A stretch of DNA of 64,000 nucleotides from NCBI RefSeq assembly GCF_011516925.1, contig NZ_WOTG01000003.1, positions 124,001 through 188,000 of the forward strand. Reading direction: 5' to 3'. Source of the DNA: Acetobacter fabarum (GTDB lineage: Bacteria; Pseudomonadota; Alphaproteobacteria; Acetobacterales; Acetobacteraceae). The notes beneath the pieces are model-generated. The model saw only the letters and a list, made by a program, of their open reading frames with translations. It did not search any database and had not been told where the DNA came from. Below are positions 1 to 64,000 of this stretch, one piece after another (position 1 is the first letter of the stretch; each line of letters starts with the position of its first letter). The position numbers and the translations under genes were made by a program.

Positions 1-428
1 TGCGCGATGGTGAACACTGGGAAGACCTGTTTTTCCGCTTGTTGCTGGAGCGAATCGAACCCGCCATTGGCCAGACCCGCCCCACGTTTTTAACGCACTG
101 GCCAGCAAGCCAGGCCGCACTGGCGCGCAAGGACCCAACGGACCCGCGCGTGGCCCTGCGGTTTGAGCTTTACGCCGCAGGCATGGAACTGGCCAATGCG
201 TTTGAAGAACTGACAGACCCTGTAGAGCAGCGCCAGCGTTTTACCCATGACAGGGCCGAACGCCAGCAGCTTTACCCGACCCGCCCCACCTGGCCGATGG
301 ACGAAAAACTCCTCCACGCCCTGCCCCACATGCCCCCCTGTTCAGGCATTGCGCTGGGCTTTGACCGGCTGGTTATGCTGGCCAGTGGAGCCCGCCAGAT
401 ACAGGATGTCTTGTGGATACAGGATTAG
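1..428 (+). CDS. epmA: EF-P--lysine ligase EpmA/GenX, C-terminal part (5' end outside window)
   Basis: This is the C-terminal part of a lysyl-tRNA-synthetase-like enzyme that lysylates elongation factor P. The reading frame is open from base 3, so the true start lies upstream of the window. The visible part carries the class II aminoacyl-tRNA synthetase motif 3 (GIALGFDRLVML) near its end, preceded by the substrate-pocket stretch GMELANAFEEL. The protein stops right after motif 3 and the short tail, as EpmA/GenX proteins do. A true LysRS would look similar at this end. The lack of any lysS-type extension and the text of the pocket favour EpmA. Confidence 0.85.
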   Translation, partial: RDGEHWEDLFFRLLLERIEPAIGQTRPTFLTHWPASQAALARKDPTDPRVALRFELYAAGMELANAFEELTDPVEQRQRFTHDRAERQQLYPTRPTWPMDEKLLHALPHMPPCSGIALGFDRLVMLASGARQIQDVLWIQD

Positions 429-523
429 TCTGCAACATTTAGCCTTAACAGGTGTTTTTTGCTTATCTTCCACTCGTACGACGCACACCGCAGGCGTATT
501 CCACCAAGGGGCAAGTCGGTGCC

Positions 524-934
524 ATGACATACGCAAACAGATTTTTACTGATCGGGCTTCTAGCCCTTGCCGCCTGCCAGGTTCCCAGCGCGGAGGAACG
601 ACGCAAGCTCGATTCCATGATCGGGCGGCCAACCGTGGATGTTATCCGCACCTTTGGCGTGCCTACGCGCCAGTTCACCACGGGGGATCACACTTTTCTT
701 GCCTACATCACGCAGGAGACCGACTACACCTCCATGCCCATGGGCGGTGGCTGGGGGTATGGCCCAGGTTGGGGTGGCGGCTGGGGCGGCTATGGTGGCT
801 GGGGCTACGGTGGTTGGGGTTATGGCGGCTGGGGCGGCGGTATGGGCACCGCTTACACCTATAGCTGCCAGACCAACTTTGAACTCGTAAAAGGCCTTGT
901 CATCAGTTGGACAATGCGGGGCGACGGCTGCTAG
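524..934 (+). CDS. Small Gly/Trp/Tyr-rich lipoprotein
   Basis: A 136-residue protein of unknown function. I chose the ATG at 524 because it opens a typical lipoprotein signal (a hydrophobic LLIGLLALAAC stretch with a lipobox Cys). An in-frame ATG at 452 would add 24 residues unlike a signal peptide. After the Cys comes a charged segment (RKLDSMIGRPTVDVIRTFG) resembling the small lipoproteins that bear a conserved GxP turn. Then follows a Gly-Trp-Tyr-Gly-rich low-complexity repeat at about residues 74-107, and a short C-terminal segment with two cysteines (SCQTNF and the terminal DGC), perhaps a disulphide. Probably anchored to the outer membrane; role unknown. Confidence 0.7.
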   Translation: MTYANRFLLIGLLALAACQVPSAEERRKLDSMIGRPTVDVIRTFGVPTRQFTTGDHTFLAYITQETDYTSMPMGGGWGYGPGWGGGWGGYGGWGYGGWGYGGWGGGMGTAYTYSCQTNFELVKGLVISWTMRGDGC

Positions 935-946
935 ACCACACGCATC

Positions 947-1768
947 ATGCTGAGCCTCCTGCCCTTACCGTTCAACACCACGACTACCCGGGATGAGGCT
1001 CCTTTGCGTCACCACACCCCACGCCGCGCACAACACCGCTGGCGTGGGTTTGTGGCTCCCCCGGCACTTATGCTGGCAGGCATGTTCCTGCTGGGTGGTT
1101 GCGCGCAGAGCCCCGCGCGGCAGGACACATACACAACGCCAATCTCTACCTGCGCGTATATGATGCCAACAGTCTCGGGCACACGCACCTATACACAGGG
1201 GCGCAGTGGCAAGTCCGGGCAGAACAATCCAATTGATAGTGCCGTTGCCTACGGCAACCCGCAAACACCCGCATTCTGCGACCGCCCCCTGTCCGACACC
1301 CTGCGCAGTTCCATAGAGCTGGCCGACTACACGCATCTGCTGGACAGGACCGGCCTGTTCCCGACCTTGCAGCAGGCGGGGCCTTTTACGGTGTTCGCCC
1401 TACCCAATACGGCGCTGGAAACCTATAACGCGCAAACTGGTGGCCAGCTTCTGGACCCAGCCAGCACCGGCAGGGTACGCACCCTGCTAGGCTATACAAT
1501 TGTCACCGGAAAATGGCCCCACAAGGCCTTGCGTGCAGCCCTTGCTGCCGCACCGGGCCATAGCCTGCTGCTCCCCACCCTGAACGGGCAGGCGCTGCCC
1601 ATCTGGCTGGACACACAAACAGAGCAGGTCATGATTGGCCCACCCCATGGGCAAAGCAGCCCGCTCTGGGTCATGGGGATTCCACAATCCAACGGTGTGC
1701 TGTATTTTACGCACACGCTGGTTCTGCCACCCGCGGAACAGGCGGCTGTGCGCCCTAACACCCCTTAA
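947..1768 (+). CDS. Fasciclin (FAS1) domain lipoprotein
   Basis: A secreted or lipid-anchored protein with one FAS1 domain, a fold linked to adhesion and cell-surface interactions. The N-terminal hydrophobic stretch ends in the lipobox LLGGC. The FAS1 H1-type motif is visible in the second half as GPFTVFALPNTALE, followed by the family's leucine-rich segment (RVRTLLGYTIVTGKW). The start is uncertain. The ATG at 947 gives about 35 residues before the signal core, and a TTG at 1004 would give a shorter, more usual signal peptide. It follows the other lipoprotein gene by 12 bases, so both may be co-transcribed. Confidence 0.7.
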   Translation: MLSLLPLPFNTTTTRDEAPLRHHTPRRAQHRWRGFVAPPALMLAGMFLLGGCAQSPARQDTYTTPISTCAYMMPTVSGTRTYTQGRSGKSGQNNPIDSAVAYGNPQTPAFCDRPLSDTLRSSIELADYTHLLDRTGLFPTLQQAGPFTVFALPNTALETYNAQTGGQLLDPASTGRVRTLLGYTIVTGKWPHKALRAALAAAPGHSLLLPTLNGQALPIWLDTQTEQVMIGPPHGQSSPLWVMGIPQSNGVLYFTHTLVLPPAEQAAVRPNTP

Positions 1769-1810
1769 GGGATTTGGCCCATACGGCGCGGGGCTACTGG
1801 ATAGCTGGAG

Positions 1811-2395
1811 TTAAAAAACCCACGGGGAAGGGTCATCCCACCAGTTGGTATCGGGCATGACAAAATCCGTATCACACCCGGCCAGTGCACGGGCGTCTTC
1901 GGGGGTTGCGGCGCAGGCTACGGCGGGCAGTTCCATCATCATGCACCACCACTGGGCAAGAGCCAGAACGGCCTGTGTGGCCTCTGCATTCTGCGCGGCA
2001 TCCGGCGCAAAGCAGACGTAATCCGCCCCTTCTTCCCCCGCGCGCATGGCACCGTCGCGGCTGCTGCCTACGGCCACACCAAGTTGCAGTTCATCACCAA
2101 TCTGGCGTCGTGCGTCGCGCACACTAGCCGCAGTATAGGACTGGGAGAGATGAACCCCATCGCACCCGGTCTGCACAGCCAGTTCGGGTGCGTCTTCCAG
2201 CATAAGGGCAATGCCCTCATGCTGCACAAGCGGGCGAATAGCCCCGATCAGGGCTATGGCGGCAGCAGGGGCTATGCCATCCGCCAGACGCAGCAGCAAT
2301 GCTGCGGGCTGGTGGTTGGCCAGACGCTGCTCCAGCACAGGCAAAAACGCATCGGCATGCAAGAGTGCAGGCGTAACAAGATAAAGTTCCGACAC
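1811..2395 (-). CDS. Thiamine-phosphate synthase-like protein (ThiE family, divergent)
   Basis: A 194-residue TIM-barrel protein related to thiamine-phosphate synthase, which joins HMP-diphosphate and thiazole phosphate. The family segments GCDGVHLSQ and EEGADYVCFAP are recognisable. The C-terminal phosphate-binding glycine segment of true ThiE (a GGI-type turn) is not evident; the chain ends in a Trp-rich tail (NWWDDPSPW). It may be a paralogue with another role. The start is a GTG at 2393-2395, preceded by a good AAAGGA site. It is the last gene of a leftward unit after fructose-bisphosphate aldolase, with a 38-base gap. Confidence 0.6.
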   Translation of the reverse strand: MSELYLVTPALLHADAFLPVLEQRLANHQPAALLLRLADGIAPAAAIALIGAIRPLVQHEGIALMLEDAPELAVQTGCDGVHLSQSYTAASVRDARRQIGDELQLGVAVGSSRDGAMRAGEEGADYVCFAPDAAQNAEATQAVLALAQWWCMMMELPAVACAATPEDARALAGCDTDFVMPDTNWWDDPSPWVF

Positions 2396-2433
2396 TGCGA
2401 CTATCCTTTCCGCACGATGCGCACCTGCTAGGC

Positions 2434-3348
2434 TCAGCTCTTGAAGATGGTGATAATCTGGTCGAGCAGGGCCAGCGCTTCTGCCTTGGGGCGCTGGAAC
2501 ACGTTACGACCGATAATGGAGCCAAAGCCACCACCATCATGAATACCCTGAATGGTGGCCAGCAGGTTGTCCGTGCCGGTGTGTTCACCACCAGAGAAGA
2601 TGACAATCCGACGACCGGCAAAGCTGGACTGCACAACATGGTTAATGCGCGCGGCAAGCGTTGCCACATCAACCTTGTTCTTTTCGTACACAGGCTTGCA
2701 GGCATCCAGTGCCACAACGTCGGTCGGGGGTTTGACCTTGATGATGTGGGCACCACACAGGGCGGCCATATGCGCGGCATAGGCGCATACGTCCACGGCT
2801 GTTTCGGCCTTCTTGTCCAGCACGGGGCCACGCGGGTAGCTCCATGCGATTACGGCCAGACCCACGGACTTGGCTTCTGCCGCCAGTTCACGCAGTTCTT
2901 CCATCTGGTCGAAGCAGTATTCGGAGCCGGGGTAAATGGTAAAACCAATGCCCGCACAACCCAGACGCAGCGCATCCGCCACGGTGCCGGTAACGGCCTG
3001 ATCTTTTTCGGTCGCAAGGCTGTTGGAACTGTTGCACTTGAGAATAAGCGGAATTTCACCCGCAAACGTTGCGGCCCCACATTCGAGCATGCCCAGGGGC
3101 GCTGCATAGCCGCTCAGCCCGGCTTCGATCGCAAGCTGGAAGTGGTAGTGCGGGTCATAGGCGGCCGGATTGGCTGCGAAAGAGCGGGCAGGACCATGCT
3201 CAAACCCCTGATCCACCGGCAGAATGACCATTTTGCCGGTTCCACCCAGCTTGCCAGCATTGAGCAGGCGGGCCAGATTCGTCTTTGTACCGGGGTTATC
3301 GCTCTCATACTGATTGAGAATAGCCTTAACCTTCGGGGTAAGCGTCAT
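2434..3348 (-). CDS. fbaB: Class I fructose-bisphosphate aldolase (DhnA/FbaB type)
   Basis: Cleaves fructose 1,6-bisphosphate into two triose phosphates through a Schiff base, in glycolysis and gluconeogenesis. At 304 residues it fits the archaeal-type (DhnA) family. Visible motifs are VILPVDQGFEHGPARSF near the N-terminus, GFTIYPGSEYCF, and the IIKVKPP segment that holds the Schiff-base lysine. A near-C-terminal FSGGEHTGTDNLL phosphate-binding stretch is also clear. The ATG sits 9 bases after an AAGGA site and overlaps the stop of the upstream gene by 4 bases, so the two are translationally coupled. The ThiE-like gene follows. Confidence 0.9.
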   Translation of the reverse strand: MTLTPKVKAILNQYESDNPGTKTNLARLLNAGKLGGTGKMVILPVDQGFEHGPARSFAANPAAYDPHYHFQLAIEAGLSGYAAPLGMLECGAATFAGEIPLILKCNSSNSLATEKDQAVTGTVADALRLGCAGIGFTIYPGSEYCFDQMEELRELAAEAKSVGLAVIAWSYPRGPVLDKKAETAVDVCAYAAHMAALCGAHIIKVKPPTDVVALDACKPVYEKNKVDVATLAARINHVVQSSFAGRRIVIFSGGEHTGTDNLLATIQGIHDGGGFGSIIGRNVFQRPKAEALALLDQIITIFKS

Positions 3349-3860
3349 GGGGAACAGTCCTTCTTTTGCCTTGTGTCCGGCACATTATTTTCCGGATGCT
3401 GGTGTTGGCAATAACCGTGGGCGAAATACCCGACAAGAGACGATATGGCACTTAACGGCATGATAAGGTTAAATGATGGCGGGCGTTGTGGCAGAAGTGT
3501 CGCTTTTTCCTGTGCATACAAGGCCCGGATTGTCTCATATTGTGGGTTTTGCGGGCGCAGAATGGCAGTTTGCTGGCCACAACGCAACGCCATGAGCGCA
3601 CCAGCAGGACTACTGTCACAATCGAGCACGTGCACAAAAGGCTGCCGGGCCGATTCTGCGGCATCGTTCATCAGGGCATGCCACCAGCCTACCCCCATGT
3701 ATGCCACCGCACCGGGGGAGGAGAGCAGGCCAACGCAACCACCATACTCCGCCAGCCCCGCCGCACGCAAAGCCATATGCACACCAGCACGGTCATGGAC
3801 GCACACATAGCGGATACCCGCCGAAGAAGATGAGAAAAGTGGCCTGTTTTCCGTGAGCAT
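3345..3860 (-). CDS. Hypothetical protein upstream of and overlapping the aldolase gene
   Basis: A 171-residue protein that I do not recognise. Its stop overlaps the aldolase start (ATGA), which argues that it is a real, co-transcribed gene. The sequence contains small alpha/beta-looking segments (AGIRYVCVHD, FVHVLDCDSSPAGALMALRCG) but no known catalytic motif, and no signal peptide or membrane segment. It is likely cytoplasmic. The start used is the furthest upstream ATG; internal starts are possible. The divergent gene on the other strand begins about 55 bases away. Confidence 0.55.
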   Translation of the reverse strand: MLTENRPLFSSSSAGIRYVCVHDRAGVHMALRAAGLAEYGGCVGLLSSPGAVAYMGVGWWHALMNDAAESARQPFVHVLDCDSSPAGALMALRCGQQTAILRPQNPQYETIRALYAQEKATLLPQRPPSFNLIMPLSAISSLVGYFAHGYCQHQHPENNVPDTRQKKDCSP

Positions 3861-3915
3861 GCTTGACGCAATCGCTTTTGCAGGTGATTCCTTACCCCAA
3901 GAGAAGGGAAAAGGA

Positions 3916-4212
3916 ATGCAGGATCAAGACGTGGAGCCGCACTCACCCCAAGGCAACAGCTATGCCAGCATGCACACCCGCGCAAGACCTGCGGAAGAGT
4001 CCATTACCCGGCTGGACCGTGCGTTGCAGCGCATTTCCTTTGCTCTTGATAAGCAACAGCAGGCAAAACAGAACCGACCGGAAACCGACCGGCAGGAACT
4101 GCTGGCCAACATAGATGCGCTGATCATGCGCGTGCGGGACATTCTGGACCAGACGGGCCAGGCCACACATGGCCAAGACCCGCTCCTGCCCCGGCATGAG
4201 GAAGGGAACTGA
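3916..4212 (+). CDS. Coiled-coil protein upstream of zapA (DUF4164-like)
   Basis: A 98-residue hydrophilic protein with a helical, heptad-like centre (ESITRLDRALQRISFAL) and a second helix (ELLANIDALIMRVRDIL). Small coiled-coil proteins of this kind commonly precede zapA in Alphaproteobacteria and are annotated as DUF4164. I chose the ATG at 3916, which follows an AAAAGGA site closely; an in-frame start at 3853 is poorly placed. It is separated from zapA by 3 bases, so the two are almost certainly one operon. Role unknown, plausibly linked to the divisome. Confidence 0.6.
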   Translation: MQDQDVEPHSPQGNSYASMHTRARPAEESITRLDRALQRISFALDKQQQAKQNRPETDRQELLANIDALIMRVRDILDQTGQATHGQDPLLPRHEEGN

Positions 4213-4215
4213 CCC

Positions 4216-4584
4216 ATGGCGCTTGTTTCGGTCAATATCAACGGCCACAGCTATACAGTCGGGTGCGAAAACGGGCAGGAACGCCACGTTCAGGCCATGG
4301 CGCATCAGGTTGAACGCCGTGTGCAGCAGGTCCGCAATCTGGGATTTAGCGGTGAAACCCGCGTGCTAGTACTGGCTGCACTGCTGATGGCGGACGAAAT
4401 TCAGGACCTGTCAGGCAGCCGCGTGCCAGAGAGCACGGCACTGGCAGCCCTGGACGCAGAACGCCTGCGGGCGGAACTGGCCCTGACCAACACCCGGCTG
4501 GCTGATCTGGCCGATACTGCGGAATCTCTTGCAGCGGAGATGGAGCGCGCCTACATAGAAGATGCGGGGCTGCCCGACGCGTGA
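4216..4584 (+). CDS. zapA: Cell division protein ZapA
   Basis: ZapA bundles FtsZ protofilaments and supports Z-ring assembly in the cytoplasm. The N-terminal domain is typical: VSVNINGHSYTVGCENGQE, then the helix with HQVERRVQQVR. A long helix follows (LVLAALLMADEIQDL) with a coiled-coil C-terminus. Length 122 fits alphaproteobacterial ZapA. The gene is immediately followed by a 6S RNA element and fau, a conserved gene order. Confidence 0.88.
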   Translation: MALVSVNINGHSYTVGCENGQERHVQAMAHQVERRVQQVRNLGFSGETRVLVLAALLMADEIQDLSGSRVPESTALAALDAERLRAELALTNTRLADLADTAESLAAEMERAYIEDAGLPDA

Positions 4585-4725
4585 GGCAAGTCATCCCCTG
4601 GGCCGATAAGCACTTCCTAGGGAGCTGGCTCTGTTGTGGCCCTGGTCACATTACCCGGCGCCCACCTGCACTAGCAGGTCCTGGAGGTTGAAAGACCCAC
4701 GGTCCATGGTGGCTCCGCACATTCC
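4560..4725 (+). ncRNA. ssrS: 6S RNA (SsrS) between zapA and fau
   Basis: 6S RNA mimics an open promoter and binds sigma70 RNA polymerase. The segment from 4591 (TCATCCCCTGGGCCGATAAG) closely resembles the conserved 5' side of the 6S central bubble region in E. coli. The position between zapA and the ygfA/fau homologue is the standard 6S locus in proteobacteria. A closing stem is possible between GCGGGGC (4564-4570) and GCTCCGC (4712-4718). The boundaries are approximate, and the RNA would overlap the last codons of zapA and the first codons of fau. Confidence 0.72.
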
Positions 4726-5290
4726 CCCCCCCTGCAATGACCCGCCTGACATTGCGCAGCGCAAAAAAAACCTGCGGGTTGAATGCCTTGCCGCCATGCG
4801 TGCGCGCGATTACGCGCGGGATTGGGGGATTATCCACCGGCTGGAGCCTTTACTGCGCACAAGCACCGGCCCCATTGCCTGCGTGTGGCCGCTCCCGCAC
4901 GAGGTGGACCTGCGCCCGCTCTGCCACGCTCTGGCGCAAGGGGGTAAAACCGTTGTACTCCCCCAGACACCAGCGCGGGGTTCCCCACTGGTTTTTCGTC
5001 AGTGGCAGCCCGAATCCACCATGCGGGCGGGCCGCTTTGGCACACACCACCCCGATGGCCCGATTATGGAGCCTGCCCTTGTGCTGGTCCCCCTGCTGGG
5101 GTTTGACCGCAGCGGCAACCGACTGGGTTACGGCGGCGGTTATTACGACCGCACACTGGCCGCCCTGCCCCATGCCGCCAGCATAGGCTATGCTCCCTCC
5201 ACACAGGAGGTGGCACACCTCCCCCGTGGCCCCCATGACCAGCCCCTGAACTGTATTGTAACCGAAAAGGAGGTTATTCGTTTTGGCTAA
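4706..5290 (+). CDS. fau: 5-formyltetrahydrofolate cyclo-ligase
   Basis: ATP-dependent enzyme that converts 5-formyl-THF into 5,10-methenyl-THF. The family signature is clear: RKKNLRVECLAAMRARDY at the N-terminus (phosphate-binding Arg/Lys residues) and LVPLLGFDRSGNRLGYGGGYYDRTL in the second half. At about 194 residues the length is normal. The ATG at 4706 was chosen as the first in-frame start after the 6S element. The frame stays open further upstream, but that region encodes the RNA. The YmdB-type gene follows 33 bases later. Confidence 0.88.
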   Translation: MVAPHIPPPCNDPPDIAQRKKNLRVECLAAMRARDYARDWGIIHRLEPLLRTSTGPIACVWPLPHEVDLRPLCHALAQGGKTVVLPQTPARGSPLVFRQWQPESTMRAGRFGTHHPDGPIMEPALVLVPLLGFDRSGNRLGYGGGYYDRTLAALPHAASIGYAPSTQEVAHLPRGPHDQPLNCIVTEKEVIRFG

Positions 5291-5323
5291 CCCACACCCC
5301 TGCACAGTGCGAAAGACCCACGC

Positions 5324-6139
5324 GTGAGAATTCTGTTTTTGGGCGATATTGTCGGCCGCACCGGGCGTGATGGCGTTCTTTCCCGCCTGAGTGGCCTGCG
5401 CACACAACTGGGGCTGGACCTTGTGGTGGTCAATGCGGAAAACGCAAGCCACGGCTTTGGCCTGTCCCCCGCCATTGCCACAACCCTGCTGCAAAGCGGC
5501 GTGGATGTGATTACTCTTGGCAACCACGCATGGGACCGCCGCGACCTGATCGGCCATATTGATGGCGAGCCCCGCATTATCCGCCCGCTCAACTACCCGC
5601 CGGCAACGCCGGGGCAAGGGAGTGTGGTGGTGGCGCTGGCCGATGGCCGCAAGGCGCTGGTGGTCAATGTAATGGGGCGGCTGTTCATGGACCCGCTGGA
5701 CGACCCCTTCCGCTGCACCAACGACTTGCTGGGCAAGCACCGCATGGGTGCCACGGTACATGCCATTGTGGTGGATATTCATGCCGAAGCCACAAGCGAA
5801 AAATGGGCCTTTGGCCATATGCTCGATGGCAGGGTATCCCTTGTTGTGGGCACCCATACCCACACCCCCACCGCAGACCACCGTATTCTGGCCGCTGGCA
5901 CTGCCTTCCAGACCGATGCCGGCATGTGCGGGGACTATAACAGCGTGATCGGCATGACCAAGGAACCCGCCGTTGCCCGCTTTGTGCGCAAAATGCCCGG
6001 CGAGCGGCTCCAACCCTCCGAGGGTGAGGCCACGATCTGCGGCATTATGGTGGAAACGGACGATGCAACCGGTCTGGCCCGCCGCCTTGCCCCCTTGCGG
6101 CAGGGGGGACTACTGGCCCAGACCTTGCCGGATTTCTGA
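5324..6139 (+). CDS. YmdB-family metallophosphoesterase (TIGR00282)
   Basis: A 271-residue calcineurin-like phosphoesterase of the YmdB family. B. subtilis YmdB hydrolyses 2',3'-cyclic nucleotides and affects biofilm and motility decisions. The metal-ligand motifs are all present: FLGDIVG, VVNAENASHG, TLGNHAWDRRD, DIHAEATSEK and GTHTHTPTAD. The start is a GTG at 5324. The gene ends 72 bases before the converging Nudix gene, with an inverted repeat between them. Confidence 0.87.
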   Translation: MRILFLGDIVGRTGRDGVLSRLSGLRTQLGLDLVVVNAENASHGFGLSPAIATTLLQSGVDVITLGNHAWDRRDLIGHIDGEPRIIRPLNYPPATPGQGSVVVALADGRKALVVNVMGRLFMDPLDDPFRCTNDLLGKHRMGATVHAIVVDIHAEATSEKWAFGHMLDGRVSLVVGTHTHTPTADHRILAAGTAFQTDAGMCGDYNSVIGMTKEPAVARFVRKMPGERLQPSEGEATICGIMVETDDATGLARRLAPLRQGGLLAQTLPDF

Positions 6140-6169
6140 ACCACCAAAAACATCCGCCACAGGCAAACC

Positions 6170-6202
6170 CACCAGCCCACCACACCATACGGCGGGCTGG
6201 TG
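6170..6202. terminator. Hairpin between converging genes
   Basis: CACCAGCCC (6170-6178) pairs with GGGCTGGTG (6194-6202) across a 15-base loop in the short gap between two converging genes. No strong T-run follows on either strand, so a terminator role is only likely. Confidence 0.4.
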
Positions 6203-6211
6203 GCGAGGCGC

Positions 6212-6625
6212 CTATTCCGCCTGCACGTTAAAAGCCTGCACGGCAACCTGCGTGGCAGTGGTTAACGGATGTGGCAGGGCATTCAGGGCAAACCACCCCA
6301 GACCATCATGTTTATGGGGCTCGCACAACTGGGGTTCGCCCTGCACTGGGCCTGTTCTGTAAACCGGGGCCACCCAATGCGTGCCTGCGGCACGGTCAAT
6401 CTGGTCCACCACGCACAAAAGGGGACCGGGTTGCAGTTCCAGCCCCACTTCTTCGCGCACTTCACGCATGGCGGCCTGCGCTGCGGTTTCGAACAGGTCC
6501 ACCTTGCCACCGGGTAAACCCCAGCACCCGGCCTCTGGCGCCTTGACCCGCCGGATCAGCAGCAGGCAGCCATCACGCAGAATAAACGCGCCACACCCAA
6601 CCGCTGGCTGCACGGGTGTTACCAC
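6212..6625 (-). CDS. Nudix hydrolase
   Basis: Hydrolyses a nucleoside-diphosphate-linked substrate; which one is not evident. The Nudix box is complete: GGKVDLFETAAQAAMREV then REEVGL (G-x5-E-x7-REUxEExGU). It starts with a GTG, overlaps the end of the HAD gene by 7 bases, and is the last gene of the pyrD-HAD-Nudix unit. The placement suggests a housecleaning role near pyrimidine synthesis, which is inference. Length 137 is normal for a small single-domain Nudix enzyme. Confidence 0.82.
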   Translation of the reverse strand: MVTPVQPAVGCGAFILRDGCLLLIRRVKAPEAGCWGLPGGKVDLFETAAQAAMREVREEVGLELQPGPLLCVVDQIDRAAGTHWVAPVYRTGPVQGEPQLCEPHKHDGLGWFALNALPHPLTTATQVAVQAFNVQAE

Positions 6626-7494
6626 ACCAACCTGTGCACCGCAGCCGTTGGCCGCAGACCAGCCGCCTGAGCCTCGGCCGTGGCCAGAGCCATGTCATTG
6701 CCCACCATTTCCTGATGAATGCCGCCCAGAATCCACAGGCTGTCCACACCCACGGCGGCAGCCCCCCTGATGTCTGTCCCCAGCGCATCCCCAATGGCCA
6801 GAATACGTGTGCGGGGCACGTCCAGCATATCAAACACGGGTTGGTACACACCGGGGTATGGCTTGCCAATCCAGCGGACATCCCCGCCCTGTTCGGCATA
6901 AAACGCAGCCAGAGCACCAGCACAGATCTGCCGATTACCCCCTTTGACCACCACCTTGTCGGGGTTGGCGCAGATCATGGGCAGGGTGCGGGCAAGACAG
7001 GCACGCAGTTCGGGCAGGTAGGGGTCCAGCGTTGCAACGCCCCGCTCCAGATCCGGCCCTGTGTTCATCACAAAATCGGCCTGTTCCACGTCTGTTACGC
7101 GCTGGATGTTCAACCCTTCGTACAGCCCCAGATCATGCACACCGCCAATATGGAGCACCTTGTGGCCAAGGCGGGCAAACCATGGGTCTGCCTTCTCCTT
7201 CATCTGGCGGTGGGTTTCCTGCCCACTGGTCATGACCCCGTTGTAAAGGGTGCGGTCCACGCCAAACCCTTCCAGCTGGGTGGCGATTACCGCAGCAGGC
7301 CGGGGCGCGTTGGAGAGCATGACAACCCGTTTGCCCGCATTATGGAGTGCACGCAGGCATTCCAGAGCGCCGGGATAAGGGTTTACGCCATCATGCACGG
7401 TGCCCCACAGGTCTATGATGTAGCCATCATACCGATCAGCCAGCACTTCCAGCCCGGCAATCTGGGGGAGTGACCAGTCTGTGGTGGTGCTCAC
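6619..7494 (-). CDS. HAD-superfamily IIA hydrolase (TIGR01459-like)
   Basis: A 291-residue NagD-related HAD protein. Motif I reads DLWGTVHDG: the nucleophile Asp is present, but the second Asp of the usual DxD is Trp, as in the TIGR01459 branch. Motif II is MLSNAP, the cap Lys segment is VVVKGG, and motif III is AIGDALGTDIRGA. Substrate unknown. The GTG start overlaps the pyrD stop by 4 bases (GTGA), so the two are coupled. The missing second Asp could reduce phosphatase activity. Confidence 0.8.
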   Translation of the reverse strand: MSTTTDWSLPQIAGLEVLADRYDGYIIDLWGTVHDGVNPYPGALECLRALHNAGKRVVMLSNAPRPAAVIATQLEGFGVDRTLYNGVMTSGQETHRQMKEKADPWFARLGHKVLHIGGVHDLGLYEGLNIQRVTDVEQADFVMNTGPDLERGVATLDPYLPELRACLARTLPMICANPDKVVVKGGNRQICAGALAAFYAEQGGDVRWIGKPYPGVYQPVFDMLDVPRTRILAIGDALGTDIRGAAAVGVDSLWILGGIHQEMVGNDMALATAEAQAAGLRPTAAVHRLVW

Positions 7495-8564
7495 AGGTCC
7501 ACCCCACGCACATCATCCAGTGATTCTATGCCTTGTGCGCGCATGATCTGAAGCATCTCCCGCTTAAGGCGGGCAATAAGGGCTGGCCCTTCATAGGCAA
7601 AGGCCGTGTAAACCTGCACCAGATCGGCCCCAAGGCGGATACGGTCCAGAATATCCTGCCCGCTCTCGATCCCCCCGCAGGAAACAAGAGCCAGACGGCC
7701 AGCGGCAATATTGGCAACAAGCCGCAGCATCTGGGTTGAGCGCGCAGCCAGCGGCCGGCCGGAAAGCCCACCGGATTCGCCCTTGTGCGGACTACGCAGG
7801 CTATCGGGGCGGGCCAGTGTGGTGTTGTTGATGATCAACCCCTGCACACCGCCTTGAATTGCGGCTTCCACAATAGGAGCAAGGGCATCGTCTTCCAGAT
7901 CCGGGGCCAGCTTGACCAGCAGGGGCGGGCGTTCGGGGTGGCGCGCTGCAATGGCGTCCAGAATCCCCTTGAGCCTTGCCGCATCCTGCAACCCGCGCAA
8001 ACCCGGCGTATTGGGGGAAGAGACATTGAGCACAATGTAGTTCACATACGGTTTGACCCGCGCCACAAGGGCCGGGTAGTCCCGCTCGGGGTCTGCACCG
8101 GTTTTGTTGATGCCAATATTGGCCCCCACCGGCACACCGGCCCCCCCTGCCCTGCCAGATGGCAGCGGCCGGGTCAGGCGGGCAAGGCGCACGGCAAAGC
8201 GGTCTATCCCCTGATTATTGAACCCCATGCGGTTGATAACCGCCCGGTCCTCCTCCAGCCGGAACAGGCGCGGCTTGGGGTTGCCCGGCTGCGGGCGGGG
8301 GGTCACGGTCCCTGCCTCAACAAACCCGAAACCCAAACGGGCGAGCGGGCGCAGCACGCGGGCGTTCTTGTCAAACCCGGCGGCTATGCCAATGGGGTTG
8401 GAAAAACGCATACCCAGCGCGCGCGTGGCAAGGGCCGGGTCATCCTCGGGGCGCTTGAAAGGGACGGAAATGCCCAGCGTAAGGGCATCTATGGCAAGCT
8501 CATGCGCTTTTTCGGGATCAAGTTTGCGCACAAGCGGCAGGGAGAGGGATGCTAGCACTGACAT
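7491..8564 (-). CDS. pyrD: Dihydroorotate dehydrogenase (quinone), class 2
   Basis: FMN enzyme that oxidises dihydroorotate to orotate at the membrane, passing electrons to quinone (fourth step of pyrimidine synthesis). The class 2 N-terminal helix (LVRKLDPEKAHELAIDAL) is present, followed by FSNPIGIAAGFDKNA, the catalytic-Ser segment NVSSPNTPGLRGLQ, the Lys motif LLVKLAPDL and the FMN phosphate loop SCGGIESGQD. Length 357 is typical. It heads the pyrD-HAD-Nudix operon. Confidence 0.94.
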   Translation of the reverse strand: MSVLASLSLPLVRKLDPEKAHELAIDALTLGISVPFKRPEDDPALATRALGMRFSNPIGIAAGFDKNARVLRPLARLGFGFVEAGTVTPRPQPGNPKPRLFRLEEDRAVINRMGFNNQGIDRFAVRLARLTRPLPSGRAGGAGVPVGANIGINKTGADPERDYPALVARVKPYVNYIVLNVSSPNTPGLRGLQDAARLKGILDAIAARHPERPPLLVKLAPDLEDDALAPIVEAAIQGGVQGLIINNTTLARPDSLRSPHKGESGGLSGRPLAARSTQMLRLVANIAAGRLALVSCGGIESGQDILDRIRLGADLVQVYTAFAYEGPALIARLKREMLQIMRAQGIESLDDVRGVDL

Positions 8565-8647
8565 GCCCTTTGTACTGCCCCAAGCCGCCCCCTAAGGAAA
8601 GAGAAAAAACCAGCCCCGCGACCACACGATTATTGCCCAAAGTTTTA

Positions 8648-8673
8648 CTTGCAACTAAGAGTGATTCTCATTT
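8648..8673. promoter_or_regulatory. Fur-box-like sequence
   Basis: The stretch contains GAGTGATTCTCATTT, close to the GATAATGATAATCATTATC Fur consensus and especially to its GATTCTCATT half-variants. It lies about 40-60 bases upstream of the start of the next rightward gene and also upstream of leftward pyrD. It suggests iron-dependent control of the rightward gene. This is a pattern match by eye. Confidence 0.5.
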
Positions 8674-8710
8674 AATGATCCTCCATGACCGATAGCTAGG
8701 GAGGGAGGCG

Positions 8711-9328
8711 TTGCCTCCGGATCACGCCATGCAGCATACACCTGTGTACCTTACCGACCTTGCCGCAAGTGAACGGCTGACCCTGTGGACCATCCGCCGC
8801 CTTGCTGGTGCCCCTCCCCCCTGCGGGGCTGCACCGGGTGCATCGGGCAGCCTGTTCCTGCCCTGCTTCCGGCAGGAGTTTATGGCTGTCTCCCAAGCTT
8901 TTCAGGATGCGCTAACCGACATGGCCGCGCATGAAATGCCCGCACTGGATATTTGCGCAGGCAGCACACTGGCCGTAACCGAAACCGAATATAATCTGCT
9001 CCTCGCCACCGAAGCCGCACAGAATGAGCGGGAAACGGACATGCAGGCCCTGCTGAGCCCCCTGCTCCCCTTTGCGCGCCTGCGCCAGCGCATGGTGGCG
9101 GCCCTGACCACTCTGGGCGCATGCCTTGCGGGCGCGGGCTACTGGCTCTCCCACCATGCGGCGCGCCCTTTGCAGCAGCCCGTAGCCATGCCGCGCATGA
9201 GCCGTGCCGCCTACCCTGCAACCGCAGCCCTTTCGGTCGCACGGTGGCATGATCTGGATATGAGCATCGCCCATTCGTGGCGTTATGCGCCACCACGCCG
9301 CAATTTTGCGCAACACAACCCGGGTTAA
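8711..9328 (+). CDS. Hypothetical single-pass membrane protein behind a Fur-box-like site
   Basis: A protein of about 200 residues that I do not recognise. The middle is helical and acidic (TETEYNLLLATEAAQNERETD). A hydrophobic segment at about residues 132-150 (ALTTLGACLAGAGYWLS) looks like one transmembrane helix. The N-terminal part has a possible DNA-binding-like helix (ASERLTLWTIRRLAG) that I cannot assign. The start may be TTG at 8711, which is well spaced from the GGGAGGG sequence at about 8700, or ATG at 8729. The upstream Fur-like box suggests iron regulation. Confidence 0.55.
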   Translation: MPPDHAMQHTPVYLTDLAASERLTLWTIRRLAGAPPPCGAAPGASGSLFLPCFRQEFMAVSQAFQDALTDMAAHEMPALDICAGSTLAVTETEYNLLLATEAAQNERETDMQALLSPLLPFARLRQRMVAALTTLGACLAGAGYWLSHHAARPLQQPVAMPRMSRAAYPATAALSVARWHDLDMSIAHSWRYAPPRRNFAQHNPG

Positions 9329-9433
9329 GCCTGCCGGGCACACCATAGCTTGAGCACTGCGCAGGAATGAGCCCGCAAGATACGTTCTCTTTCTGTTCCA
9401 TTTTGGTGCAGTTCATGCCATAGTGGCCGGGCC

Positions 9434-10513
9434 ATGCCTACGCCCATACGCCGCATTATCCACATCGACATGGATGCATTTTATGCGTCGGTCGAACAAC
9501 GCGACAACCCGGCCCTTAAAGGGCAACCGGTTGCCGTTGGCCATTACCAGGAACGTGGCGTTGTAGCCGCCGCCAGTTACGAAGCCCGCAAATTTGGCGT
9601 GCGCTCTGCCATGCCCTCCCTTATTGCGCGGCGCAAATGCCCCGAACTGGTTTTTGTTCCCCCAAGGTTTGAGGCCTACAGGGCTGTATCGGCCCAGATT
9701 CACGCCATTTTTTCACGCTATACATCCCTTGTTCAGCCGCTCTCGCTGGATGAGGCTTATCTGGACATCACCCAGCCCTTACTCCGCCGTGCCTCCGCCA
9801 CCGCCATTGCGGAGGAAATCCGGGCCAGCATTTTTGAACAGACCGGGCTAACCGCCTCTGCCGGGGTTTCCTACAACAAGTTTCTGGCCAAGCTGGCATC
9901 GGACTACCGCAAACCCAACGGCCTGTTTGTTATTCCACCGGGCATGGGGGAGGCTTTTGTCGCACCGCTGCCGGTTGGCACCTTCCACGGCATCGGCCCG
10001 GCCACGGCCCGACGCATGAACGGTCTGGGCATTCATACCGGGGCAGACCTGCGCGCCTGTGCACTGGATATTCTCAAACACCATTTTGGCAAGGCCGCCA
10101 CGTTTTACCATGGCATTACCCGCGGCGTGGACAACCGACCTGTTGAACCCAACAGACCAAGAAAATCCCTTGGAAAAGAAACAACCTTTTTACAGGACCT
10201 GCATGCCACCCCCGAGCTGGAACAGGCGATGGACAAACTTGTAACGCTGGTCTGGGCTGGCTGCCTTAAGCGCGAGATCAGCGGGCGCACGGTCACACTC
10301 AAACTCCGCCATTCGGATTTTACACAACTGACGCGCAGCCAGTCCTTCCCCCATCCCATCCAGAACGAAGCCGCCTTGCGAGACGCCGGGAGCCGGCTGC
10401 TGGCCCCCCTGCTCCCCCTTGCCAAACCCGTCCGGCTTTTGGGCATATCGCTTGCCGGGCTGAGTGTAGCGGGGCAGCCTGCGGCAGACCGCCAGCTTTC
10501 CCTGCTGCCATAA
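9434..10513 (+). CDS. dinB: DNA polymerase IV (Y family)
   Basis: Error-prone translesion polymerase. Catalytic acidic residues are in HIDMDAFYASVEQRDNPAL (N-terminus) and SLDEAYLDIT. The finger motif AASYEARKFGVRSAMP is present, as is the helix-hairpin-helix segment around FHGIGPATARRMNGLGI. Length 359 fits DinB. It lies alone between two intergenic regions. No LexA box was identified in the 105-base upstream gap. Confidence 0.94.
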   Translation: MPTPIRRIIHIDMDAFYASVEQRDNPALKGQPVAVGHYQERGVVAAASYEARKFGVRSAMPSLIARRKCPELVFVPPRFEAYRAVSAQIHAIFSRYTSLVQPLSLDEAYLDITQPLLRRASATAIAEEIRASIFEQTGLTASAGVSYNKFLAKLASDYRKPNGLFVIPPGMGEAFVAPLPVGTFHGIGPATARRMNGLGIHTGADLRACALDILKHHFGKAATFYHGITRGVDNRPVEPNRPRKSLGKETTFLQDLHATPELEQAMDKLVTLVWAGCLKREISGRTVTLKLRHSDFTQLTRSQSFPHPIQNEAALRDAGSRLLAPLLPLAKPVRLLGISLAGLSVAGQPAADRQLSLLP

Positions 10514-10926
10514 GGCAACACGCGCAGCATAATCCGCTGCCAGATTGACCACATCCAGTACAACACAGAAAATGTTTTGATTTCAAAATGTGTTGAAAGT
10601 CAACATTCCTTCATCACAAGGAAAACCCGCCAAAAATTGCGGATACGCAAAGACTACAGGACAAACAACAAAACCCGATACCCAGCAGATACACTAATTT
10701 TGATCCCGTAAGCATCTTTACACCCGCGATAATTCAGGGCAACCGATACAGTTCCATTACAAAACAGTGTCTCTGTAAGGTTGGCTGAATGACTGCGCCC
10801 CCCTCCCCGTTTTCCAACGTCGTACCCACTGGCGCAGTCAAACCCGCACACAAGCGCCCATGTGGGCACAAAACCGGACCAGCACCGGCAGACTTGCCGG
10901 GCAGGAACGGCACAGCAGACGCCCCC
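10514..10926. other. Intergenic region between dinB and the outer-membrane barrel gene
   Basis: About 410 bases without a convincing gene. The first part is AT-rich compared with the surroundings and holds a perfect small inverted repeat, TGTTGA-AAG-TCAACA (10591-10605), that could be an operator. The frame of the downstream gene stays open from 10789, but the extra residues are Pro-rich and not signal-like. Confidence 0.4.
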
Positions 10927-11997
10927 ATGAGCACATTGCTGATACAGCAGGCCAAGCGGCTTTTTGCCCGCACCTGCCTATATGGCTCCATGCACTGGCG
11001 TTTACCTGCCACACTTGGCGTGCCAGCCCTTGCCATGGCCGCCACGCCCACTTGGGCAGCCAATGCAAACAGCACCACCACCACCACACAGACCCAGAGT
11101 GAGCAGGAGGCAAAACCGCAGTGGTACACTGGCTCCCTTGTCTCCCCCTCCGGGGCCATGACCAAAAAAGGCATGATCGCGTGGGAACCGTACATGACCT
11201 ACAGCCAACCGGTTGGGCAGTTTAACAGCAATGGTGTGAGCCAGCCCATGCACCCAAGGCAAAAGGCCGTTAGTAATTTTACGCTGTATAAATACGCAAT
11301 TACGGATGCGATCAGTATCCAGCTGACCCCCGTTATCGAGTATCGCTGGAAAAAAGGTGACAACACCAGCAGCGGTTTAAAGTTTGGTGACCTGCCGGTG
11401 GACCTGATGTGGCGTTATGTGGATGCAGACCCCAAACGCTACATACCCGCCCTGAGCGTTTTTGCAGGTATGGCCATGCCTACGGGGGATTATAACCGGC
11501 TGGGCCGCGTGCAGGATGGTGTGGGCGCTGGCACCTACACTTTTCGGCTGGCGTTAACAGAACAATCCACCTACACCCTGCCCGGCCAGCATGAGCTACG
11601 GTTGCGGGTATGGAGCACCTTCCGGCGTGCGGTCACAACTGCACACCTGCATGACGTAACCAGCTATGGCACATCAGCAGGTTTTAAAGGCCGGGCACAG
11701 CCGGGCATGTATGGCGAGAGTGGTTTTTCGCTCGAATTCGGCATTAACCAGAAGTGGGTTCTGGCCCTTGATCTGGCGCGGGACTGGTCCAACGGCTCCC
11801 ATTTGCGGGGCACAACCGCCACAGGCAAAAAGGTTGATACCATAGCCCAGTCCTCCGGTGACTGGCAGATTGCTCCTGCCATTGAGTATAACTGGTCCCC
11901 CCGCTTTGGGGTTATTGCAGGTGTGTCCACTTACTTTGCCGGCCACAACACGGGTTTGGACGTATCACCCCAGGTTGCGTTTAACAGTGTCTTCTAA
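10927..11997 (+). CDS. Outer-membrane beta-barrel protein (phenol MetA-like transporter family)
   Basis: A 356-residue exported protein. The N-terminus is a signal peptide ending near ATPTWAANA, followed by a Thr/Gln-rich linker. The rest is a series of amphipathic beta strands rich in aromatic residues (YKYAITDAISIQLTPVIEYRW, FSLEFGINQKWVLALDLARDW) and ends in a terminal aromatic residue (NSVF), typical of outer-membrane barrels. The spacing resembles the Phenol_MetA_deg family of putative outer-membrane channels. Substrate unknown. I chose the ATG at 10927, which fits the signal peptide. A hairpin terminator follows. Confidence 0.65.
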   Translation: MSTLLIQQAKRLFARTCLYGSMHWRLPATLGVPALAMAATPTWAANANSTTTTTQTQSEQEAKPQWYTGSLVSPSGAMTKKGMIAWEPYMTYSQPVGQFNSNGVSQPMHPRQKAVSNFTLYKYAITDAISIQLTPVIEYRWKKGDNTSSGLKFGDLPVDLMWRYVDADPKRYIPALSVFAGMAMPTGDYNRLGRVQDGVGAGTYTFRLALTEQSTYTLPGQHELRLRVWSTFRRAVTTAHLHDVTSYGTSAGFKGRAQPGMYGESGFSLEFGINQKWVLALDLARDWSNGSHLRGTTATGKKVDTIAQSSGDWQIAPAIEYNWSPRFGVIAGVSTYFAGHNTGLDVSPQVAFNSVF

Positions 11998-12021
11998 CAC
12001 TTAATGCAATACAAAACAGAA

Positions 12022-12045
12022 CGGCGGAAAGAGAACTTTCCGCCG
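12022..12045. terminator. Terminator hairpin between converging genes
   Basis: GGCGGAAAG (12023-12031) and CTTTCCGCC (12036-12044) form a perfect 9-bp stem with a 4-base loop. On the minus strand the hairpin is followed by a T-rich stretch, so it best serves the leftward M16 protease gene. It may also stop transcription from the rightward barrel gene. Confidence 0.65.
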
Positions 12046-12077
12046 CCTGCATAAAACACCTGTATATTCTATGTCTT

Positions 12078-14819
12078 TTACAAAGACGGAGCAGGCCCCT
12101 TAACAATGGATGCCAGATCATCCGGGCGGATCCACTGGCGGAATGCGGCCTGCACATCTGCGCCGGTTGCATTGTAGTAGGCCAGTGCCCCGCGGTCCGC
12201 ATTATCCAGCGGCAGCCCCAGATCGGTCAGATGCAGGTACTGCGCTGCAATCCGGTCCAGACTGGCGCGGGCCAGAGGAATACTCCGCAGAAGTGACGCC
12301 TTGGCCAGAGCCAGTTCATCATCCGAAGGAGGAGCCGACTGCATGGCCTTGATATCCCGCACCGCAGCGGCCTGTGCCTTGCCGACCTTATCGGGGTCTG
12401 CGCCGTAATTGACCGTGTACAGGCCACGGGTGCGCCCCCACTCGAACGCGCTCCCCACTGTGTAAACATACCCGGTTTTAACACGCAGGTCGCGGTACAG
12501 GCGGGAGGAGAACAGACCGCCCCCCAGCACCTCATTCCCCAACTGGAGCATAAAGTGGTCGGGCTGGGCCGCAGTCAGGCCCAGTGTTTCGGCCAGAACC
12601 ACTTCGTCCTGCACACTGCTCTTATCTGGCACCTGTGCGTGGGATGCCTTGCTTAGGGGCACTGCAGGCAGGTCAATATCGGGTGCGGGGCCATCGGCTT
12701 TCCAGCCCCCGAACGCCTGTTCCAGCACAGCCTGTGCTTTTTCCGGGGTTACGTCCCCGGTCACAACAATGGTTGTTCTGTCTGGCCGCCAGACTTTTTT
12801 GTAATAGGTCTGCACGTCATCACGCGTCACGCTCATGATGGATTGCGGTGTGGCTTCGCGCAAAGTGGGGTCTTTGGGCGGCAGCACAGCCATTTTTATG
12901 GCCCGGTTGAACAGATGGTCAGGCGAGAGCAGTTCCCCTGCCTGTGCCTGTGCCGTCTGCTGGCGCACAACCTGAAAATCCTTGTCTGCAAAAGCCGGGT
13001 GCAGCTCATTATCAGCCAGCAGGGCAACACCTTTTGCAAAATCGGGTGTCAGAACCTGAAGGGAGAAGCTGCTCCCCGCACTTTCCCATGCAGGAATATC
13101 GTCCAGCGCTTTCTGGAAAGCCAGCCGGTCATACTGCGTGGTCCCGTAGGAGAACAGGGCTTCGGTAACGTCATTCACCCCATCCTGCCCTGCGGGCTGC
13201 TGGAGGGAGGGTGTCTGCCGGACCTGACCGCTGAGCTGAATGGTATGGCTGACATGGGCCGGCCAGACGATCAGCTTGATCCCGTTGGACAGGGTGCTCA
13301 CATAAGGCTGGGGTGTGGGTTCAGGCTTGTCCAGCTTGAGCAGGGCTTTTTCTGCCCAGTCCGGCAGTTTGACCGGCTTATCGGGGGAAGACGCAAAGGA
13401 CTCAGCCCCGCCAAACCCTTTGCCCGACACAGGATTACCAGAGCTTTCCGGCGTGAGTACGGCAGAAACCGCATGGGCCGGGTTAAGCAGGGTGGCAGCC
13501 AGTTTGTTCACCGCCTCTGGTGTTACGGCCTGATACGCGGCAACCAGATCCCCCGGTGCGTCCAGCCCCTGAAAAGCCAGCGCCGTGGACCAGGTGGAAG
13601 CCAGACCGCTGACCGAATTGGCAGCAAACTGCATTTGGGCAATCTCACGCCGTTTGGCGGCTTCTACCAGATCAGCCGGAACGCCATTCTTGCGAATAGC
13701 CTCCAGCACACCCCGCATATCCGCCATGGCTTTTGCCGCATCCCCCCCTTTGGGGAACGCCGCCAGAGCAAGCCCAAACCCTGCTTCCTTTTTGGGGGCG
13801 TATTCAAATCCGGCAAATAGCGCCTTGCCCTGTGGCACAAGGTCGTACAGTGCCCCACGCTGGCTGGCCAGCACATCGGACAGAATATCCGCCGTAGCGT
13901 AATCCGCAGCGGAAGAACCCGGCATGGGGAAGGCAAGTGTTGCAAACCCTATAGGGTAATCCGTTGCCAGCGTAAGCGTTTTGGCCGGTGGTGGCACGGG
14001 GGAAACCTTGTGCCGTGCTGGCAATGTTTTACGTGGAACACCGCCAAACGCATCTTCTACCTGTTGCAGGGCGGTAACCGGGTTTACATCCCCCACAATA
14101 ACCAGAATGGCGTTGTTGGGCGCGTACCATTTTTCGTAAAATGCGCGCAGGTCAGCGGCTTTTGTTTTATCAAACGACGGGCGCGTGCCCAGCGCATCAT
14201 GCTCGTACGGTGTACCTGCGAACAAAATGGCCTGCAGCTGTTCAAGGTAACGGTAGGCGGGGCTGGACAGGTCGCGCGAGACTTCCTGCTCAATAGCACC
14301 CCGCTCCTTGTTCCAGTCTGCCTCGGACAGGGTCAGCCCGTTCATGCGCAGGGCTTCAATCCTGAGCAGCACCGGCAGGTCACGTGCCTGAGCAGTGTAA
14401 AAATACTGGGTAACGTCCTCGGTCGTGTCCGCATTATAGCTGCCGCCGAGGCGTGTACCCACGGCCGCGAGCTGGTCCTTGTCCAGCCCCTTGCTGCCAC
14501 GGAACATCATATGTTCCAGCGCATGCGCCGTGCCGGGAAAACCCTTTGGCACCTCTGCCGACCCAACCAGATAGTTGATTTCCGTTGTGACCACCGGTGC
14601 CAGCTTGTTGGGCACGATCACAACCCGCAAGCCATTAGGCAGGGTTGCCCGCACGACCTGCGCACTGCTGAGCGAAGGCGGCACCAGTTCCGATGGCATG
14701 GAAGGCGCTGCCGCCTGCGCAAAGGCACCAACGGGCGAGAGCGCACTGCCACACAGGGCCAGCCCGGCAACCAGTGCGGCACCCCGCACGCGGGAGATGG
14801 TCATTTTACGGAAAATCAT
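12078..14819 (-). CDS. M16-family zinc metalloprotease, two-domain, exported
   Basis: A 913-residue periplasmic or membrane-attached peptidase. It has a signal peptide (VAGLALCGSALSPVGAFA). The first M16 domain carries the inverted zinc motif HALEHM (HxxEH type) with the downstream Glu in a conserved helix, so it is likely active. A second, inactive-looking M16 domain follows after about residue 480, as in pitrilysin-like fused forms. The family degrades peptides; the substrate here is unknown. The 2OG oxygenase gene precedes the next unit on the same strand with a 42-base gap. Confidence 0.88.
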   Translation of the reverse strand: MIFRKMTISRVRGAALVAGLALCGSALSPVGAFAQAAAPSMPSELVPPSLSSAQVVRATLPNGLRVVIVPNKLAPVVTTEINYLVGSAEVPKGFPGTAHALEHMMFRGSKGLDKDQLAAVGTRLGGSYNADTTEDVTQYFYTAQARDLPVLLRIEALRMNGLTLSEADWNKERGAIEQEVSRDLSSPAYRYLEQLQAILFAGTPYEHDALGTRPSFDKTKAADLRAFYEKWYAPNNAILVIVGDVNPVTALQQVEDAFGGVPRKTLPARHKVSPVPPPAKTLTLATDYPIGFATLAFPMPGSSAADYATADILSDVLASQRGALYDLVPQGKALFAGFEYAPKKEAGFGLALAAFPKGGDAAKAMADMRGVLEAIRKNGVPADLVEAAKRREIAQMQFAANSVSGLASTWSTALAFQGLDAPGDLVAAYQAVTPEAVNKLAATLLNPAHAVSAVLTPESSGNPVSGKGFGGAESFASSPDKPVKLPDWAEKALLKLDKPEPTPQPYVSTLSNGIKLIVWPAHVSHTIQLSGQVRQTPSLQQPAGQDGVNDVTEALFSYGTTQYDRLAFQKALDDIPAWESAGSSFSLQVLTPDFAKGVALLADNELHPAFADKDFQVVRQQTAQAQAGELLSPDHLFNRAIKMAVLPPKDPTLREATPQSIMSVTRDDVQTYYKKVWRPDRTTIVVTGDVTPEKAQAVLEQAFGGWKADGPAPDIDLPAVPLSKASHAQVPDKSSVQDEVVLAETLGLTAAQPDHFMLQLGNEVLGGGLFSSRLYRDLRVKTGYVYTVGSAFEWGRTRGLYTVNYGADPDKVGKAQAAAVRDIKAMQSAPPSDDELALAKASLLRSIPLARASLDRIAAQYLHLTDLGLPLDNADRGALAYYNATGADVQAAFRQWIRPDDLASIVKGPAPSL

Positions 14820-14861
14820 GAAAAATCCTGTGTCCTGTGGAAAACGGCAAAGAAAAAATGC

Positions 14862-15521
14862 CTAGTACCCCATGGCAGGCAAAGGCAGTTTTTTGGCGAG
14901 AGCAGACAGCTTGTGCCGCCGCAGCTCGGAGCGGGCTTTGGCATCCTCGGTCATGTAATTGAGCTGAATGGTATAGCGCGACCCCACAAACTGCTTGTGC
15001 CCATGCCATGTTGTCGGCCCGTTGGGGAAGATGAGCAGTGTGCCATCCACAGGCTGCACTTCCTTTGCGTAGTCCTCAATATCATGCGGACCACGCAGCA
15101 GGCGCAGGCAACCTTCCTGCTTTTCCCAATGCGGGCCTGTAGGGTTCAGGTAAAGCAGAATGGTTACGCGCTTGGCCAGAGAGTCCGTGTGGATGCGGCC
15201 ATCCTTTTCCCGCGTGCGGCCACGAATGGTCAGCATGGAAGGTGCTGTATCCAAGTCAAGGTTCAGCTTTTGGGCAATGATCCGGCGCAGCTCCGGGCCT
15301 TCCATCTCGCGCACCAGTGCCTGCACCAGCGGGGCAAGCTTAAGTGATTGTGGAGGGAAAGACCCGCCCGAATGAATGGCAGGCAGACTGGCGAACAGTC
15401 TGGGCAAGTCATCCTGACGAATAAAGTGCGGCACCATAATATGTGTAAATGGCTCTGCGCAGACAGGAGCCTGCGTTAATGCCGCATAATCGGGCCGGAT
15501 GGTGGATTCTGACGTGGTCAT
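14862..15521 (-). CDS. 2OG-Fe(II) oxygenase family protein
   Basis: A 219-residue prolyl-hydroxylase-like dioxygenase. The iron ligands are visible as HTD (in DGRIHTDSLAKRVTILLYLN) and the distal His in TTWHGHKQFVGSRYTIQLNY, where the Arg would bind 2-oxoglutarate. The substrate is unknown; related bacterial proteins are mostly uncharacterised. It lies 41 bases upstream of the M16 protease on the same strand and could be co-transcribed with it. uvrB ends 78 bases upstream. Confidence 0.78.
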   Translation of the reverse strand: MTTSESTIRPDYAALTQAPVCAEPFTHIMVPHFIRQDDLPRLFASLPAIHSGGSFPPQSLKLAPLVQALVREMEGPELRRIIAQKLNLDLDTAPSMLTIRGRTREKDGRIHTDSLAKRVTILLYLNPTGPHWEKQEGCLRLLRGPHDIEDYAKEVQPVDGTLLIFPNGPTTWHGHKQFVGSRYTIQLNYMTEDAKARSELRRHKLSALAKKLPLPAMGY

Positions 15522-15599
15522 ACCCTGTTGTCCGCAAAAGTGAACCTGTTAACCGCCGAAACGGTAGAAGGGTTGCGCGGCATAAACAAGAGCCAGCCG

Positions 15600-17861
15600 T
15601 TACGAGCGCCGTTTACTGCGGCCCTTTCCGGGTTTTGGCTCATACCCCCCGCCACCCGGCCCCAAGGGACGCGGGACCTGCCCTTTGCCAGCGCCTTTAC
15701 GCCCGGCCCCGGCCTTTGGGGCCGGAGGGGGCGGCATGTCCAGCCCGAGTTGCAAGGCTTCCAGCCTTTTAATTTCATCACGCAGGCGGCCTGCTGTTTC
15801 AAACTCCAGCTCGGCTGCGGCATCGCGCATCCGCTTTTCCAGCCCGGCAATGGTGGCACTCAGGTCCTGCCCCACAAACTCGGCCACCCCGGTATCTTCA
15901 TCCGGGGCGACGGTCACGTAATCCTGTTCGAACACGGAGCCTACAATATCCCCAATATGCTTGCGCACACTCTGGGGTGTAATGCCGTGCTCTGCGTTCC
16001 AGGCCATCTGCTTTTCCCTGCGGCGCGCGGTTTCTTCCACCGCGTAGGTCAGGGAGTCGGTCATTTTATCAGCATACAGCAACACGCGCCCATCCACGTT
16101 ACGCGCAGCACGGCCTATGGTCTGGATGAGCGATGTGCGCGAGCGCAAAAAGCCTTCCTTATCCGCATCCAGAATGGCCACAAGCGCACATTCGGGAATA
16201 TCCAGCCCTTCGCGCAGCAGGTTAATGCCGATCAGCACATCAAACGCGCCCATACGCAGGTCACGGATAATTTCGATCCGCTCCAGCGTATCCACATCGG
16301 AATGGAGGTAACGCACCCGAATACCGGCTTCGTTCATGTAATCGGTCAGGTCTTCGGCCATGCGCTTGGTCAGGGTGGTTACCAGCACGCGGCTGCCCTT
16401 GGCTATGGTCTCGCGGCACTCGGCCAGCAGGTCGTCCACCTGGTGTTCCACAGGGCGGATAACCGTTACAGGGTCGATCAGGCCCGTGGGGCGAATAACC
16501 TGCTCTGCAAACACACCGCCTGTGCGCTCCATTTCCCACGGGCCGGGTGTGGCGCTGACAAAGATGGTCTGGGGGCGGAACTTGTCCCACTCCGCAAAAT
16601 TAAGCGGCCGGTTATCCAGACAGGACGGAAGCCGAAACCCGAAGTCTGACAAAATGGATTTACGGGCAAAGTCTCCACGCTCCATGCCACCAATCTGGGG
16701 CACGGTCACGTGGCTTTCATCCACAATCAGCAAGGCATCTTCTGGCAGGTATTCAAACAGGGTTGGCGGGGGATCGCCCGGTTTGCGCCCGGAGAGGTAG
16801 CGTGAGTAATTCTCAATTCCCTTGCACACACCTGTTGTTTCCAGCATTTCCAGATCAAACGTGGTGCGCTGGTCCAGTCTTTCGGCCTCCAGCAGTTTGC
16901 CTGCATGGGTAAACTCATCCAGTCGGGTGCGCAGTTCGTGCTTTATGCCTTTTATGGCCTGATTAAGCGTGGGCCGTGGCGTAACGTAATGGCTGTTGGC
17001 GTAAATGGTAATTTCCTGCAAATCAGCCGTTTTATCACCTGTCAGCGGGTCAAACTCTATAATGCCGTCTACCTCATCGCCAAAAAGGGAGACGCGCCAG
17101 GCCCTGTCTTCGTTCTGGACAGGGAAAATATCCACACTTTCCCCCCGCACACGGAACGCCCCGCGCGCAAAGGCTGCATCGTTCCGGCGGTATTGCAGTT
17201 CCACCAGACTTTTGATCAGCTTGTCGCGGTCAATCTCGCCCCCCAGCTCCAGCTTGACCACCATGCGGGAGTAAGTCTCGACCGAGCCAATACCGTAAAT
17301 GCACGAGACAGAGGCAACAATAATCACATCATTGCGCTCAAGCAGCGCCTGCGTGGCGGCATGCCGCATACGGTCAATCTGCTCGTTAATCTGGCTGTCT
17401 TTTTCAATATATGTATCAGAACGCGGCACGTAGGCTTCGGGCTGATAGTAGTCGTAATAGCTGACAAAATACTCCACGGCATTGTTGGGGAAGAACTGCT
17501 TCATCTCCCCATAAAGCTGCGCGGCCAGTGTTTTGTTGGGTGCCAGAATAAGGGTGGGCTTCTGGGTGGCCTCGATCACCTTGGCCATACTGAAGGTTTT
17601 GCCCGAGCCGGTAACCCCGAGCAGAACCTGATCGCGCTCCTGCCCTTCCACGCCCGCGACCAGTTCCTTGATCGCCTGTGGCTGGTCCCCTGCCGGTTCA
17701 TATTCGGAGACAACCTCCATCCGGCGCAAACGCGGGCGGGCGGGTTGCTGCTCCGGCACAAACGTAACAGGCGGCAAGCTTGCTGCCCGCTCGCTCAGAG
17801 AAGCCCGTTTTTTGCCACGCGCGGGCGGCGCGGCGGAAGAAGATGAAGCACCCATGCCCAC
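15600..17861 (-). CDS. uvrB: Excinuclease ABC subunit UvrB
   Basis: The damage-verifying helicase-like subunit of nucleotide excision repair. Walker A reads [14 protein letters not shown], the beta-hairpin region is [12 protein letters not shown], and the DEAD-like box is [12 protein letters not shown]. Helicase motif VI is [14 protein letters not shown], and the UVR interaction motif ([18 protein letters not shown]) is near the C-terminus. At 753 residues it is longer than E. coli UvrB: about 45 extra N-terminal residues and a basic Gly/Pro-rich tail. An internal start could remove part of the N-terminal extension. Confidence 0.95.
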
Positions 17862-17933
17862 AAGATGGGCAACTCTGCTCCCCTATGCAAGAGAGCAGCG
17901 GTAACGACCCCGCACAATTCCACAATCCCCCAT

Positions 17934-17966
17934 TGCAGGGGAGGGAGAGATGCCCCCTCCCCTGCA
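17934..17966. repeat. 12-bp perfect inverted repeat between uvrB and the aldo/keto reductase gene
   Basis: TGCAGGGGAGGG (17934-17945) pairs with CCCTCCCCTGCA (17955-17966) over a 9-base loop. It lies downstream of the leftward aldo/keto reductase gene and upstream of uvrB. No T-run follows, so it is either a weak terminator for the reductase or a structured leader of uvrB. Confidence 0.5.
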
Positions 17967-18012
17967 TTGCAGCACCTGTGCCCCCACCATAGGCAAGGAC
18001 ACAGGTCCGGTT

Positions 18013-18996
18013 TTATGAGCGGGCGGGAGGTGCCATAAATTCCGGCCCCACAGGGTCGGTAATAGCTTTGTCCAGAATGGCATCAATGGCGGCCATATCG
18101 TCCTTGCTGAGTGTCCAGCCAAAAGCATCCTGCACACCGGTAATCTGCTCGGGCTTTCTGGCCCCCCACAGGGCAATGGTTGGGCCCCGGTCCAGCACCC
18201 AGCGAATAGCCAGAGCCAGCAGGCTTTTGCCGTGCTGCTCGGCAATGGTTTTAAGCCCTTCCACCGCGTTCAGATACTGTGCGAAGCGAGGCGGCTGGAA
18301 CTTGGGGTCCACCTTACGCAGGTCATCCCCCGTAAATACGTGATCTGCTGCCATTTTACCCGACAACAGCCCCCGGCAGAGCGGACCATAGGCCAGAACA
18401 ACCAGATTATTGCTTACGGCATAAGGAAGAATGTCTTTTTCAATCTCCCGTTCAAACAGATTATAAGGTGGCTGAATAGCCGCAATTGGTGCGAACTTCC
18501 TAAACTCATCCATTTGTTCGGGGGAAAAATTACTTAGCCCGAGTGCGCGAACCTTGCCACTCTGCACACTTTTTTCCAGTGCCCGTGCGGTTTCCTCAAA
18601 CGGGGTTTTGGGGTCCGGCCAGTGCACCTGATAAAGATCAATATGGTCTGTGCGCAACCGTTTGAGCGATGCGTCCAGTTCCTCTTCAATCCGTGCTTTT
18701 CTGCTATCGCGGAATACGTGGCCATCCTGCCAGTCCAAGCCTACCTTGGTAGCTAGCACCACCCGGTCACGCCGCCCTTCCAGCGCCTTGCCCAGAATTT
18801 CCTCCGAATGACCAAACCCATAGACCGGTGCGGTATCAATCAGGTTTATGCCAACATCGAGTGCTTTATCTATTGTTTTTGCGGCATTGGCATCATCAGG
18901 GCCGCCCCACATAAAGCCACCCATGGCCCATGTACCCAGGGCAATACGCGAGGCCGGTTTGGGAATACCTTCAATTTTTATAAATTCCGCCGTCAC
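18013..18996 (-). CDS. Aldo/keto reductase
   Basis: NADPH-dependent reductase of aldehydes and ketones with a TIM-barrel fold. The catalytic tetrad is visible: Asp and Tyr in IDTAPVYGFGHSEEILG, Lys in VVLATKVGLDW, and His in LYQVHWPDP. Length 327 is normal, and the sequence is of the Tas/YajO-like class. The start is a GTG at 18994-18996 with a strong AAGGAGAG site. Substrate unknown. It is monocistronic as far as can be seen. Confidence 0.88.
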   Translation of the reverse strand: MTAEFIKIEGIPKPASRIALGTWAMGGFMWGGPDDANAAKTIDKALDVGINLIDTAPVYGFGHSEEILGKALEGRRDRVVLATKVGLDWQDGHVFRDSRKARIEEELDASLKRLRTDHIDLYQVHWPDPKTPFEETARALEKSVQSGKVRALGLSNFSPEQMDEFRKFAPIAAIQPPYNLFEREIEKDILPYAVSNNLVVLAYGPLCRGLLSGKMAADHVFTGDDLRKVDPKFQPPRFAQYLNAVEGLKTIAEQHGKSLLALAIRWVLDRGPTIALWGARKPEQITGVQDAFGWTLSKDDMAAIDAILDKAITDPVGPEFMAPPARS

Positions 18997-19148
18997 GTTT
19001 ACTCTCCTTGACTATGTTCTGCACCAACAGGCCTGTTACGGCACCATTGCCACATCTTACCCATTAAACACCGCATCTGGATAGAGATGCAGTGTTTTGC
19101 AGCAAAGATGGGTTGACCTGCATGCACACCCCCCTACACTACAGGGCC

Positions 19149-19595
19149 ATGAACGCTCCCCCCTTACCCGTATTACCCCGCGTTGGCGTGCTGGCCATTG
19201 TGCGCCGTGGCTGTAATTTTCTGCTTGTCCGGCGGGCCAATGCGCCCGATGCGGGCTTATGGGGCTTTCCCGGTGGCAAGGTGGAAGGGGGAGAAACCTT
19301 TTTCCGCGCTGCGGAACGGGAGCTTATGGAAGAAACTTCCTTACAGGCCCATGCAACATCTTTGGTGGATGTGTTTGATAGCTTGCATTATGCGCCCGAT
19401 GGCACGCTCGCTTTTCATTACCTTATTCTTGCCGTGCTCTGCACCGAACCACAACCAGCCCTGACCACCCCCATTGCGGGGGATGATGCACGGGAAGTAA
19501 GGTGGTTCAGTTACGAGGAAATCGCCCAGCTTGGCCCAAAAGCCAGCGCACGCCTGCACACACTTGCAAAAACTATCATGCAGGCACAGCCATGA
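19149..19595 (+). CDS. Nudix hydrolase (ADP-ribose pyrophosphatase-like)
   Basis: A 148-residue Nudix enzyme. The complete Nudix box is GGKVEGGETFFRAAEREL followed by MEETSL. Preceding residues (GVLAIVRRGCNFLLVRRANAPDAG) resemble ADP-ribose or sugar-nucleotide pyrophosphatases of the MutT/YjhB type. I chose the ATG at 19149 because upstream in-frame residues are not conserved-looking. It faces dsbB convergently. Confidence 0.83.
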   Translation: MNAPPLPVLPRVGVLAIVRRGCNFLLVRRANAPDAGLWGFPGGKVEGGETFFRAAERELMEETSLQAHATSLVDVFDSLHYAPDGTLAFHYLILAVLCTEPQPALTTPIAGDDAREVRWFSYEEIAQLGPKASARLHTLAKTIMQAQP

Positions 19596-19725
19596 TCGTA
19601 AAAAACCAGCATTCAGAGTAACGCGCGCTGCATACACTCTGCACCAGACATCTGCTTTTGAACGCAGGGCTTTTCAACACCGCACGGAATATGTGGTAAA
19701 TATTCTGGAAAAACCTGAAAAAACC

Positions 19726-20232
19726 TTAAATCCAGTTGCTTTTTTTAATTCGCCCCATACCCACACACAACCCGGCAAGCACAACCAGTGCAAACACTGC
19801 CCCCATAACAGCCATGGAAACAGGCAGGCCGGGGATCAGATATGTAGGGGCATCACACGGTTTGGATGGCACCAGTGGCATGGAGGCCCAGCGCTCGGCC
19901 AGTGTACGCCCCACAACATGGGCCGCATGGCAGGCAGGGAATGGGCTTGGCCACCACTTCCACTCAACGCCTGCATGGCAGATTGCAAGCCCTTCCGCCG
20001 CTAGCAGAACAGGCACACATGCCCACAAGGCACCACGCCCCATGCGGGCAGGCAATACAGGGGCTACAACCCCCAGAACAATCAACACCCGCCAGGGCCA
20101 GCGTTCCCACAGACACAGCTCACACGGCATAATTCCAAGCCTGTGCTGCGTCCACCAGGCAACGCCAAGTGCGGCAAAACCGGCCAGAATCATAAAAAGC
20201 GCAACCGTGCTCAGCCGCATGGTTTTTTTCAT
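19726..20232 (-). CDS. dsbB: Disulfide bond formation protein B
   Basis: Inner-membrane quinone reductase that reoxidises periplasmic DsbA. Four hydrophobic segments are visible. The first periplasmic cysteine pair is CELC in MPCELCLWERWPW, and the second pair is split between FPACHAAH and KPCDAP, as in DsbB. Length 168 is normal. Its start overlaps the stop of otsA by 4 bases, so it is the last gene of an otsB-otsA-dsbB unit, an unusual partner for trehalose genes. Confidence 0.88.
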   Translation of the reverse strand: MKKTMRLSTVALFMILAGFAALGVAWWTQHRLGIMPCELCLWERWPWRVLIVLGVVAPVLPARMGRGALWACVPVLLAAEGLAICHAGVEWKWWPSPFPACHAAHVVGRTLAERWASMPLVPSKPCDAPTYLIPGLPVSMAVMGAVFALVVLAGLCVGMGRIKKSNWI

Positions 20233-21572
20233 GCTGTTCTTACCTCAGACATCGCCGCAATAAACGACCGCGCCCAGCTTGCCGCCGTAACACGCCATAC
20301 TTCCGCCCGCAGACGCTCCCAGCGCACCCGGCGCTCGGAGCCGGATAAACTTAACGCTTTATGTAAGGCTGCTGCAATTTCATCCGAATCATGCGGGTTG
20401 ACCAGCAGGGCATCTTCCATATCCGCCGCAGCCCCGGCAAAACGGGACAAAATAAGTGTGCCGGGATTCTCGGGGACCTGCGCAGCCACATACTCCTTGG
20501 CCACAAGGTTCATCCCGTCGCGCAGGGGGGTGACAAGTGCCGCACTGGAAAGCTGGAAAAAAGCCGCCAGCAGTTCCCGCGGGAGCGGGTGGGTCAGGTA
20601 GCGCACGGGGGTCCAGTCAAACGCGCCGTATGTGCCGTTAATATGCCCCACAATCTGGTCCAGTTCGGCCCGCAGGCTCTGGTATTCCGGCACGCTCCCG
20701 CGTGAAACCGGCGTGATCTGGAGATACGTAACCTTACCCCTGTATTCAGGGTAGCGCTTAAGGAATGTATCGTACCCGCGCAGTCGTTCCGGCAGGCCTT
20801 TGGAATAATCCATGCGGTCCACACCAATAATCAGCGGTAGACCGCGCAGGTCCTGACGCAGGCGCTGCACCTGTGGCAGGCTCTGCCCCTCACGCGCACA
20901 GGCTGCAAAACTGTCCGGATCAATGCCAATGGGGAACACCCGCGCCTTGGCAGGAATACCCAGAACCGCAAAGGCCTCATTCATATTCCGCGCGTCATCT
21001 TCGGTCTGCACGCCAATCACATCATAGGCACGCAGGTCGCGCATCAGGGCCGGGGCCTCTGGCAGAGAGCGCATCAGGCTCCATGGCGGAAAAGGGATAT
21101 GCAGAAAAAAGCCGATCCGCGCTTTGACTTTTAAATCACGCAGGGCCTTGCCAAGCGGGAACAGGTGGTAATCATGCACCCAGACCATGTCATCGGGTTT
21201 AAGCATGGGGGCCAGTCTGGTCGCGAACAGGGTGTTCACACTGGCGTAAATCTGCTGGTCATGCCGGCTATAGTTCATGAGCCCGGCCCGGTAATGGCAC
21301 AGCGGCCAAAGAATACCGTTGGAATACCCCTGATAAAACCCGTTATATTCCTTATGGGTCAGCCCTATGGTGGCGTAGGTTACGTTGCCTACCGTGTCCA
21401 CGCTGAGTGTTCTGTCCGCGCCGTCTCCGCCTATCTGCTGGCCGGACCACCCAAACCACAGACAGGGGTGGTCCTGAACAGCAGCCCTAAGTGCCACAGC
21501 CAGACCACCTGCTGGCTGTTTGCGGTCACGTACTGCTGGTACCCTGTTGGAAACAATGACCAGCCTCTGCAT
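20229..21572 (-). CDS. otsA: Trehalose-6-phosphate synthase
   Basis: GT20 glycosyltransferase that joins UDP-glucose and glucose-6-phosphate. N-terminal VIVSNRVPA with QPAGGLAVAL, the WVHDYHLFPL segment, and VDRMDYSKGLPERLRGY are all diagnostic, with DGMNLVAKEYVAAQ near the C-terminus. Length 447 is normal. It lies 2 bases after otsB. Trehalose protects against osmotic, ethanol and acid stress. Confidence 0.94.
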   Translation of the reverse strand: MQRLVIVSNRVPAVRDRKQPAGGLAVALRAAVQDHPCLWFGWSGQQIGGDGADRTLSVDTVGNVTYATIGLTHKEYNGFYQGYSNGILWPLCHYRAGLMNYSRHDQQIYASVNTLFATRLAPMLKPDDMVWVHDYHLFPLGKALRDLKVKARIGFFLHIPFPPWSLMRSLPEAPALMRDLRAYDVIGVQTEDDARNMNEAFAVLGIPAKARVFPIGIDPDSFAACAREGQSLPQVQRLRQDLRGLPLIIGVDRMDYSKGLPERLRGYDTFLKRYPEYRGKVTYLQITPVSRGSVPEYQSLRAELDQIVGHINGTYGAFDWTPVRYLTHPLPRELLAAFFQLSSAALVTPLRDGMNLVAKEYVAAQVPENPGTLILSRFAGAAADMEDALLVNPHDSDEIAAALHKALSLSGSERRVRWERLRAEVWRVTAASWARSFIAAMSEVRTA

Positions 21573-21574
21573 GC

Positions 21575-22318
21575 TTACCCCCTTCCAGCAACAAGGGACG
21601 CCAGCCAGGCCCTGAACACCGCAGGTGTTGGAAAATCTGCTGGAATACGGAAGAAGGCACCGCCCATACGGTGGACTGCGGCCATGCCGTCCTCATCCGT
21701 TACGTCGTCCCCCACAAAAACAGGTTTACGCCCCGCAAAGGGTGCGGTTTCCATCAGCAGGGAAACCGCATAGCCTTTATCCACCCCGGTCGGGCGGATT
21801 TCCCATGCCATTTTTGCTGGCTGGAGCGTAAAGGCCCCATCGGATTCCCTAACCCAACGCTCGGCAGTCTGGCGCAATACTTCTGCTTTTTCGGGCGCTG
21901 CACGGTAATGCAGCACAAAACCACCCTGCTTATGCTCCAGCCGAGTGCCCGGCAGGGTCGCCAGCAGGTCGGATGCCTGCACAAGCCAGCGCTGCGGCAT
22001 GCTCGGCAGCACAGCACGCTCAATAGGGCCACCGGGGCGATGGCGGATGGCCACGCCATGTTCCCCTGCAACCGCAAATGGAACATCACCCAAAAACTGG
22101 TCAATCTGGTCAATCGGGCGGCCAGAAATAATCGCCAGTGCGTCCCCACAGGCCGCACGCAGGCGGCTCAGGGTTTCCCGCAAATCGGGGGGAACCACCA
22201 CAGCTTCGGGCGTTGGGGCTATGTCCACCAGAGTACCATCAAAATCCAGCAGAAAAGCTGTCTGGCTCAAAGGAGGAATTTTAAAACGGCTATCCTGCGC
22301 AAAGGAGGAACCAAACAC
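21575..22318 (-). CDS. otsB: Trehalose-6-phosphate phosphatase
   Basis: HAD phosphatase that releases trehalose. Motif I is LLDFDGTLVDIAPTPEAV (nucleophile Asp), and ISGRPIDQIDQF is the motif II-like segment. The C-terminal motif is FVGDDVTDEDGMAAVH. Length 247 fits OtsB. It heads the ots operon, 97 bases after the DUF2155 gene on the same strand. Confidence 0.93.
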   Translation of the reverse strand: MFGSSFAQDSRFKIPPLSQTAFLLDFDGTLVDIAPTPEAVVVPPDLRETLSRLRAACGDALAIISGRPIDQIDQFLGDVPFAVAGEHGVAIRHRPGGPIERAVLPSMPQRWLVQASDLLATLPGTRLEHKQGGFVLHYRAAPEKAEVLRQTAERWVRESDGAFTLQPAKMAWEIRPTGVDKGYAVSLLMETAPFAGRKPVFVGDDVTDEDGMAAVHRMGGAFFRIPADFPTPAVFRAWLASLVAGRG

Positions 22319-22415
22319 AACGCACCTCTTGATTGTCTGTTTGCAGCGCTGGGCAAAACCCGCATGCCGTGTGTTGCGCTACGCAATGAATATGATTTAA
22401 CCCGCAGCCTTACCC

Positions 22416-23063
22416 TTAATAGGCCCCATCGCTATCCGGCTGGAACGGGTTGGCATTATCCGGCGCGGCAGGGCGCGGGGCAGCAGGTGGCGCCACAAGG
22501 CCCGGCGGAGTTGGCTGGGCCGGCAGGGTTTGCGAGCCCTGGCCCATGCCGGCACCCTCATCAACCGGGGCGGCTTCTGGCAGGGGTGGGGGGGCTACGG
22601 GTTTTGGCAAGGCGGGCAGGAAGGGGGCCATGTCATCCCCGGCACACTTGACCATCCGCACATCATAAACCGAACTTTCCAGCACCCCGAGCCCGGGCTC
22701 GGCGGCCAGCATCCAGCCCTTAAAGGTAGCCCCTCCGGGGTGTGTATCCTGTATTTCCAGCCAGGCGGCGGCATCGGGTGCCCGGGTTGGCGGGCGCTGG
22801 AGGCAGCGGCGGGCCAGAATATCCAGATTTTTGTAATGTATGGCCTCGCCCCCAACCGGCACGGACAAGACCTCCACATGGGCGTCCAACCGGTCCAGCA
22901 CACGCACAACTGCCGTACCCTTACCCTGCCATGTGCCAGCCGGGTAAACGGCCGGGGGAGCAAGTGGCGTACCCGTGGCACAGGCTGCACCACCATAACC
23001 AGCCAGCCCAAGCAGACCCGCGGCCAGCATACGGGCACACCGCCCACGGAGTAGCAACATCAT
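22416..23063 (-). CDS. DUF2155 domain protein, exported
   Basis: A 215-residue exported protein of unknown function found widely in Alphaproteobacteria, usually near NDUFA12 and mlaD genes as here. The N-terminus is a signal peptide (MLAAGLLGLAGYGGAACA). The DUF2155 core is around AWLEIQDTHPGGATFKGWML and ESSVYDVRMVKC. The C-terminal third is Pro/Ala/Gln-rich and disordered. It overlaps the upstream small gene by 4 bases. Confidence 0.82.
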   Translation of the reverse strand: MMLLLRGRCARMLAAGLLGLAGYGGAACATGTPLAPPAVYPAGTWQGKGTAVVRVLDRLDAHVEVLSVPVGGEAIHYKNLDILARRCLQRPPTRAPDAAAWLEIQDTHPGGATFKGWMLAAEPGLGVLESSVYDVRMVKCAGDDMAPFLPALPKPVAPPPLPEAAPVDEGAGMGQGSQTLPAQPTPPGLVAPPAAPRPAAPDNANPFQPDSDGAY

Positions 23064-23275
23064 GCGCCTGCCACCTTGGGAGAGGAAAGAGAGGTAACAA
23101 GCTCTGCCAGACGCTCACGCATAACCTGTTCACTTACCCCCATGAGCACCGCATCCTCAAACGCGTCGGCCAGCACCTGCTGCACTTCCTGCCAGTTTTC
23201 TTCCAGCATGCGCAGTTTTTCCTGGCACGTAACGGGTTGCCCGTCTTCTTGCGGCCATATGCGCAACGCCGTCAT
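23060..23275 (-). CDS. Small conserved protein between mlaD and the DUF2155 gene
   Basis: A 71-residue soluble, helical, acidic protein (REKLRMLEE-like heptads around LEENWQEVQQVLADAFEDAV). I do not recognise it. The ATG at 23273-23275 has a good AAGGCGG site; an in-frame ATG at 23293 would add 6 residues. It overlaps the next gene by 4 bases and lies in a conserved block, so it is probably real. Confidence 0.6.
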   Translation of the reverse strand: MTALRIWPQEDGQPVTCQEKLRMLEENWQEVQQVLADAFEDAVLMGVSEQVMRERLAELVTSLSSPKVAGA

Positions 23276-23325
23276 TGTGTCCGCCTTAATCATGTTCGTC
23301 TTGCTAAACCGTTTTTATGTCTGTT

Positions 23326-23862
23326 TCAGGGCAGATTTGCGCCATTGCCCTCATTCTGCCCGGCTGCAGCATCCTTGTTGGCGCGGGTCAGCGTATCGGT
23401 CACAGAGAAAATAAACTTGCTCAGGAGTTGTTCCAGACTAATCGAACCCTGTGTCTGGCTGATGGTGCCACCTGCGGGCAGGGTTTTGTCATCGCCACCG
23501 GGGGAGAGGGCAATGTATTTGCCACCAAGCAGGCTGTCGCTGGTAATAATAGCCGCTGTATCAGCCGAGAGATGAATGTCCGGGCGCACGGTAAAAACCA
23601 CATGCGCCTTGAAGGTCTGCGGGTTTACGCTTTCGCTCTGCACGGTGCCAACCGTTACCCCGGCCAGCCGCACGTCCGAGCCAACACTCAACCCGTCTAC
23701 GTGCGAGAAGTCGGCCCCAAGCTGGTAGCCAACCGTATCTGTCTTGCGGCCTTCGCCGACCACTGCTGCGGCCAGCATGCCTGCCAGAGCCACCAGCACG
23801 GCTGCGCCAGTCAGAAGCTCCGCCAGACTGCGCCGTGATTTTTCCGCCATTGCCGATGCCAT
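23326..23862 (-). CDS. mlaD: MlaD-type MCE-domain lipid transport protein
   Basis: Membrane-anchored periplasmic subunit of the Mla retrograde phospholipid ABC system. An N-terminal transmembrane helix (TGAAVLVALAGMLAAAVVG) is followed by one MCE domain (GYQLGADFSHVDGLSVGSDV then VRLAGVTVGTV). The C-terminal leucine/glycine segment (DSLLGGKYIALSPGG) is typical. Length 178 is normal. MlaA and MlaC are encoded separately at 39-41 kb. MlaE and MlaF are not in this window. Confidence 0.88.
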   Translation of the reverse strand: MASAMAEKSRRSLAELLTGAAVLVALAGMLAAAVVGEGRKTDTVGYQLGADFSHVDGLSVGSDVRLAGVTVGTVQSESVNPQTFKAHVVFTVRPDIHLSADTAAIITSDSLLGGKYIALSPGGDDKTLPAGGTISQTQGSISLEQLLSKFIFSVTDTLTRANKDAAAGQNEGNGANLP

Positions 23863-23918
23863 GAACTAAGTACACTCCCTGATAAGACAAACCACTCTAA
23901 CAGGGAATGTGCCGCAAA

Positions 23919-24299
23919 TCACGCCTTGGGAACACTCTCGGGTGTCCATGCCTCATAATCACCGGTTGCGGGCGGGTGCTGGCCCGTTGCGTACAGGCTG
24001 CCCTGTGGGTGATAGGCCTGTGCACTGCCGGTCATGTTCGCCTGATGGGGCAGTTGCCATGGCTTGCGCTCTGCCTCGGCAATCGGGGCATCAAGCGTGT
24101 GGTGCAGCCAGCCCCACCATTCCGGCGGCACAGCGGAGGCATCTTCCCCTTTCAGGTAGATAACCCAGCGCTCGGGGCGCTCCGTGCCCCCACCCTTGCG
24201 GGCCGGGCCGGTGGATTCGTAATAACAGCGACCATCGGCATCCTTGCCAAACAGCCGACCCTTCCGGCGCGTATGCAGCCATGTTCCGAAATTTGCCAT
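23919..24299 (-). CDS. NADH:ubiquinone oxidoreductase subunit NDUFA12 homologue
   Basis: Accessory subunit of alphaproteobacterial respiratory complex I, homologous to mitochondrial B17.2. The signature residues are GKDADGRCYYES, followed by RPERWVIYLKGEDASAVPPEWWGWLHH, which matches the family core. The start at 24299 gives a 126-residue protein beginning MANFGTWLHT. It heads a leftward unit with mlaD, the small gene and DUF2155, a frequent gene order in Alphaproteobacteria. Confidence 0.88.
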   Translation of the reverse strand: MANFGTWLHTRRKGRLFGKDADGRCYYESTGPARKGGGTERPERWVIYLKGEDASAVPPEWWGWLHHTLDAPIAEAERKPWQLPHQANMTGSAQAYHPQGSLYATGQHPPATGDYEAWTPESVPKA

Positions 24300-24477
24300 G
24301 GAAGCGATGATAGGACTCCGCGCACCCCGCGGTCCATGTTTTATCGCAAACTCCCCGATCAACCGCGCGCGAGCGGGAGGATGCAAAAGTTATCCCCCAT
24401 ATCCTCATTTTGCAGGGTGATAACGGAGTGCCGGACGTGTTTTGTCGGGTTACGCGGTGTGTGTGCGCAGCGGTAAC

Positions 24478-26025
24478 ATGCCACTCATGACAACAGCCAG
24501 ACGCCATTGGAACGGTGTGCTGATGAGCACACTGGACGCCGCAGCAGACCCGGACGCACCGCTCCGCTCCGTAACGCTGCCCGCAGAGTGGGATGTGGAT
24601 GCCGCGTCCGCACTTGCCCAGCTTATGCCGGGCGACGGCCCGCTTGACCTGCCTACTCTTGCGTCACGCTGGATTACGGCCCTTGCGCTGGACGAGGCCT
24701 CTGCCCGCTCACTGGTATGGCTGCTGCTAACGCGCCAGGCCGCACCGGTGGAAGCCGTGTGGCACTGCGCGTTCGACCGCCCTGCGGGCTTTGTGGTCAA
24801 CCTGGCAGCCTTTGTCTCCCCCGGGGAAGGGTTTGCCGCGCGCACCTTTGTAGCCGCACTCAAGCTGATCTGCGCGGTACTGCGCCAGACGGCACTCAAC
24901 ATGGCCGACCAGCGCAATGGCGACCTGCTGCTGCCCGACCTGTTTGTGCCCACCCCCTCCGCTGGCACAGATGCCCCACCCATGCAGGCCGCAACTGCGG
25001 GGGACATCCTGCTGACCAACATGGATGCCTGCCTTGCCGGTGTTGGTCTGGATTATGATAGCGAAGATGGCCGTGCCGCCGCCTGTGCCATTACCGCACT
25101 GGCCACACTGACTGCCCATGCAGGACGCGGCCCGGAGTCCCTGCCCCTGCCGCCCGTACGCACCGTACTACCCGGGCTGGGCGAGACCCTGCGCGCGGTC
25201 TGGAACGAAGCCGCGGTAGAAACCGATGCTCCTCTGGCCCCGATCGAAACAGGGTTTTCCACCCCCAACCCCGTAGATGGCCTGCTTGGGGTGGAAGCGT
25301 GCGGTCTGGCCCCTGTTTTTTCCATGCTCCGACCCGATGGACGGCTGGCCAACAGCACCCGGCAACGGCTGGACATACGCGGCTTTACGGTAGAAACCGC
25401 ACTGGCCGCAGCCCTTGCGGGCGAGACTGTGCTGCCCCAGCCCGGCCCCAAGGCGCATCTGGCCATGTACCGCGCACTTACCGGCTTTGCGGACCGCATG
25501 CCCGCACGCCCAGAAACCCTGCCCACCCCTGTAAAGCTCCGGCTCGAGCGGGGCATGCGGCGGATTCTGCCCGCACGGCATGGCGGTTTTACACAAAAAA
25601 CCACCATTGGCGGGCACCGCCTGTTCATGCGCACAGGGGAGTATGAAGATGGCACACTGGGTGAGCTGTCCCTGACCCCCACGCGGGAAAGTGGTATGGT
25701 GCGCGGGCTGATGGAAAGCTTTGGGGATGCCGTAAGCATTGGCCTGCAATACGGCGCGCCGCTGGAAGCCTATGTGGAAAACTTTGCCTATTCCTGCTTT
25801 GGCCCGGCTGGCACGGTAGAAGGTGACCCGGTTGCCTCCTACGCCACTTCCATGCTGGACTATGCCTTCAGGGCCCTGTCCGACACCTATCTGGACAGGC
25901 GCCTGCCCGACGGCCCCCATCAGGACAGCACGTCCGAACCGGACCCGCTGCTTCCGCTGGACCTGCCGGATGGAGATGATACGCAACCCACACGCCCACG
26001 GCGCAACCTGCGCCTGGTCTGCTAG
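24478..26025 (+). CDS. Class II ribonucleotide-reductase-like protein with TSCPD domain, likely catalytically inactive
   Basis: A protein of about 515 residues related to the C-terminal half of class II ribonucleotide reductase (NrdJ). The segment FVVNLAAF (about 24790) corresponds to NrdJ's ACNLASLNL region. TNMDACLAGVGLDYDSEDGR (about 25017) corresponds to the NLGALLMRMGLPYDSDEGR region, and CGLAPVFSMLRPDGRLANS to IEPDFALVKF. The C-terminal part (from about 25580) is a full TSCPD domain (GFTQKTTIGGHRLFMRTGEY, then LGLQYGAPLEAYVENF). The catalytic NPCSE motif expected just before NLAS is not present, and neither are the cysteines of a working enzyme's tail. It may be a regulatory or structural paralogue. 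Start uncertain: ATG at 24478 or 24487. Confidence 0.68.
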   Translation: MPLMTTARRHWNGVLMSTLDAAADPDAPLRSVTLPAEWDVDAASALAQLMPGDGPLDLPTLASRWITALALDEASARSLVWLLLTRQAAPVEAVWHCAFDRPAGFVVNLAAFVSPGEGFAARTFVAALKLICAVLRQTALNMADQRNGDLLLPDLFVPTPSAGTDAPPMQAATAGDILLTNMDACLAGVGLDYDSEDGRAAACAITALATLTAHAGRGPESLPLPPVRTVLPGLGETLRAVWNEAAVETDAPLAPIETGFSTPNPVDGLLGVEACGLAPVFSMLRPDGRLANSTRQRLDIRGFTVETALAAALAGETVLPQPGPKAHLAMYRALTGFADRMPARPETLPTPVKLRLERGMRRILPARHGGFTQKTTIGGHRLFMRTGEYEDGTLGELSLTPTRESGMVRGLMESFGDAVSIGLQYGAPLEAYVENFAYSCFGPAGTVEGDPVASYATSMLDYAFRALSDTYLDRRLPDGPHQDSTSEPDPLLPLDLPDGDDTQPTRPRRNLRLVC

Positions 26026-26061
26026 GTCCCGGTTTTTTTACAAGGAACGGAACACAACGCC

Positions 26062-26523
26062 ATGAGCACTCCCCAATCCCGTCTGGCCGAACTGGGTATT
26101 GACCTGCCCACACCCGCAGCCCCCGTGGCCAATTATGTTGCCTGTGTGCAGACAGGCTCGCTCCTTGTAGTTTCAGGCCAGTTGCCGTTGCACAATGGCA
26201 AGCTGTTCGCCACCGGCAAGCTGGGGGACGCTGTGAGTGTGGAAACAGCGGTGGAAGCCGCGCGTTACAGCATGATCAACGTGATCGCACAGGTTAAAGC
26301 GGCAGTGGGTGACCTCTCCCGCGTCAAGCGTGTAGTGCGTCTGGGCGGCTTTATTGCCTGCACGCCAGATTTTACAGCCCATGCTTCCGTCATGAACGGG
26401 GCGTCTGATCTGGCTGTGGCCGTCTTTGGGGATGCCGGACGCCATGCCCGCTCCACCGTTGGCGTACCCTCCCTGCCGCTGGATGCCCCGGTGGAAGTGG
26501 AAGGTCTGTTCGAGATCGCCTGA
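26062..26523 (+). CDS. RidA-family protein (YjgF/UK114 family)
   Basis: Trimeric enamine/imine deaminase family that clears reactive 2-aminoacrylate and related intermediates. The family core is visible as SGQLPLHNGKLFATGKLG, followed by VKRVVRLGGFIACTPDF and RSTVGVPSLPLDAPVEVEG. Arginine and the C-terminal Glu of RidA-type sites are present. Length 153 is slightly longer than canonical RidA, typical of the longer subgroup. It has a good AAGGAAC site and lies 36 bases after the RNR-like gene. Confidence 0.85.
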   Translation: MSTPQSRLAELGIDLPTPAAPVANYVACVQTGSLLVVSGQLPLHNGKLFATGKLGDAVSVETAVEAARYSMINVIAQVKAAVGDLSRVKRVVRLGGFIACTPDFTAHASVMNGASDLAVAVFGDAGRHARSTVGVPSLPLDAPVEVEGLFEIA

Positions 26524-26541
26524 CCAAGCGGAAAAAAACTC

Positions 26542-27702
26542 ATGGCTGACTGGTCCGTTACCCTGCACAACAGCATTCACGACATTCCCGCTGCGGAATG
26601 GGCGCAATGCGCAGGGCCGGATAACCCTTTTGTCAGTCATGCGTTTTTAAGCGCACTGGAAGATAGCGGCTCCACCGGCCAACAAAGCGGGTGGGTGCCA
26701 CGGCATGTGTGCCTGCATAGCTCCGATGGGCAACTGGCCGCTGTCTGCCCCGCCTACCTTAAAGGCCATTCATGGGGCGAATACGTCTTTGATCAGGGCT
26801 GGGCCCGTGCGTTTGAAGCCGCGGGGGGCCGCTACTACCCCAAGCTCCAGATTGCCATCCCCTTTACCCCCGTACCCGGCCCCCGAGTGCTCCTCCACCC
26901 TGCTGCCCCACCGCAGACCACCGCCGTTATGGCTGATGCCCTGCGCCAGATCTGTGCGGATACGGGTCTGTCCTCCGCCCATGTGACCTTCTGCACCGAA
27001 GCGGAAAGTACGGCCCTGCACCAGCAGGGCTGGCTGCCCCGCCTTGGCCTGCAATACCACTGGCACAACAGAGGCTACGCAACGTTTGACGATTTTCTGG
27101 CCACGCTCTCCGCCCGCAAGCGCAAGAGCATCAAACGCGAACGGCGCGATGCCAACGCTGCGGGACTGACATTTGAAACCCTGCAAGGCGCCAGCATAAC
27201 GCAGGCGGACTGGCAGGCGTTTTACCAGTTCTACCGCAATACAATCGACCGCAAATGGGGCAGCGCTTACCTGAGTGCCGAGTTCTTCCCGCTTATGGCG
27301 CAACGGCTGGGCGAGCGGGTTGTGCTTATACTGGCGCGCAACGGCTCAACCCCCGTGGCCGCGGCCCTGAACCTGATGGGCACCCATACGCTCTATGGCC
27401 GCAACTGGGGGTGCGAAGGCAACTGGCCCTTCCTGCATTTTGAACTCTGCTATTACCGCGCCATAGATTTTGCCATTGCCCACGGCCTGCAACGGGTAGA
27501 AGCCGGCGCGCAGGGGGAGCACAAAATCCAGCGGGGCTACGAGCCAACCCTCACCCACTCCGCCCACTGGCTGCAAAGCCCCGGCCTGCGCAATGCGGTG
27601 GACCGTTTTTTGCAGGCCGAACGCCCCGCCATACTGGCCGAAGCACAGGCCCTGAGCACATTAACCCCCTACAGGCAGGACCTCCCGCCCCAGAACCCCT
27701 AG
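26542..27702 (+). CDS. FemAB-like / DUF482 acyltransferase family protein
   Basis: A 386-residue GNAT-superfamily protein resembling the peptidogalycan/DUF482 family, which has two GNAT-fold halves like FemAB. Typical segments are [36 protein letters not shown] and [17 protein letters not shown]. The Arg/Lys-rich [13 protein letters not shown] helix and [22 protein letters not shown] end the protein. The substrate is unknown. It follows ridA by 18 bases and may be co-transcribed. Confidence 0.8.
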
Positions 27703-27836
27703 CCCCCCAGACCCTTCCCGGCCCCTTGGTAAAGCGGGCGGGCAAGGGTTGCAAACATTGTCGGCAGGCGTTTTTTTGCGTATGCCCGCCTGACCCTTTT
27801 CCCACCTGTTTACGCGACCGGACCGGCACAGAACTG

Positions 27837-28748
27837 ATGAGCAGCACATCCCACACCCTCCCCCCCGAACATCAGGCCAGCCTGATTGATGGCAAGGCTT
27901 TTGCCGCAACCGTGCGCCAGCAGATCCGTGAGGATGTTCTGGCCTTCCACGACCAGCACGGCGTAACCCCCGGACTGGCCGTTATTCTGGTGGGCAACGA
28001 CCCGGCGAGCGAGGTGTACGTTAAAAACAAGGCGATCCAGACACACCATGCCGGCATGCGCTCCTTTATGCACATGCTGCCCGAAACCACGTCGGAGGCC
28101 GAACTGCTGACCCTGATCGGGCGGCTGAACAACGACCCGGAAATTCATGGTATTCTGGTGCAGCTCCCCCTGCCCAACGGGCTGGATGCACGCCGCATTA
28201 CCAACGCCATTCTGCCTGAAAAGGATGTGGATGGTCTGGGCGAGGTCAATGCAGGCCGTCTGGCCGTAAACCTGCCCGGCATTGTGCCCTGCACCCCACT
28301 GGGCTGCCTGATGCTGCTGCGCGACCAGCTGGGAGACATGAAGGGCCAGCACGCCGTGGTTATTGGCGCGTCCAACCTTGTGGGCAAACCCATGGCGCTG
28401 CTGCTGCTGGCAGAAGGCTGCACGGTCACCATCGCCCATATTCACACGCGCGATACCGCAGCCCTTGCCCGCGAGGCAGATATTCTGGTTGTGGCAACCG
28501 GCTGCCGCGAGCTGGTGCGGGGCGACTGGATCAAACCCGGGGCCACGGTTATTGACGTGGGCATTACCCGCACCCAGACTGCAAGTGGTAAAAGCCGCCT
28601 TGTGGGGGATGTGGCATTTGACGAGGCCGTAAAGGTTGCCGGGCGCATTACACCCGTGCCGGGGGGCGTTGGCCCCATGACCATTGCCTGCCTGCTCAAA
28701 AACACACTCACCGCGGCCCAGATGCAGATCGAGGGAAAAACCGAATGA
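27837..28748 (+). CDS. folD: Bifunctional methylene-THF dehydrogenase / methenyl-THF cyclohydrolase
   Basis: Makes 10-formyl-THF from methylene-THF in one-carbon metabolism. Diagnostic segments are [50 protein letters not shown], the NADP loop [17 protein letters not shown] and [14 protein letters not shown]. Length 303 is normal. The ATG at 27837 fits; longer in-frame starts upstream encode Cys-rich non-family residues. It overlaps the MetF-like gene by 4 bases. Confidence 0.94.
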
Positions 28749-29494
28749 GCTTGAACCGCCTGTGCGTTGAACTGATCCCCCGCTCCGCCGAATCTCTGGA
28801 GCAGGACGTAAAAACCGTTCAGACGGTTTTTCCCGCGGCGGATACGCTCAATGTGCCCGACCTCATGCGCTTTCCCCTGCGCAGCTGGGATGCCGCAGCC
28901 CAGCTGCGCCCGGTCTTCCCCCGTGTTATTCCGCATATCCGCGCCATAGACATTGCGCCCCACGCCCCCCTGCCCGGAGCCGAGCAGGACGGGCTGGAGG
29001 AAATTCTGGTCGTGCACGGGGACCCTCCGGCCGACCTGTCCATGCGCACATACCCCAACAGCACGGAAAGCATTATCCGCCGCTACCGCAAGGAAGCGCC
29101 GCACCTGAATGTTTATGCCGCGTTCGACCCCTACCGCCGCGCACCGTGGAAGGAACTGGAAGACGTAGCCCGCAAAAAGGAAGCCGGAGCCTGTGGTTTT
29201 TTCACCCAGCCGGTCTTTGACTACAAACTGTTCGACCTGTGCCGCGAATGGTTGCAGGGCGAAAACGTGTTCTGGGGTCTGTCCCCCGTTATTGGCCCGC
29301 GTTCACGCTCATACTGGGAAACCACAAACCACATTGTGTTCCCCAAGGATTTTTCCACAACGCTTGAATCCAACATAGCCTTTGCCCAGACTGTCCTGCG
29401 TGAACTTGGACAGGACAAGGGATCGGCCTACCTTATGCCCGTACGCGTTAAACTCGAACACTACCTGCCTGCCCTGCTTGATGCGGTGGCCTGA
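28745..29494 (+). CDS. Divergent methylenetetrahydrofolate-reductase-like protein
   Basis: A 249-residue TIM-barrel protein resembling MetF but shorter, with a divergent N-terminus. Recognisable parts are VVHGDPPAD (cf. VTRGDxP), [33 protein letters not shown] (typical MetF KxDAGAxFxxTQ segment) and [19 protein letters not shown]. The first beta strand region is not the usual FEFFPP. It may be a one-carbon-pathway paralogue; activity unproven. It is translationally coupled to folD, so a folate role is likely. Confidence 0.7.
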
Positions 29495-29567
29495 ACAGGC
29501 GCACTGTTCCCAACAAGCATTTAACATGTGTGGTGCCGGGCAGGCCGCTAGTAGCAACGGGGTAGGC

Positions 29568-31715
29568 ATGGCGTTTTATCTTCTCTCCTTTCATGGCGCT
29601 CTGGTTGGCTTTACCGGCCAGCGCCTGCACCCGCTCTGCCCCACAATGGGCACAAGCCGCACAACCGCCCCTGTTGCGCTGGACATGCAGCACAACACAC
29701 TTACCCCCGGCGGAGCCTTTGCTCGCGCCCAGCCACTGGGTACGGCGGCCCACACGCGCCCTCTGGTCGCACTCAGGGCTGGCAATGCGTATCTTTCCAG
29801 CCGCAGTCCTACCCAGTTTGATGTTGTTCCCCTGTGCGCCACGTGGGAGCATTTTCTGCTCATCCCCCCCGAAAGTGCTGACCTGCTCCGCACCCTGCTG
29901 CGCAGCACCTGGCATGATGGCCAGACCTTTGTGGGGCAACCTACCTGCACCGGCCATGAACTGCGGCTTGGCCCGCACACATGGCCTGTGGAGCAGCTAC
30001 AGGCCGAAATCCGGGCCGACACACTCACCCTGTGGACCCATGCGGCCCCCCGGCGGGTCACACTCCGGGTATGCCCGTCCCGCGCTCTGGAAAACCTGAT
30101 CGAAAACGTGACCGAGCTGCTGGAGATCGGGGCCTTCCGCCACGCACTCAGCCCATGGGCCACGGTGGATGACGTGCGCGAACAGGTGCTTAAACTCAGC
30201 ATTACCCCTTCGGCCATTGCTCCGTGTATTGGTCTGGCCCAGCTCTGCTGTCAGTTCGGGCAGGGGGAACTGGCCGCGCAATTTGCCGCCTATGCGCAGT
30301 CTTTTGCCCAGATAGCCGATCTGGTGTGGTTGCAGGCCCTTATAGCCCTGCGCCTGCACGACCATGACCGCGCGGCAAACCTGCTGGCCCTTGCCCTGCG
30401 TGAGCGCTACCCCAGACATGATTTTTCGGACTCACTCCCCGCACTCCTGACCCGCCTGCGGCAAGGTGAGGATGCGCTGCTCCTGATCCCCGACATGCTG
30501 TACGAGCACGACCTGCCCGGTTTTGACGAGCGATTTGATACCCTGCTGGTGCCCATGCGGCTGGCCGCCAGCAATGGCCCGGACATCCGCCAGATCTACG
30601 CCATGCTATTCGAAAACGCCTACCAGCGGCTCAACACCACCAAAGACCTGCGCCTGCTGGAAACAGAAGCCCGCCTGAACGGCCTGAGCTGGTGGACAGA
30701 AACCGCCATGGGCCACACAAGCTGGCTAGCCGGGCTTATGGCCGAGGCCGACGCCCACTATGCCATTGCCCGCCGTCTGGCCTTGCAAGAAGGAGCCATG
30801 CCAGCGCCGGACAATACTGGTATTTTTTCCTGGCTAGGGGCGCAGGAATGCCGCCAGCTTGCCAGCCGTGCCGTGCCCGACCGCACGGGTGTTTCCCGCT
30901 GGGAGTGGCAGTTTGGCAGGGCGGAGGTAGCCCCTGCCCTGTGTCTGGTCTTTGCGTGCGACAGTGCACACTTCCACCTTTTGCCCGGCCTTATCCTGTC
31001 CCTGCTTCAGGCATACCGGCAGGATCGTTCCTTCGGGCCTGTGCAGCTTTGCATTGGCGTGGCCAACCCCAATGCCGAGCAGCTAGCTTTTTTACGCACC
31101 ATTGCCGACTGGCTGGAACTCTACGCCACCAGCCTGCGCCTGAGCTTTGGCCATGGCCCCGCAGCCGAGCAGGACACAGCCCTTGAACCCGCCTTGCGTT
31201 ACTTAATCCTGCCCGACATTGTGGCCCGCTTTCGCTGCCCGGTGCTTACGGGGGATTGTGCCGGGTATTTTCCCGCCAATACGGCCACATTGCTGCGCAC
31301 GCTCAAAAACACGGCCTCTTACGGGTTTGATCTGCCCCTGTTCGACCAGAATGGTCGCCAGCACAGCGGCACACCGTGGAGCATTGGCACGGACACCGCC
31401 TATTTTGGCGAACCCGAACGCCTGCCAGCCATTGCGGCATTCATGAATGATTACCTGAACACCGTTTATACACCCCGCAGCAGGGCCCATACCGCCATGG
31501 ACCGCTGCGCGCTGGCACAAATGCTGCGCCACTTCATTCTGCCCCGATGGAACGAGCTATCCATCCGGTTCCTGAACAAAGGGCCGGATATTCTGGTCAT
31601 GCCGGCTGGGAGCGTTGCCACCAGCACAGTGCTGATTTCGCAGGCGGATGTCCTGCATGATCTGGCGGTGCACACGCCCCGCAGACCCGCAAAACTCCCC
31701 CCGCCGAACGCCTGA
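29568..31715 (+). CDS. Large protein of unknown function (helical repeat N-terminal half, glycosyltransferase-like C-terminal half)
   Basis: A protein of about 715 residues with no recognised family. I chose the ATG at 29568, preceded by GGGGTAGG; upstream in-frame ATGs encode Cys-rich non-family residues. The middle looks like helical TPR-like repeats (AQLCCQFGQGELAAQFAAYAQ, ALIALRLHDHDRAANLLALAL). The C-terminal third (PALCLVFACDSAHFHLLPGL, ALRYLILPDIVARFRCPVLT then GDCAGYFP) resembles a nucleotide-sugar fold without a certain DxD motif. No signal peptide. It lies 74 bases after the folD-MetF pair. Confidence 0.6.
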   Translation: MAFYLLSFHGALVGFTGQRLHPLCPTMGTSRTTAPVALDMQHNTLTPGGAFARAQPLGTAAHTRPLVALRAGNAYLSSRSPTQFDVVPLCATWEHFLLIPPESADLLRTLLRSTWHDGQTFVGQPTCTGHELRLGPHTWPVEQLQAEIRADTLTLWTHAAPRRVTLRVCPSRALENLIENVTELLEIGAFRHALSPWATVDDVREQVLKLSITPSAIAPCIGLAQLCCQFGQGELAAQFAAYAQSFAQIADLVWLQALIALRLHDHDRAANLLALALRERYPRHDFSDSLPALLTRLRQGEDALLLIPDMLYEHDLPGFDERFDTLLVPMRLAASNGPDIRQIYAMLFENAYQRLNTTKDLRLLETEARLNGLSWWTETAMGHTSWLAGLMAEADAHYAIARRLALQEGAMPAPDNTGIFSWLGAQECRQLASRAVPDRTGVSRWEWQFGRAEVAPALCLVFACDSAHFHLLPGLILSLLQAYRQDRSFGPVQLCIGVANPNAEQLAFLRTIADWLELYATSLRLSFGHGPAAEQDTALEPALRYLILPDIVARFRCPVLTGDCAGYFPANTATLLRTLKNTASYGFDLPLFDQNGRQHSGTPWSIGTDTAYFGEPERLPAIAAFMNDYLNTVYTPRSRAHTAMDRCALAQMLRHFILPRWNELSIRFLNKGPDILVMPAGSVATSTVLISQADVLHDLAVHTPRRPAKLPPPNA

Positions 31716-31744
31716 GTGGCCAGCCCGCAACACGCGGGCCAGCC
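31715..31744. terminator. Imperfect hairpin between converging genes
   Basis: TGGC/GCCA and GCCCGC/GCGGGC arms form a hairpin with a 2x2 internal mismatch in the 41-base gap between the large orphan and the PEBP gene. No clear T-run follows, so terminator function is weakly supported. Confidence 0.35.
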
Positions 31745-31756
31745 ATACACAGGGGG

Positions 31757-32251
31757 TTAATGTTTGCTGCTACCGTACAGGGCAGTCAGGCTGGCCGAAG
31801 CCAACTGATGGTGGTGCACCATAAACCCGACCAGAGCAGGGCTTGCATCTGCTGTTACGTCCAGCGTGGGCACATCCAGCGCATAAACCGTAAACACGTA
31901 CCGGTGCACCCGCCCTGCTGGCGGTGCAGCCCCGCCATAACCGGGTACGCCAAAGTCCGTGCGGACCTGCAAAGCCCCGTCGGGCAGGCCAGCTTTGCCC
32001 GACCCCGCTCCCTGAGGCAGGGATGTTACGGTTGGAGGCACATTCACCACAACCCAGTGCCACCAGCCAGAACCTGTGGGGGCATCGGGGTCATAGACCG
32101 TAACCACAAAGCTTTTGGTCCCCTGCGGCGCGCCATGCCACTGCAAGGCGGGGGAGAGGTTCTGCCCGCTCTGGCCCATACCATTATAGACCTGAGCCTG
32201 AGGCAGAACATCCCCATTGGCAAAAGCCGGACTTGTCAGAACAAATGCCAT
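31757..32251 (-). CDS. YbhB/YbcL family (PEBP / Raf-kinase-inhibitor-like) protein
   Basis: Phosphatidylethanolamine-binding-protein fold; bacterial members bind anionic ligands, with roles mostly unknown. The core is present: LSPALQWHGAPQGTKSFVVTVYDPDAPTGSGWWHWV (read in two stretches), then GYGGAAPPAGRVHRYVFTVYAL. The DPDAP and GxAPPxGxHRY motifs are characteristic. Length 164 is typical of cytoplasmic YbhB. The product starts MAFVLTSPAFANGD with no signal peptide. Confidence 0.88.
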   Translation of the reverse strand: MAFVLTSPAFANGDVLPQAQVYNGMGQSGQNLSPALQWHGAPQGTKSFVVTVYDPDAPTGSGWWHWVVVNVPPTVTSLPQGAGSGKAGLPDGALQVRTDFGVPGYGGAAPPAGRVHRYVFTVYALDVPTLDVTADASPALVGFMVHHHQLASASLTALYGSSKH

Positions 32252-32266
32252 GCCGGAAGCTCCTCC

Positions 32267-32479
32267 CTACCAGTTCTTGCTGATCAGCCAGAACTCTTCG
32301 GATGTCAGGGTCACGCGTTCGCCGGAGTCGGCGGCTGCACTGGCCAGTGCTTCAATCCGTTCAATCATGACCACCTTGCGGACATGGGTTTCGGATGTTT
32401 CAGCACTGGTTTTAAGAACACCAAGTGAAACACCGGAAGCCTTGGCCACACGGGCGGCATCAAGCAGAGCATAGGACAT
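32267..32479 (-). CDS. Small conserved protein of unknown function
   Basis: A 70-residue basic/acidic helical protein (MSYALLDAARVAKASG at the start, VVMIERIEALASAAADSGER later). I do not recognise it. The ATG at 32477-32479 has a strong AAGGAGAGGT site. It is 15 bases upstream of the YbhB gene on the same strand, so they may be one transcript, divergent from queA. Confidence 0.55.
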   Translation of the reverse strand: MSYALLDAARVAKASGVSLGVLKTSAETSETHVRKVVMIERIEALASAAADSGERVTLTSEEFWLISKNW

Positions 32480-32648
32480 GCTGGAACCTCTCCTTAAATC
32501 ATAAACTGTGCGCCAGACTGGGAATGTTCTGGCGGCGTAGGGTAGAATCTGGCCCTGTGCAGCCATCAGCGCAAGCCCTTGCCTGATGGAGGCTGCCCTC
32601 CCTTTCCCTCTGGCATTGCGCTACCCTATTGCGTAAACCCGGCACACC

Positions 32649-33710
32649 ATGAGCAACCGCACCGAAGATTTTGACTTCCACCTCCCCGAATCCCTGATCG
32701 CGCAGGAGCCTGCCCGCCCGCGTGAATCCGCACGCCTGCTGGATGCAACAGCCCCGCACACGCTGGTTGACCGCCATGTGCGCGACCTGCCCACCCTGCT
32801 GCGCAGGGGCGACCTGCTGGTGGCCAACAATACCGCGGTTATCCGGGCACAGCTGCATGCCCTGCGGGGGGAGGCCAGAATTGGCATTACCCTCGACCAG
32901 ATCCGCCCCGATGGCACATGGCATGTTCTGGTGCGCAACGCCCGCAGGCTCAGGGTGGGGGATACGCTTACCTTCGCCCACTCGGACCAGACAGCGCGGG
33001 TCGTGGCTCTGGAGCCCGGCGGGGGCGCCAACCTGCGCTTTTCATGCGAGGGCGATGCGTTTGACACGTTTTTGCAAACTGCGGGGGCGCTGGCACTCCC
33101 GCCCTACATCCACCGCCCCAATGGCCCCACGGCGCAGGACAGCAAGGACTACGCCACCATTTTTGAGCGTTACAAAGGGGCTGTGGCGGCACCCACTGCC
33201 GGGCTGCACTTTACGCCAGACCTGCTGGACGCAGTGGACGCCACAGGGGCCGAGCGCTGCACCTTAACCCTGCACGTAGGGGCAGGCACATTCCTGCCCG
33301 TGCGCGCGGATGATATTGCCCACCACCACATGCATTCCGAACACGGGGTCATCACCCCCCAGACTGCCGAGCGCATTAACGCAACACGGGCTGCGGGGGG
33401 GCGCATTATTGCCATTGGCACCACAACCCTGCGTCTTTTGGAAAGTGCGGCTGACGAGCACGGTATTGTGCACCCCTTTGCAGGGGAGACATCCATTTTC
33501 ATCCGTCCCGGCTACCGCTTCCGGGCGGTGGATGTGCTGATGACCAACTTCCACCTGCCACGCTCCACCCTGTTCATGCTGGTCTGTGCCTTTGCGGGGC
33601 AGGAGCGTGCAAAGGCGGTTTATGCCCATGCGCTGAACACCGGCTACCGTTTTTATTCCTACGGCGATGCCTGCCTGCTTGAATGCGCAAGCAGCATCCA
33701 TGCCCGCTAA
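32649..33710 (+). CDS. queA: tRNA preQ1 34 S-adenosylmethionine ribosyltransferase-isomerase
   Basis: Adds the ribosyl moiety from S-adenosylmethionine to preQ1 in tRNA, making epoxyqueuosine. Family segments are FDFHLPESLIAQEPARPRES, LLVANNTAVIRAQL, KGAVAAPTAGLHFTPDLLDA and LHVGAGTFLPVRADD, with NFHLPRSTLFMLVCAFAG near the end. Length 353 is normal. It heads the queuosine operon: tgt follows after 36 bases. Confidence 0.95.
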   Translation: MSNRTEDFDFHLPESLIAQEPARPRESARLLDATAPHTLVDRHVRDLPTLLRRGDLLVANNTAVIRAQLHALRGEARIGITLDQIRPDGTWHVLVRNARRLRVGDTLTFAHSDQTARVVALEPGGGANLRFSCEGDAFDTFLQTAGALALPPYIHRPNGPTAQDSKDYATIFERYKGAVAAPTAGLHFTPDLLDAVDATGAERCTLTLHVGAGTFLPVRADDIAHHHMHSEHGVITPQTAERINATRAAGGRIIAIGTTTLRLLESAADEHGIVHPFAGETSIFIRPGYRFRAVDVLMTNFHLPRSTLFMLVCAFAGQERAKAVYAHALNTGYRFYSYGDACLLECASSIHAR

Positions 33711-33746
33711 CCCCCTACCTCCGTTCCACCCAGCAAGGACCACCCG

Positions 33747-34907
33747 ATGAGCCGTTTCCACTGGACGTGTGAAAGCACCGATGGCGCAGCCCGCGCAGGC
33801 ATGCTGCATACAGCCCACGGCCCCGTGGCTACCCCCACCTTTATGCCCGTAGGCACGGTGGGCACGGTCAAGGCCATGACCATGGATGCCGTGCGCTCCA
33901 CCGGTGCGGGCATTGTGCTGGGCAATACCTACCACCTTATGCTCCGCCCCGGCGCGGCACGGGTGCGGGCACTTGGGGGGCTGCACCGCTTTATGGACTG
34001 GTCCGGCCCGATCCTGACCGATTCGGGGGGCTTTCAGGTCATGTCGCTCGGAGCACTGCGGCGGCTGGACCAGGATGGCGTCACCTTCCGCTCGCATATT
34101 GATGGGTCCGAACACCGGCTGACACCAGAAAGTTCGACCGGCATCCAGCATGATCTGGATGCCACCATCACCATGTGTTTTGATGAATGCCCGGCCCTGC
34201 CAGCCCCACCCGAGGCCATTGCCGCATCCATGCGCCTGTCCATGCGCTGGGCTGCCCGCTCGCGCGAGGCCTATGTGCAGCGCACGGGTTATGGCCAGTT
34301 TGGCATTGTGCAAGGCGGCACGGAAACCGACCTGCGCGCTGAAAGCGTAAAAGCCCTGACCGATATCGGGTTTGAAGGCTACGCCATTGGCGGCCTTGCC
34401 GTAGGCGAGGGGCAGGAGCTCATGTTTGCAACGCTGGACACCACAACCCCGCTTATGCCGCAGGACAAGCCACGCTACCTTATGGGGGTTGGCACGCCAG
34501 ACGACCTGCTGGGCAGCGTGCAGCGCGGGGTGGACATGTTTGACTGCGTTATGCCCACCCGCGCAGGCCGCACCGCGCGTGCTTACACCGAGCGGGGCAC
34601 ACTCAACCTGCGCAACGCCCGCCACGCCACGGATGCCCGCCCCATTTCCCCCCATTGTGACTGTCTGGCCTGTACGCGCCACAGCCGCGCCTATCTGCAC
34701 CACCTGTTCCGCGCGAACGAAATTTTAGGCCCCATGCTGCTGACATGGCATAATATTGCCTACTACCAGCGGCTCATGCGCCAGATCCGTCAGGCGATCA
34801 TGGACAAAAATCTGGAGGCCACAGCCGCGCGCATGCGCAGCGAATGGGCAGCACAGGACTGGACGGAAGATGAAATGCCACAACCCCACATTCCGCCCAT
34901 TCCCTAA
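33747..34907 (+). CDS. tgt: Queuine tRNA-ribosyltransferase (bacterial type)
   Basis: Exchanges guanine-34 of tRNA(Asp, Asn, His, Tyr) for preQ1. Active-site segments are [11 protein letters not shown] (Asp), [11 protein letters not shown] and [11 protein letters not shown], plus [13 protein letters not shown] (nucleophile region). The zinc ligands appear in [17 protein letters not shown]. Length 386 is normal. The ATG has an AAGGA site 7 bases upstream. It is the second queuosine gene. Confidence 0.95.
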
Positions 34908-34952
34908 AGCACGCATCCCCCTGACCGTACTCTCCGAACCAGCCCTTTACGC

Positions 34953-36065
34953 ATGACAGAGGCCACACCTTCCGCTCCAGCTCCCCCGGCCAGCACCATG
35001 CATCCGGGCAGCCGCCTGAGTGCGCGCATCCGGGACAAGGCGCTGGAACTGGGGTTTGACGCCATTGGCTTCTGCCCGGCCACACTGGGGCCGGAGGCAC
35101 GTGTGCGCCTGCAGGATTTTCTGGCAAACGGATACCACGGTGAAATGGGCTGGCTGGCCGACCGTACGGAGCAGCGCAGCCAGCCCACGGCCCTGTGGCC
35201 CGAAGCCCGCACGGTTATTGCCCTTGGCCTGTCCTACGCCCCGGAGGGCGATGCGCTGGCCACCCTGCAAAACCCCGACTGTGGCAATATTTCCGTCTAT
35301 GCCCGCCACCGGGATTACCACGATGTGCTCAAGGGGATGCTCAAACATCTGGCCCAGTTTGTTGTGCGCGAGGGCAGGCTGGCCCATCCGGCCGCTCCGG
35401 AGGTCAAGGTCTTTGTGGATACCGCCCCCGTGGCCGAAAAACCTCTGGCGCACCAAGCCGGGCTGGGGTGGCAGGGCAAGCATACCAATCTTGTCTCCCG
35501 CCAGCACGGGAGCTGGCTGTTTCTGGGCGAAATCTACACAACGCTCGACCTGCCTGCCTCCCCCCCTTCCGGCGGGGGATGCGGCAGTTGCACCCGCTGC
35601 CTGAACGCCTGCCCCACACAGGCTTTTCCCGCCCCTTACCAGATGGATGCACGGCGGTGCATTTCCTACCTGACCATAGAGCACGCAGGCCCCATACCCT
35701 TGCCCCTACGCCCCCTGATGGGCACCCATATTTACGGATGTGATGACTGCCTGGCCGTGTGCCCGTGGAACAGGTTTGCCAAAATGGCCAGTAATATCAA
35801 ACTCCAGCCCAGAGCAGACCTGATAGCCCCGGACCTTGCCACCCTGAGCCAACTTGACGATGCGGCGTTCAGAGCCCTGTTTTCAGGCTCACCCATCAAG
35901 CGGATCGGGCGCAACCGCTTTATCCGTAATGTGCTGGTTGCCATGGGTAATTCCGGCAGGGCACACCTGTTACCCCATGCCCGCGCCCTGACCACAGACC
36001 CCGACCCGGTTGTGCGTGACGCCGCAGACTGGGCCATGACTCAGCTTGAAAGCCCCACGGCATGA
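34953..36065 (+). CDS. queG: Epoxyqueuosine reductase
   Basis: Cobalamin- and iron-sulphur-dependent enzyme for the last step of queuosine synthesis. Two [4Fe-4S] motifs are visible: [16 protein letters not shown] and [12 protein letters not shown]-terminal [13 protein letters not shown] and the [11 protein letters not shown] region match QueG, as do the conserved [11 protein letters not shown] and [11 protein letters not shown] segments. Length 370 is typical. The stop overlaps the start of the RHH gene by 4 bases. Confidence 0.95.
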
Positions 36066-36310
36066 GCAGACATTTGCGCAAACGCAGCCTGATACTGGCC
36101 GGACATGACACAAGTGTAGCGCTGGAGCCCGCCTTCTGGGCCGTGCTAGAACGCATGATTGCCCACCAGAATGTCACGCTGGTCCAACTGGTAACACAGG
36201 TGGATGCAACCCGTGTGCCCGACCAGTCTCTTGCTTCCGCCCTGCGGGTCCATGCTGTGGAATGGCTGCAACAGCACATACAGAGCCAGAGCTTAAAAGA
36301 ACCGCTCTAA
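36062..36310 (+). CDS. Ribbon-helix-helix domain protein
   Basis: An 82-residue protein with the RHH_4-type fold: [20 protein letters not shown] forms the strand and first helix, then [16 protein letters not shown] proteins usually bind DNA as dimers. It overlaps queG by 4 bases (ATGA), so it is the last gene of the queuosine operon. Whether it regulates the operon is unknown. Confidence 0.72.
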
Positions 36311-36352
36311 CCCACGCACTACCCGCACACAGGCACGGAGCCCCCTGCGCGG

Positions 36353-37225
36353 CTAGCCAGCCAGACGGCCCTCCACGGTGGTCACGCACTGCCCGCCCAC
36401 GTCCACCGCACCATCTGCGCCAACGCGCACAAAAATACGGCCCGCGCGCCCAACACAGCCCCCCTGCGTGGCCAGATACCCCCCCTGCCCAGACGGCAGA
36501 ATACCCCGCACATGGCGGAACACAGCCACGCTGCCATTGCCGCTACCACAGACCGGGTCCTCGTTCACACCCTGCGATGGAGCAAAGGAGCGCACCTCAA
36601 TATCCACCCCGTCAGGGTCATGAGCTGCAAAAACACTGATCCCGATTGCGCCAAGGCGCTGCTCAAAAACCTGCGAGCGCCCAAAATCCGGCCGAAGTGC
36701 CAGAAGCTGCTCCACACTGCTCACGCACGCTACAATCCAGACCGGGCCGACATCCACCATCATCGGTGGGGCCGTATGGTCCACGGGCACGCCCAGAATA
36801 GCTTCCAGTTCCGCTCTATCGGCTGCATCCAGCGTAACGTGCCGGGAGGGCGGCAAAGCAAAAGACAGGGAGCGATCCTCCCCGCTGCCATTAACGTGCA
36901 GCGTCACAAGGCCAACCCCGCATTCCTGCACCAGTTGCCCCTGCCTTGGCACGGCGCGCCCTGCCTCCAGCGCAGCGTGCGCACTGCCCAGTGTGGGGTG
37001 GCCTGCAAACGGCAGCTCGTTCCGGGGGGTAAAAATACGCAGCTGGTAATCTGCCTTATCGCTTTGAGCGGGGAGCAGAAACGTGGTTTCCGAGAGGTTT
37101 GTCCAACTAGCAATGGCCTGCATGGCCTGTGTATCCAGCCCCTGCGCGTCCAGCACAACGGCAACCGGATTGCCCGCAAACGGCACTTTTGTAAAAACAT
37201 CCACAACTTTGTAAGTACGTTGCAT
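36353..37225 (-). CDS. PhzF-family isomerase-like protein
   Basis: A 290-residue protein of the PhzF / diaminopimelate-epimerase-like fold. The conserved Glu is in NLSETTFLLPAQSDK. Other family segments are VDVFTKVPFAGNPVAVVLDA, ELPFAGHPTLGSAHAAL and DPVCGSGNGSVAVFRHV. The substrate is unknown; such proteins are common outside phenazine clusters. It converges on the queuosine operon, with a 42-base gap holding no clear terminator. Confidence 0.87.
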   Translation of the reverse strand: MQRTYKVVDVFTKVPFAGNPVAVVLDAQGLDTQAMQAIASWTNLSETTFLLPAQSDKADYQLRIFTPRNELPFAGHPTLGSAHAALEAGRAVPRQGQLVQECGVGLVTLHVNGSGEDRSLSFALPPSRHVTLDAADRAELEAILGVPVDHTAPPMMVDVGPVWIVACVSSVEQLLALRPDFGRSQVFEQRLGAIGISVFAAHDPDGVDIEVRSFAPSQGVNEDPVCGSGNGSVAVFRHVRGILPSGQGGYLATQGGCVGRAGRIFVRVGADGAVDVGGQCVTTVEGRLAG

Positions 37226-37279
37226 GCGAGTTCTCGCCTGAATTCGGTGTTGGCAATGCTCTGCTGGCAGGGGCTATGC

Positions 37280-38209
37280 TTATGAGGGCTGCATGGGCTT
37301 TATGGCCGATAGCAGGCCCAGAACAAAGCGATTAAGCGGCACATCCAGACCATGCCGGTCTGCTGCGCGCACAATGGCCCCGGTTATGGCATCGTACTCC
37401 AGAGGGCGGCCTGCCTGCCGATCCTGCAACATGGATGTGGCACTCTCTGGCGGCACGCTCTGCAGCCACGCCAGAGCGTCCTCCACATGTTGTGCTGTAA
37501 GGGCGGCCCCTTCGGCCTGCCCGACCTGCACCACTTCAGCCATGATCTGCCGGGCATTGGCCGCACAGGCGGGCTCACGCATAACCCCCGTGCGCCTGCC
37601 GCACAGGGCAGTCAGCGGGTTGGCCGCACTGTTGGTGAGCAGCTTGATCCAGACCATGCTCAGCATATCCGCGGCAAGCACAACCCGCAGCCCGCCTGCC
37701 TGCAAAGCCGCTGCCACATCCTGCACAGGTGCCTCTGCGGGAAGGCACAGGTCCGCCTGGCCGATTCGGCGCAGGACCGAACACCCCGGGGCAGACCGCT
37801 CGGCGTTAAAATAGGCAATGGCAGGCAATGCCACGGCCACAGGCGCATAGGCGGCAATCCGCTCACGGTGCTCCAGACCATTCTGCACGGCCAGAATACG
37901 CGCATCTGGCCGGTTGAATGCCGCAATCCACTCCGCCACATCCCCCGTCTGATGCGCCTTGACCGCCACCACAGCCACTGTGCACGGGCCAAGTTCGGCC
38001 GGGCTGCGGGCATGCCGGACCGGGTATTCCACCCCCTGCCCGGCCTCCTGCACATAAAGGCGGCCAAACGGGCTGCGCGCACCACAGACCCATACCTCCC
38101 ACCCAGCGCGGGCAAAGGCTGCGGCCACAACAAGCCCGACCGCCCCTGCGCCAATCAGGGCAACAGCAGGCGGCGCAGGAACCTGCTCAGGGGGTGTGTT
38201 TGTGTGCAT
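37280..38209 (-). CDS. 2-dehydropantoate 2-reductase-like oxidoreductase (ApbA/PanE family)
   Basis: NAD(P)-dependent reductase. The N-terminal Rossmann motif is VALIGAGAVGLVVAAAFARAG, the Lys segment is VAVVAVKAHQTGDV with VQNGLEH, and the second domain holds WIKLLTNSAANPLTALCGRR (the catalytic-Lys region). Length 309 is normal. I chose the start at 38209 because of its AAAGGA site. It could act in pantothenate synthesis, but paralogues exist. Confidence 0.82.
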   Translation of the reverse strand: MHTNTPPEQVPAPPAVALIGAGAVGLVVAAAFARAGWEVWVCGARSPFGRLYVQEAGQGVEYPVRHARSPAELGPCTVAVVAVKAHQTGDVAEWIAAFNRPDARILAVQNGLEHRERIAAYAPVAVALPAIAYFNAERSAPGCSVLRRIGQADLCLPAEAPVQDVAAALQAGGLRVVLAADMLSMVWIKLLTNSAANPLTALCGRRTGVMREPACAANARQIMAEVVQVGQAEGAALTAQHVEDALAWLQSVPPESATSMLQDRQAGRPLEYDAITGAIVRAADRHGLDVPLNRFVLGLLSAIKPMQPS

Positions 38210-38326
38210 GCCTTGTCCTTTCTGGTACCGTTTGCAGCAAATGCGATAGTGGCACATTGCAGCCAAGCTCTGGCACTCACCCGGCACAGGCTAGGGTTCC
38301 GCTCCAGAACATGATAAAAGACCCCT

Positions 38327-39154
38327 ATGGCGATATGGGGCAAAATATTTGGTGGCGTAACCGGCTTTGCCGTTGGCGGTCCACTAGGTGCGGCGTTGGG
38401 CACGGCTTTGGGCCATGCCGCAGACAGCGGCACATTGCTGCAACCACCCGCTGTTGGCTGGAGCGACCGATGGGCCGCCCGCGCGCGCCCAGACCCCAAC
38501 GGAGCGGCAGCCTTTGTCGCTGCCAAACTGGCTGCCACACTGGGCAAAAAAGACCAGCTTTACGGGCTGACCTGCGTTATTCTGTGCGCCAAACTGGCCA
38601 AGTGCGATGCCCCGGTTAACCGGCGGGAGATCAACGCCTTCAAGACCCGCTTCCGGGTGCCGGACGAGAACATGCGCGACATCGGTCGCCTGTTTGACAT
38701 GGCCCGCCAGAGAACAGACGACTATGAAGCCTTTGCCCGTGAACTCGGGCAGGCCTACAGCACTGACAAACCCCCGCTCGAAGACCTAATGGGAATCCTG
38801 TTTGCCATTGCCCGTGCCGATCTGGCAGCGGACGAACCTCTTGCCCCCGAAGAGCTGCGTTTTCTCAAACGTGTGCATGCCCTGTTCGGGCTTGGGCGCG
38901 GGGCATGGGAGCGGGCCGAACAGGGCCGGGCCCGTGCGGCCATGGGGGAAGATGACGCCTATACCGTTATGGGGGTGAGTGCCTCCCTCTCCAACGAGGA
39001 ACTGCGAGCACACTGGAAAAAACTTGTCCGGCAGTACCATCCGGATGTCATGGCCGCCCGCAATGCCAGCCCCGAAGAGGTGCAGGTTGCCTCGGTCCGT
39101 ATATCCAGAATCAACGCCGCATGGGACATAATCAAACGCGAGCGCGGACTGTAA
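38327..39154 (+). CDS. DjlA-like protein: TerB domain plus C-terminal J domain
   Basis: A DnaK co-chaperone-like protein of 275 residues. The N-terminus has a Gly-rich segment (GKIFGGVTGFAVGGPLGAAL). The middle is a TerB-like helical domain (LTCVILCAKLAKCDAPVNRR, LFAIARADLAADEPL). The C-terminus is a J domain with HPD in VRQYHPDVMAARNAS and the starting AYTVMGVSASLSNEEL. It lies 172 bases after the end of a divergent gene and 235 bases before mlaA. Confidence 0.85.
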   Translation: MAIWGKIFGGVTGFAVGGPLGAALGTALGHAADSGTLLQPPAVGWSDRWAARARPDPNGAAAFVAAKLAATLGKKDQLYGLTCVILCAKLAKCDAPVNRREINAFKTRFRVPDENMRDIGRLFDMARQRTDDYEAFARELGQAYSTDKPPLEDLMGILFAIARADLAADEPLAPEELRFLKRVHALFGLGRGAWERAEQGRARAAMGEDDAYTVMGVSASLSNEELRAHWKKLVRQYHPDVMAARNASPEEVQVASVRISRINAAWDIIKRERGL

Positions 39155-39389
39155 CGCCGGATTCCCTGTGGCCATCACATCCCGAGCAGGATGTGCGACT
39201 TTATGGCAACAGAGATTGCAAAAATCTGTTCTTCCCGGCAAAAAGGTAACTTGCAAAGGGCTATTTTTGTCCCCTGCCCTCTACGCAGAGAAGCCCTGCC
39301 ATTGCACCCTGCGTTTCTCATGGTAGAGAAGGCAGCAATAAACAGGTCTGCCCGGCAGGCCATGCGGACGTCACAAGGCAAAGGTAAAG

Positions 39390-40244
39390 GTGGCAATGAT
39401 TTCAGGACGGAACGGCTCATGGCTCCGCCCTCGCGCACAGGATCAGCACGATCAGGCGCGGGAAGGTTCCTCGGTACATCGCCGTTTCCGTCTGGGAACA
39501 CTCTGCCTTGGTCTGGTGCTGTTTGGCGCAACGGGGTGTAGCTCCATTAAAGCCCCCGTTCCCACGGACCCGGATGCCCTGGCCGAATACAAAGCCGCAA
39601 ACGACCCGTATGAACCGTTGAACCGCAAAATGTTCAACCTGACCATGAAGTTCGATACATGGGCCCTGCGCCCGGTTGCCAAAGCCTATGTGTGGGCCGT
39701 ACCCCGCCCCGTACGTAACTCGCTTGGCAACATGATCACGACCATGAACGAGCCCTCCGTCTTTTTTAACGACGTCGGGGCCGGCAAGCCACGCCGTGCG
39801 GGGGATTCGTTCGTGCGCTGGTGCATTAACATGACCGTGGGTGTTGGCGGGCTGATTGACGTTGCAAAAATGGCGGGCTTCCCCCACCATGACAACGATG
39901 CAGGCCTGACCATGGCCAACTGGGGCATTTCCTCCGGGCCTTATCTGTTCCTGCCCATGGGGCCGTCCTCCTTCCGTGACGGGATTGGTTACGGCATTGA
40001 TCAGGGTCTTTCCCCGTGGGATTACGTGCCACGCGGTTATGGGCTTGTCAGTTTCAACTGGGCCTATAACATGATGGGTGTTGTGCATGGCCGCTCCGAG
40101 CATCTGGAAGATCTGGATGCTCTCCAGCGTGATGCTCTGGACCCATATGCCACCATTCGCAGCGCTTACCAGCAGCAGCGGAAGGCACAGGCCGAGGCCA
40201 TCAAGAATGACCGCCGCGCCACCGTGCCAGACTGGTATCAATAA
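39390..40244 (+). CDS. mlaA: MlaA family outer-membrane lipoprotein (VacJ)
   Basis: Removes phospholipid from the outer leaflet of the outer membrane and hands it to MlaC. A lipobox appears in LVLFGATGC. The family core follows: NDPYEPLNRKMFNLTMKFD, then FVRWCINMTVGVGGLIDVA and PYLFLPMGPSSFRDGIGYG. About 284 residues. The start is GTG 39390 or ATG 39396; the latter is better spaced from AAAGG. mlaC follows after 25 bases. Confidence 0.9.
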   Translation: MAMISGRNGSWLRPRAQDQHDQAREGSSVHRRFRLGTLCLGLVLFGATGCSSIKAPVPTDPDALAEYKAANDPYEPLNRKMFNLTMKFDTWALRPVAKAYVWAVPRPVRNSLGNMITTMNEPSVFFNDVGAGKPRRAGDSFVRWCINMTVGVGGLIDVAKMAGFPHHDNDAGLTMANWGISSGPYLFLPMGPSSFRDGIGYGIDQGLSPWDYVPRGYGLVSFNWAYNMMGVVHGRSEHLEDLDALQRDALDPYATIRSAYQQQRKAQAEAIKNDRRATVPDWYQ

Positions 40245-40269
40245 CTAACAACAAGAAGGTAGCGCAAAC

Positions 40270-40893
40270 ATGAAACTCCTTTCTGGTCGCCGTATTGTTC
40301 TTGCCACTCTGGCCCTGACATGCGCCAGCGGACTGTTTGCCCTGCCTGCCCGCGCAGCGGATAACGCCAAGCAGTTCATTCAGAGCTTTGGCACGCAGCT
40401 TGTTGCCATTGTTAACAGCCCTGTTCCCCTGTCTGAAAAAAAGACCAAGGTTCTTCCTCTGGTTCAGAAGAATGTGGATATTGATGGTATTGGCCGCTAC
40501 TGCCTTGGCCGTTACTGGAAAATTGCCACCCCTGAGCAGCGGCAGCATTATCTGGCCCTTTTCCATGAAGTGCTGGTCAATGCCATTACCGACAAGCTGG
40601 GCGAGTACCGTGGTGTCAGCTTTACCATTGGTGATGTCAGCAAGTCCGGTAATGAAGATTCCGTCAACGCCATTCTGATGCGTCCGCAACAGCCCCCGGC
40701 TTCCATGCAGTGGGTTGTCGGTTACGACAACGGGCAGCCACAGGTTGTAGACGTTATTGGTGAAGGGGCCAGCCTGCGCCTGACCCAGCGCAATGACTAC
40801 TCCTCCTTTATTGCCCGGAATGGTGGGAGTGTCGCGACACTGCTTTCCGCCCTGCAGAAGCAGCTGGACCGCCACAACCAGTCCACCAACTAA
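40270..40893 (+). CDS. mlaC: MlaC-type phospholipid-binding periplasmic protein
   Basis: Soluble periplasmic lipid shuttle between MlaA and the MlaD complex. It has a signal peptide ending in LFALPARAADN. The MlaC core is visible as VQKNVDIDGIGRYCLGRYWK, followed by LFHEVLVNAITDKLGEYRG and PPASMQWVVGYDNGQPQVVD. Length 207 is normal. It is followed by a clear intrinsic terminator, so mlaA-mlaC is one unit. Confidence 0.9.
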   Translation: MKLLSGRRIVLATLALTCASGLFALPARAADNAKQFIQSFGTQLVAIVNSPVPLSEKKTKVLPLVQKNVDIDGIGRYCLGRYWKIATPEQRQHYLALFHEVLVNAITDKLGEYRGVSFTIGDVSKSGNEDSVNAILMRPQQPPASMQWVVGYDNGQPQVVDVIGEGASLRLTQRNDYSSFIARNGGSVATLLSALQKQLDRHNQSTN

Positions 40894-40938
40894 ACCGCTA
40901 AAGCCCGGTCTGGCGGGGCAACCGCCAGTCTGGCAGAA

Positions 40939-40963
40939 AGGCACCCATGAGGGTGCCTTTTTT
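40939..40963 (+). terminator. Intrinsic terminator after mlaC
   Basis: A perfect stem AGGCACCC / GGGTGCCT with a 4-base loop is followed by TTTTTT. It ends the mlaA-mlaC transcript. Placed at the end of the converging GNAT gene, it overlaps that gene's last codon. Confidence 0.85.
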
Positions 40964-41459
40964 ATGCCCGCTTGCTTTCATACACCATCATGGTCTGCCC
41001 ATTTCTGGTGAAAGTCTCGCAGACATGCATCCCGATACTGCCCAGAATGGTGCGCGATGCCACATTGCTTTCCGATGCTACGGCAATAACCCGGTGCAAA
41101 CCGGCATCATGCGCAAAGTTAAGGGCTGCGTTGGCAGCCTCACGCGCAATGCCACGCCCCCTTGCGCTGGCAAACAGAGCAAAACGTAACCCGAACCCGC
41201 GACCATCTGGCCGGTCGTGAATGCCGGTCATGCCGACAAACTGGTTATTTTCATGAATGGTAAAAATACCAACACGGTGACAGGCCCAAAAAGCAATGTC
41301 ATCCGCCATCTCACGCTCGGCCTGCTGGCGGGTGCAAACACCCCCTAGCATCTGACCAAAAGCGCCGCCATCGGCCTTCAGGCGCGCCATATCTTCCATA
41401 TCCCGCCATGTCACGGGCTGAAGAAGAAGGCGAGGTGTACGGACTGAGCGTAAATCCAC
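40962..41459 (-). CDS. GNAT N-acetyltransferase (RimJ/RimL type)
   Basis: A 165-residue acetyltransferase. The N-terminus is RTPRLLLQPVTWRDMEDMA, the acetyl-CoA loop is SARGRGIAREAANAAL, and the C-terminal HRVIAVASESNVASRTIL is typical of the RimJ/RimL group. The substrate (protein N-terminus, antibiotic or metabolite) is not evident. ettA lies upstream on the same strand, separated by a terminator-like hairpin. Confidence 0.85.
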   Translation of the reverse strand: MDLRSVRTPRLLLQPVTWRDMEDMARLKADGGAFGQMLGGVCTRQQAEREMADDIAFWACHRVGIFTIHENNQFVGMTGIHDRPDGRGFGLRFALFASARGRGIAREAANAALNFAHDAGLHRVIAVASESNVASRTILGSIGMHVCETFTRNGQTMMVYESKRA

Positions 41460-41480
41460 CGCTCAGCCCCCGTAACAGAG

Positions 41481-41503
41481 GAAGGCTCCGCAGGGGAGCC
41501 TTC
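41481..41503 (-). terminator. Terminator hairpin after ettA
   Basis: GAAGGCTCC and GGAGCCTTC arms form a 9-bp stem with a short loop just downstream of the ettA stop on the minus strand. The following T-run is interrupted (CTCTGTT), so termination may be partial. Confidence 0.6.
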
Positions 41504-41517
41504 GCACAGGCATGCCG

Positions 41518-43197
41518 TTAACGGGCAAGCGGTTTGTAATGGATGCGGCCTGGCTCGGTCGCATCCGGGCCAAGGCGGCGGCGCTTGTCTTCTTCATAAG
41601 CCTGAAAGTTACCTTCAAACCACTCAACGTGGGAATCACCTTCAAACGCCAGAATATGGGTGGCCAGACGGTCAAGGAACCAGCGGTCATGGGAGATAAC
41701 CACGGCGCAACCGGCAAACTCGGCCAGTGCATCTTCAAGCGCACGCAGGGTATCCACGTCCAGATCGTTGGTCGGTTCGTCAAGCAGGATCACGTTGCTT
41801 TCCTGCCGGAGCATCTTGGCCAGATGCACGCGGTTACGCTCACCACCCGAAAGGACACCAACTTTTTTCTGCTGGTCGGACCCTTTGAAGTTGAAGGCCC
41901 CCACATAGGCGCGCGACGGTACGGCCCGCTTGCCCAGATAGATGACATCCGTCCCGCCTGAAATTTCTTCCCACACGGTTTTATCGGGGGACAGATCATC
42001 ACGCGACTGGTCAACGTAGCCGAGCTTTACGGTTTCCCCGATTTTCAGCTCGCCTGAATCTGGCTTGTCCTGCCCGATAATCATTTTGAACAAGGTGGAC
42101 TTACCAGCACCGTTTGGCCCGATAACCCCCACAATACCGCCCGGTGGCAGTTTGAAGTTGAGGTTATCAATCAACAGCCGGTCACCAAACCCTTTGGTCA
42201 GGTTGTCGGCCTCGATAACCGTGCCGCCAAGACGGGGGCCGGGAGGAATGACAATATCGGCCACACCACCCACTTTTTCCGCACTGGCGGCCAGCATTTC
42301 CTCATACTTGGCAATACGGGCCTTGCTTTTGCTCTGGCGAGCCTTGGGGCTGGCGTTAATCCACTCCTGCTCGGCGGCAAGGGCACGCTGGCGGGAGCTT
42401 TCTTCCTTTTCTTCCTGCGACAGGCGCTTGCGCTTCTGTTCCAGCCAGGAGGAGTAATTGCCTTCAAACGGAATACCGCGACCACGCTCGATTTCCAAAA
42501 TCCAGTTGGTCACGTTATCCAGGAAGTAACGGTCATGGGTGATGACCATAACCGTGCCGGCGTAATCCCGCAGGGTTGTTTCCAGCCATGCAACGCTTTC
42601 TGCGTCCAAGTGGTTGGTTGGTTCGTCAAGCAGCAGCAGGTCGGGTTTTTCCAGCAGCAGGCGGCACAAGGCCACGCGGCGGCATTCCCCCCCGGAGAGT
42701 TTTTCTACCGAGCTGTCAGCAGGCGGGCAGCGCAGGGCGTCCAGCGCGATTTCCAGCTTGCGGTCCAGCTCCCAGCCGTCGCCTGCGTCAATTTTTTCCT
42801 GCAATTCGGCCTGTTCGGCCAGCAGGGCGTTCATTTCGTCGTCTTCCATGGGCTCGGCAAAACGGGCAGAAATCTCGTTAAAACGATCAACTGCCTTTTT
42901 CAGGTCGCCAAAGCCCAGAGCAACGTTTTCGCCCACGGTCAGTTTGGGGTCGAGCTGGGGCTCCTGTTCCAGATAGCCAACGCGCACGCCTTCAGCCGCC
43001 CAGGCCTCGCCGCCGTATTCCTTATCAATCCCCGCCATGATCTTGAGCAGGGTGGACTTACCAGCGCCGTTAACACCCAGAATACCAATTTTGGCACCCG
43101 GCATGAAGGACAGGGTGATGCCCTTGAACACTTCGCGCCCACCGGGATAGGATTTTGTGAGATCCTTCATCACATAGACGTATTGATAGGATGCCAT
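41518..43197 (-). CDS. ettA: Energy-dependent translational throttle protein EttA (ABC-F)
   Basis: A 559-residue cytoplasmic ABC-F ATPase that binds the ribosomal E site and gates translation by ATP level. Two nucleotide-binding domains: Walker [17 protein letters not shown] and [16 protein letters not shown]; signatures [16 protein letters not shown] and [15 protein letters not shown]; Walker B regions [15 protein letters not shown] and [15 protein letters not shown]. The length and the arm region after the first domain match EttA. Downstream is a GNAT gene. Confidence 0.94.
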
Positions 43198-43273
43198 GAT
43201 GATGAACTCCCGTTATGCGGAATAAACTGAAAAAATGAAGCGGCTACAGGTTGCGCTGCCGGCTGGGACAGCC

Positions 43274-43347
43274 TGCGCCCGGCAGGACTTGAACCCGCAA
43301 CCAAGCCGTTATGAGCGGCCCGCTCTAACCAATTGAGCTACGGGCGC
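43274..43347 (-). tRNA. tRNA with CAU anticodon (probably tRNA-Ile2, alternatively elongator Met)
   Basis: A complete cloverleaf on the minus strand: acceptor GCGCCCG/CGGGCGC, D-stem GCTC/GAGC, anticodon loop CTCATAA (anticodon CAT), T-stem GCGGG/CCTGC and loop TTCAAGT. The discriminator is A and CCA is not encoded. The full Watson-Crick 1-72 pair rules out initiator Met. The anticodon-stem and TTGGTT variable region resemble tRNA-Ile2, whose C34 becomes lysidine. The Met/Ile2 choice is inferential. Confidence 0.85.
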
Positions 43348-43504
43348 GCAGGCGAGTATCTGATTACGCAACCAGAGCCATTTGGCAAGGGTCTGGGGCA
43401 GGAAAATCCATATATCGCCCGTTTAAAATCCGGCTCTTGGCAAGCCGCAGGTGGGCGGATAGGGTCTGCTGCATTCCCTTTGTTTATCGGTTGGAGCAGT
43501 GTTC

Positions 43505-44032
43505 ATGGACGTTTCCAAACTTTCTCCCGGCAAGGACGTGCCGTTCGACATTAACGTTGTTATTGAAATCCCGCAGGGTTCCTCTGTCAAATACGAAATT
43601 GACAAGGAAAGCGGCGCTCTGTTCGTGGACCGCTTCCTGTTCACGCCCATGGCCTACCCCACGGCTTACGGCTTTCTCCCCAACACGCTCGCAGCCGATG
43701 GTGACCCCACGGATGCTCTGGTCCTGACCCCCACAAACGTGGTGCCGGGCAGCGTGATCCGGGCCCGCCCCATTGGCGTGCTGAAGATGGAAGACGAATC
43801 CGGGCAGGACGAAAAAATCATCTGCGTCCCGCACGACAAGGTGCACCCCGAGTTCTCCAAAGTTGAAACCACGGACGACCTGCCCGAAATCACGATCAAG
43901 GCCATTGAGCACTTTTTCACCCGCTACAAGGACCTTGAAAAAGGCAAGTGGGTTAAAGTGACTGGCTGGGGCACGAAGGAAGAAGCCGGAAACTTTATTC
44001 TCAAGGCTCTGGAAGCTGCAAAAGCCAAATAA
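43505..44032 (+). CDS. ppa: Inorganic pyrophosphatase (family I, soluble)
   Basis: Hydrolyses pyrophosphate in the cytoplasm, driving biosynthesis. Catalytic segments are YPTAYGFLPNTLAADGDPTD (Asp and Gly residues binding metal), RARPIGVLKMEDESGQDEK and FFTRYKDLEKGKWVKVTGW. With the ATG at 43505 (GGAG site 9 bases upstream) the product has 175 residues, matching E. coli Ppa. A GTG at 43499 is too close to that site. Confidence 0.95.
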   Translation: MDVSKLSPGKDVPFDINVVIEIPQGSSVKYEIDKESGALFVDRFLFTPMAYPTAYGFLPNTLAADGDPTDALVLTPTNVVPGSVIRARPIGVLKMEDESGQDEKIICVPHDKVHPEFSKVETTDDLPEITIKAIEHFFTRYKDLEKGKWVKVTGWGTKEEAGNFILKALEAAKAK

Positions 44033-44211
44033 GGCGCGCTTTCTCCTGACCTGCAACAGGCATGGCCGTATAGTGCGCCGTGTCTGTTGCAGCGCACCTG
44101 CACACCCGGCATCACACCCTGAGTGTGAAATATATTCCGTATCGCGCGGATTATCAGCCCACCAGTTTTGCGCCATGCTCTGAACAACACCTCCGACCCT
44201 TTCATTCTGTC

Positions 44212-45042
44212 ATGGTGATGTTCATGCCCACCCCTGCTGCCGCAAAGCACCCCAAACAGCCAACCCTGTTCATCCCCCATGGGGGTGGTCCGTGCTTTTT
44301 TATGGACTGGCCACAGACATGGGACCACATGGCCGCCTTTTTGCGTGGGCTAAGCGCCACGCTCCCACAAAAACCAGATGCCATTGTGGTGGTTTCCGGC
44401 CATTGGGAGGAGCAGGTTCCCACGCTCATGTCCGGTGCAAAACCGGGCCTGATCTACGATTATTACGGCTTTCCCCCCCACACCTACACGCTGCAGTACC
44501 CCGCCCCCGGCAGCCCCGCACTGGCAGCCCACATGCGGACCCTGCTGGAGCCGGCAGGATTTGCCAGTGCCGAGAATGCCGAACGGGGGTTTGACCACGG
44601 TGTGTTCATCCCGTTCATGCTGGCTTTTCCCCAGGCCGATATTCCCGTTGTGGAGTTCTCGTTACAAAAGGCGCTGGACCCGGCCGAGCATCTGGCCATT
44701 GGCGCAGCACTGGCCCCCCTGCGGGCAGACAACGTGCTGATCATGGGCACGGGTCTGAGCTACCATAACCTGCCCCACTTCATGAGCGGTTCCCCCGCAA
44801 CCGACGCGCCTGCAAAGGCATTTGATGCGTGGCTGACGCGTAGCGTCTGTGCGCCGCCGCCAGAGCGCACCGCGCAGTTGACCCACTGGGCACAGGCCCC
44901 CGGTGCACGCCTGTGCCACCCCCGCGAGGAGCATCTGCTCCCGCTGATGGTGGCCGCCGGTGCCGCCGGGCAGGATTACGGCCAGCAGATTTACAGCGAT
45001 ACAGTGCTGGGCAAGGCGCTCTCGGGCTACCGTTTTGGTTGA
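44212..45042 (+). CDS. Extradiol-type (class III) dioxygenase, DODA family
   Basis: A 276-residue protein of the LigB/DODA family of extradiol dioxygenases. Metal-binding and conserved segments are FIPHGGGPCFFMD, VVVSGHWEEQVP, FDHGVFIPFMLAFP and CHPREEHLLPLMVAA. The aromatic substrate is not evident; similar proteins are common in Acetobacteraceae. I chose the ATG at 44212. Start sites at 44218 and 44224 are also possible. Confidence 0.82.
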   Translation: MVMFMPTPAAAKHPKQPTLFIPHGGGPCFFMDWPQTWDHMAAFLRGLSATLPQKPDAIVVVSGHWEEQVPTLMSGAKPGLIYDYYGFPPHTYTLQYPAPGSPALAAHMRTLLEPAGFASAENAERGFDHGVFIPFMLAFPQADIPVVEFSLQKALDPAEHLAIGAALAPLRADNVLIMGTGLSYHNLPHFMSGSPATDAPAKAFDAWLTRSVCAPPPERTAQLTHWAQAPGARLCHPREEHLLPLMVAAGAAGQDYGQQIYSDTVLGKALSGYRFG

Positions 45043-45130
45043 AGCGGCTCCTGTGCGGCCAATTTTATACGACCGTACAAGACCGCCTGCGCAAAAATGC
45101 ACTTCTTTGCATTTTTTTATGAAATGCCTG

Positions 45131-45158
45131 TTGCCAAAGAAAAAAACATCGTTATAAA
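45131..45158 (+). promoter_or_regulatory. Sigma70-type promoter upstream of tRNA-Asp
   Basis: TTGCCA (45131-45136) and TATAAA (45153-45158) are separated by 16 bases, near-consensus -35 and -10 boxes. The tRNA starts 42 bases after the -10 box. The call rests on sequence resemblance and position only. Confidence 0.6.
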
Positions 45159-45200
45159 GCCCCACATACCGACGCACACAACTGGTGAGCGTTGGAAAAT

Positions 45201-45271
<71 letters not shown>

Positions 45272-45277
<6 letters not shown>

Positions 45278-45314
45278 CTTTCCTTTACAAGTCAATCGTA
45301 TCAGAAAGTGGCGC
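45272..45314. repeat. 11-bp inverted repeat that begins in the tRNA-Asp 3' end
   Basis: GCGCCACTTTC (45272-45282), which includes the tRNA discriminator and CCA, is repeated in perfect inverse as GAAAGTGGCGC (45304-45314). It is followed by another perfect hairpin, GAGCGC/GCGCTC (45316-45333). The arrangement suggests a structured 3' trailer of the tRNA precursor. Confidence 0.6.
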
Positions 45315-45351
45315 CGAGCGCCCTTGTGCGCTCCCCACAAACTCCCCCTCT

Positions 45352-45380
45352 AACCGGCCGCCAGAACGACCGGTTTTTTA
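45352..45380 (+). terminator. Intrinsic terminator after tRNA-Asp
   Basis: AACCGG and CCGGTT arms around a 12-base loop are followed by TTTTTT (read as GGTTTTTTAT). It lies 75 bases after tRNA-Asp and 30 bases before the converging ahpD gene. Confidence 0.7.
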
Positions 45381-45406
45381 TACACTGCCCCTACGCTGGG
45401 TAATGC

Positions 45407-45934
45407 TTACTGCTGCAAAGCATCTGCACCCTGCAATGTTACGGCTACCGCATGCACTGTTGCGGCAATACGTGCCGCAGTCTGCACCGCAGCAGCGCCA
45501 AGTGCATCACGCACGATTTTTTCGTGGCTGGTCACACACAGGTCGCACCCGTTGATGATGGAAACGGCCAGACACCACAGCTCAAAATCCGCTTTATCCA
45601 CACCGGGGTTGCCAATCACGCTCATGCGCAGCTGTGCTGGCATTTTGGCGTATTCACCACCCGCCATATGCACAAAGCGGTAGTAGATATTGTTCATACC
45701 CATAATGGCGTTGGCAGACTGCGCAGCAGCCAATGCCTGCTCGGACAGCGTATCGCGGAACTGGGCCACAATTGCACGCGTCACATCATCATTGCGCGCA
45801 GCGAGGGCGGAGGCGATGAACGTGCCGCCAAGCTGCTGCGGGGTCAGGGTAATATCGCTTGCCAGAGACCCCAGATTCAGGCGCAGGTCCTTGGCGTAAT
45901 CGGGAATACGGTCTTTGAGTGCATCTATAGACAT
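45407..45934 (-). CDS. ahpD: Alkyl hydroperoxidase AhpD
   Basis: AhpD reduces AhpC through lipoamide or related thiols in systems that lack AhpF. The catalytic motif is [11 protein letters not shown] (CxxC with the adjacent His) with upstream Glu, as in mycobacterial AhpD. Length 175 is normal. The gene follows ahpC on the same strand with a 200-base gap that contains a hairpin. AhpF is absent from the neighbourhood. Confidence 0.88.
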
Positions 45935-46054
45935 GGCTTTTTCCGTTATGATTTATTTTGGAAAAATCTGTGCCAGACCAATACATGGAACCTGGAGCAC
46001 AAGGCACAGCCAGAAACTGGCTGGGAGCGGGCTAAACAGCCCTGAAAGATGAGT

Positions 46055-46096
46055 GGTGGTTGCGGCAGAATACGCAGGTATGCCACCGCAACCACC
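46055..46096 (-). repeat. 11-bp inverted repeat in the ahpC-ahpD gap
   Basis: GGTGGTTGCGG (46055-46065) and CCGCAACCACC (46086-46096) pair perfectly across a 20-base loop. It lies 38 bases after the ahpC stop on the minus strand. It could attenuate transcription into ahpD so that ahpC is made in excess. Confidence 0.5.
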
Positions 46097-46133
46097 CCCG
46101 GCCCGCAAACGCGAACCGGGCAGTGCGTCAGAC

Positions 46134-46676
46134 TCAGACTTTGATAAAGTCTTCGCCCTTTTTCCAGTTGCACGGGCACAGCTCATCGCTCTGCAGGCCG
46201 TCAAGGATACGCAGGATTTCCTGCGGGTTACGACCAACAGACAGGTCGTTGACGGACACATGACGGATCACACCGTGCGGGTCGACAATGAAGGTCGCAC
46301 GCAGGGCAACGCCAGCGTCCTTTGCCATCACGCCCGTGCCTTCGGTCAGCTCGCGCTTGATGTCGGCCAGCATCGGGATCGGCAGATCCTTCAGGTCAGC
46401 GTGGTGCAGACGCCAGTTGAGGTGCACGAACTCGCTGTCGATGGACACGCCATACACAACCGCATCACGGTCTGCGAAGTCCTTGGACATCTTGCCAAAA
46501 GCCACGATTTCGGTCGGGCAGACAAAGGTGAAGTCCTTCGGCCAGAAGAACACCACTTTCCACTTACCGGCATCGGATTTGTCGGAAATCTGAACGAATT
46601 CGCCCTTCAGGCCTTCCGGCCCACCCGGAACGGAGGTCAGATCAAAGCTGGGAAACTTATCGCCAACGGTCAGCAT
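46134..46676 (-). CDS. ahpC: Peroxiredoxin AhpC
   Basis: Two-Cys peroxiredoxin that detoxifies hydrogen peroxide, alkyl hydroperoxides and peroxynitrite. The peroxidatic Cys is in KDFTFVCPTEIVAF and the C-terminal resolving region is DELCPCNW, with two Cys as in AhpD-dependent AhpC. I chose the ATG at 46676 because the extra upstream residues are not conserved. It is divergent from oxyR and upstream of ahpD. A hairpin in its leader (46697-46737) may affect expression. Confidence 0.92.
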   Translation of the reverse strand: MLTVGDKFPSFDLTSVPGGPEGLKGEFVQISDKSDAGKWKVVFFWPKDFTFVCPTEIVAFGKMSKDFADRDAVVYGVSIDSEFVHLNWRLHHADLKDLPIPMLADIKRELTEGTGVMAKDAGVALRATFIVDPHGVIRHVSVNDLSVGRNPQEILRILDGLQSDELCPCNWKKGEDFIKV

Positions 46677-46842
46677 ATGTTTGCTCCTTGTTTCTGGCAC
46701 AGTGCCTGACCATGCTTTAGGCTGGGTCAGGCGGTGCAGGTATGTATGGCCCGCCTTTTTCATTTAATCCAATGAATATTTTATATAAGAACAATTGAAA
46801 GTATCGATTAACCATTCTCGGGTTTTCAGGTAGGACTTGGCC
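46677..46842. promoter_or_regulatory. Divergent ahpC/oxyR intergenic region
   Basis: 166 bases between divergent genes and a likely OxyR-regulated promoter region. A strong leader hairpin lies on the ahpC side: CCTGACC (46705-46711) with GGTCAGG (46725-46731), extended by GCAC/GTGC. The centre is AT-rich (around 46780-46815), fitting promoter elements. No consensus OxyR site could be fixed by eye. Confidence 0.5.
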
Positions 46843-47772
46843 ATGCTTCCACTCCCCTCCGCACAGCAGCTCCGCTACCTGATCGCCCTTTCCGAACTGC
46901 GCCACTTTGGCCGGGCCGCGGCAGCCTGTGCCGTAACCCAGTCCACCCTGTCTGCCGGGATTATGACACTGGAGCGCCAGCTGGATACCCCGTTGCTGGA
47001 CCGCACCGTGGGCAAAAAAGTGGTTTTTACCCCTCTGGGGCACGAGATCGCACTCAAAGCCCGGCAGGCACTGGCCGCGCTGGAGGCCGTGCCCCAACTG
47101 GCCGCCGCAGCCCGTACTCCTTTGACTGGTCCATTGCGACTCGGGGTTATTCCCACCATTGGCCCGTTCCTTATCCCCCGCACGGTGCATATCCTGCGCG
47201 AGCACTTCCCCCGCCTGCTTTTGTCCCTGACAGAAGACACCACAGAACACCTGCTGGAAAAGCTCTCCCTTGGGCAGCTGGACATGCTGGTGCTGGCCAT
47301 GCCCTGCCTGTGTGATGGCACGGAAACCCACCCCCTGTGGCAGGACCCCTTTTATGTGATCATGCCCTCCAACCACCCTTTTGCGGCGCTGGAGAGCGTG
47401 CCCGTGGAGCGGTTGTCCGAATACAACATGGTTATGATGGAAGACGGGCATTGCCTGCGTGAGCAGACACTGGCCATCTGCCGCCAAAGCCCCAGCCGCA
47501 GTGGCGCGGAAGGGGAAAGCGAACCCACCTTTACCGCCATGTCGCTCCACAGCATGGCAGAAATGGTGGAACTGGGTTTGGGAATCGCCATCATGCCAGC
47601 GCTAGCCATTAACGGGGGTATTCTTAAAAACCGTAAAATTGCCGCCCGCCCCCTTGCAGATGGCGCCGCATGGCGCACCATTGGTCTGGCCTGGCGGCCC
47701 CGTTCCCCCCGTGCTGCCGATTTTTCCACTCTGGCCAGCACGCTGCTCACACTCGCACTGGACCCGGCTTAA
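46843..47772 (+). CDS. oxyR: Hydrogen peroxide-inducible transcriptional activator OxyR
   Basis: LysR-family redox sensor. The N-terminal winged helix is RYLIALSELRHFGRAAAACA with TLSAGIMTLERQLDTPLL. The redox cysteines are visible in MMEDGHCLREQTLAIC, matching OxyR Cys199/Cys208. Length 309. The ATG at 46843 has an AGGTAGGA site 7 bases upstream. It is divergent from ahpC-ahpD, the expected targets. Confidence 0.92.
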   Translation: MLPLPSAQQLRYLIALSELRHFGRAAAACAVTQSTLSAGIMTLERQLDTPLLDRTVGKKVVFTPLGHEIALKARQALAALEAVPQLAAAARTPLTGPLRLGVIPTIGPFLIPRTVHILREHFPRLLLSLTEDTTEHLLEKLSLGQLDMLVLAMPCLCDGTETHPLWQDPFYVIMPSNHPFAALESVPVERLSEYNMVMMEDGHCLREQTLAICRQSPSRSGAEGESEPTFTAMSLHSMAEMVELGLGIAIMPALAINGGILKNRKIAARPLADGAAWRTIGLAWRPRSPRAADFSTLASTLLTLALDPA

Positions 47773-47926
47773 GCACCCAATCTGCCCGCCTCCATGCGAT
47801 AAAACGCACTATAGGCGGCAAAATCCGCAAGAAAAATGCGCGGAATATTGACTCAGGCGCACGGGGCCGGTATGTGCCGAGCCAACTTATTTATGCATTG
47901 AGCGGCATCGACGGAGAATACGGGCC

Positions 47927-48844
<918 letters not shown>

Positions 48845-48850
48845 GCAGGC

Positions 48851-49750
48851 TCAGGCCTGCCGGTTTTCAATCAGGCTTTTGCGGATCTCGCGGCCACGCT
48901 CGATCTTGTTCACAATATAATCCGCATCTCCCCAGCGGATCGCGCGGGCCATGGCCTGAGCATCTTCCATAAAGCGCCCCAGCATTTCCAGCAGGGCCTC
49001 ACGGTTAGCCAGAAAAATATCGCGCCACATAATGGGGTCGGATGCCGCAATCCGGGTAAAATCCCTGAAGCCCGAAGCCGCCAAGTCCAGCACTTCCGAG
49101 CGGGTTTCTTCCGCCAGATCATCAGCCGTGCCGCAGATGGTAAAGGCCAGCAGATGCGGCAGGTGGCTCACAATGGCGCATACACGGTCATGGTGAGCGG
49201 GGGTCATTTCCCGCAGGCGGGCACCACAGCGGGTCCATAATTCACGGATCTGTTGCAGGGCTTCTGGCGTTGTGGCTTCCAGCGGAGTTAGCAGGCACCA
49301 GCGATTTTCAAACAGGTCCGCCAGCCCCGCATCCGGGCCGGAGAACTCCGTACCAGCCATGGGGTGTGCAGGCACATAGGGCACATCGGCCCGCAGGCTG
49401 GGTAGAATGGCCTCGGTGACCGAAACCTTGGTGGACCCCACATCGGTCAGCACTGCGCCCGGCTTCATGGCGGGAATAACCTGCGCGGCAACGGGCCCCA
49501 TGGCCCCGACCGGCACGCACAGCATAACACAATCCGCCTGTGCGGCAGCAGCGACTACGTCTGTTGTTGCCTCATCCGCCAGCCCCAACTCCATGACCCG
49601 TGCGCAGACATCCGCACTGTTGTCCACCGCGATCAGTCTGCGGGCCAGATGACCATGGACTTTGGCACGCCGCAGCACGGACGAACCGATAAGCCCCGGC
49701 CCAACCACAACAAGCGTGTCAAACACGACCTGAAGATGCTCTTCCGCCAC
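48851..49750 (-). CDS. tyrA: Prephenate/arogenate dehydrogenase family protein (TyrA/TyrC)
   Basis: NAD-dependent enzyme for tyrosine synthesis. The Rossmann motif is LVVVGPGLIGSSVLRRAK. Other segments typical of the family are VLTDVGSTKVSVTEAILP, AHPMAGTEFSGPDAGLADLF and AIVSHLPHLLAFTICG. Length 299 fits the cyclohexadienyl dehydrogenase group. It is on the minus strand just after hpnL; no functional link is known. Confidence 0.9.
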   Translation of the reverse strand: MAEEHLQVVFDTLVVVGPGLIGSSVLRRAKVHGHLARRLIAVDNSADVCARVMELGLADEATTDVVAAAAQADCVMLCVPVGAMGPVAAQVIPAMKPGAVLTDVGSTKVSVTEAILPSLRADVPYVPAHPMAGTEFSGPDAGLADLFENRWCLLTPLEATTPEALQQIRELWTRCGARLREMTPAHHDRVCAIVSHLPHLLAFTICGTADDLAEETRSEVLDLAASGFRDFTRIAASDPIMWRDIFLANREALLEMLGRFMEDAQAMARAIRWGDADYIVNKIERGREIRKSLIENRQA

Positions 49751-49753
49751 GGC

Positions 49754-50827
49754 TCAGCTATCCTTGATTGTGTTGGAAGGGGCAGAATACCCAATATTTT
49801 CGCCCTGTGCCGGAGCTGCAGGCTGCTGGGGTGCATTCTGGCGCAGGCCGCGCATTTCCATAAACTGCCACAACAGCAGAACGGGAATACCAATGGTAAT
49901 TTCCCGCCCACGACGGAGCAGGGAAATACCAAGGGACAGGGACGGGTCTATGCCAAACGCATGGCCAAGCGCCATATAAGCCCCCTCCTGCACGCCCAGA
50001 CTACCGGGGACCAAAAACCCGACAGACATAATGGCACAGGTTACGCCTTCCACCGCCACAGCGCCGGGGAACGTCAGCTGCGCACCCAAAAAGCGCGCTG
50101 TCAGCCACAGCATGCCAGCACCACCCAGCCAGCCGAGCAGATGGTAGCTGGCAGAACGGCAGATATGCCACGGGCGGCTCCAGGCGGCTTCCATACGTTC
50201 CTGCAGGTTATCCGCACCCGCCAGAATGCTATCCCGCCACTGGGAGGCCAGACTGCGGGTAAACATCCCCCCGAACTTGCGGAACAGGTTGCCACCATGC
50301 GTCTGGGTCCAGATAAAACCTGCGGTTCCCGCGATCAGGAACAGGGTCCCCCCGACCACCGGCACCACAAACGGGCTGGAACGCTGGTGCGCAACAAGGC
50401 AGGCCACGGCCAGCAGCACAAATGCCACCTGCCCCATGACCTCGGTTGTAATATCTACAAGGTTGGCGCAGGCGGCTTCGGGCAGTTCTACTTCCCGGTC
50501 GGTGGCGCGGTGCACGCCATGGCCCGAGCAGGTCGCGCGAATACCAATAACAATGCCCCCAACCTGCGAAAACGGCAGGCAGGTTGCAGCCGCATCACGC
50601 ACCATGCGGGCCAGCAGCAGGCGCATGTACCCAATTTCAGGAAAAGCAGCATGCCAGGCCATGCCCAGCAGGCCATCCACGGCCAGCTGGCAGCATACCA
50701 TAAGCAGAAAGCCGCCAAGACCAATACGCATAACAGCACGTAAAACAGAATCGAAACCGCTCCACGCCATTGCTGCCGTAACGACCACGAGTCCAAGAAA
50801 AGTGAGAAAAACCGTAAGCTTCTTCAA
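49754..50827 (-). CDS. hpnL: HpnL-type hopanoid-associated membrane protein
   Basis: A 357-residue polytopic membrane protein of the lysylphosphatidylglycerol synthase transmembrane superfamily, matching the hopanoid-associated HpnL. Segments FLTFLGLVVVTAAMAWSGFD and FPGAVAVEGVTCAIMSVGFL are membrane helices, with LVPGSLGVQEGAYMALG in between. It is divergent from hpnA, with a 216-base shared region. It is probably involved in hopanoid transport, which is inference. Confidence 0.8.
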   Translation of the reverse strand: MKKLTVFLTFLGLVVVTAAMAWSGFDSVLRAVMRIGLGGFLLMVCCQLAVDGLLGMAWHAAFPEIGYMRLLLARMVRDAAATCLPFSQVGGIVIGIRATCSGHGVHRATDREVELPEAACANLVDITTEVMGQVAFVLLAVACLVAHQRSSPFVVPVVGGTLFLIAGTAGFIWTQTHGGNLFRKFGGMFTRSLASQWRDSILAGADNLQERMEAAWSRPWHICRSASYHLLGWLGGAGMLWLTARFLGAQLTFPGAVAVEGVTCAIMSVGFLVPGSLGVQEGAYMALGHAFGIDPSLSLGISLLRRGREITIGIPVLLLWQFMEMRGLRQNAPQQPAAPAQGENIGYSAPSNTIKDS

Positions 50828-51043
50828 GGCCTCAGCTCTGTCCGCCTGTTACGCTCGCGGCTCCGTCACGCCCATGGGCACGCCCGAAGCCCAACCGGGC
50901 GCATGTGTGAATGTTCCGCCCCCTTACACTACCACGGGGTCTGGCGCCACCTCGGGTGTCAGGATAAAGAAACAGACCAGCCGTTCGGGCTTAATGCCCA
51001 ACACCTGTTTTTCTTTCAGCCCTCTACCGGGAGCGCATCCTTC

Positions 51044-52039
51044 ATGACTGCTCATACGCTCGTAACCGGCGCAACTGGTTTTGTCGGTTCCGCCGTGGCT
51101 CGCACACTGCTGGAACGCGGCCATTCCCTGCGCCTTATGGTGCGAGAAGGAAGCGACCGTAGCAACATTGCCGACATTCCGGCCGAGCTGGTGGAAGGCG
51201 ACCTGTCACAGCCGGACACATTTGCGCGTGCAGTCAAAGGTTGCCGGTATGTTTTTCATGTCGCGGCCGACTACCGCCTGTGGGTACCCGACCCCGCCCC
51301 CATGATGACCGCCAACGTGGAAGGCACCCGCCTGCTTATGCTGGCAGCCCAGCAGGCAGGGGTTGAACGCATTGTGTACTGTTCCTCCGTGGCGGCCCTT
51401 GGCCTGATTGGTGATGGCACCATTGCGGACGAAAACACACCGGTAGAAGAACATGCCGTTATTGGCATTTACAAACGTTCCAAATACCGTGCCGAGCAGG
51501 AAGTGCTGCGCCTTGTGCGCGAGCAGAATCTGCCCGCAGTTATTGTAAACCCCTCCACCCCCGTTGGCCCGCGCGACATCAAACCCACCCCCACAGGCCA
51601 GATGATTCTGGACTGCGCGGCAGGCCGCATGCCCGCTTACGTGGATACGGGCGTTAACATCGTGCATGTGGATGACGTGGCAGAAGGCCATGCACTGGCC
51701 CTTGAACGGGGCAGAATTGGCGAAAAATACATTCTGGGTGGCGAGAACTATCTGCTGCGCGACCTGTTTGCCATGGTGTCTGAAATCGCGCATGTACCCC
51801 CGCCCAAGATCAGCCTGCCGCAGGAGGTTATCTGGCCGGTGGCTATTGTATCCGAATGGCTGTCCCGCGCTTTTGGCTTCTCGCCCCGTGTCACGCGGGA
51901 GATGCTCGCCATGTCCCGCAAGAAAATGTTCTTCTCCTCCGCAAAAGCCATGAGCGAGCTGGGTTATGCCCCGCGCCCCGCCCGCATGGCGGTGGAAGAC
52001 GCCATTACATGGTTCCGCAATAACGGCATGCTGAAATAA
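51044..52039 (+). CDS. hpnA: Hopanoid-associated sugar epimerase HpnA
   Basis: A 331-residue NAD-dependent short-chain epimerase-like enzyme of hopanoid clusters. The Rossmann motif is TLVTGATGFVGSAVARTL, and the catalytic Tyr/Lys are in IYKRSKYRAEQEVL. The ATG at 51044 has a GGGAG site 10 bases upstream; the long N-terminal in-frame extension is not family-like. It heads the hpn operon. Exact substrate unknown. Confidence 0.92.
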   Translation: MTAHTLVTGATGFVGSAVARTLLERGHSLRLMVREGSDRSNIADIPAELVEGDLSQPDTFARAVKGCRYVFHVAADYRLWVPDPAPMMTANVEGTRLLMLAAQQAGVERIVYCSSVAALGLIGDGTIADENTPVEEHAVIGIYKRSKYRAEQEVLRLVREQNLPAVIVNPSTPVGPRDIKPTPTGQMILDCAAGRMPAYVDTGVNIVHVDDVAEGHALALERGRIGEKYILGGENYLLRDLFAMVSEIAHVPPPKISLPQEVIWPVAIVSEWLSRAFGFSPRVTREMLAMSRKKMFFSSAKAMSELGYAPRPARMAVEDAITWFRNNGMLK

Positions 52040-52053
52040 GGGGGCGGTCCATC

Positions 52054-53268
52054 ATGATTCTGGCTCTGGCTATTCTATGCGCCTTAATCTGGATGGGTCT
52101 TATTTTCTGCCACGGACACTTCTGGCAGGCTGGTCCCATACTCCAGCCCGCCAGCATGGCAGACGCACCGGCGGATATTGCCCCCGATGTTACCGTGGTT
52201 GTACCCGCCCGTGATGAGGCGAAGTCTATTGAGGCGGCACTTGGCTCCCTTCTGCAACAGGACTACCCCGGCGCGCTCTCGGTCATTTTAGTCAACGACC
52301 GCAGCACTGATGGTACAGGGGCTTTGGCCAGAGCCCTGCCCGATACCCACAACCGGCTGAGTGTGCTGGACGGTGCAAACCCCGAGGCAGGCTGGAGCGG
52401 CAAATTATGGGCCGTAGCACAGGGTGTACACGAGGCAGAGCGACAGACCCCACATGGCAGTGGCTACCTGTTCCTGACCGATGCCGACATTATTCACGAC
52501 CCCGCCCATATTTCCACCCTTGTTGCCAAGGCACAGGCCGACCGGCTGCACATGGTTTCCGAAATGGTGGAACTTCAGTGCATCACACTGGCCGAACGGG
52601 CGTTGGTACCTGCTTTTGTCTTCTTTTTTGCGCTGCTTTACCCCTTTGCCAAGGTCAACAACCCAAAGGATAAAACCGCTGGGGCAGCGGGGGGCAGCAT
52701 CCTGCTCCGGCGCGATATGCTCCGCCAGATCGGGGGGATTGAAGCCTTAAAAGGAGCCCTGATTGATGACTGCACACTGGCCACATGCGTCAAGCAGGCC
52801 GGGGGGCGGCTCTACCTTGGCCACTCCTGCCTTGCCCGTTCCATTCGCCCCTATCCATCCGCTGCCGATATCTGGCGCATGATCACGCGCACGGCCTACG
52901 TGCAGCTTAATTTTTCTCCCCTGCTGCTGGTGCTAACCGTTGTGGCCATGTTTGTGGTCTGGATGGCACCTCTTGCACTGGCCCTGTGCGCCCACGGCGC
53001 TGCACAATGGATTGGTGCCGGGGTGTGGCTTGCCTCCACCCTGTCCTTTTTGCCTACGCTCAGGCGTTTTCGGCTTTCACCCCTCTGGGCGCTAGGCTTG
53101 CCCCTGATTGCCGCCTTTTATACCGCAGCCACCCTTGGCTCCGCCCTTAACCACCACCGCGGGCGCGGTGTGGTGTGGAAGAACCGGGCCTATACCGAGG
53201 CCATTCCCCACAATGGGCGGGCCAGCCCCCCGGACGCAGAGCAGAAAATACAGATACCCGGGCGGTAG
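52054..53268 (+). CDS. hpnB: Hopanoid biosynthesis glycosyltransferase HpnB
   Basis: A 404-residue membrane-bound GT2 enzyme. An N-terminal membrane helix (ILALAILCALIWMGLIFC) is followed by the GT2 domain: VVVPARDEAKSIEAALG, ILVNDRSTDGTGALA and FLTDADIIHDPAHI (DxD-type). Two or three membrane helices end the protein. It follows hpnA with a 14-base gap and a strong AAGGGGG site. Confidence 0.9.
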   Translation: MILALAILCALIWMGLIFCHGHFWQAGPILQPASMADAPADIAPDVTVVVPARDEAKSIEAALGSLLQQDYPGALSVILVNDRSTDGTGALARALPDTHNRLSVLDGANPEAGWSGKLWAVAQGVHEAERQTPHGSGYLFLTDADIIHDPAHISTLVAKAQADRLHMVSEMVELQCITLAERALVPAFVFFFALLYPFAKVNNPKDKTAGAAGGSILLRRDMLRQIGGIEALKGALIDDCTLATCVKQAGGRLYLGHSCLARSIRPYPSAADIWRMITRTAYVQLNFSPLLLVLTVVAMFVVWMAPLALALCAHGAAQWIGAGVWLASTLSFLPTLRRFRLSPLWALGLPLIAAFYTAATLGSALNHHRGRGVVWKNRAYTEAIPHNGRASPPDAEQKIQIPGR

Positions 53269-53376
53269 GTTTTTTTGCCGTTACCTGCCCTCCGGCATTA
53301 AGGGATAGGCATGGCAGGCGGGCTCATGTAAACACCAAGCTGCCCTTGGGGTCCCTTTTTTTGAACACGGCACGGC

Positions 53377-54237
53377 ATGACTGACGATACACGCATCTGG
53401 GGAAAAGCTGACGTTTCATCCGGCAAGGGTGCGTCTGACGAGAACTTTCCCGTAGGCTCCCTCCTTCTCAGCCGCAAACTGCGCCCGCATGTGCATGCCT
53501 ATTACGATTATGCCCGTGTTATTGACGACATAGCAGACTGTGAAACCCTCTCCCCCGAAGACAAGATCACCCGGCTGAATGCCATGGAGGAGGTACTCCT
53601 TGGCCAGCGCAGCGCCATTAACCGGGCCGATGCGCTCAGTGCCGCACGGCTGCGGGCTTCGCTCATACAGACCAACGTGCCGTTCGAAACCGCAACAGAC
53701 CTGCTGATCGCCTTCCGTGATGATTCACGCGGCCATGAATACCGCACATGGGATGACTTGCTGCATTACTGCAAATATTCCGCCAACCCGGTCGGGCGCT
53801 ACCTGATCTGCCTGCATGGGGAAGACCCGGCAGCCTTTGGCCCATCGGATGCACTGTGCACTTCCTTGCAGATTCTGAACCACCTGCAGGACTGCGCCAA
53901 GGATCTGGAGCGGCTCCAGCGCTGCTACATGCCCACAGAGCTGATGCAACGTGCCGGCACCTCCGCCCAGGACCTGCTTGCAGGCCAGACCAGCCCTGCC
54001 ATGCGCAGGGTGTTCAACACCCTGCTAGACGGGGTGGATGCCCTTAACCGGCAGGCCAGCGCCCTGCCAGCCCATATCAAGGGCCGGCGTTTCCGTATGG
54101 AATGTGCGGCCATTGTAGAACTCGCCCACCGCCTGACACAGCGCCTGCGCCGCGAAGACCCGCTGGCCGGGCGGGTGGCCCTGCGCCGGACGGACGCCAT
54201 GCATGCAGCCATTGCGGCCCTGCGGGCATGGGCATGA
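53377..54237 (+). CDS. hpnC: Squalene biosynthesis protein HpnC
   Basis: A 286-residue trans-isoprenyl-diphosphate-like enzyme. HpnC converts presqualene diphosphate to hydroxysqualene, together with HpnD and HpnE. The conserved Asp-rich segments are YYDYARVIDDIADCE and LNHLQDCAKDLERLQ. Family-typical FPVGSLLLSRKLRPHVHAYY is at the N-terminus. It follows hpnB by 108 bases. Confidence 0.9.
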   Translation: MTDDTRIWGKADVSSGKGASDENFPVGSLLLSRKLRPHVHAYYDYARVIDDIADCETLSPEDKITRLNAMEEVLLGQRSAINRADALSAARLRASLIQTNVPFETATDLLIAFRDDSRGHEYRTWDDLLHYCKYSANPVGRYLICLHGEDPAAFGPSDALCTSLQILNHLQDCAKDLERLQRCYMPTELMQRAGTSAQDLLAGQTSPAMRRVFNTLLDGVDALNRQASALPAHIKGRRFRMECAAIVELAHRLTQRLRREDPLAGRVALRRTDAMHAAIAALRAWA

Positions 54238-54312
54238 CCTTCCCGAACGGTGAAAGTTCTGTAAAAAGAAACCCGTTCTCTTCAATCTTGACGAAAAACA
54301 GGTGAAAAGCGC

Positions 54313-55212
54313 GTGACAGCCGTAAACATCCAGATGCACGACAAACCGACCCCGCTCGGATGCGATCCGGCTGATCTTGCCTGGGTGGAAAGCACCGTCA
54401 AACAGGCAGGCACCTCCTTTGCCGCTGGCATGCGTATCCTGCCGCCCATGCGGCGTTACGGCATGTACGCCATTTACGCCTTCTGCCGCGTAGTGGACGA
54501 TATTGCAGATGGCACGGCCCCGCTGGCCGAACGCACCAAAGGTCTGGAAGACTGGCACCAGCGCATTGCCGAGCTTTTTGCAGAGCGGGCTGTCCTCCCG
54601 ACCGAACCGCTGGACCGGGTTCTGCTGGCGACCATCAACTTTTTCTCTCTCCAGCAGGCTGATTTTGATGCCGTGATTGATGGCATGCTGATGGACACGC
54701 AGACCGCCATTGTTGCCCCGGACGAAAAAACGCTGGACCTGTATTGCGACCGCGTAGCCTCCGCCGTGGGCCGCCTGTCTGTCCGCATTTTTGGCGACAG
54801 CTCCAAAAATGGTGACCTCGTGGCTTTCCATCTGGGTCGGGCCTTGCAGATCACCAACATCCTGCGTGACATTCCCGAAGATGCAATCCGTGGGCGGCTG
54901 TACCTGCCGGCTGATCTGCTGGAACGCTTTGACGTGCCCAAAGACCCGATCAAGGCTCTGTCCGCTCCAGGGCTGGAACTGGTCGCCCGCGTTATGGCTG
55001 CCCGTGCGCAGGACCACTTCCGCACTGCCTTTGCCACCATGAAAATCTGCCAGCCCCGCTCCATGCTCCCCGCCCGCATTATGGGTGCAAGCTACGAGTC
55101 CATTCTCAAGGCGCTGTGCAAGCGTGGCTGGGGTGCAGACGTGCTGCGCGCACGCCCCCATACCTCCCTTCTTGGCAAAGCCCGGTGGTTTGCCCTTTCC
55201 TACACGTCCTGA
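54313..55212 (+). CDS. hpnD: Presqualene diphosphate synthase HpnD
   Basis: A 299-residue squalene-synthase-type enzyme that makes presqualene diphosphate from two farnesyl diphosphates. Metal-binding motifs are YAFCRVVDDIADG and GRALQITNILRDIPEDAIRG (DxxED type), with GRLYLPADLL. The start is GTG at 54313. hpnE follows after 19 bases. Confidence 0.93.
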   Translation: MTAVNIQMHDKPTPLGCDPADLAWVESTVKQAGTSFAAGMRILPPMRRYGMYAIYAFCRVVDDIADGTAPLAERTKGLEDWHQRIAELFAERAVLPTEPLDRVLLATINFFSLQQADFDAVIDGMLMDTQTAIVAPDEKTLDLYCDRVASAVGRLSVRIFGDSSKNGDLVAFHLGRALQITNILRDIPEDAIRGRLYLPADLLERFDVPKDPIKALSAPGLELVARVMAARAQDHFRTAFATMKICQPRSMLPARIMGASYESILKALCKRGWGADVLRARPHTSLLGKARWFALSYTS

Positions 55213-55231
55213 GATAACGGCAAAACGCGGC

Positions 55232-56530
55232 ATGTCTGGTATTTTGCATATTATTGGCGGTGGCATGGCTGGCCTTGCCGCTGCGGTAGAAGTCGCGGGC
55301 ACCGGCACGCGTGTGATCGTGCACGAAGCCGGGCGGACATGCGGCGGGCGCGCCCGCTCCTACCATGACCGGCATCTGGACTGCCGCATAGATAATGGCA
55401 ACCACCTGCTCCTGTCCGCCAATAGCACGGTGTTCCGCTACCTTGGCATAACGGGAGCACTGGATACGCTCAGCGGACCGGGCAAGCCGATTTTCCCGTT
55501 TGTTGATCTGGCCGAGGATGCACGCTGGACGCTGGATTTGTCCCGCGGGCGTCTGCCTCTATGGGTTTTCCAGCCTCACCGCCGCGTGCCGGACATGCGC
55601 CTGCCCGAGTTGCAGAGCCTCTACCGCCTGATCCGCGCAGACGACCAGACAACAGTGGCCGACTGCCTGCTGCCCGGTGCCTTTACCCGCAGGCTGCTTG
55701 AACCTTTTTCCATCTCCGCCCTGAACACCCTAAGCGATACAGGCAGCGCGGCACTGCTTGGCGCTGTGGTGCGGGAATCGCTCTCGCTCGGGGGGCATGC
55801 CTGCGTGCCGTGGTTTGCGCGTGACGGTCTTTCCGAGTCTCTCGTGGACCCGGCCGTTGCTTACCTGGCCTCCATGAACGCCGAAATCCGCACACAAACC
55901 CGTATTACGGGGCTGGACGTTGCCAAAGGCCGCGTAACCACGCTCCATACCGCGCAGGACAGCATTGCCCTGTCCGAGCATGATAAGGTGATTGTCGCCA
56001 CCACGGCACCGGTTGCCGAAGGGCTGCTGAGCCAGCACATGGCCGGGCTGACAACCCCCAATGCGTTTGAGAGCATTCTGAACCTGCATTTCCGTCTGGC
56101 AGAGGCCCCACGCCCTGTTGGTTCTTTTGCCCAATGCGGATTTATGGGGGTTATTGGCGGCGTGACCGAATGGGTGTTCCTGCGCGGGAATATCCTGTCT
56201 GTGACCGTTAGTGCGGCCAACCGCTACGCCAAGCATGACCACGAGGAGCTAGCCCGTACCATCTGGTCCGAGCTACGCAGCGCGTGTGATGCGGTATTGG
56301 AGCAGCCCCTCCCCTCCGCACCGGATGCCCAGCGTATTGTATGGGAAAAGCGCGCAACCTTTGCCGCCACCCCGGAGCAGAAGCGCCGCCGCCCCGGCTC
56401 GGCCACTCCTCTGGTTAATCTGGCACTGGCAGGGGACTGGACCAACACTGGCCTGCCTGCAACGCTGGAAGGGGCCATGCGCTCGGGCCTGCGCGCCGTA
56501 CACGCACTGGGCCTGAAAACACCGTCCTGA
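55232..56530 (+). CDS. hpnE: Hydroxysqualene dehydroxylase HpnE
   Basis: FAD amine-oxidase-fold enzyme that converts hydroxysqualene to squalene. The N-terminal dinucleotide motif is HIIGGGMAGLAAAVEVAG. The C-terminal FAD segment is LALAGDWTNTGLPATLEGAM. At 432 residues the length is normal. The ATG at 55232 was chosen as the start giving this motif near the N-terminus. A 232-base gap with a strong hairpin follows, where other species have shc. Confidence 0.93.
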   Translation: MSGILHIIGGGMAGLAAAVEVAGTGTRVIVHEAGRTCGGRARSYHDRHLDCRIDNGNHLLLSANSTVFRYLGITGALDTLSGPGKPIFPFVDLAEDARWTLDLSRGRLPLWVFQPHRRVPDMRLPELQSLYRLIRADDQTTVADCLLPGAFTRRLLEPFSISALNTLSDTGSAALLGAVVRESLSLGGHACVPWFARDGLSESLVDPAVAYLASMNAEIRTQTRITGLDVAKGRVTTLHTAQDSIALSEHDKVIVATTAPVAEGLLSQHMAGLTTPNAFESILNLHFRLAEAPRPVGSFAQCGFMGVIGGVTEWVFLRGNILSVTVSAANRYAKHDHEELARTIWSELRSACDAVLEQPLPSAPDAQRIVWEKRATFAATPEQKRRRPGSATPLVNLALAGDWTNTGLPATLEGAMRSGLRAVHALGLKTPS

Positions 56531-56762
56531 ACACACAAAGACTACGGCTGTTATTCTGCCCCCGCTGCGCGTTATCCGGGTTGCGGGGAGTGTGTTGCCC
56601 CTAGCCATATGTTCTGCGGTTCAGCAAAGATCCGGGGCCAGAATATTGCAGGCAACCATGCCGGCCATCTGTGAGGGTTCAGAACCCTGCATGCTGGCCG
56701 GGGCCATTTTACCAGCTTAATCCGATTGTTTTTCGTCTCCACCAAGGCCTGGGTTCTGATCC
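56531..56762. other. hpnE-hpnG intergenic region with a long inverted repeat
   Basis: 232 bases without a gene. It holds a nested inverted repeat: CCGGCCA (56661-56667) with TGGCCGG (56695-56701), enclosing the perfect palindrome AGGGTTC-A-GAACCCT. A short TTTT follows at 56707. It could terminate or attenuate the hpnA-E transcript. No trace of an shc or hpnH fragment was recognised. Confidence 0.5.
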
Positions 56763-57488
56763 ATGACACAGTCAACCACCACGCACCGCGCCCCAACACG
56801 CCCTGGCATTCTGGTCGGGCTTAAAGCGGAAGCACAGTTGATCCGGGGGGTATTCCCCCACGCAGCCATTGCCGCAAGTGGTGCCACCAGTGCTGGCGCA
56901 CAGCGTGAGGCCAACCGGCTTGCCGCATGTGGGGCAGACTGCCTGTTATCCTTCGGGCTTGCAGCAGGGCTGGACCCGGCTCTGCCACCCGGGACCATTG
57001 TTATTCCCAGTGCCGTACAGGCATGGGACAATGTCTGGCCGAGTGAGCCAACCTTGCGCCATATTCTGGGCGGGGAACAAGCCGGGGTTATCAGCGGGCC
57101 TCTCCTCCACAGTGATCAGGTCGTATTGCAGGCCCGGCACAAAGCCGACCTGTTTGCTGCTACGCACTGTGCAGCACTGGATATGGAAAGTGGCTTTTTA
57201 GCCCGTGCAGCCCATGAAGCAGGTTTGCCCTTTGCCGTGCTACGGGTTGTGTGCGACCCGGCAACACGCTCCCTCCCCCCCATTACGGCCTGTGTTCTGT
57301 CCCCCGATGGTGGATTGCAAATCGGCCTGCTGCTGCGCTCCCTGCTCCGCCACCCTTCCCAGATTGGTGGATTGATCTCTCTGGGGCGGGATGCCGGGCT
57401 GGCACGCAAAGCCATGCTGCGTTTTCTGCACGAGCAGGCCACCCGTCCCGCATTCCAGCAGCTTACCGCCCGCACCACACTGGGCTGA
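56763..57488 (+). CDS. hpnG: Adenosylhopane nucleosidase HpnG
   Basis: A 241-residue phosphorylase-superfamily protein that removes adenine from adenosylhopane to give ribosylhopane. Family features are the CLLSFGLAAGLDPALPPGTI segment and CAALDMESGFLARAAHEAG (Glu/Asp of the purine site). The upstream radical-SAM HpnH is not in the window, so the C35 side-chain pathway is split. It is closed by an intrinsic terminator. Confidence 0.88.
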   Translation: MTQSTTTHRAPTRPGILVGLKAEAQLIRGVFPHAAIAASGATSAGAQREANRLAACGADCLLSFGLAAGLDPALPPGTIVIPSAVQAWDNVWPSEPTLRHILGGEQAGVISGPLLHSDQVVLQARHKADLFAATHCAALDMESGFLARAAHEAGLPFAVLRVVCDPATRSLPPITACVLSPDGGLQIGLLLRSLLRHPSQIGGLISLGRDAGLARKAMLRFLHEQATRPAFQQLTARTTLG

Positions 57489-57556
57489 CACGGCCACAGG
57501 CCAGACAATCCGGGCCCGCAACTTTACGCCCCGAGGCTTAGCCCCGACCCACAACA

Positions 57557-57593
57557 AAAAAACCGCCCGGCAAATAACCGGGCGGTTTTTTTT
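57557..57593. terminator. Bidirectional terminator between hpnG and the efflux operon
   Basis: ACCGCCCGG and CCGGGCGGT form a 9-bp stem with a short loop, flanked on one side by AAAAAAA and on the other by TTTTTTTT. It serves both converging transcripts: the hpn operon and the leftward efflux operon. Confidence 0.88.
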
Positions 57594-57615
57594 AAAGCCT
57601 ACGAACCAGAATGTC

Positions 57616-59139
57616 TTACTGCGAGAAAGCTCTTGCCAGAATATTCTGCGTTTCAAGCGACACAGGCAGGGTAGAGTTGGTAAGGGCCACACCCTTCCAC
57701 CCCGCACCAAGGGCTGTGTAAAGGTTCACCGCATCGCGCAGGCGTTCAAGGCGGGCCAGAGCTTCCATGTTCTGCGCGTTCAGTGTGGTGCGTTCGGTTG
57801 TCAGCACTTCCAGAAAGCCAACCAGCCCCGCGCCATACAGTTTACGCGCACGGTCACTGGCTGTTGCGCTATCTTCCGCCGCTTTGTGCAGTTGCTCGGC
57901 ATATTCAATATCATCATGCCAGGCCGCCATGGAGTCTTCGACCTCCTTGAAGGCCGTCAGCACTGTCTGCCGGTATGTCAGGCGTGCTGCCTCAGCCGAA
58001 GCCTGCGTTGCGCGGACTTCAGACGTCATTTTACCACCGTGCATCAGCGGCAGGCTGGCCATAAGCAGGAACTGCCAGCTCATGGCATTGACCTGAAACG
58101 CCTGATACATGGCAGAGGCATTGGGGTTGAAGGTCAGCGGCACCACAAAATGCGGATACAGATTGGCAACGGCAACGCCAATCTGGGCCGTGGCGACGGC
58201 GTAACGCCGCTCCGCCATACGCACATCCGGGCGGTTGGCAATGACAACAGAAGGCAGAACCGCCGGGAACTCCGGCACAACAGGCAGCGGACGCTGCTGC
58301 TTCAGTTCGTCTTCCAGCTCACCCGGCATTTTACCCAGCAACACCGCAATCGCATGCGTGACCTGAGAAACACGGGTTTTAAGCGGTTCGCGCGCTGCGA
58401 TCTGGGCATCCAGTTCCGCCTGAGCCTGCGCGATCTGCAAGGTGTTCCCCACACCTTCCAGATACAGCTTGTTGGTCAGGTCCACGGCGTCCTTGGCAAC
58501 GCGAATATTGTCCGTGGCAATCTGGATCTGCAACTGCGTTACGCGCAGCAGCATGTAATCCGACGCCAGCTCGGACAAAAGCCCCATGAGCACCGCACGG
58601 CGGGCTTCAATTGTGGCTTCAACTGCATGTTCACGGGCCTGCACATCACGCCGGATACGCCCGAACATGTCCAGCTCCCACGATGCCGTGGCACCGTAGG
58701 TCAGCATGGAAGCTTCTGGCCGGTTTGCCGGGTTACCCGGACGCAACGGCCAGTTATCAATGTTCAGGGAGTAGCGGACATCCCCGCCCCCCATGTTGGC
58801 ATCCATCTGCGGGTACCATTGCGCGGCGGAACGGTCACGCATGGCGCGTTCGGCCAGAATACGCTGCCCCGCAATCTGGAGGTCGTAGTTCCCCTTTATG
58901 GCGTCCTGCACAAGGCGGGAAAGAAGGGGGTCCTTGAACAGGGCCCACCACTCGACCATTTCCTTGTTTGTGCGCTCAATCTCTTCAGGGGTGGCAACAT
59001 GTTCCTCCGCTGCCTCCTTGAACTGGGCAGGCAACTTCATACGGTCAGGCTGATAATTGGGCCCAACAGTACAGGCGGAGAGAAACATGCTTGTTGCGGC
59101 ACATAACCCAAAGCGACGGCGAGCCTTCATGCGCTTCAT
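57616..59139 (-). CDS. Outer-membrane efflux lipoprotein (OprM/NodT family)
   Basis: A 507-residue TolC-like outer-membrane factor. It has a lipoprotein signal (ATSMFLSACTVGPNYQPD) and two repeat halves with coiled-coil parts such as LIVATDN-type helices and LTNKLYLEGVGNTLQIAQAQ. Residues RPEASMLTYGATASWELDMF are typical of NodT-family factors. It is the last gene of the AaeX/AaeA unit, so it should form the tripartite exporter's outer channel. Confidence 0.88.
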   Translation of the reverse strand: MKRMKARRRFGLCAATSMFLSACTVGPNYQPDRMKLPAQFKEAAEEHVATPEEIERTNKEMVEWWALFKDPLLSRLVQDAIKGNYDLQIAGQRILAERAMRDRSAAQWYPQMDANMGGGDVRYSLNIDNWPLRPGNPANRPEASMLTYGATASWELDMFGRIRRDVQAREHAVEATIEARRAVLMGLLSELASDYMLLRVTQLQIQIATDNIRVAKDAVDLTNKLYLEGVGNTLQIAQAQAELDAQIAAREPLKTRVSQVTHAIAVLLGKMPGELEDELKQQRPLPVVPEFPAVLPSVVIANRPDVRMAERRYAVATAQIGVAVANLYPHFVVPLTFNPNASAMYQAFQVNAMSWQFLLMASLPLMHGGKMTSEVRATQASAEAARLTYRQTVLTAFKEVEDSMAAWHDDIEYAEQLHKAAEDSATASDRARKLYGAGLVGFLEVLTTERTTLNAQNMEALARLERLRDAVNLYTALGAGWKGVALTNSTLPVSLETQNILARAFSQ

Positions 59140-59152
59140 CCTTGGCCCACGC

Positions 59153-60064
59153 TCAGAGATGATCTTGCAGCCAGGTGGTCAACGTACCCCTGCGCCCGGT
59201 TGGCTCTGGCCCCACGCTGACCGTAGCTGTCATACCTGCCGCGAGGGTGACGCTATCGGGCACATGGTCAAGATGGATACGCACCGGAATACGCTGGGCC
59301 AGACGGACCCATGTAAAGATTGGGTTCACATCCTGTAGGCCCAGCTTGTCCGGCGTGCCGTTGGTATCGTTAATACCACGCGCAATGCTGACAACATGCC
59401 CGGTGAGGATTGGCTTATACCCCATGAGCTTGACGCGGGCGACATCGCCCACATGCACGCCCCACATCTTGGTTTCTTCAAAATACCCGTAAACCCAGTA
59501 GGAGTCGGCATCAATCACGGCCATACGTGCCTGACTGGCGGCTGCGTAATCGCCCACCCGCAGGTTCAGGTTGGTCACATAACCATTGACGGGAGAATAC
59601 AGAACCGAGCGCTGCAGGTTCAGCTTGGCCACGTCCAGTGCGGCGCGGGCTGCGTCCACTGCGGCAATCTGGGTTGCCACGTTGGAGTTGAACACTTCCT
59701 GCTCTTCGGCCGACACAATACCACCCAGGCCCATACGGCGCTTGGCGTCATTGCGTTTGAGCTTCAGGTCTTCCAATGCGCCATCCAGCCGGGCCTGTGC
59801 CTCGCGGATAGCCAGACGGAAACGGACCGGATCGAGCACAAAGAGCGGGTCGCCCTTATGGACAAACTGGTTATCCACCACCGGAATCTGCACCACGGTG
59901 CCAGAAACTTCGGGGGCCACGTCGACCACGTAAACACGCACGCGCCCGTCGCGGGTCCAGGGGGCGATCATGTAGACGTTCCAGAGAGTGATCCCCAGAA
60001 CAATCGCAAGAGAGACGACCGCCAGGGTCAGAACAACTCGTATCAGGGTGCGCAGAAGGGGCAT
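59153..60064 (-). CDS. HlyD-family membrane fusion protein (AaeA-like)
   Basis: Periplasmic adaptor of an aromatic-acid efflux pump. An N-terminal membrane helix (IRVVLTLAVVSLAIVLGITL) precedes the biotinyl-lipoyl and hairpin domain: VYVVDVAPEVSGTVVQIPVV and SPVNGYVTNLNLRVGDYAAA. Length 303 matches AaeA. The DUF1656 gene lies upstream and the outer-membrane factor downstream. No FUSC (AaeB) pump gene is present here. Confidence 0.86.
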   Translation of the reverse strand: MPLLRTLIRVVLTLAVVSLAIVLGITLWNVYMIAPWTRDGRVRVYVVDVAPEVSGTVVQIPVVDNQFVHKGDPLFVLDPVRFRLAIREAQARLDGALEDLKLKRNDAKRRMGLGGIVSAEEQEVFNSNVATQIAAVDAARAALDVAKLNLQRSVLYSPVNGYVTNLNLRVGDYAAASQARMAVIDADSYWVYGYFEETKMWGVHVGDVARVKLMGYKPILTGHVVSIARGINDTNGTPDKLGLQDVNPIFTWVRLAQRIPVRIHLDHVPDSVTLAAGMTATVSVGPEPTGRRGTLTTWLQDHL

Positions 60065-60090
60065 TGCAGAGACTCAAAAGCCTTTTCAGG

Positions 60091-60285
60091 TCAGACGTAG
60101 AGGATCAGCAGACAGAGAATGCAGACGTAAAGCGAAACTTCAAACAGCGCGATATGCCAGAACCAGCCCAAAAGGCCACTCCACCACAACGCAAACCGGA
60201 TACACATGGTCAGCGGGAGTGCTGCCAGCGCATACACAACAATCGGTGCCATAAAGACACCAAAGAGATTAAATTCCGTCAGCAT
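60091..60285 (-). CDS. DUF1656 (AaeX-like) small membrane protein
   Basis: A 64-residue membrane protein with two hydrophobic helices. MLTEFNLFGVFMAPIVVYAL opens the AaeX/DUF1656 family sequence. I chose the internal ATG at 60283-60285; an in-frame ATG upstream adds unrelated residues. Such genes sit next to FUSC-type efflux genes. It lies between marR and the adaptor gene. Confidence 0.82.
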   Translation of the reverse strand: MLTEFNLFGVFMAPIVVYALAALPLTMCIRFALWWSGLLGWFWHIALFEVSLYVCILCLLILYV

Positions 60286-60307
60286 GACACCGCCCTGGAC
60301 ACCAGCA

Positions 60308-60802
60308 TTACCGTGCGTCCCTTTTTTCAGCATCGGAACTCTCTTTATGGGCCTGAGCAGCCTGCTCTACCCGGTCGAGAACACCGCAGCACTGTTCCAG
60401 CTCCGGGTCGGACACACCAGCCATAAGCCGGGCCGTAACCTGATCTGCCACGCTGCTGACCAGAGCGGCCACCTGCCGCCCCTCCGACGTGATGCTGACA
60501 AGCTTGGAACGCCGGTCTTCCTCATCCGTCTCACGCACGACGTAGCCGCGTTTTTCCAGCACATCCAGAAGCCGCACCAGTGAAGGGGCCTCGAGTGACA
60601 GGGAACGGGCCAGATCGGTCTGGCGCATGGATGAGGATGAAAAGTTGAGATAGTAAATGGGGCGCCACGTGGCATCGGTCAGGCCGAATACCCGCAGATC
60701 GGCATCTATTTCCCGCCGCCACATGGACGCAAGTCGAGCCAGCCGGTAACCGAAGGACCGGCGGGTCTCGTTGTCCACAACAGGATTATGCTCAAGTTCC
60801 AT
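60308..60802 (-). CDS. MarR-family transcriptional regulator
   Basis: A 164-residue winged-helix regulator. The DNA-binding helices are RQTDLARSLSLEAPSLVRLL and the wing is EEDRRSKLVSITSEGRQVAAL. The first helix region (RRSFGYRLARLASMWRREID) dimerises. It heads the operon that contains the AaeX, AaeA and outer-membrane factor genes. The perfect-arm operator lies 17 bases upstream of its start, implying autoregulation. Confidence 0.9.
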   Translation of the reverse strand: MELEHNPVVDNETRRSFGYRLARLASMWRREIDADLRVFGLTDATWRPIYYLNFSSSSMRQTDLARSLSLEAPSLVRLLDVLEKRGYVVRETDEEDRRSKLVSITSEGRQVAALVSSVADQVTARLMAGVSDPELEQCCGVLDRVEQAAQAHKESSDAEKRDAR

Positions 60803-60819
60803 TCACTGCTCACACTAGC

Positions 60820-60844
60820 GAGTATGCAAAAAGTTTGCACACTC
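60820..60844. promoter_or_regulatory. Candidate MarR operator upstream of the efflux operon
   Basis: GAGTATGCAAA (60820-60830) and TTTGCACACTC (60834-60844) form a near-perfect 11-base inverted repeat with a 3-base centre (one mismatch). It contains the palindrome TGCAAA-AAG-TTTGCA. Such sites are typical of MarR operators, and this one is 17 bases upstream of the marR start. Confidence 0.72.
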
Positions 60845-60936
60845 ACAAAAGACTGACGCCATCATTTACAGAAACAATCCAGCGCGCCAATGCAAATTTG
60901 GAATGGAACCTATGGCTTAACCTAGACTGGACAGAT

Positions 60937-61362
60937 TCAGTCCTTTTTACCGCGCACAATATCCCACACCTTGCGGGTGCCACCGCGGCCAACGGCGGTT
61001 GCAACGGTGGCCGTAACCGCAGCCATGGTTACGGAGTCGCGCATCTGGGTCATGCAGCGGTCACGCATGATCCGGGCTTCCACTTCATCCGTGGTCAGGT
61101 AGGAGCGACGGCCAAACAGAACGCACACAAGGGCGGCCAGCACATCCAGCCCGAAAACGGTAAAGGATGCGCCAACCGGCCCGAAGTGGCCAACAAACAC
61201 AAGCAGAATCCAGAGCAGACCATGCCCCGTGATCAGGGCAAAAAGGCCAAACACCGCAGCCATGATCAAAAACGCGGCCTGACGACCGTAACGGATGGCC
61301 ATCTGCTGCATCAGGGAGGACTGGGCAGATAGGGCGGATTTACCAAGATCAAAGATGCGCAT
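60937..61362 (-). CDS. Small membrane protein with two transmembrane helices (holin-like/DUF1469-like)
   Basis: A 141-residue protein. Two hydrophobic helices, AAFLIMAAVFGLFALITGHG and the next about 23 residues, are followed by a soluble basic C-terminus. It resembles phage-holin superfamily III or DUF1469-type proteins, commonly encoded next to ElaB/YqjD-like proteins. The downstream gene on the same strand is the marR operon, 135 bases away. Confidence 0.6.
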   Translation of the reverse strand: MRIFDLGKSALSAQSSLMQQMAIRYGRQAAFLIMAAVFGLFALITGHGLLWILLVFVGHFGPVGASFTVFGLDVLAALVCVLFGRRSYLTTDEVEARIMRDRCMTQMRDSVTMAAVTATVATAVGRGGTRKVWDIVRGKKD

Positions 61363-61402
61363 GGGCTCTGGAGCTACCTTCGTTCAGATGACGCGCAAAG
61401 CG

Positions 61403-61705
61403 TCAGCGAGACATGCGCCCGATGATAAACCCCACCACGCCGGAAATGGCAATGGACAACCAGGACGAACGACCGCTTGTACGCTTTGCAAGATCGTTGC
61501 GCGTATGATCCGCCAGTTCGCGGGCATTGGCAACTGCCTGTTCTGTCAGATCACCTGCCTTGCCGCCTGCCCGGCCCAATGCGGGAACAATATGTTGTGT
61601 AACCAGACGCTCGATATGGGCTTTAACGGCCTCCAGTTCTTCACGCGCGGTGTCGGCTGCGGCTTCGCCAGCCAGCTTAACGTCTTTGATTTTATCTGAT
61701 GACAT
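61403..61705 (-). CDS. ElaB/YqjD-like DUF883 protein
   Basis: A 100-residue protein: amphipathic helix (EAAADTAREELEAVKAHIER), coiled-coil region with repeated Glu/Ala, and a C-terminal membrane anchor (LSIAISGVVGFIIGRMSR). ElaB/YqjD proteins associate with ribosomes at the inner membrane in stationary phase. The small membrane-protein gene follows 40 bases downstream, so they are probably one unit. Confidence 0.82.
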   Translation of the reverse strand: MSSDKIKDVKLAGEAAADTAREELEAVKAHIERLVTQHIVPALGRAGGKAGDLTEQAVANARELADHTRNDLAKRTSGRSSWLSIAISGVVGFIIGRMSR

Positions 61706-61777
61706 GAAACAAACCTCGTTGACTTTACCGTTTTAAATTACAACACCATTGTAACCCACAAAAAAGGACATAGTTGC

Positions 61778-62899
61778 ATGCCGCCAGCGCATGGCTCACT
61801 CCCGGCTTTGGCGCTTACGGATTTTACTGTCCTGCCCGAAGCTCCTCCACTTGCCTTACGCCTGAGTTCCGGCTGCTGCATGGCCCTGCTGGGAATCGGC
61901 CCCACCACGCACGACCTGAACGCGCTGACCGAAGCCCTGGCAGGGCGCAGCCGGGCATCGGGGCAGATATGCGTATACGGGATAGATGTCAGCCATAAAC
62001 CGCAGGGGCGGCGCGGCATTGCCACAGTGGGGGGGCATGCGCCCCTGTTCGACCACCTGAGCGTAACCGACAACATTCTGTTCCCCCTCCGCGCCACGGG
62101 CCTGCTCTCCCCCGCTGAGATCAACCGCAGGCGTGATGAGGTTCTGGCCCTGACAGGGCTGGATGCCGTGCGCACATTCTTACCCCCAGCACTCTCCACC
62201 GAGCAGGCATTTCGCGCAGCACTGGCGCGCGCCCTGATTACCTCCCCCGACCTGCTTGTGCTCAACCAGCCTTTAAAGGGTATGCCCCCACAGGCTGCAA
62301 AACGCTCGCTGGCGTTTTTGGAACGACTCCGCCAGGCCATTGGCCTGACCTCCCTGTTCCTCACCTCGGACCGGACCGAGGCCTTCATGGCCGCCAACAC
62401 CATTGGTGTGCTTGATCAGGGGCATTTACTACAGGTGGCGGATGCCCCCACCCTGCTCAACCGCCCTGCCACACCTGCCGTGGCGCTGGCATTGGGGGAC
62501 GCCAATATCCTGACCGGCAAGGTCCTGCGCCTTGACGATGATACCGCCGAACTCCGGCTGCCATCGGGCGAAACAGTCGAGGCAATGGCCGATGGGGATC
62601 TGGCGGAGCATGACCTGGCGAGCATCTGTATTCTGCCAGACCGGCTTTCCGTTCTCTTTCCTCGGCAGGTGGAGGCTGATAATGCTGCCGAAGCAGGCGA
62701 CCTGCCATGCACACTTGTATCCGCCCACCATCTTGGTCACACCATTACCATGCGTATGCGCCTGCGGGATGGAACGGAAATAACCGTTAACCGTCCCCCC
62801 GTGCATACACAGCGCGAGCTCAGCGCCGGCCGCCCCGCCCTGCTGGCCTGGCAAACACGGAACGCAACAGCCTTTCCGATGGATAAAAAAACCAGCTAG
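61778..62899 (+). CDS. Degenerate ABC ATPase of PotA/FbpC type (likely pseudo-ATPase)
   Basis: A 373-residue protein aligned along its length with PotA/FbpC ATPases, with a C-terminal TOBE-like region (PCTLVSAHHLGHTITMRMRL). The Walker A is LLGIGPTTHDL and lacks GxxGxGKS/T. The Q-loop segment is GGHAPLFDHLSV rather than FQSYALFPH. The signature is LSTEQAFRAALARAL rather than LSGGQ. Walker B is LLVLNQPLKG (Asp-Glu changed to Asn-Gln), and the H-loop His is Ser (TSDRTEAF). Together these argue for loss of ATP hydrolysis. The binding-protein gene follows 36 bases downstream. Confidence 0.72.
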   Translation: MPPAHGSLPALALTDFTVLPEAPPLALRLSSGCCMALLGIGPTTHDLNALTEALAGRSRASGQICVYGIDVSHKPQGRRGIATVGGHAPLFDHLSVTDNILFPLRATGLLSPAEINRRRDEVLALTGLDAVRTFLPPALSTEQAFRAALARALITSPDLLVLNQPLKGMPPQAAKRSLAFLERLRQAIGLTSLFLTSDRTEAFMAANTIGVLDQGHLLQVADAPTLLNRPATPAVALALGDANILTGKVLRLDDDTAELRLPSGETVEAMADGDLAEHDLASICILPDRLSVLFPRQVEADNAAEAGDLPCTLVSAHHLGHTITMRMRLRDGTEITVNRPPVHTQRELSAGRPALLAWQTRNATAFPMDKKTS

Positions 62900-62935
62900 A
62901 TTTAGGCTGGCAAAACTGGCCAACAAAAACGACGC

Positions 62936-64000
62936 ATGAGGTTTACCCTGTTCTCTTTCCCTTTCCTGAACACACCCGACAGGCAGGCAGTGTCCTCCCA
63001 GGAACGAGGGCAGGCTCCTTCTCTTGGCGTTTTATCGCGCCGTCGCGCATTGCTGGCCGGGCTAGGTTGTCTGACACCCCTGCTCCCAGCTTCTGCCATG
63101 GCCCGGCACCCCGCTCCGCAGAGCAAAGCCGCCAGAAGCCTGCATATCCTGACCTTTTCGGGCAAAATTGCCGGGATACAGAGCAAAATCCTGTTCAAAC
63201 CTTACGAACAGCTTACCCACCAGACCATTATACCCCATGGCTGGAACGGGCAGATCAGCGATCTGGAGCACGTTATAAAGCAGACACACCGTCCTCTGGC
63301 TGCTGCCATGATGGAAAGCAGCAGCCTACGCATTGGCTGCAACCTCAAGCTTCTGTCACGCCACCAGACCGACAGTTCCATCAGCAATTGCGGTCAGCCC
63401 TCCGCCGCCATAGATTACGCCATGGCCTGGGACCGCGCCCGGTTTGACGCAGCCCCCAACTGGCCCGATTTCTGGGATGTTGCGCGCCACCCCGGCCGCC
63501 GCAGCCTCCGCCGTGACCCCCGCCTGACACTGGAAATTGCCCTGCTAGCCGACGGCGTGCCCGCCAATGCGCTCTACTCTGCTCTGGCAACGACCGAGGG
63601 GGTTAATCGCGCTTTCCTCAAACTTGAGCAGCTCAGACCCTATATTGTCTGGTGGTCCACGCCGGAAGAAGCTGGACACATCCTGACTTCGGGCGGCGCT
63701 CTTATGGGCTGTGTCCCCACGGGGGAAATTCTTGGCATATCCGGACCAGACCGCCAGCGTTTTGGCCTGCACTGGCAGCAGCGTTTTCTGGTCCAATATG
63801 GTTGGGGAGTGCTCACCGCTGCAGCACGCAACCCTGCGGCTCTGGCTTTTGTCTCCTGGCTGGAACAGCCGGCACAACAACAGGCATTTGCCAATGCCTG
63901 GCCCTCTCTCCCCTCCATAACGGAACTGAATGCTCTGGCTCCACGCCTTAGCCACGTTCCACCTGCCATTATGGTCGATGACACCTTCTGGGAGGCCAAT
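62936..64000 (+). CDS. PotD-like extracellular solute-binding protein (3' end outside window)
   Basis: Periplasmic binding protein of a polyamine- or Fe-type ABC system. The N-terminus has a twin-arginine-like signal (LSRRRALLAGLGCLTPLL then PASAMA). The PotD-like segments are WPDFWDVARHPGRRSLRRDP and IVWWSTPEEAGHILTSGGAL, with ADGVPANALYSAL. Open through base 64000 with no stop, so at least 355 residues. It follows the degenerate ATPase; the permease may lie just past the window end. Confidence 0.78.
   Translation, partial: MRFTLFSFPFLNTPDRQAVSSQERGQAPSLGVLSRRRALLAGLGCLTPLLPASAMARHPAPQSKAARSLHILTFSGKIAGIQSKILFKPYEQLTHQTIIPHGWNGQISDLEHVIKQTHRPLAAAMMESSSLRIGCNLKLLSRHQTDSSISNCGQPSAAIDYAMAWDRARFDAAPNWPDFWDVARHPGRRSLRRDPRLTLEIALLADGVPANALYSALATTEGVNRAFLKLEQLRPYIVWWSTPEEAGHILTSGGALMGCVPTGEILGISGPDRQRFGLHWQQRFLVQYGWGVLTAAARNPAALAFVSWLEQPAQQQAFANAWPSLPSITELNALAPRLSHVPPAIMVDDTFWEAN

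Follow-up and report, generated by a model that had tools for sequence, protein, structure and literature searches.

The nrdJ gene for class II ribonucleotide reductase has probably survived in Acetobacter fabarum as an in-place pseudoenzyme, with its catalytic middle deleted and its product kept as a non-catalytic scaffold for a second NrdJ function. The gene lies in the window, the whole 64,000-nucleotide stretch of DNA that was analyzed (Table 1). In the proposed course of events, nucleotide reduction would have been taken over by the class I reductase NrdAB, a plausible trigger, the catalytic middle of nrdJ would have been deleted at the ancestral locus, and the shortened protein would have been kept for a second, non-catalytic job already present in NrdJ. 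Its TSCPD (IscU-like) domain, with a pseudo-barrel as platform, may form oligomers or bind a conserved partner, possibly as a response to purine dNTPs. That the shrunken protein has kept its gene position and is strongly selected makes such a second job probable.

In the window sequence and its translation, positions 24478-26025 of the forward strand form an uninterrupted open reading frame of 515 amino acids. The ATG at 24487 is common to most relatives and that at 24478 is an alternative, which gives a product of 512-515 aa. An earlier sequence-only reading had described a class II reductase relative of about 515 residues, in a long undisturbed frame, that keeps TSCPD and lacks the catalytic site. 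This description is borne out by Pfam, profile comparison and joint alignment, with the refinement that most relatives start 9 nt later. Pfam recognizes TSCPD (PF12637) only, at residues 373-469, and the score of 32.4 bits, above the curated cut-off of 22.8, places the protein in this family. Two NrdJ models of NCBIfam also match it, in two stretches each, the better one with 141.7 bits against a cut-off of 1737. A search of solved structures by sequence, up to E 1, found none for the window protein. The TSCPD part modelled alone from 15 sequences reached a pLDDT of 81, with IscU and SufU among its top structure matches at weak scores. AlphaFold modelling of the entire protein from 12 related sequences gave a pLDDT of 42, and this model was set aside. 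The tail is conserved as well: P490, L492, P493, P497, L513 and V514 each occur in at least 90% of the 22 rows of alignment A1, which holds 22 of the compact sequences. The L054 protein was inspected by eye only.

Table 1. The compact nrdJ-derived gene, its parts and its neighbours (positions in the window)
Feature	Position	Strand	Basis
DUF2155 gene, locus marker	22416..23063	-	
MlaD-domain gene, locus marker	23326..23862	-	
NDUFA12 gene, divergent neighbour, marker of the ancestral nrdJ locus	23919..24386	-	
Compact pseudo-NrdJ gene	24487..26025	+	Open frame, conserved start, dN/dS
N-terminal segment related to NrdJ residues 11-97	24508..24768	+	Residues 7-48 by match; beyond 48 by multiple alignment only
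Deletion point, NrdJ ~159-491 gone (C199 and NPCSE loop)	24766..24792	+	Alignment; edges approximate
Pseudo-barrel, residues 105-345, counterpart of NrdJ from 492 on, with more internal deletions	24790..25512	+	Profile comparison and alignment
TSCPD (IscU-like) domain, residues 359-475	25552..25902	+	Pfam, NCBIfam, column comparison, domain model
Conserved tail (PLLPLDLP ... LRLV), replaces the NrdJ Zn/redox tail	25933..26022	+	22-row alignment
RidA/YjgF-type gene, downstream, 36 bp gap	26062..26523	+	
FemAB-like (PF04339) gene, downstream	26542..27702	+	

The relationship to NrdJ extends over most of the protein. A profile of 22 family members aligns with two full NrdJ proteins over NrdJ residues 492-1080 (hhalign probability 100, E 6e-51), which agrees with the earlier observation of NrdJ-type segments in order followed by TSCPD. 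At the other end, residues 7-48 match NrdJ 11-57 with P 1.5e-4, where the controls, a reversed segment and four other NrdJ segments, gave P 0.2-0.85. Taken together, these two comparisons show that the window protein corresponds to NrdJ from the N-terminus through TSCPD with the middle excised. In the joint alignment, 90 of NrdJ positions 1-158 have a partner in the window protein, as do 228 of 492-960, 118 of 961-1085 (TSCPD) and 35 of 1086-1192. In the block at about 159-491 (about 333 residues, including C199 and the NPCSE loop), 10 of 333 positions are paired; the block is deleted. The segment WHCAFDRPAG had been read as standing in place of NPCSE, which proved wrong: WHC precedes the gap, and the NPCSE block itself is missing. 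By common descent, as judged from these alignments, the gene is derived from the class II reductase gene nrdJ. NrdJ genes with long intein-like insertions were also seen by eye in L021 (an Acidimicrobiaceae MAG; ORF 3277-8004) and L020 (ORF 1408-6753), and one insertion in L021 splits the catalytic motif right after NPC.

The residues on which catalysis depends are affected throughout. The N, C and E of the NPCxE loop occur in all 20 intact reference proteins of the joint alignment, as do the radical, redox and tail cysteines. In the same alignment the window protein has no counterpart of the radical cysteine, of its N and E neighbours or of either active-site redox cysteine, none of its own cysteines falls at the radical position, and the PTGT motif is missing. 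NPCxE is also absent from 34 compact ORF rows, in which some genes are counted twice. C199 and C488 (L073 reference numbering) are taken by homology to be the active-site redox pair, and the catalytic roles of the NrdJ positions, the tail excepted, are those generally described for class II reductases. The C-terminal Zn finger and redox cysteines found in the majority of class II enzymes leave all six positions unpaired in the window protein, in line with the earlier remark that a Cys-rich tail is lacking. Their roles (Zn or redox) were assigned by spacing after the accessible part of PMC5704485, which deals with the C-terminal region whose Zn/redox part is missing here. Judged by alignment, the protein is without every catalytic and redox residue of NrdJ and, on NPCxE, the redox pair and the Cys tail, does not qualify as a working class II ribonucleotide reductase.

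The locus itself is old. It has the order DUF2155-MlaD-NDUFA12, divergent from nrdJ, and of 33 family loci, two of which begin inside the gene, 31 show MlaD, 25 NDUFA12 and 29 RidA beside it. Intact NrdJ of 1200 aa occupies the same spot in other alphaproteobacteria, where 15 of 19 loci have a divergent NDUFA12 no more than about 5 kb away; two of these, L104 and L110, have RidA and FemAB-like genes downstream as well. Dead forms outside the family have a divergent NDUFA12 in all 20 loci fetched with long flanks. The window gene is thus the alphaproteobacterial nrdJ itself, passed on vertically and not moved from its ancestral locus. These neighbours persist throughout the class, next to intact and dead forms alike, which could also mean that the retained function is tied to NDUFA12, MlaD or RidA and not to dNTPs. 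This we regard as improbable, as a functional link was not seen and the old gene order explains the conserved neighbours equally well, given that intact NrdJ has the same neighbourhood. Two adjacent trehalose synthesis genes, judged by eye to be OtsA-like and OtsB-like, lie close by in the window (20229-22318, reverse strand) and recur near the locus in various family genomes. In a 387-genome sample of the class, the family profile has matches in 276 genomes, and an 81-residue NrdJ segment that surrounds NPCSE has matches in 255 (E <=0.001), 12 of them weak (worse than 1e-24); for six family rows, no match to this segment was found among the matches listed. In a plasmid collection 16 records match, and 3 in a phage collection; all of the matches listed are below 60% identity, none covers 80% of the query, and two are annotated as class II reductases. 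The phage records LR745208.1 and KY940711.1 carry TSCPD-bearing proteins, one of them annotated as a class II ribonucleotide reductase.

Both halves of the window protein are under strong purifying selection. Against nine Acetobacter orthologues, dN/dS of the whole gene is 0.030-0.180, that of the part up to residue 352 (the pseudo-barrel side) 0.040-0.183 and that of the remaining TSCPD part 0-0.183, with most changes falling on third codon positions; for neighbouring genes the corresponding range is 0.019-0.207. A Bombella pair (0.265, dS 1.65) is near saturation and is therefore not counted in the quoted range. TSCPD was found in 279 of the 297 genomes of the family, a few of these hits being other TSCPD proteins. 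The family profile still finds 14 of the 18 genomes without it, several of these matches lying at contig ends. The proposal of a pseudoenzyme under selection is supported by these values, by the conservation across Acetobacteraceae and by the loss of catalytic and redox residues, and random drift is not seen in the window's lineage. The same reading had allowed for a remnant, and a slowly decaying relic without function would fit the different pieces lost by different lineages and the eight family genomes without a match to the family profile (G061, G119, G163, G195, G057, G157, G191 and G218, of which G163 and G195 are 90-92% complete). For the window's lineage this option is rejected by dN/dS, which is low over the whole length in Acetobacter, and with a conserved tail and frames of about 500 aa open in diverse genera a relic is very improbable in general. 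More room for it is left in genera g41 and g86 (L128-L132), where dN/dS is 0.23-0.31 for frames delimited by stop codons or truncated where the locus ends. There the open frames at the same locus code for a degenerate NrdJ, some 480-550 aa long, with more of the barrel kept and no TSCPD match. The gene can also be lost, as the eight genomes without a match, five of them in genus g57, indicate. The compact pseudo-NrdJ is absent from all five g57 genomes examined, and in G057 the region L072:7812-10115 encodes a second type of class II reductase, about 770 aa long, which has both NPCAE and a Cys tail.

Nucleotide reduction in the window genome can be assigned to class I, since it encodes an NrdA of 665 aa, with barrel and all-alpha domains, and an NrdB. 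Among family genomes NrdB was found in 21 of 22 of one set and 11 of 16 of another, the misses being five genomes of genus g48 and G068. Pfam detects no ATP-cone in the NrdA of the window genome, and across 120 genomes of the order, 119 of them with a match, most ATP-cones are found in open frames of NrdR size, about 150-305 aa, with seven of the listed matches in longer frames of 391-984 aa. One further match (G114:C10:75896-76156) falls in a 207-aa frame with an in-frame TGA. The pseudoenzyme might accordingly serve as a regulatory subunit of NrdAB, exerting in trans the activity control that the ATP-cone provides elsewhere. This role is doubtful, however, because none of the five genomes of g48 yielded NrdB, and each contains a long NPCxE-bearing NrdJ frame together with a second open TSCPD frame of 512-676 aa. 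A genus without NrdB that still keeps the compact protein implies that the job is not simply one of helping class I. The deleted block, moreover, presumably includes the dimer and effector region known from NrdJ structures. In the one g48 genome checked (G187), the compact protein stands at the old locus (L059) and the intact NrdJ away from it (L073), where the latter looks like a re-acquisition or relocation.

A different role would be to help a catalytic NrdJa on another chain, by reducing or assembling it in the manner of NrdJb. This has a precedent in Pseudomonas aeruginosa, where NrdJb is a separate C-terminal part needed for in vivo activity, according to the accessible part of PMC4520616. 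The window protein can hardly act in this way: it has no Cys tail for passing electrons, and its genome holds a single TSCPD match and only one large-subunit ORF, whose domains are those of class I, with no NrdJa partner chain found. The preferred reading, a scaffold kept for a second NrdJ function, leaves the cause of the switch less certain. NrdB scores over the cut-off in 14 of 19 genomes with intact NrdJ, so the presence of class I alone does not kill NrdJ. Two NrdB matches occur in G327 of family f32, the one dead-NrdJ family outside the window's family that was checked, and on both grounds class I takeover is a plausible trigger and no more.

Similar losses have taken place elsewhere in the class. 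Dead forms at the same locus were found in 11 further families (21 genomes examined), with lengths, taken mostly from open frames, of about 280 to about 1120 aa: about 1120 aa in f32, 1089 in f149, 880-1001 in f88, 967 in f103, 812 in f126 and f139, 811-927 in f52, 731 in f98, 667 in f84 (G379 of this family has 10% contamination), 282-301 in f8 and 277-284 in f83. Outside the 21 stand G672 (f152), G547 (f88), G481 (f98) and G484/G556 (f103). G477 (f95) carries another class II type, with NPCAE. Neither NPCxE nor a Cys aligned to the radical Cys occurs in any of the 21 genomes, and in f149 and f88 a Cys is still aligned to the second redox Cys. The form in f32 scores as a ribonucleotide reductase in Pfam without NPCxE or an aligned active-site cysteine, which is a warning for annotation pipelines. 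A tree of neighbour proteins (43 of 46 rows, by a quick method, several rows being sparse or AT-rich; the intact loci L108, L111 and L113 lacked neighbour genes and are not included) requires 7 changes of the dead/intact label, at least 2 of them forced by well-supported branches. Several independent losses are therefore likely, with two as a cautious minimum.

What has been retained differs between these families. A recognizable TSCPD is kept in 8 of the 11 (f32, f149, f126, f139, f52, f8, f83 and f84), and the conserved columns of intact TSCPD domains are for the most part unchanged in the dead ones, with close resemblance in most families. In f8, f126 and f52 the four Zn-position cysteines are kept and both redox-position cysteines are lost, on assignments that follow the accessible part of PMC5704485 (one f8 row is partly masked). 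The f83 protein of about 280 aa comes from contigs of 1.16-1.32 Mb, with a locus of 27-28% G+C. Two pairs of it give dN/dS values of 0.024 and 0.067 (dS being 1.6 in the latter), and the ratio is 0.088 in f8 and 0.078 in f126, in all three families for frames delimited by stop codons or truncated where the locus ends; the f88 pair is saturated in dS and no ratio is quoted. In f98 and f88 a degenerate barrel is kept with no TSCPD match, and the match in f103 is partial. Together with g41 and g86, these cases mean that TSCPD cannot be the whole function everywhere, that the barrel remnant also matters somewhere and that no single kept piece explains all of them. A bolder proposal, which we put forward tentatively as a possibility, is that the TSCPD region is a module in its own right, which senses or docks purine dNTPs or a conserved partner and whose function in alphaproteobacteria outlives nucleotide reduction, and that the dead NrdJs, such as the TSCPD proteins of about 280 aa in genomes of 1.2-1.3 Mb, are its free carriers. 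If so, a bacterial ribonucleotide reductase would repeatedly have become a non-catalytic regulator.

According to the authors of PMC9669993 (2022), the IscU-like domain of class II reductases had no reported role at that time. Lineages that dropped catalysis and kept the domain suggest that its function is separable from nucleotide reduction, and the dead forms supply small proteins, some of about 280 aa, for studying it alone. A search of the open-licence literature, which excludes subscription papers, found no report of dead NrdJs of this kind. The tree paper PMC9531940, in its accessible part, dropped sequences of fewer than 400 or more than 1100 residues, a length filter that may have hidden such forms.

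Among known systems, the closest is the alphaproteobacterial NrdJ of 1200 aa (NCBIfam NF005736), with which the window protein shares ancestry, locus, the N-terminal segment, the segments after the active site and the order in which TSCPD follows. It differs by the loss of a block of about 333 residues, which removes NPCSE together with the first redox Cys, and by the lack of the second redox Cys, PTGT and the Zn/redox tail. The NrdJb of P. aeruginosa is likewise a separate chain with an IscU-like domain, as described in the accessible part of PMC9669993, but it has a redox Cys tail and works with NrdJa (PMC4520616, accessible part), whereas the window protein has no tail and carries an extra pseudo-barrel. 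Pseudoenzymes are a known kind of protein, and those derived from reductases are known from herpesviruses. Herpesvirus R1-type proteins are likewise reductase large subunits that lost catalysis and were reused, but they are viral, belong to class I and act in host defence, whereas the window protein is bacterial, belongs to class II and stands at its ancestral locus. What sets the present case apart is a reductase-derived pseudoenzyme that is bacterial, of class II, in place and recurring across families.
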